From positions 1-10,433 of the forward strand of contig QNYL01000227.1 of assembly GCA_003973375.1 (NCBI GenBank): a stretch of 10,433 bases of DNA. The letters run 5' to 3'. Source of the stretch: Flavobacteriia bacterium (lineage in GTDB: Bacteria; Bacteroidota; Bacteroidia; Flavobacteriales; Flavobacteriaceae). Below the pieces are notes generated by a model. The model was given only the letters and a program-made list of their open reading frames with translations, was not told the origin of the DNA and searched no databases. The translations under genes and the position numbers were made by a program. Below are positions 1 to 10,433 of this stretch, piece by piece. Position 1 is the first letter of the stretch. Each line of letters starts with the position of its first letter.

Positions 1-35
1 AGTCTAAAGTCGAATGTCAAATGTCGAAAGTCATT
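1..35. repeat. Degenerate 7-bp tandem repeat (five visible units)
   Basis: Five consecutive heptamers can be read: AGTCTAA, AGTCGAA, TGTCAAA, TGTCGAA, AGTCATT, with consensus (A/T)GTC(G/A)AA. The array starts at the window edge and may extend to the left. It lies downstream of kdsA in non-coding DNA. No function can be assigned from the sequence. Confidence 0.75.
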
Positions 36-40
36 GTAAA

Positions 41-60
41 TGGGCTAATCTTTTAACCCA
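41..60 (-). terminator. Weak hairpin terminator candidate behind kdsA
   Basis: Read on the minus strand, TGGGTTAA pairs with TTAGCCCA around a four-base AAGA loop: eight pairs including one G-T wobble. It lies about 27 bases past the kdsA stop codon. Only TTTACAATG follows, so the T-tract is poor and termination may be inefficient. Confidence 0.4.
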
Positions 61-86
61 AAACACAGAACCCAAAAACCCAAAAC
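55..86. repeat. Three imperfect copies of AACCCAAAAC
   Basis: Copies lie at 55-64 (AACCCAAAAC), 69-77 (AACCCAAAA) and 77-86 (AACCCAAAAC), directly downstream of the kdsA stop codon at 87-89. On the minus strand this reads as a TTTTGGGTT-rich 3' tail of the kdsA transcript. Spacing is irregular and no coding or CRISPR character is seen. Confidence 0.65.
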
Positions 87-905
87 CTATAACTCATTTA
101 CAGTTTTACGAATAGCAACCAGTTTGGTCATAAGATCTTCTAGATGATTGAGGTGAAGCATATTGGCTCCATCAGATTTGGCATGGGCCGGATCAAAATG
201 TGTTTCGAGGAAAAGTCCGTCAACGCCAACGGCAATTCCCGCCCGGGCAATGGTTTCGATCAGTTCAGGTTTACCACCGGTAACACCACTGGCCTGATTG
301 GGTTGTTGCAAAGAATGGGTAATATCCAGAATTGTAGGAGCGTATTGTTGCATTACCGGAATTCCTCTGAAATCTACTATCATATCCTGATAGCCGAACA
401 TGGTGCCCCGATCGGTAATCATAGCCTGATCATTGCCGCTGTTGTGAACCTTTTTTACAGCATGTTTCATAGATTCGGCACTCATAAACTGTCCTTTTTT
501 TAAATTCACAACTTTTCCGGTTTTTGCCGCAGCAACCACCAGATCGGTTTGACGTACTAAAAATGCCGGAATCTGTAACACATCCACATAGGCAGCTGCT
601 TTGGCAGCATCACTGCTTTCATGAATATCTGTTACGGTTGGAATAGCAAAGGTTTTACCAACTTTTTCAAGGATCTTTAAGGCTTTTTCATCACCAATTC
701 CGGTAAAGCTGTCAATTCTCGACCGGTTGGCCTTTTTAAAACTGCCTTTAAAAATATAAGGAATACCCAGTTTATCGGTAATCGTTACAATCTTTTCAGC
801 TATTCGCAGGGCCATTTCTTCTCCTTCAATGGCACAGGGTCCGGCCAGTAAAAAAAAATTGTTTTTATCGAGATTTTTAAGTTTCGGAATTTTATAAAGA
901 TCCAT
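87..905 (-). CDS. kdsA: 3-deoxy-D-manno-octulosonate 8-phosphate synthase
   Basis: KdsA condenses phosphoenolpyruvate with arabinose 5-phosphate in the cytoplasm to give KDO-8-phosphate, the precursor of the KDO sugar of the lipopolysaccharide core. The 272-residue protein has full family length. The family signature KANRS is at residues 58-62, which separates it from DAHP synthases (KPRT at the same place). Expected metal-ligand positions are filled by Cys24 (AGPC motif), His197, Glu234 and Asp245. The Cys, rather than the Asn of the E. coli enzyme, points to the metal-dependent class known from Aquifex. The ATG at 905 places AGPC near residue 21, as in relatives. A near-match to the -7 element (TATCTTTA on the minus strand, 928-921) lies upstream, but I see no clear -33 partner. 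It runs in the same direction as gldA, separated by 188 bases. Confidence 0.97.
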   Translation of the reverse strand: MDLYKIPKLKNLDKNNFFLLAGPCAIEGEEMALRIAEKIVTITDKLGIPYIFKGSFKKANRSRIDSFTGIGDEKALKILEKVGKTFAIPTVTDIHESSDAAKAAAYVDVLQIPAFLVRQTDLVVAAAKTGKVVNLKKGQFMSAESMKHAVKKVHNSGNDQAMITDRGTMFGYQDMIVDFRGIPVMQQYAPTILDITHSLQQPNQASGVTGGKPELIETIARAGIAVGVDGLFLETHFDPAHAKSDGANMLHLNHLEDLMTKLVAIRKTVNEL

Positions 906-1093
906 GATTTAAAATTTTTGTAAAGATACGGTTTATGGCTCAGAGTTTAAAAATAGAAAGAACCAGTTCAAACCCAGGATATATTCAAAATTATCCTGTA
1001 TTTCTTTTCCCGGAGAAATCACACTTTCACATGTATATCTCGATATTCACTTGGTATTGGTTTTAGAAAAAAAACTCAAATTGAATACAGGTT

Positions 1094-1987
1094 TTATCTG
1101 GTGAGTTCCTGAAACATATTCTCCAGATTCATTATTTTTTGTTGCATCTGTAATGTTTTAAGTCCGTTTTCCTGAGCAAAATCAAAAACTTTCGGGCGCA
1201 TATCTTCTTTAGTCTCAAAACTGATCTGCCAGGTATTGCCAAAGATATTTTTTACCGATCTGAGGTGAGGTAATCTTTTTAAAAGCTCAGGTTCTACTCT
1301 CAGGTCAAATTCCACTTCCAGAGTCTGTTCCTGATTTTCCAGGAAATCTTCCAAATCCTTATCCGCAACGATTTCTCCCTTGTCGATGATAATTACCCGG
1401 TTACACATGGCTTCCACCTCCTGCATGATATGTGTAGAGAGTAAAACCGTTTTTGTTTTTCCAACTTCTTTGATAAGATTTCTGATATCGAGCAATTGAT
1501 TCGGGTCAAGTCCGGTAGTGGGTTCATCGAGAATAAGGACTTCCGGATTGTGAAGCAGAGCTGCAGCCAGGCCAACTCTTTGCCGGTAACCTTTTGAAAG
1601 CTGGTCTATTTTTTTATTCTTTTCAGGAGTAAGTCCTACCAGATCGATCACTTCATCGATCCTTTTTTTAGAAATATGATGAATGTCTGCATGAAAGCCC
1701 AGATATTCTTTTACATATAGATCGGTATAAAGCGGGTTGTGCTCGGGTAAATAACCAACAGATCTTTTAACTTCTATCGGATCTTTGGAAACATCAGCTC
1801 CATTTACTATTACAACACCTTTATCCTGAGAAATATAAGTAGTCAGTATTTTCATCATGGTAGATTTACCGGCACCATTAGGTCCGAGAAAACCAACGAT
1901 CTCTCCCGATGAAATTTCAAAACTCACATCATTCAGAGCCTTCTGTTTTCCATAAAATTTTGTAATGTTTTTTACCGAAATAGACAT
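1094..1987 (-). CDS. gldA: Gliding-motility ABC transporter ATPase GldA
   Basis: This is the ATP-binding subunit of an ABC transporter. In Flavobacterium GldA works with the membrane proteins GldF and GldG and is needed for gliding. The 297-residue protein has Walker A GPNGAGKS (35-42), the Q-loop region LPEHNPLY (80-87, with Glu in place of Gln), signature LSKGYRQR (130-137), Walker B LILDEP (151-156), D-loop at 159-161 and switch His186. Residues from about 215 form the variable C-terminal domain typical of this ABC-2-type subfamily. The N-terminal half closely matches my memory of Flavobacterium GldA. There is no gldF or gldG in the window, which fits the separate gldA locus of F. johnsoniae. 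It is divergent from the pheA operon. Only imperfect promoter elements are seen upstream. A housekeeping ABC-2 exporter ATPase is the alternative; gliding cannot be proven from this gene alone. Confidence 0.87.
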   Translation of the reverse strand: MSISVKNITKFYGKQKALNDVSFEISSGEIVGFLGPNGAGKSTMMKILTTYISQDKGVVIVNGADVSKDPIEVKRSVGYLPEHNPLYTDLYVKEYLGFHADIHHISKKRIDEVIDLVGLTPEKNKKIDQLSKGYRQRVGLAAALLHNPEVLILDEPTTGLDPNQLLDIRNLIKEVGKTKTVLLSTHIMQEVEAMCNRVIIIDKGEIVADKDLEDFLENQEQTLEVEFDLRVEPELLKRLPHLRSVKNIFGNTWQISFETKEDMRPKVFDFAQENGLKTLQMQQKIMNLENMFQELTR

Positions 1988-2128
1988 ACCATATCTTTTA
2001 TATCACAAAGAAACAAAACTTTATTTAAAAACATATCACAAACCCGGCTTAAAGGACTGATTTAATTATAAGCTTAATAATCATTTCCCTTTTTTTAAAA
2101 TTATTTTTTAAAAAACAATTAAATATTG

Positions 2129-2158
2129 TTGTAATTGAAAAATATATTTATAGATTTG
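2129..2158 (+). promoter_or_regulatory. Bacteroidota-type promoter of the phe/tyr operon
   Basis: A -33 TTG at 2129-2131 is followed after exactly 19 bases by TAGATTTG at 2151-2158, a perfect match to TAnnTTTG. Transcription should start around 2163-2166, about ten bases before the leader-peptide ATG. A short inverted repeat (CAATTA 2116-2121, TAATTG 2132-2137) overlaps the -33 element, but AT-rich DNA makes that likely by chance. Confidence 0.8.
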
Positions 2159-2174
2159 CTTTATATTTCAAAAA

Positions 2175-2246
2175 ATGAAAAACATATTTGATTTTTTTAC
2201 CCGCTTTTATTTTTACTTTTATTTTATAGATAAAAGCGAGATATGA
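2175..2246 (+). CDS. Phe/Tyr-rich attenuation leader peptide (23 codons)
   Basis: The ATG at 2175 opens a 23-codon frame ending in TGA at 2244-2246. It reads MKNIFDFFTR, then FYFYFYF, then IDKSEI. Phe is at codons 5, 7, 8, 11, 13, 15 and 17, and Tyr at 12, 14 and 16: ten aromatic codons of 23. The start has the A-rich context usual in flavobacteria and lies just after the predicted transcription start. The peptide itself need have no function. It resembles E. coli PheL in role, a short frame whose control codons precede a terminator, but here both Phe and Tyr are read, matching an operon that makes both. The alternative, a chance aromatic run in T-rich DNA, is made unlikely by the stop position, the paired hairpins and the downstream genes. 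Confidence 0.85.
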   Translation: MKNIFDFFTRFYFYFYFIDKSEI

Positions 2247-2290
2247 TATGTATATGATAAATAAGATATAAACATAGAAGGTCTCGATTT
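2202..2290 (+). promoter_or_regulatory. Attenuator folds: pause hairpin and competing antiterminator
   Basis: Region 1 (CGCTTTTAT, 2202-2210, within the aromatic codons) pairs perfectly over nine bases with region 2 (ATAAAAGCG, 2230-2238). Region 2, read as AAAGCGAGAT (2233-2242), can instead pair with region 3 (GTCTCGATTT, 2281-2290) with one G-A mismatch and one wobble. Region 3 is also the left arm of the terminator. A ribosome stalled on Phe or Tyr codons would cover region 1, free region 2 to bind region 3 and let transcription reach pheA. A ribosome that reaches the stop codon at 2244 would cover region 2 and allow termination. The pairings were found by eye; no energies were calculated. 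Confidence 0.78.
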
Positions 2291-2310
2291 AAAATCGGGA
2301 CTTTTTTTTT
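2281..2310 (+). terminator. Intrinsic terminator (attenuator) before pheA
   Basis: GTCTCGAT (2281-2288) pairs with ATCGGGAC (2294-2301) around a five-base TTAAA loop: eight pairs with one wobble. Nine T's follow at 2302-2310. The pheA ATG comes at 2320, so the terminator lies inside the transcription unit and upstream of all structural genes, which marks it as conditional. Confidence 0.88.
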
Positions 2311-2319
2311 AGTAAGAAT

Positions 2320-3165
2320 ATGAAAGTAGCAATACAAGGAATTGAAGGTTCGTTTCACGATATCGTGGCAAAAAAGTTTTTTGGAGAAGAAATTGAAACC
2401 CTTCAGTGCATGTCGTTCACAAAATTACCGGAACTGATAGAAAGTGATGAGGCCGATGCAGCAGTAATGGCAATTGAAAATTCCATAGCGGGGGCGATAC
2501 TGCCTAATTATGCACTGATCGATGAATACAATTTAAATATTAAAGGAGAGTTCTACCTGAATATCCATCATAATCTGATGGCTTTAAAAGGACAGCGTTT
2601 TGAAAATATTAAAGAAGTATGGTCACATCCAATGGCCCTGCTTCAGTGTAGAAAATTCTTCAGGGCCTATCCACATATCAAACTGATAGAGGAAGGAGAT
2701 ACTGCCGAAGTTGCCAAAAGGATCAGCCGGGATCAGATCAAAGGGGTTGCCGCCATTGCCAGTAAAGAAGCTGCTAAATTATTTGATCTTGAGATACTTA
2801 AAGATGATATTCAAACGATCCGGCACAATTCTACCCGTTTTTTTATCCTAAAAAAAGGGAAAAGTACTCCCTATTATAAGAGTAAAATGAATGGAACGAA
2901 AAATAAAGCTTCTATAAAATTCATTACAAAACACAACAAAGGAAGTCTGGCTGAAGTACTGGATATTTTTGCAAAGCATGAGATCAATCTCACCAAGATC
3001 CAGTCTATGCCAATTATAGATCAGCCCTGGAGCTATGCTTTTTTTATCGATCTTCTGATAGATGATTTTAAGTTGTATGAAAACGCATTGCATCTGATCA
3101 ATACCAAGGTGAAACAATTAAATATTTTAGGAGAATACGAGCAAAACAAGAATCATGAAATTTGA
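2320..3165 (+). CDS. pheA: Prephenate dehydratase with ACT domain
   Basis: PheA converts prephenate to phenylpyruvate with loss of CO2 and water, the committed step to phenylalanine. The 281-residue protein is a stand-alone dehydratase without a chorismate mutase domain. The catalytic part (about 1-180) carries IENS (52-55), SHP (102-104), DTA (127-129) and the STRF motif (171-174) with its catalytic Thr172. An ACT domain follows (about 198-272) with GSLAEVL at 208-214. The usual Phe-binding ESRP motif is replaced by QSMP at 228-231. It is first in the operon, just after the attenuator, and its end overlaps the aminotransferase start by 11 bases, suggesting translational coupling. The ATG at 2320 is the only start that keeps the N-terminal strand KVAIQG, with A at -3. 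Confidence 0.95.
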   Translation: MKVAIQGIEGSFHDIVAKKFFGEEIETLQCMSFTKLPELIESDEADAAVMAIENSIAGAILPNYALIDEYNLNIKGEFYLNIHHNLMALKGQRFENIKEVWSHPMALLQCRKFFRAYPHIKLIEEGDTAEVAKRISRDQIKGVAAIASKEAAKLFDLEILKDDIQTIRHNSTRFFILKKGKSTPYYKSKMNGTKNKASIKFITKHNKGSLAEVLDIFAKHEINLTKIQSMPIIDQPWSYAFFIDLLIDDFKLYENALHLINTKVKQLNILGEYEQNKNHEI

Positions 3166-4303
3166 TAAGGCCAATCGCTTAAAAAATGTAAAGGAGTACT
3201 ATTTCTCAACCAAGTTGCGGGAAGTGAGATCGCTTATGGCTGAAGGGAAACCTATCATTAATCTCGGTATAGGAAGTCCGGATCTTCCTCCGCCTGAGGA
3301 AGCGATCACTGCCCTAATTGAGGCTTCTTTAAATCCTGATAATCACGGATATCAAAGCTACCAGGGAATACCTGAACTGAGAAGCTCCATAGCGAATTTT
3401 TATAAGAAGAATTATAATGTAGATCTGGATGTTAATAAAGAGATTCTCCCTTTAATGGGATCAAAAGAAGGAATTCTTCATATCTCTATGGCCTATCTTA
3501 ATCCGGGAGATGAGGTCTTAATTCCCGATCCCGGCTATCCTACTTATACTTCGGTAACGCGACTCGTGGAAGCCCATCCTGTATTTTATGATCTGAAAGC
3601 AGAAAACAACTGGTTCCCCGATCTTGAAAAACTGGAAAACATAGATCTCTCTAAAGTAAAGATCATGTGGATCAATTATCCGCATATGCCAACCGGTACA
3701 AATCCAACAGATGAACTCTTTGTAAAACTGATCGATTTTGCAAAGAAGTATGAAATTTTACTGGTGAATGACAATCCGTACAGTTTTATTCTAAACGATA
3801 AACCTAAAAGTATTTTAAGTTTTAAGGGAGCCAAAGACGTAGCCATTGAATTGAATTCATTGAGCAAAACCTTTAATATGGCGGGCTGGAGAGTTGGTAT
3901 AGTGCTTGGAAATGAAGATAATATTAAAAATATTTTACAGGTAAAAAGCAATATGGATTCCGGAATGTATTACGGAATACAAAAAGGAGCGGTGGCAGCT
4001 TTGAACCTGTCTCCAGAATGGCTGGAAAAAATAAATGCCGTTTACAGTAAAAGAAGAGAGATTGTATGGGAGATCTGTGAAGCCATCCATTGCGATTTCG
4101 ATAAAGATTCCTCAGGTTTGTTTGTCTGGGCAAAGATTCCCAAAGGGCAAAGATCAACAGAGGTTACGGATGATCTGTTGTACAAAAAAGATATTTTTAT
4201 TACACCAGGAACTGTATTTGGTGAGAATGGCGAGGGATATATCCGGTTTTCACTTTGTGTAAAGGAAGATAAATTAAAGGAAGTTTTAAAAAGATTATCA
4301 TGA
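3155..4303 (+). CDS. PLP-dependent class I/II aminotransferase, probably aromatic
   Basis: This fold-type I aminotransferase of 382 residues is inferred from context to transaminate phenylpyruvate and 4-hydroxyphenylpyruvate, completing Phe and Tyr synthesis. Visible landmarks are the GSKEG cofactor-phosphate loop (102-106), Asp206 and Tyr209 in VNDNPYS, the PLP lysine Lys238 in SLSKTFNMAGWR (235-246), and the substrate-carboxylate Arg364 in YIRFS. Overall it resembles the LL-diaminopimelate/aspartate aminotransferase group more than E. coli TyrB. Where most relatives have NPTG, with an Asn touching the PLP ring oxygen, it reads HMPTG (177-181), so Met178 replaces that Asn. It overlaps pheA by 11 bases and tyrA by 4 (ATGA). 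Prephenate or diaminopimelate as substrate cannot be ruled out from sequence, so no symbol is given. Confidence 0.88.
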   Translation: MKFDKANRLKNVKEYYFSTKLREVRSLMAEGKPIINLGIGSPDLPPPEEAITALIEASLNPDNHGYQSYQGIPELRSSIANFYKKNYNVDLDVNKEILPLMGSKEGILHISMAYLNPGDEVLIPDPGYPTYTSVTRLVEAHPVFYDLKAENNWFPDLEKLENIDLSKVKIMWINYPHMPTGTNPTDELFVKLIDFAKKYEILLVNDNPYSFILNDKPKSILSFKGAKDVAIELNSLSKTFNMAGWRVGIVLGNEDNIKNILQVKSNMDSGMYYGIQKGAVAALNLSPEWLEKINAVYSKRREIVWEICEAIHCDFDKDSSGLFVWAKIPKGQRSTEVTDDLLYKKDIFITPGTVFGENGEGYIRFSLCVKEDKLKEVLKRLS

Positions 4304-5151
4304 AGAAAGTAGCAGTAATCGGACTGGGACTGATAGGCGGTTCACTGGCTCTGGAGTTAAAAAAGCATACCTGGTCAACGATCTATGGTATTGATAAGGA
4401 TCCGGAGCATTTGGAAAAGGCGCTTCAACTGGGAATCATCTTTGAAAAAGCAGATATGAGTATCGTTAAGGATGTAGATGTAGTGATCATTTCTGTTCCG
4501 GTAAATATTATTCCTCAGATTACTTTGGAAGTTCTTGATATGATTGGTGAAGACACTCTGGTTTTTGATGTAGGATCTACCAAGGCTGAGGTTTGTAATG
4601 CGGTTAAGGATCATCCGAACAGAAAGAACTTTGTAGCAATTCATCCCATTGCAGGTACCGAATTTTCAGGTCCTGAAGCCGCTATTTACGATCTTTTTTC
4701 CGGTAAGGTCAATATCATTTGTGAAAGTGAACTGAGCAGTGATAAAATGGTGGAAAGAGCTGTAAATTTATTTGAAACGATTAAAATGCGCAATGTTTTT
4801 ATGAAATCGGCTAAAAAGCACGACAAACACATTGCTTATGTTTCGCATTTGTCGCACATCAGTTCGTTTATGCTGGGGAAAACCGTTCTGGAAATTGAAA
4901 AGGATGAAAAAAATATCTTTAATATGGCGGGAAGTGGTTTTGCTTCAACCGTCCGACTGGCAAAATCGAATCCGGTAACCTGGACCCCGATTTTTTTACA
5001 GAATAAAAAATATATTTTAAGATCACTGGATGAATACATTAAAAATTTGAAAGAATTCAGGGAAGAGATTGAAAATGAAAATGAAAATGAGGTCTATGAA
5101 ACCATGGAAAAGACCAACAGAATTAAAAAAGTTTTAGAAGGAATAAAATAA
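4300..5151 (+). CDS. tyrA: Prephenate dehydrogenase
   Basis: TyrA oxidatively decarboxylates prephenate to 4-hydroxyphenylpyruvate with NAD(P)+, the committed step to tyrosine. The 283-residue monofunctional enzyme has an N-terminal Rossmann domain with GLGLIGGS (8-15). Asp32 (YGIDKD) at the end of the second strand favours NAD+. The domain continues with SVP (65-67) and DVGSTK (90-95). HPIAGTE (115-121) carries the catalytic His115. The helical dimerisation domain includes SHLSH (182-186) and Arg219 in STVRLA, positions that bind substrate in characterised relatives. There is no ACT or chorismate mutase domain. Near the end, three in-frame copies of GAAAAT (5071-5088) encode an acidic ENENEN stretch. 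The start overlaps the aminotransferase stop as ATGA, and the DAHP synthase follows after 11 bases. Confidence 0.95.
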   Translation: MKKVAVIGLGLIGGSLALELKKHTWSTIYGIDKDPEHLEKALQLGIIFEKADMSIVKDVDVVIISVPVNIIPQITLEVLDMIGEDTLVFDVGSTKAEVCNAVKDHPNRKNFVAIHPIAGTEFSGPEAAIYDLFSGKVNIICESELSSDKMVERAVNLFETIKMRNVFMKSAKKHDKHIAYVSHLSHISSFMLGKTVLEIEKDEKNIFNMAGSGFASTVRLAKSNPVTWTPIFLQNKKYILRSLDEYIKNLKEFREEIENENENEVYETMEKTNRIKKVLEGIK

Positions 5152-5162
5152 CAATTAAAGAA

Positions 5163-6242
5163 ATGGAAAATACGAAATTTAGAAAATGGCTGGATGAAAT
5201 GAATCTGGATCATCCTTTGGTAATTGCCGGACCCTGTAGTGCGGAAACAGAAAAACAGGTTCTTGAGGTAGCTCATGAAATAAAAAATACAGATGCAACC
5301 ATCTTTAGAGCAGGTGTATGGAAACCCAGAACACGTCCGGGTAATTTTGAAGGAAACGGAGTAAAGGCCTTGCCGTGGATGCAAAAGGTAAAAGAAGAAA
5401 CCGGAATGTTAACAGCAATTGAGATAGCCAATGCGCACCATGCGAAACTGGCTCTGGAATTTGATATTGACGTTTTATGGATCGGCGCAAGAACCGCAGT
5501 TAATCCGTTTGCCGTACAGGAAATTGCTGAGGCGATAAGAGAAACTGAAAAAATTGTTCTGGTGAAAAACCCAATCAACCCTGATCTTGCCCTATGGATT
5601 GGAGCCATAGAGCGTTTTTTTAAGATGGGCGTTAAAAATCTTGGTGCTATTCATCGAGGATTCTCATCGTTCAGACCCTCAAAATACAGAAATATACCGA
5701 ACTGGCAGATCGCTATTGATTTAAAGACAAAATATCCTGATCTGCCTATTATCAACGACCCGTCGCATATTACCGGAAACAGAGAACTGATCCAGGAAGT
5801 ATCACAAACAGCGCTTAATCTGAAATTTGACGGACTGATGATTGAAACTCATTGTACCCCCGATAAGGCCTGGAGTGACGCAGCACAACAGATCACCCCG
5901 AAAAGACTGGAGAAGATCATAGATAGTCTTCGTGTTCGAAAAGATACTTTCGATAAAGAAGAATTCATCTCAAAATTAGATGCATTCCGTAATGAGATTA
6001 ATGATAAAGATGATCAGTTAATTGAAACACTTTCTGAAAGAATGGAAATAGTTCATAATATTGGAAAAGCAAAAAAAGAAGGAAATGTTGCGGTATTGCA
6101 ATCGGACAGATGGCAGGAAATTTTAGAGGCCGTGGTATCAAAAGGAGCAGAACAAGGTCTGTCCCGTGAATTTATAGAAAAGATCTTTAAAGCGATCCAC
6201 CAGGAATCGATTCGGCATCAGGAAAGAATAATTAACAGTTAA
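5163..6242 (+). CDS. aroF: Bifunctional DAHP synthase (type I-beta) / chorismate mutase
   Basis: The N-terminal domain (about 1-260) condenses phosphoenolpyruvate and erythrose 4-phosphate to DAHP, the first shikimate-pathway step. The C-terminal AroQ-type domain (about 268-359) rearranges chorismate to prephenate. DAHP synthase landmarks are AGPC (22-25), KPRT (54-57), KNP (135-137), and the metal-ligand set Cys25, His202, Glu228 and Asp239. Mutase landmarks are Arg276 in helix 1, Arg293, Lys302 and a late Gln353. The 359-residue length and domain order match the Prevotella/Porphyromonas type of fusion, in which the mutase domain also mediates feedback by prephenate. It supplies the only chorismate mutase in the operon, as neither PheA nor TyrA carries one. 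It is last in the operon, followed by a strong terminator. Symbol usage varies in this family; aroF is one common choice. Confidence 0.94.
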   Translation: MENTKFRKWLDEMNLDHPLVIAGPCSAETEKQVLEVAHEIKNTDATIFRAGVWKPRTRPGNFEGNGVKALPWMQKVKEETGMLTAIEIANAHHAKLALEFDIDVLWIGARTAVNPFAVQEIAEAIRETEKIVLVKNPINPDLALWIGAIERFFKMGVKNLGAIHRGFSSFRPSKYRNIPNWQIAIDLKTKYPDLPIINDPSHITGNRELIQEVSQTALNLKFDGLMIETHCTPDKAWSDAAQQITPKRLEKIIDSLRVRKDTFDKEEFISKLDAFRNEINDKDDQLIETLSERMEIVHNIGKAKKEGNVAVLQSDRWQEILEAVVSKGAEQGLSREFIEKIFKAIHQESIRHQERIINS

Positions 6243-6257
6243 ATTTAAGATGTACAC

Positions 6258-6289
6258 AAAAAACTTCTGTAGCTTTACAGAAGTTTTTT
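6258..6289 (+). terminator. Intrinsic terminator of the phe/tyr operon
   Basis: AAACTTCTGTA (6261-6271) pairs perfectly with TACAGAAGTTT (6276-6286) around a GCTT loop. Flanking AAA and TTT can extend the stem to 14 pairs, and the T-run continues to 6289. It lies 16 bases after the DAHP synthase stop codon and closes the four-gene operon. Confidence 0.92.
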
Positions 6290-6296
6290 AATTTTG
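6289..6296 (+). promoter_or_regulatory. -7 element of the glycosyltransferase-like gene
   Basis: TAATTTTG matches TAnnTTTG exactly, starting on the last T of the operon terminator. It ends only four bases before the next ATG at 6301, so transcription would start at or near the start codon and give a leaderless message. I see no clear -33 TTG at the expected 17-23 base distance, where the terminator stem lies. Confidence 0.5.
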
Positions 6297-6300
6297 GGGT

Positions 6301-7029
6301 ATGACCGATAAATATATCTTTTGTATGAAATGGGGCACTTTATACAGTGCTGAATATGTAAACAGGCTTTATTCAATGGTAAAAAGAAACCTTTCTTACG
6401 ATTTTAAGATAGTTTGTTTTACAGATGATGAGTCCGGTATCAGAGAAGAAGTAACTTGTTATCCGATTCCGGAGATAGATATACCAGGTAATTTACCTGA
6501 AAGAATGTGGAAAAAACTGACCACATTAAAAGGAGACCTTTACGGTTTAAAAGGAACCGCCTTGTTTCTTGATCTGGATATTGTTATTGTAGATAATATC
6601 GATTGTTTTTTTGATATTTCAGGAGATTTCAGAATCATTAAGGATCCTGATATGAAATACTGGAGAATTACAGGAAACTCTTCTGTTTACAGATTTGAAA
6701 TAGGAAAACACCCTTATGTTTTTGATCATTTTGTTAATAATTTTGATGAGATCAGAAAAGAGCACAGAAATGAGCAGGAATATTTAACCCATGCCATTTA
6801 TGAAAAAGGGATGTTAGAATACTGGCCAAAAGAATGGTGCCCTAGTTTTAAGTACGATTGTCACTCGAAAATACCTTTTAATTTCTGGAAAAAACCTGTT
6901 ATTCCTGAAGGATCAAAAATAATTATCTTTCATGGAGAGATAAATCCGCATAAAGCCATAAAAGGAGGCTGGGGCAAATGGTATCGATATGTAAGAGCTG
7001 CCCCTTGGGTAGCTGAATACTGGAAATAA
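6301..7029 (+). CDS. GT-A-fold glycosyltransferase-like protein
   Basis: This 242-residue soluble protein has no signal peptide or membrane helix. The N-terminal part (1-45) looks like a nucleotide-sugar-binding fold with CMKWGTLYSAEYVNRLY (8-24) and IVCFTDD (37-43). A strand ending in the metal-binding DxD motif, here Asp91-Leu-Asp93 (ALFLDLDIV), is the main sign of a GT-A glycosyltransferase. Further family-like elements are NSSVYRFE (126-133) and the late FHGEINPHKA (210-219), which may close over the sugar. Donor and acceptor cannot be read from sequence. No other sugar-transfer genes lie beside it, so cell-surface glycan or protein glycosylation is only a guess. It stands alone between two terminators. 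ATG 6301 is preferred over ATG 6325 because the family's first strand begins ahead of KWGT. Confidence 0.75.
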   Translation: MTDKYIFCMKWGTLYSAEYVNRLYSMVKRNLSYDFKIVCFTDDESGIREEVTCYPIPEIDIPGNLPERMWKKLTTLKGDLYGLKGTALFLDLDIVIVDNIDCFFDISGDFRIIKDPDMKYWRITGNSSVYRFEIGKHPYVFDHFVNNFDEIRKEHRNEQEYLTHAIYEKGMLEYWPKEWCPSFKYDCHSKIPFNFWKKPVIPEGSKIIIFHGEINPHKAIKGGWGKWYRYVRAAPWVAEYWK

Positions 7030-7059
7030 AAAAAGCCTCTTTTTACAGAGGCTTTTTTT
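7028..7059. terminator. Bidirectional terminator between convergent genes
   Basis: AAAAAAAGCCTCT (7028-7040) and AGAGGCTTTTTTT (7047-7059) are perfect inverted repeats around a six-base loop. The A-run on one side and T-run on the other let it act on both strands. It sits between the glycosyltransferase-like gene and the kbp-like gene, with the left arm overlapping the former's stop codon. Confidence 0.93.
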
Positions 7060-7074
7060 ATAAAAATATTCCGG

Positions 7075-7512
7075 TTATAAATTTGGAATTCTTAAAACCT
7101 GACCAGGATAAATCTTGTTCACATCTTTCAACAATGGCTGATTGGCTTCAAAGATCACGTTATATTTCATGGCATCGCCATAAAATTCCTTTGCGATCTT
7201 ACTTAAAGAATCACCGCTTTTTACAGTATACATTTTTGCCTGAGGTTCAGGAACAGCTGTTGTCATTTTATCTTCAACATTTGCAATTCCTTTTGTATTA
7301 CCCAAAGCTAAAACTACTTTTTCGTGTGTGGCCTGATCTGCGGCAACACCCCAGACCTTAACTGTATCACCGTCAACTTCAATGTCGATATCGGTTACAT
7401 CAAAACCAAAAGCATTGATAGTTCTTAATAATTCATCTGCCTTTGCAGAGTTGTCTACAGCAGATTCTACTGATTTATCTCCAGAGTTTCTGAAGAAAGA
7501 AAATAGTCCCAT
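7075..7512 (-). CDS. kbp: BON-LysM protein of the Kbp/YgaU family
   Basis: This 145-residue protein combines a BON domain (about 25-85) with a C-terminal LysM domain (about 94-143). The ends match E. coli Kbp (YgaU) closely: it starts MGLFSFF and ends with KIYPGQVLRIP, and the LysM region reads YTVKSGDSLSKIAKEFYG, then FEANQPLLKD. E. coli Kbp is a cytoplasmic potassium-binding protein that helps growth at high K+. The same role is plausible here but not shown. There is no signal peptide, which argues against peptidoglycan binding despite the LysM domain. Upstream on the minus strand, TTTG (7575-7572) and TAATTTAA (7553-7546), 18 bases apart, form an imperfect promoter. The gene is monocistronic and convergent with its left neighbour. 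Confidence 0.9.
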   Translation of the reverse strand: MGLFSFFRNSGDKSVESAVDNSAKADELLRTINAFGFDVTDIDIEVDGDTVKVWGVAADQATHEKVVLALGNTKGIANVEDKMTTAVPEPQAKMYTVKSGDSLSKIAKEFYGDAMKYNVIFEANQPLLKDVNKIYPGQVLRIPNL

Positions 7513-7545
7513 AATTATATATTTATTGATTAGTTTTTGAAGGTG

Positions 7546-7575
7546 TTAAATTACAAAAAAAATAGCATTCACAAA
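7546..7575 (-). promoter_or_regulatory. Possible promoter of kbp-like gene
   Basis: On the minus strand TTTG (7575-7572) is followed after 18 bases, including a run of eight T's, by TAATTTAA (7553-7546), which has two mismatches to TAnnTTTG. The distance to the ATG at 7512 is about 33 bases, which is reasonable. The imperfect -7 keeps confidence low. Confidence 0.3.
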
Positions 7576-7643
7576 TGTTAATTATTCTTTAAAGATTTCA
7601 GGTGCTTTTAAGGAATCTTATTAGGTATGTAGCTAAATTTTTT

Positions 7644-7651
7644 TACTTTTG
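7644..7651 (+). promoter_or_regulatory. -7 element ahead of the membrane protein/desaturase operon
   Basis: TACTTTTG matches TAnnTTTG exactly and ends 22 bases before the ATG at 7674, giving a predicted 5' leader of roughly 15-18 bases. No TTG is visible 17-23 bases upstream. If real, it supports ATG 7674 over the GTG at 7602 for the first gene and would be the visible promoter for the genes through 10412. Confidence 0.45.
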
Positions 7652-7673
7652 GAATTATTTTTTAACATATTCT

Positions 7674-7937
7674 ATGAGAGCGATTCTTTGGCTGATTTTT
7701 ATCTCGGTAATAAGCCTTATCAGTTACGGTTATTACATCAACAGTTCCGATTTTGGAGGAGGTGAAAAATATATCGGTGCAGGGGTGATTTTATTTGCTT
7801 TTGTGCTAATGCCTTTGTTTATTTATCACCGATATAAAGGTCGTGATCTAAAGCAATACCGCTTGTTCCCTACTGAGGAGATGAATAAAGAGTACAAAAA
7901 AAAGAAAAATTCGGTAGATCAGAAATTACATAAATGA
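7674..7937 (+). CDS. Small two-helix membrane protein of unknown function
   Basis: I do not recognise this gene. From ATG 7674 it encodes 87 residues. There are two hydrophobic segments (about 3-20, starting RAILWLIFISVISL, and about 35-53, GAGVILFAFVLMPLFIYH), a short GGGEKY linker, and a strongly basic, Lys-rich C-terminus (KKKK near residues 75-79) that should lie in the cytoplasm. The frame is open back to a GTG at 7602, which would add 24 residues, but GTG starts are uncommon in this group and a -7 promoter match lies between the two. Its stop overlaps the desaturase start by four bases (ATGA), so the two are probably co-translated. Whether it works with the downstream genes or is an older resident they joined cannot be told. 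Confidence 0.7.
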   Translation: MRAILWLIFISVISLISYGYYINSSDFGGGEKYIGAGVILFAFVLMPLFIYHRYKGRDLKQYRLFPTEEMNKEYKKKKNSVDQKLHK

Positions 7938-8875
7938 TGAATAGTTCCAAAAATATAAAATTAGTATTTGAAACTATTTTAATTTTTATTGGTATAAGCA
8001 TGTTTTCTGTTTATGTTCACAAACTTCAAATAGAAAATATTTATTTAAAATGGTTTATTTATACAATACTCTTACTCTTTCAAGGTTTGTGGTTTTATCG
8101 TTTTTATATTGTTGGACACGAAAGTTCTCACCGAAAATTATTTGCTTCAAATGATACAATAAATGATATTGTGGGCAGTATTATCCTTCTCCCTTTAATG
8201 ACGCCTATAAATGTTTATCGTAAAATTCATATGTTTCATCATGGATTTAATAGAAAAGATAATCACACATCGGTTTTAGATACTTTTACAACCAAAAAAC
8301 CATCATTGTTAAAAACAATATATTTTTACATTCTTTGGTATCTTAGTGTATTTTTTGGTGGCTTATTTTTTCATTCTTTAGTTTCAGTAATTTTATTTCT
8401 TTTTATTCCTCCTAAATGGGCAAGAAAAATATCGCCTGCATTTGATGGTTGGACAATAAAAGACCAACTTAAAGCAATATTATTATTTAGTCTTGGAATT
8501 GGATTTCATTTCTTAATTTTTTATCAGTTTGGAAAAGATATTTATTTATGGACATTAGGATATCCATTGCTTTCTTTTGCGTGGGTTTTATCTTTGTTTG
8601 TATATATTTTTCATTATAAAACAACTGTTGGCAATAAGGTAAGATACAATGTAAGGTCTGTAAAGCATTTACCTTTTTTTTCTTGGTTATTGATGAATTT
8701 CAATGAGCACGCAACGCATCATCAATATCCTAATATTCCTTGGTATGAACTTCCTATAAAACGAACAGAATTGCCGAAAGAGTTTTCCGAAATAAACCAA
8801 AATACTTGGTGTTTATTTACTGCTATTTTTCAACAAATAAAAGGTCCCAGAATAATCGATGAAACAAAAAATTAG
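7934..8875 (+). CDS. Fatty-acid-desaturase-superfamily di-iron membrane enzyme
   Basis: This 313-residue integral membrane protein carries the three histidine boxes of the family that binds a di-iron centre: HESSH (62-66, HxxxH), HMFHH (99-103, HxxHH) and HATHH (259-263, HxxHH). The last is followed by QYPNIPWYELP, the usual P-x-x-P-W/Y tail of this family. Hydrophobic stretches at about 11-29, 38-58, 78-93, 128-158, 180-198 and 205-227 fit the four-helix-plus layout with the boxes on the cytoplasmic side. Members use O2 to desaturate or hydroxylate lipids, carotenoids or amino-acid head groups; the substrate here is unknown. It overlaps the upstream membrane gene by 4 bases and the GNAT-like gene by 17. 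Base composition is much more AT-rich than the phe/tyr operon (15 and 14 G+C in the 60-base rows from 8041 and 8461, against 31 and 29 from 4321 and 5401). Confidence 0.88.
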   Translation: MMNSSKNIKLVFETILIFIGISMFSVYVHKLQIENIYLKWFIYTILLLFQGLWFYRFYIVGHESSHRKLFASNDTINDIVGSIILLPLMTPINVYRKIHMFHHGFNRKDNHTSVLDTFTTKKPSLLKTIYFYILWYLSVFFGGLFFHSLVSVILFLFIPPKWARKISPAFDGWTIKDQLKAILLFSLGIGFHFLIFYQFGKDIYLWTLGYPLLSFAWVLSLFVYIFHYKTTVGNKVRYNVRSVKHLPFFSWLLMNFNEHATHHQYPNIPWYELPIKRTELPKEFSEINQNTWCLFTAIFQQIKGPRIIDETKN

Positions 8876-9479
8876 AAAATCAATTTTACAAGATGCTCAA
8901 CATTTTGTGCGTATAAAAAACAAACTACCACTACCCAAAGAAAATAAAGACACTACACAAGGAGGATTCTTATTAGGAACAGATATTAATACCTATAAAT
9001 TTTATATCGAGAATGGATATTGTTTAACCGGTGTTATTAAAGGCAAAATTGTTGGATTTGGAATACTTCTTCCTAATCAAATAGTAAAAAGCAGTGAATT
9101 GTGGGAGAAGCGGAAAAAAGTAAACTGGACAATAAATATTAATGATTTAGAAAACAACAACGTATCGTTTATTGAGCAGTTAGCCTTTTTAAGAGGACAC
9201 AGGAAGTTGTCACTAGTCTTATCATATAACCTAGTAAAAACGGGCTTTGATAAAGGTGCTGATTTTATACTAACAACTACAGTTCAAAAACCCATTATTA
9301 ATACCGCTGCAATACCTTATATCAAATCAATTGGAGGTTTTAAAATAGGAAACATTGATGAAATATACCCTAAAATTGGGAATATAAACTCAGATATATA
9401 TCTAATCAAAAAGAACTCTTTCTATAAAAAAATTAAAGAATTATCATTTTATGAATTATTAAAATCTAATGAATTGTAA
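8859..9479 (+). CDS. GNAT-like N-acyltransferase
   Basis: The 206-residue protein looks like a divergent GCN5-related acyltransferase. It opens with IRKSILQDAQHFVRI (5-19), the usual first strand and helix. GYCLTGVIKGKIVGFGIL (53-70) fits strands 2-3. FIEQLAFLRGHRKLSLVLSY (104-123) sits where the acyl-CoA pyrophosphate loop and following helix belong, with RGHRKLS as a degenerate form of the Q/RxxGxG/A signature. INTAAIPYIKSIGGFKIG (147-164) matches the late helix-strand with its N-x-x-A pattern. Substrate and acyl donor are unknown. Next to a lysine-aminomutase-like gene, an acyltransferase acting on beta-lysine is the natural suggestion, by analogy with the archaeal ablA-ablB pair, though I cannot claim homology to AblB. 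The start overlaps the desaturase end by 17 bases and the stop directly abuts the next ATG. Confidence 0.72.
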   Translation: MKQKIRKSILQDAQHFVRIKNKLPLPKENKDTTQGGFLLGTDINTYKFYIENGYCLTGVIKGKIVGFGILLPNQIVKSSELWEKRKKVNWTININDLENNNVSFIEQLAFLRGHRKLSLVLSYNLVKTGFDKGADFILTTTVQKPIINTAAIPYIKSIGGFKIGNIDEIYPKIGNINSDIYLIKKNSFYKKIKELSFYELLKSNEL

Positions 9480-10412
9480 ATGAGAGAAAAGTTAACACCA
9501 TATCTAAGTAAATTATCTCATAAATCAGGTATTTCCAAGCAATATTCACACAACATCAAGGAAAAAAATTTTGGACATTTCAACGACCCTTTGATGGAAG
9601 ATGCTCACGAAATGGTAAAAGGATTGGTACATAAATATAAAAATAGAGCCTTAATTAAGGTCAGTTATTTATGTGCTGCACACTGTAGGTTTTGTACACG
9701 AATTAGGCAAATAGGTAACCCAAAAGGAACTTTGCAAAAAGTAGATATTGAAAATATTGTTTGTTACTTAAAAGAACACCCCGAGATTGAAGATGTAATT
9801 CTATCTGGAGGGGATCCTTTTTTAACTCCTAAAATAACCGAATCATTACTTAAAAATATCAATAAAATTGATAGTGTGAAAGTAATTAGAATAGGAACAC
9901 GATTGCCTTTACAATCACCCGAATCTTTTGAAAGAAATTCAATTGGACAATTATTAGACACCATCAATAGAATAAGTATAGAAAAACCTTTTTATATTCT
10001 TTTACACGTAGAGCATCCAGATGAATTAACATCAGAAGCAATAACTTCCCTAAAGTTAATTAAGCAAAAAACAGCAACAATTCTGCTATCTCAAACTGTT
10101 TTTTTAAAAGGAATAAACATTGATTTTGATACACTGTATTCTCTTTTTACAAAATTGTATTTTTCAGGAATTACGCCCTATTATATTTATCATTGTGATA
10201 GCGTTAATGGCTTGGAACAGTTTGTAGGTAATATAGAAGAAGAAAAGGAAATAATGAGAAGACTTAGAGATACTTTAAGTGGAATTGCATATCCTACCTT
10301 TGTGGCTGATTTGGAAAATGAATATGGAAAATATCCTTTTGATTTAGAAATAATAAAAACTACTGCCAACAGCGTAATAAAAAATACGAATATATTTGTC
10401 CTTGACAAATAA
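9480..10412 (+). CDS. Short radical SAM enzyme of the lysine 2,3-aminomutase (KamA/EpmB) family
   Basis: This 310-residue protein should use a [4Fe-4S] cluster, S-adenosylmethionine and PLP to move an alpha-amino group to the beta carbon. The cluster motif is Cys65-x3-Cys69-x2-Cys72, followed by Arg74. LSGGDP (109-114) and the RIGTRLP strand (138-144) are typical of the family. Compared with Clostridium lysine 2,3-aminomutase, Arg74 matches Arg134 (carboxylate), Asp240 matches Asp293, Asp277 matches Asp330 (both bind the lysine side-chain amine), and Lys284 matches the PLP Lys337. The Asp-Asp (37) and Asp-Lys (7) spacings are identical. The PLP motif differs (LENEYGK instead of a glycine-rich loop). 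The protein ends 26 residues after that Lys, so the zinc-binding, tetramer-forming tail is absent, as in EpmB. No EF-P or EpmA gene is present. It directly abuts the GNAT-like gene, and the operon may continue to the right. Confidence 0.87.
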   Translation: MREKLTPYLSKLSHKSGISKQYSHNIKEKNFGHFNDPLMEDAHEMVKGLVHKYKNRALIKVSYLCAAHCRFCTRIRQIGNPKGTLQKVDIENIVCYLKEHPEIEDVILSGGDPFLTPKITESLLKNINKIDSVKVIRIGTRLPLQSPESFERNSIGQLLDTINRISIEKPFYILLHVEHPDELTSEAITSLKLIKQKTATILLSQTVFLKGINIDFDTLYSLFTKLYFSGITPYYIYHCDSVNGLEQFVGNIEEEKEIMRRLRDTLSGIAYPTFVADLENEYGKYPFDLEIIKTTANSVIKNTNIFVLDK

Positions 10413-10433
10413 ATAAAAATCACATTAAAATTT

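Follow-up and report, generated by a model that had tools for sequence, protein, structure and literature searches.

In the 10,433-nt stretch of Flavobacteriia contig QNYL01000227.1 that we analyzed (hereafter the window), a four-gene aromatic amino acid operon is preceded by what the sequence evidence very strongly suggests is a ribosome-mediated transcription attenuator (probability roughly 0.93), which would sense charged tRNA-Phe and tRNA-Tyr and control pheA, an aminotransferase gene, tyrA and aroG/CM. As part of the same reading, many relatives' leaders would sense tRNA-Trp as well. The source contig, number 49 of a genome that is 75.7% complete, belongs to a genus with six genomes, and the close relatives that bear names are Flavobacteriaceae MAGs. 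All four operon genes lie on the forward strand: pheA (2320-3165), encoding prephenate dehydratase with an ACT domain (Pfam PF00800, PF01842); a class I/II aminotransferase gene (3155-4303; PF00155); tyrA (4300-5151), encoding prephenate dehydrogenase (PF02153, PF20463); and a gene for DAHP synthase fused to chorismate mutase (5163-6242; PF00793, PF01817). Further downstream in the window (7934-10412) is a cluster encoding a fatty acid desaturase, an unassigned protein and a radical SAM protein. Membership in the class of leader-peptide attenuators was judged on a Phe/Tyr leader ORF, a terminator before the first gene, mutually exclusive 2:3 and 1:2 pairings, spacing suited to a ribosome, and operon products that, by Pfam, are enzymes for making Phe and Tyr and for entry into the aromatic pathway; each of these was found.

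Positions 2129-2310 of the forward strand carry, in order, a promoter, a leader ORF, hairpin 1:2, antiterminator 2:3 and terminator 3:4, after which the operon begins. The promoter (2129-2158) consists of TTG (2129-2131), 19 nt and TAGATTTG (2151-2158), which we take to be a match to the Bacteroidota promoter consensus; a scan for E. coli-type sigma70 promoters misses it. The leader ORF (2175-2246; MKNIFDFFTRFYFYFYFIDKSEI) runs from ATG at 2175 to TGA at 2244-2246 and has 23 codons, ten of them for Phe or Tyr, in a region that is very T-rich and in which TTT is the most frequent triplet. Within it, CGCTTTTAT (2202-2210) and ATAAAAGCG (2230-2238) form a perfect nine-pair hairpin, which the predicted fold lengthens to 11 pairs (2202-2212 with 2228-2238; -8.9 kcal/mol). 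Region 2, the left arm of the antiterminator, is CGAGAU at 2237-2242, supported by the predicted fold and by covariation with region 3. Region 3 (GUCUCG, 2281-2286), placed by the predicted fold and a three-way pairing view across relatives, contributes both the right arm of the antiterminator and some of the terminator's left arm. The intrinsic terminator (2279-2310) has a stem of 2279-2289 with 2293-2303 (-11.6 kcal/mol), is backed by pair counts in 48 relatives, and overlaps a run of nine T residues (2302-2310). A generic scan found one terminator-like site in 2000-2400, where 0.1 was expected. The first-pass annotation of this DNA had described the promoter, the 23-codon leader with ten Phe/Tyr codons, the nine-base hairpin and the T9 terminator, and the sequence has each of them where it had placed them.

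Predicted folds of the leader RNA depend on where a ribosome is assumed to sit. The 147-nt leader RNA folds 4.1 standard deviations below its shuffles, none of 200 of which equals it. With the polymerase placed at 2290, we folded 2225-2290 and 2234-2290, which omit the RNA that a ribosome stalled on the aromatic codons would cover. In both cases the minimum-energy structure (-11.6 kcal/mol) is the antiterminator 2237-2242/2281-2286 together with helices inside its loop (2247-2251/2272-2276 and 2253-2256/2267-2270), which bears out the earlier suggestion that an alternative pairing captures the left arm of the next hairpin. Omitting RNA up to 2257, to mimic a ribosome that has reached the stop codon, lets the terminator fold; without a ribosome and with the polymerase at 2290, hairpin 1:2 folds; and the full-length leader, when free of ribosomes, folds into 1:2 and 3:4 at once. 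In the complete RNA with region 2 free, the terminator is still a more stable end state than the antiterminator, so the switch must be kinetic, decided as region 3 emerges. The window's own 2:3 duplex is only 1.7 standard deviations better than with region 2 shuffled.

PheA was detected in 6 of 6 genomes from the genus and 102 of 120 from the family, in 48 of 89 genomes searched across the order (14 of them in the same family, source genome included) and in 32 of 119 across the class (three in the same family). From these searches and four named contigs we assembled 120 leader rows within the family and 44 outside it. The set leaves out 18 order-level and two class-level PheA matches without a locus, among them all 12 of one order family (f4) with distant PheA, as well as five divergent non-Bacteroidota matches (L040-L044), one row whose contig was shared (L002, with L036) and one whose genome was already in the set (L125). 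The best ORF had at least six aromatic residues in ten in 115 of 120 family rows, compared with 5.8% of dinucleotide shuffles, and in 26 of the 44 outside rows (counting a chance-like TTG ORF in L139), compared with 2.2%. Raising the threshold to at least seven in ten left 113 of 120 and 23 of 44, and the shuffles fell to 1.0% and 0.3%, respectively. Clear leaders also occur outside the order, for example in L151, L159, L161, L165 and L166. Four of the 120 family rows (L062, L098, L102 and L107) carry pheA with no leader of this kind ahead of it; in the fifth miss, L060, a contig end cuts the locus and a partial leader is visible. Among the 44 outside rows, 18 have fewer than six aromatics in ten, some of them with a shorter aromatic leader such as those of L118-L120. 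These 18 include five (L138 and L141-L144) of the six rows from a family of tiny genomes (about 0.6 Mb), the sixth being L139 with its chance-like ORF; all six keep pheA but show no such leader, and these relatives are perhaps insect endosymbionts.

L139 was dropped before the terminator count and two further rows (L012 and L169, whose hairpins lie beyond the script's limits) after it, which leaves 143 kept leaders. All 143 contain both Phe and Tyr, 81 contain Trp too, 142 start with ATG, and their median length is 24 residues. The aromatic codon run shows synonymous changes (TTT 410, TTC 209; TAT 305, TAC 104), and within the core A falls mostly at codon position 2 and C mostly at position 3, matching TTT/TTC and TAT/TAC, a pattern that the choice of ORF itself favors. 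In an alignment of eight close relatives, four carry a 6-nt in-frame indel. Counting against the reading, the close relative L038 has a gap of 8 nt and an ORF that stops sooner. By eye, the peptide is highly variable except in its aromatic core and the part that pairs.

The promoter is less widely shared. Of the eight rows in the alignment of close relatives, seven retain TATAGATTTGC, and TTG-N17-21-TANNTTTG lies at most 70 nt upstream of the leader in 34 of 143 relatives (0.3% of shuffles), so the exact pattern is a trait of the window and its close kin, not of all relatives. The -7 element by itself precedes 44 of 143 leaders (5.5% of shuffles). In the window, promoter and terminator would together yield a discrete short RNA, and this invites the idea that attenuation works as proposed while the attenuated RNA of about 145 nt, or the peptide, also acts in trans; the Sinorhizobium Trp leader peptide reported in PMC7298713 is a precedent. 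We regard such an added function as improbable, given how much the peptide varies beyond the parts that attenuation itself would use.

All three pairings of the attenuator leave their mark across relatives. The MAFFT alignment slid region 2, so it served the 3:4 count only, and 2:3 was assessed by permutation, in which region 2 was dealt among genomes, and by seeded pairing. The longest exact complement between a genome's own regions 2 and 3 averaged 5.40 nt, compared with 4.03 nt after permutation (sd 0.09; the highest of 5000 permutations gave 4.35). When each distinct arm was counted once (82 rows), the values were 5.56 and 4.08; limiting the set to 38 arms that are dissimilar to one another gave 5.50 and 4.02 (sd 0.15). 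The 1:2 duplex energy was -11.6 kcal/mol for own arms compared with -9.5 (sd 0.19) for permuted ones, and -12.2 compared with -9.9 (sd 0.39) in the thinned set. Related genomes do not count as independent samples, and we therefore give most weight to the thinned tests. For 3:4, 97.3% of cells in 48 relatives are paired, and the covariation score of 0.483 is higher than in any of 500 shuffles (mean 0.249) or any slide; two-sided changes occur in 6 of 7 pairs, a figure equalled by 9 of 500 shuffles. The 2:3 exact complement is just 3-4 nt in 34 of 143 genomes. When the stretch from region 2 to region 3 was cut at the best complement, 127 of 136 leaders had the antiterminator as their most stable fold, a count that omits the 7 of 143 without a 4-nt complement.

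In a three-way pairing view covering 47 of the 48 rows, region 3 has C or T at its middle position, to which region 2 responds with G or A in 45 of 47, although the view is seeded on the best exact complement, which biases it towards pairing. Where that position is T, the region 4 partner is A in 13 rows and G in 10, and the region 2 partner is A by 22 to 1. An A-biased region 2 opposite T may make for a stronger antiterminator, although locating region 2 by exact complement also favors A.

The spacing also fits a ribosome, whose footprint we took as about 13 nt. In the 109 leaders with a 2:3 complement of at least 5 nt, region 2 begins a median of 11 nt (5-95%: 7-13) past the contiguous aromatic run, or 13 nt when counted from where the 10-residue core ends, and in 96 of the 109 it ends within the ORF or its stop codon. 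From stop codon to terminator the median is 24 nt and the minimum 19 (n = 143). Together with the permutation tests (1:2 and 2:3), the pair counts (3:4) and the conserved leader and aromatic codons, these distances answer the comparative check that the first-pass annotation had called for, and uphold its view that the parts sit as the attenuation model demands. Riboswitch, T-box and TRAP-like systems typically have structured 5' regions with terminators too, and a terminator controlled by a ligand or protein, with an incidental ORF, would resemble what we see to that extent. But what is conserved here is an aromatic run in one frame with an ATG start, and alternative pairings at ribosome spacing. 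Such placement of region 2 is, as judged from the sequences, what ribosome control would require, and an aptamer would give no reason for it. Among the leaders compared, no conserved aptamer stood out. No family in Rfam release 15, including the T-box and riboswitch families, reaches its gathering score in the window, and we consider control of this kind very improbable, more so than an added trans function.

An intrinsic terminator stands between the aromatic core and pheA in 143 of the 145 leaders examined, at a median of 29 nt ahead of the start of the PheA match; in shuffled stretches the same finder made 22 hits in 715, falling to 1 in 715 once the cut-off was set at the score reached by 95% of real ones. 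Leader ribosomes are known to control translation in some systems, and control of pheA translation instead of termination would be one way to use such a leader, but a canonical terminator with its T-run, so regularly placed, makes this less probable still. The proposal that T-rich DNA, with TTT its commonest triplet, produced the ORF by chance and that the hairpin is an ordinary terminator can practically be dismissed: shuffles of the same DNA seldom reach the leader score, the pairings covary, and the long ORF upstream of the leader (1094-1987) is on the opposite strand and faces away, so the terminator can end only the leader transcript.

The anatomy, conservation, covariation and spacing above are observed; from them we infer translation of the leader, a switch that operates in vivo, the amino acids it senses and the sites where its transcript starts and ends. 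RNA polymerase would start a few bases ahead of the leader ATG. With ample Phe and Tyr, the ribosome would reach the UGA at 2244 and mask region 2, so that 3:4 would terminate transcription near 2302-2310. If Phe or Tyr were scarce, the ribosome would stall in the FYFYFYF run and leave region 2 exposed just 3' of it; region 2 would then pair with the emerging region 3, and polymerase would continue into pheA. In the absence of translation, hairpin 1:2 would fold and the terminator would prevail again. Read-through would thus be expected to rise upon starvation for Phe or Tyr.

The loop of the antiterminator holds a further conserved element. The motif TATG comes directly after region 2 in 73 of 134 relatives, compared with 10% of shuffles, and occurs in several reading frames. 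In the window it pairs, by the predicted fold, within the antiterminator loop (inner helices, 2247-2276), and it is possibly kept through this pairing. We had considered TATG as a polymerase pause site, since in the window 11 nt separate it from hairpin 1:2, but relatives disagree: over 77 of them the distance from the last paired base of the fold to TATG is 0-9 nt, with one at 13 and never 10-12, and so no pause is claimed.

Similar leaders precede other amino acid operons. Among 20 trpE-like loci (L273-L292), where trpE was assigned by open-frame length among chorismate-binding matches, the leader has WWW in 19 and WW in the remaining one, compared with 3 of 1000 shuffles having three Trp in ten; a terminator, mostly GGCTTGTC/GACAAGCC, precedes trpE in 19 of 20. 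Further loci have WWW (L266 and L269) or WW (L268). Of 19 hisG loci (L172-L190), 18 have a His-rich leader and a terminator (shuffles, 50 of 950); hisG was not found in the source genome. At 17 ilvD loci, only some have clear Ile/Val-rich leaders. Ile/Val/Leu-rich leaders with a terminator precede ilvD in L192 and L206, such as MKKQILNSLSIIVIVIILQG. At 17 thrA loci (L293-L308), the suggestive leader-like candidates are Thr/Ile-rich ORFs ending in TPLG, TPWG or TLWG-like residues in about 10 of 17 (by eye). A CCCC/GGGG hairpin lies inside the thrA ORFs, for example in L305, and the geometry differs from that of the pheA leader.

Taken as a whole, the system looks like a textbook mechanism that is old and widespread in Bacteroidia and little studied there. 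Going further, we lean towards viewing it as a general aromatic sensor (of Phe, Tyr and often Trp) that switches the whole operon, DAHP synthase included, and that is ancestral to Bacteroidia as one of a set of attenuators alongside at least those for Trp and His. The system also suggests that a single leader can combine codons for more than one end product of a branched pathway. The classic attenuation model is extended, with covariation, to a large and under-studied group, and the leader is a candidate Rfam family. Translation in Bacteroidota starts mostly without Shine-Dalgarno pairing. If this broader view holds, polymerase and ribosome would be closely coupled in this phylum; the leader offers a ready genetic test of transcription-translation coupling there. 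The broader view would also mean that leader-peptide attenuators are not essentially a gammaproteobacterial invention, contrary to the origin of such motifs suggested in a passage of PMC3766115.

Attenuation by leader peptides has a literature outside Proteobacteria. In 2010, the authors of PMC2965389 stated in one passage that, to their knowledge, such systems were undemonstrated beyond Proteobacteria and Actinobacteria, except for ermC and their own Firmicutes case. A survey of the same year by Lopatovskaya et al. is cited in a section of PMC4833913, and leader-like short ORFs in Bacteroides are mentioned in part of PMC7366714. Actinobacterial and corynebacterial attenuators (PMC1262725, PMC11857589) are reported to share the mechanism outside Proteobacteria but control other operons in another phylum. 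Among the matches listed, in which subscription literature is thinly covered, we found no publication giving the codons or pairings of a pheA leader in Bacteroidota. The first-pass annotation had left it undecided whether the element was described for this lineage. It mostly has been: a section of PMC9723704 (2021) on F. psychrophilum presents strong clues to leader-peptide attenuation before amino acid operons and a 5' element before pheA that is conserved in other Flavobacteriaceae genera, without an Rfam hit, and the phylum has its known Trp leader, RF01692. The F. psychrophilum element shares gene and family with ours; the section text comes without sequence, codons or pairing, and the two elements are likely identical.

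Two of the closest known systems differ from the window leader in what they sense. The enterobacterial pheL-pheA attenuator (RF01859, Phe_leader) likewise has a Phe-rich leader peptide, alternative hairpins and a terminator before pheA, but it is Phe-only, whereas in the window Phe and Tyr alternate, the operon serves both, and relatives often add Trp. RF01859 scores 20.3 bits (E 0.3) against the window leader and does not reach its gathering cut-off of 55. Bacteroid-trp (RF01692), which appears in a list in PMC2864571 as a Bacteroidete tryptophan peptide leader RNA, is a leader-peptide attenuator of the same phylum that differs in sensing Trp. It has no match at its gathering cut-off of 49 anywhere in the window, nor at E 5 in 2100-2340; scans of the trpE leaders L286 and L288 gave no match either, and the source genome's own trpE-like leader (L277, G000:C197) matches it at 55.3 bits, above the cut-off of 49. 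With a pheA element already noticed in one species and the mechanism already proposed for the lineage, the novelty of the window leader is modest; what is added here is the mixture of Phe and Tyr (and Trp) codons, the class-wide range, the covariation, the footprint spacing and the sister Trp and His leaders.
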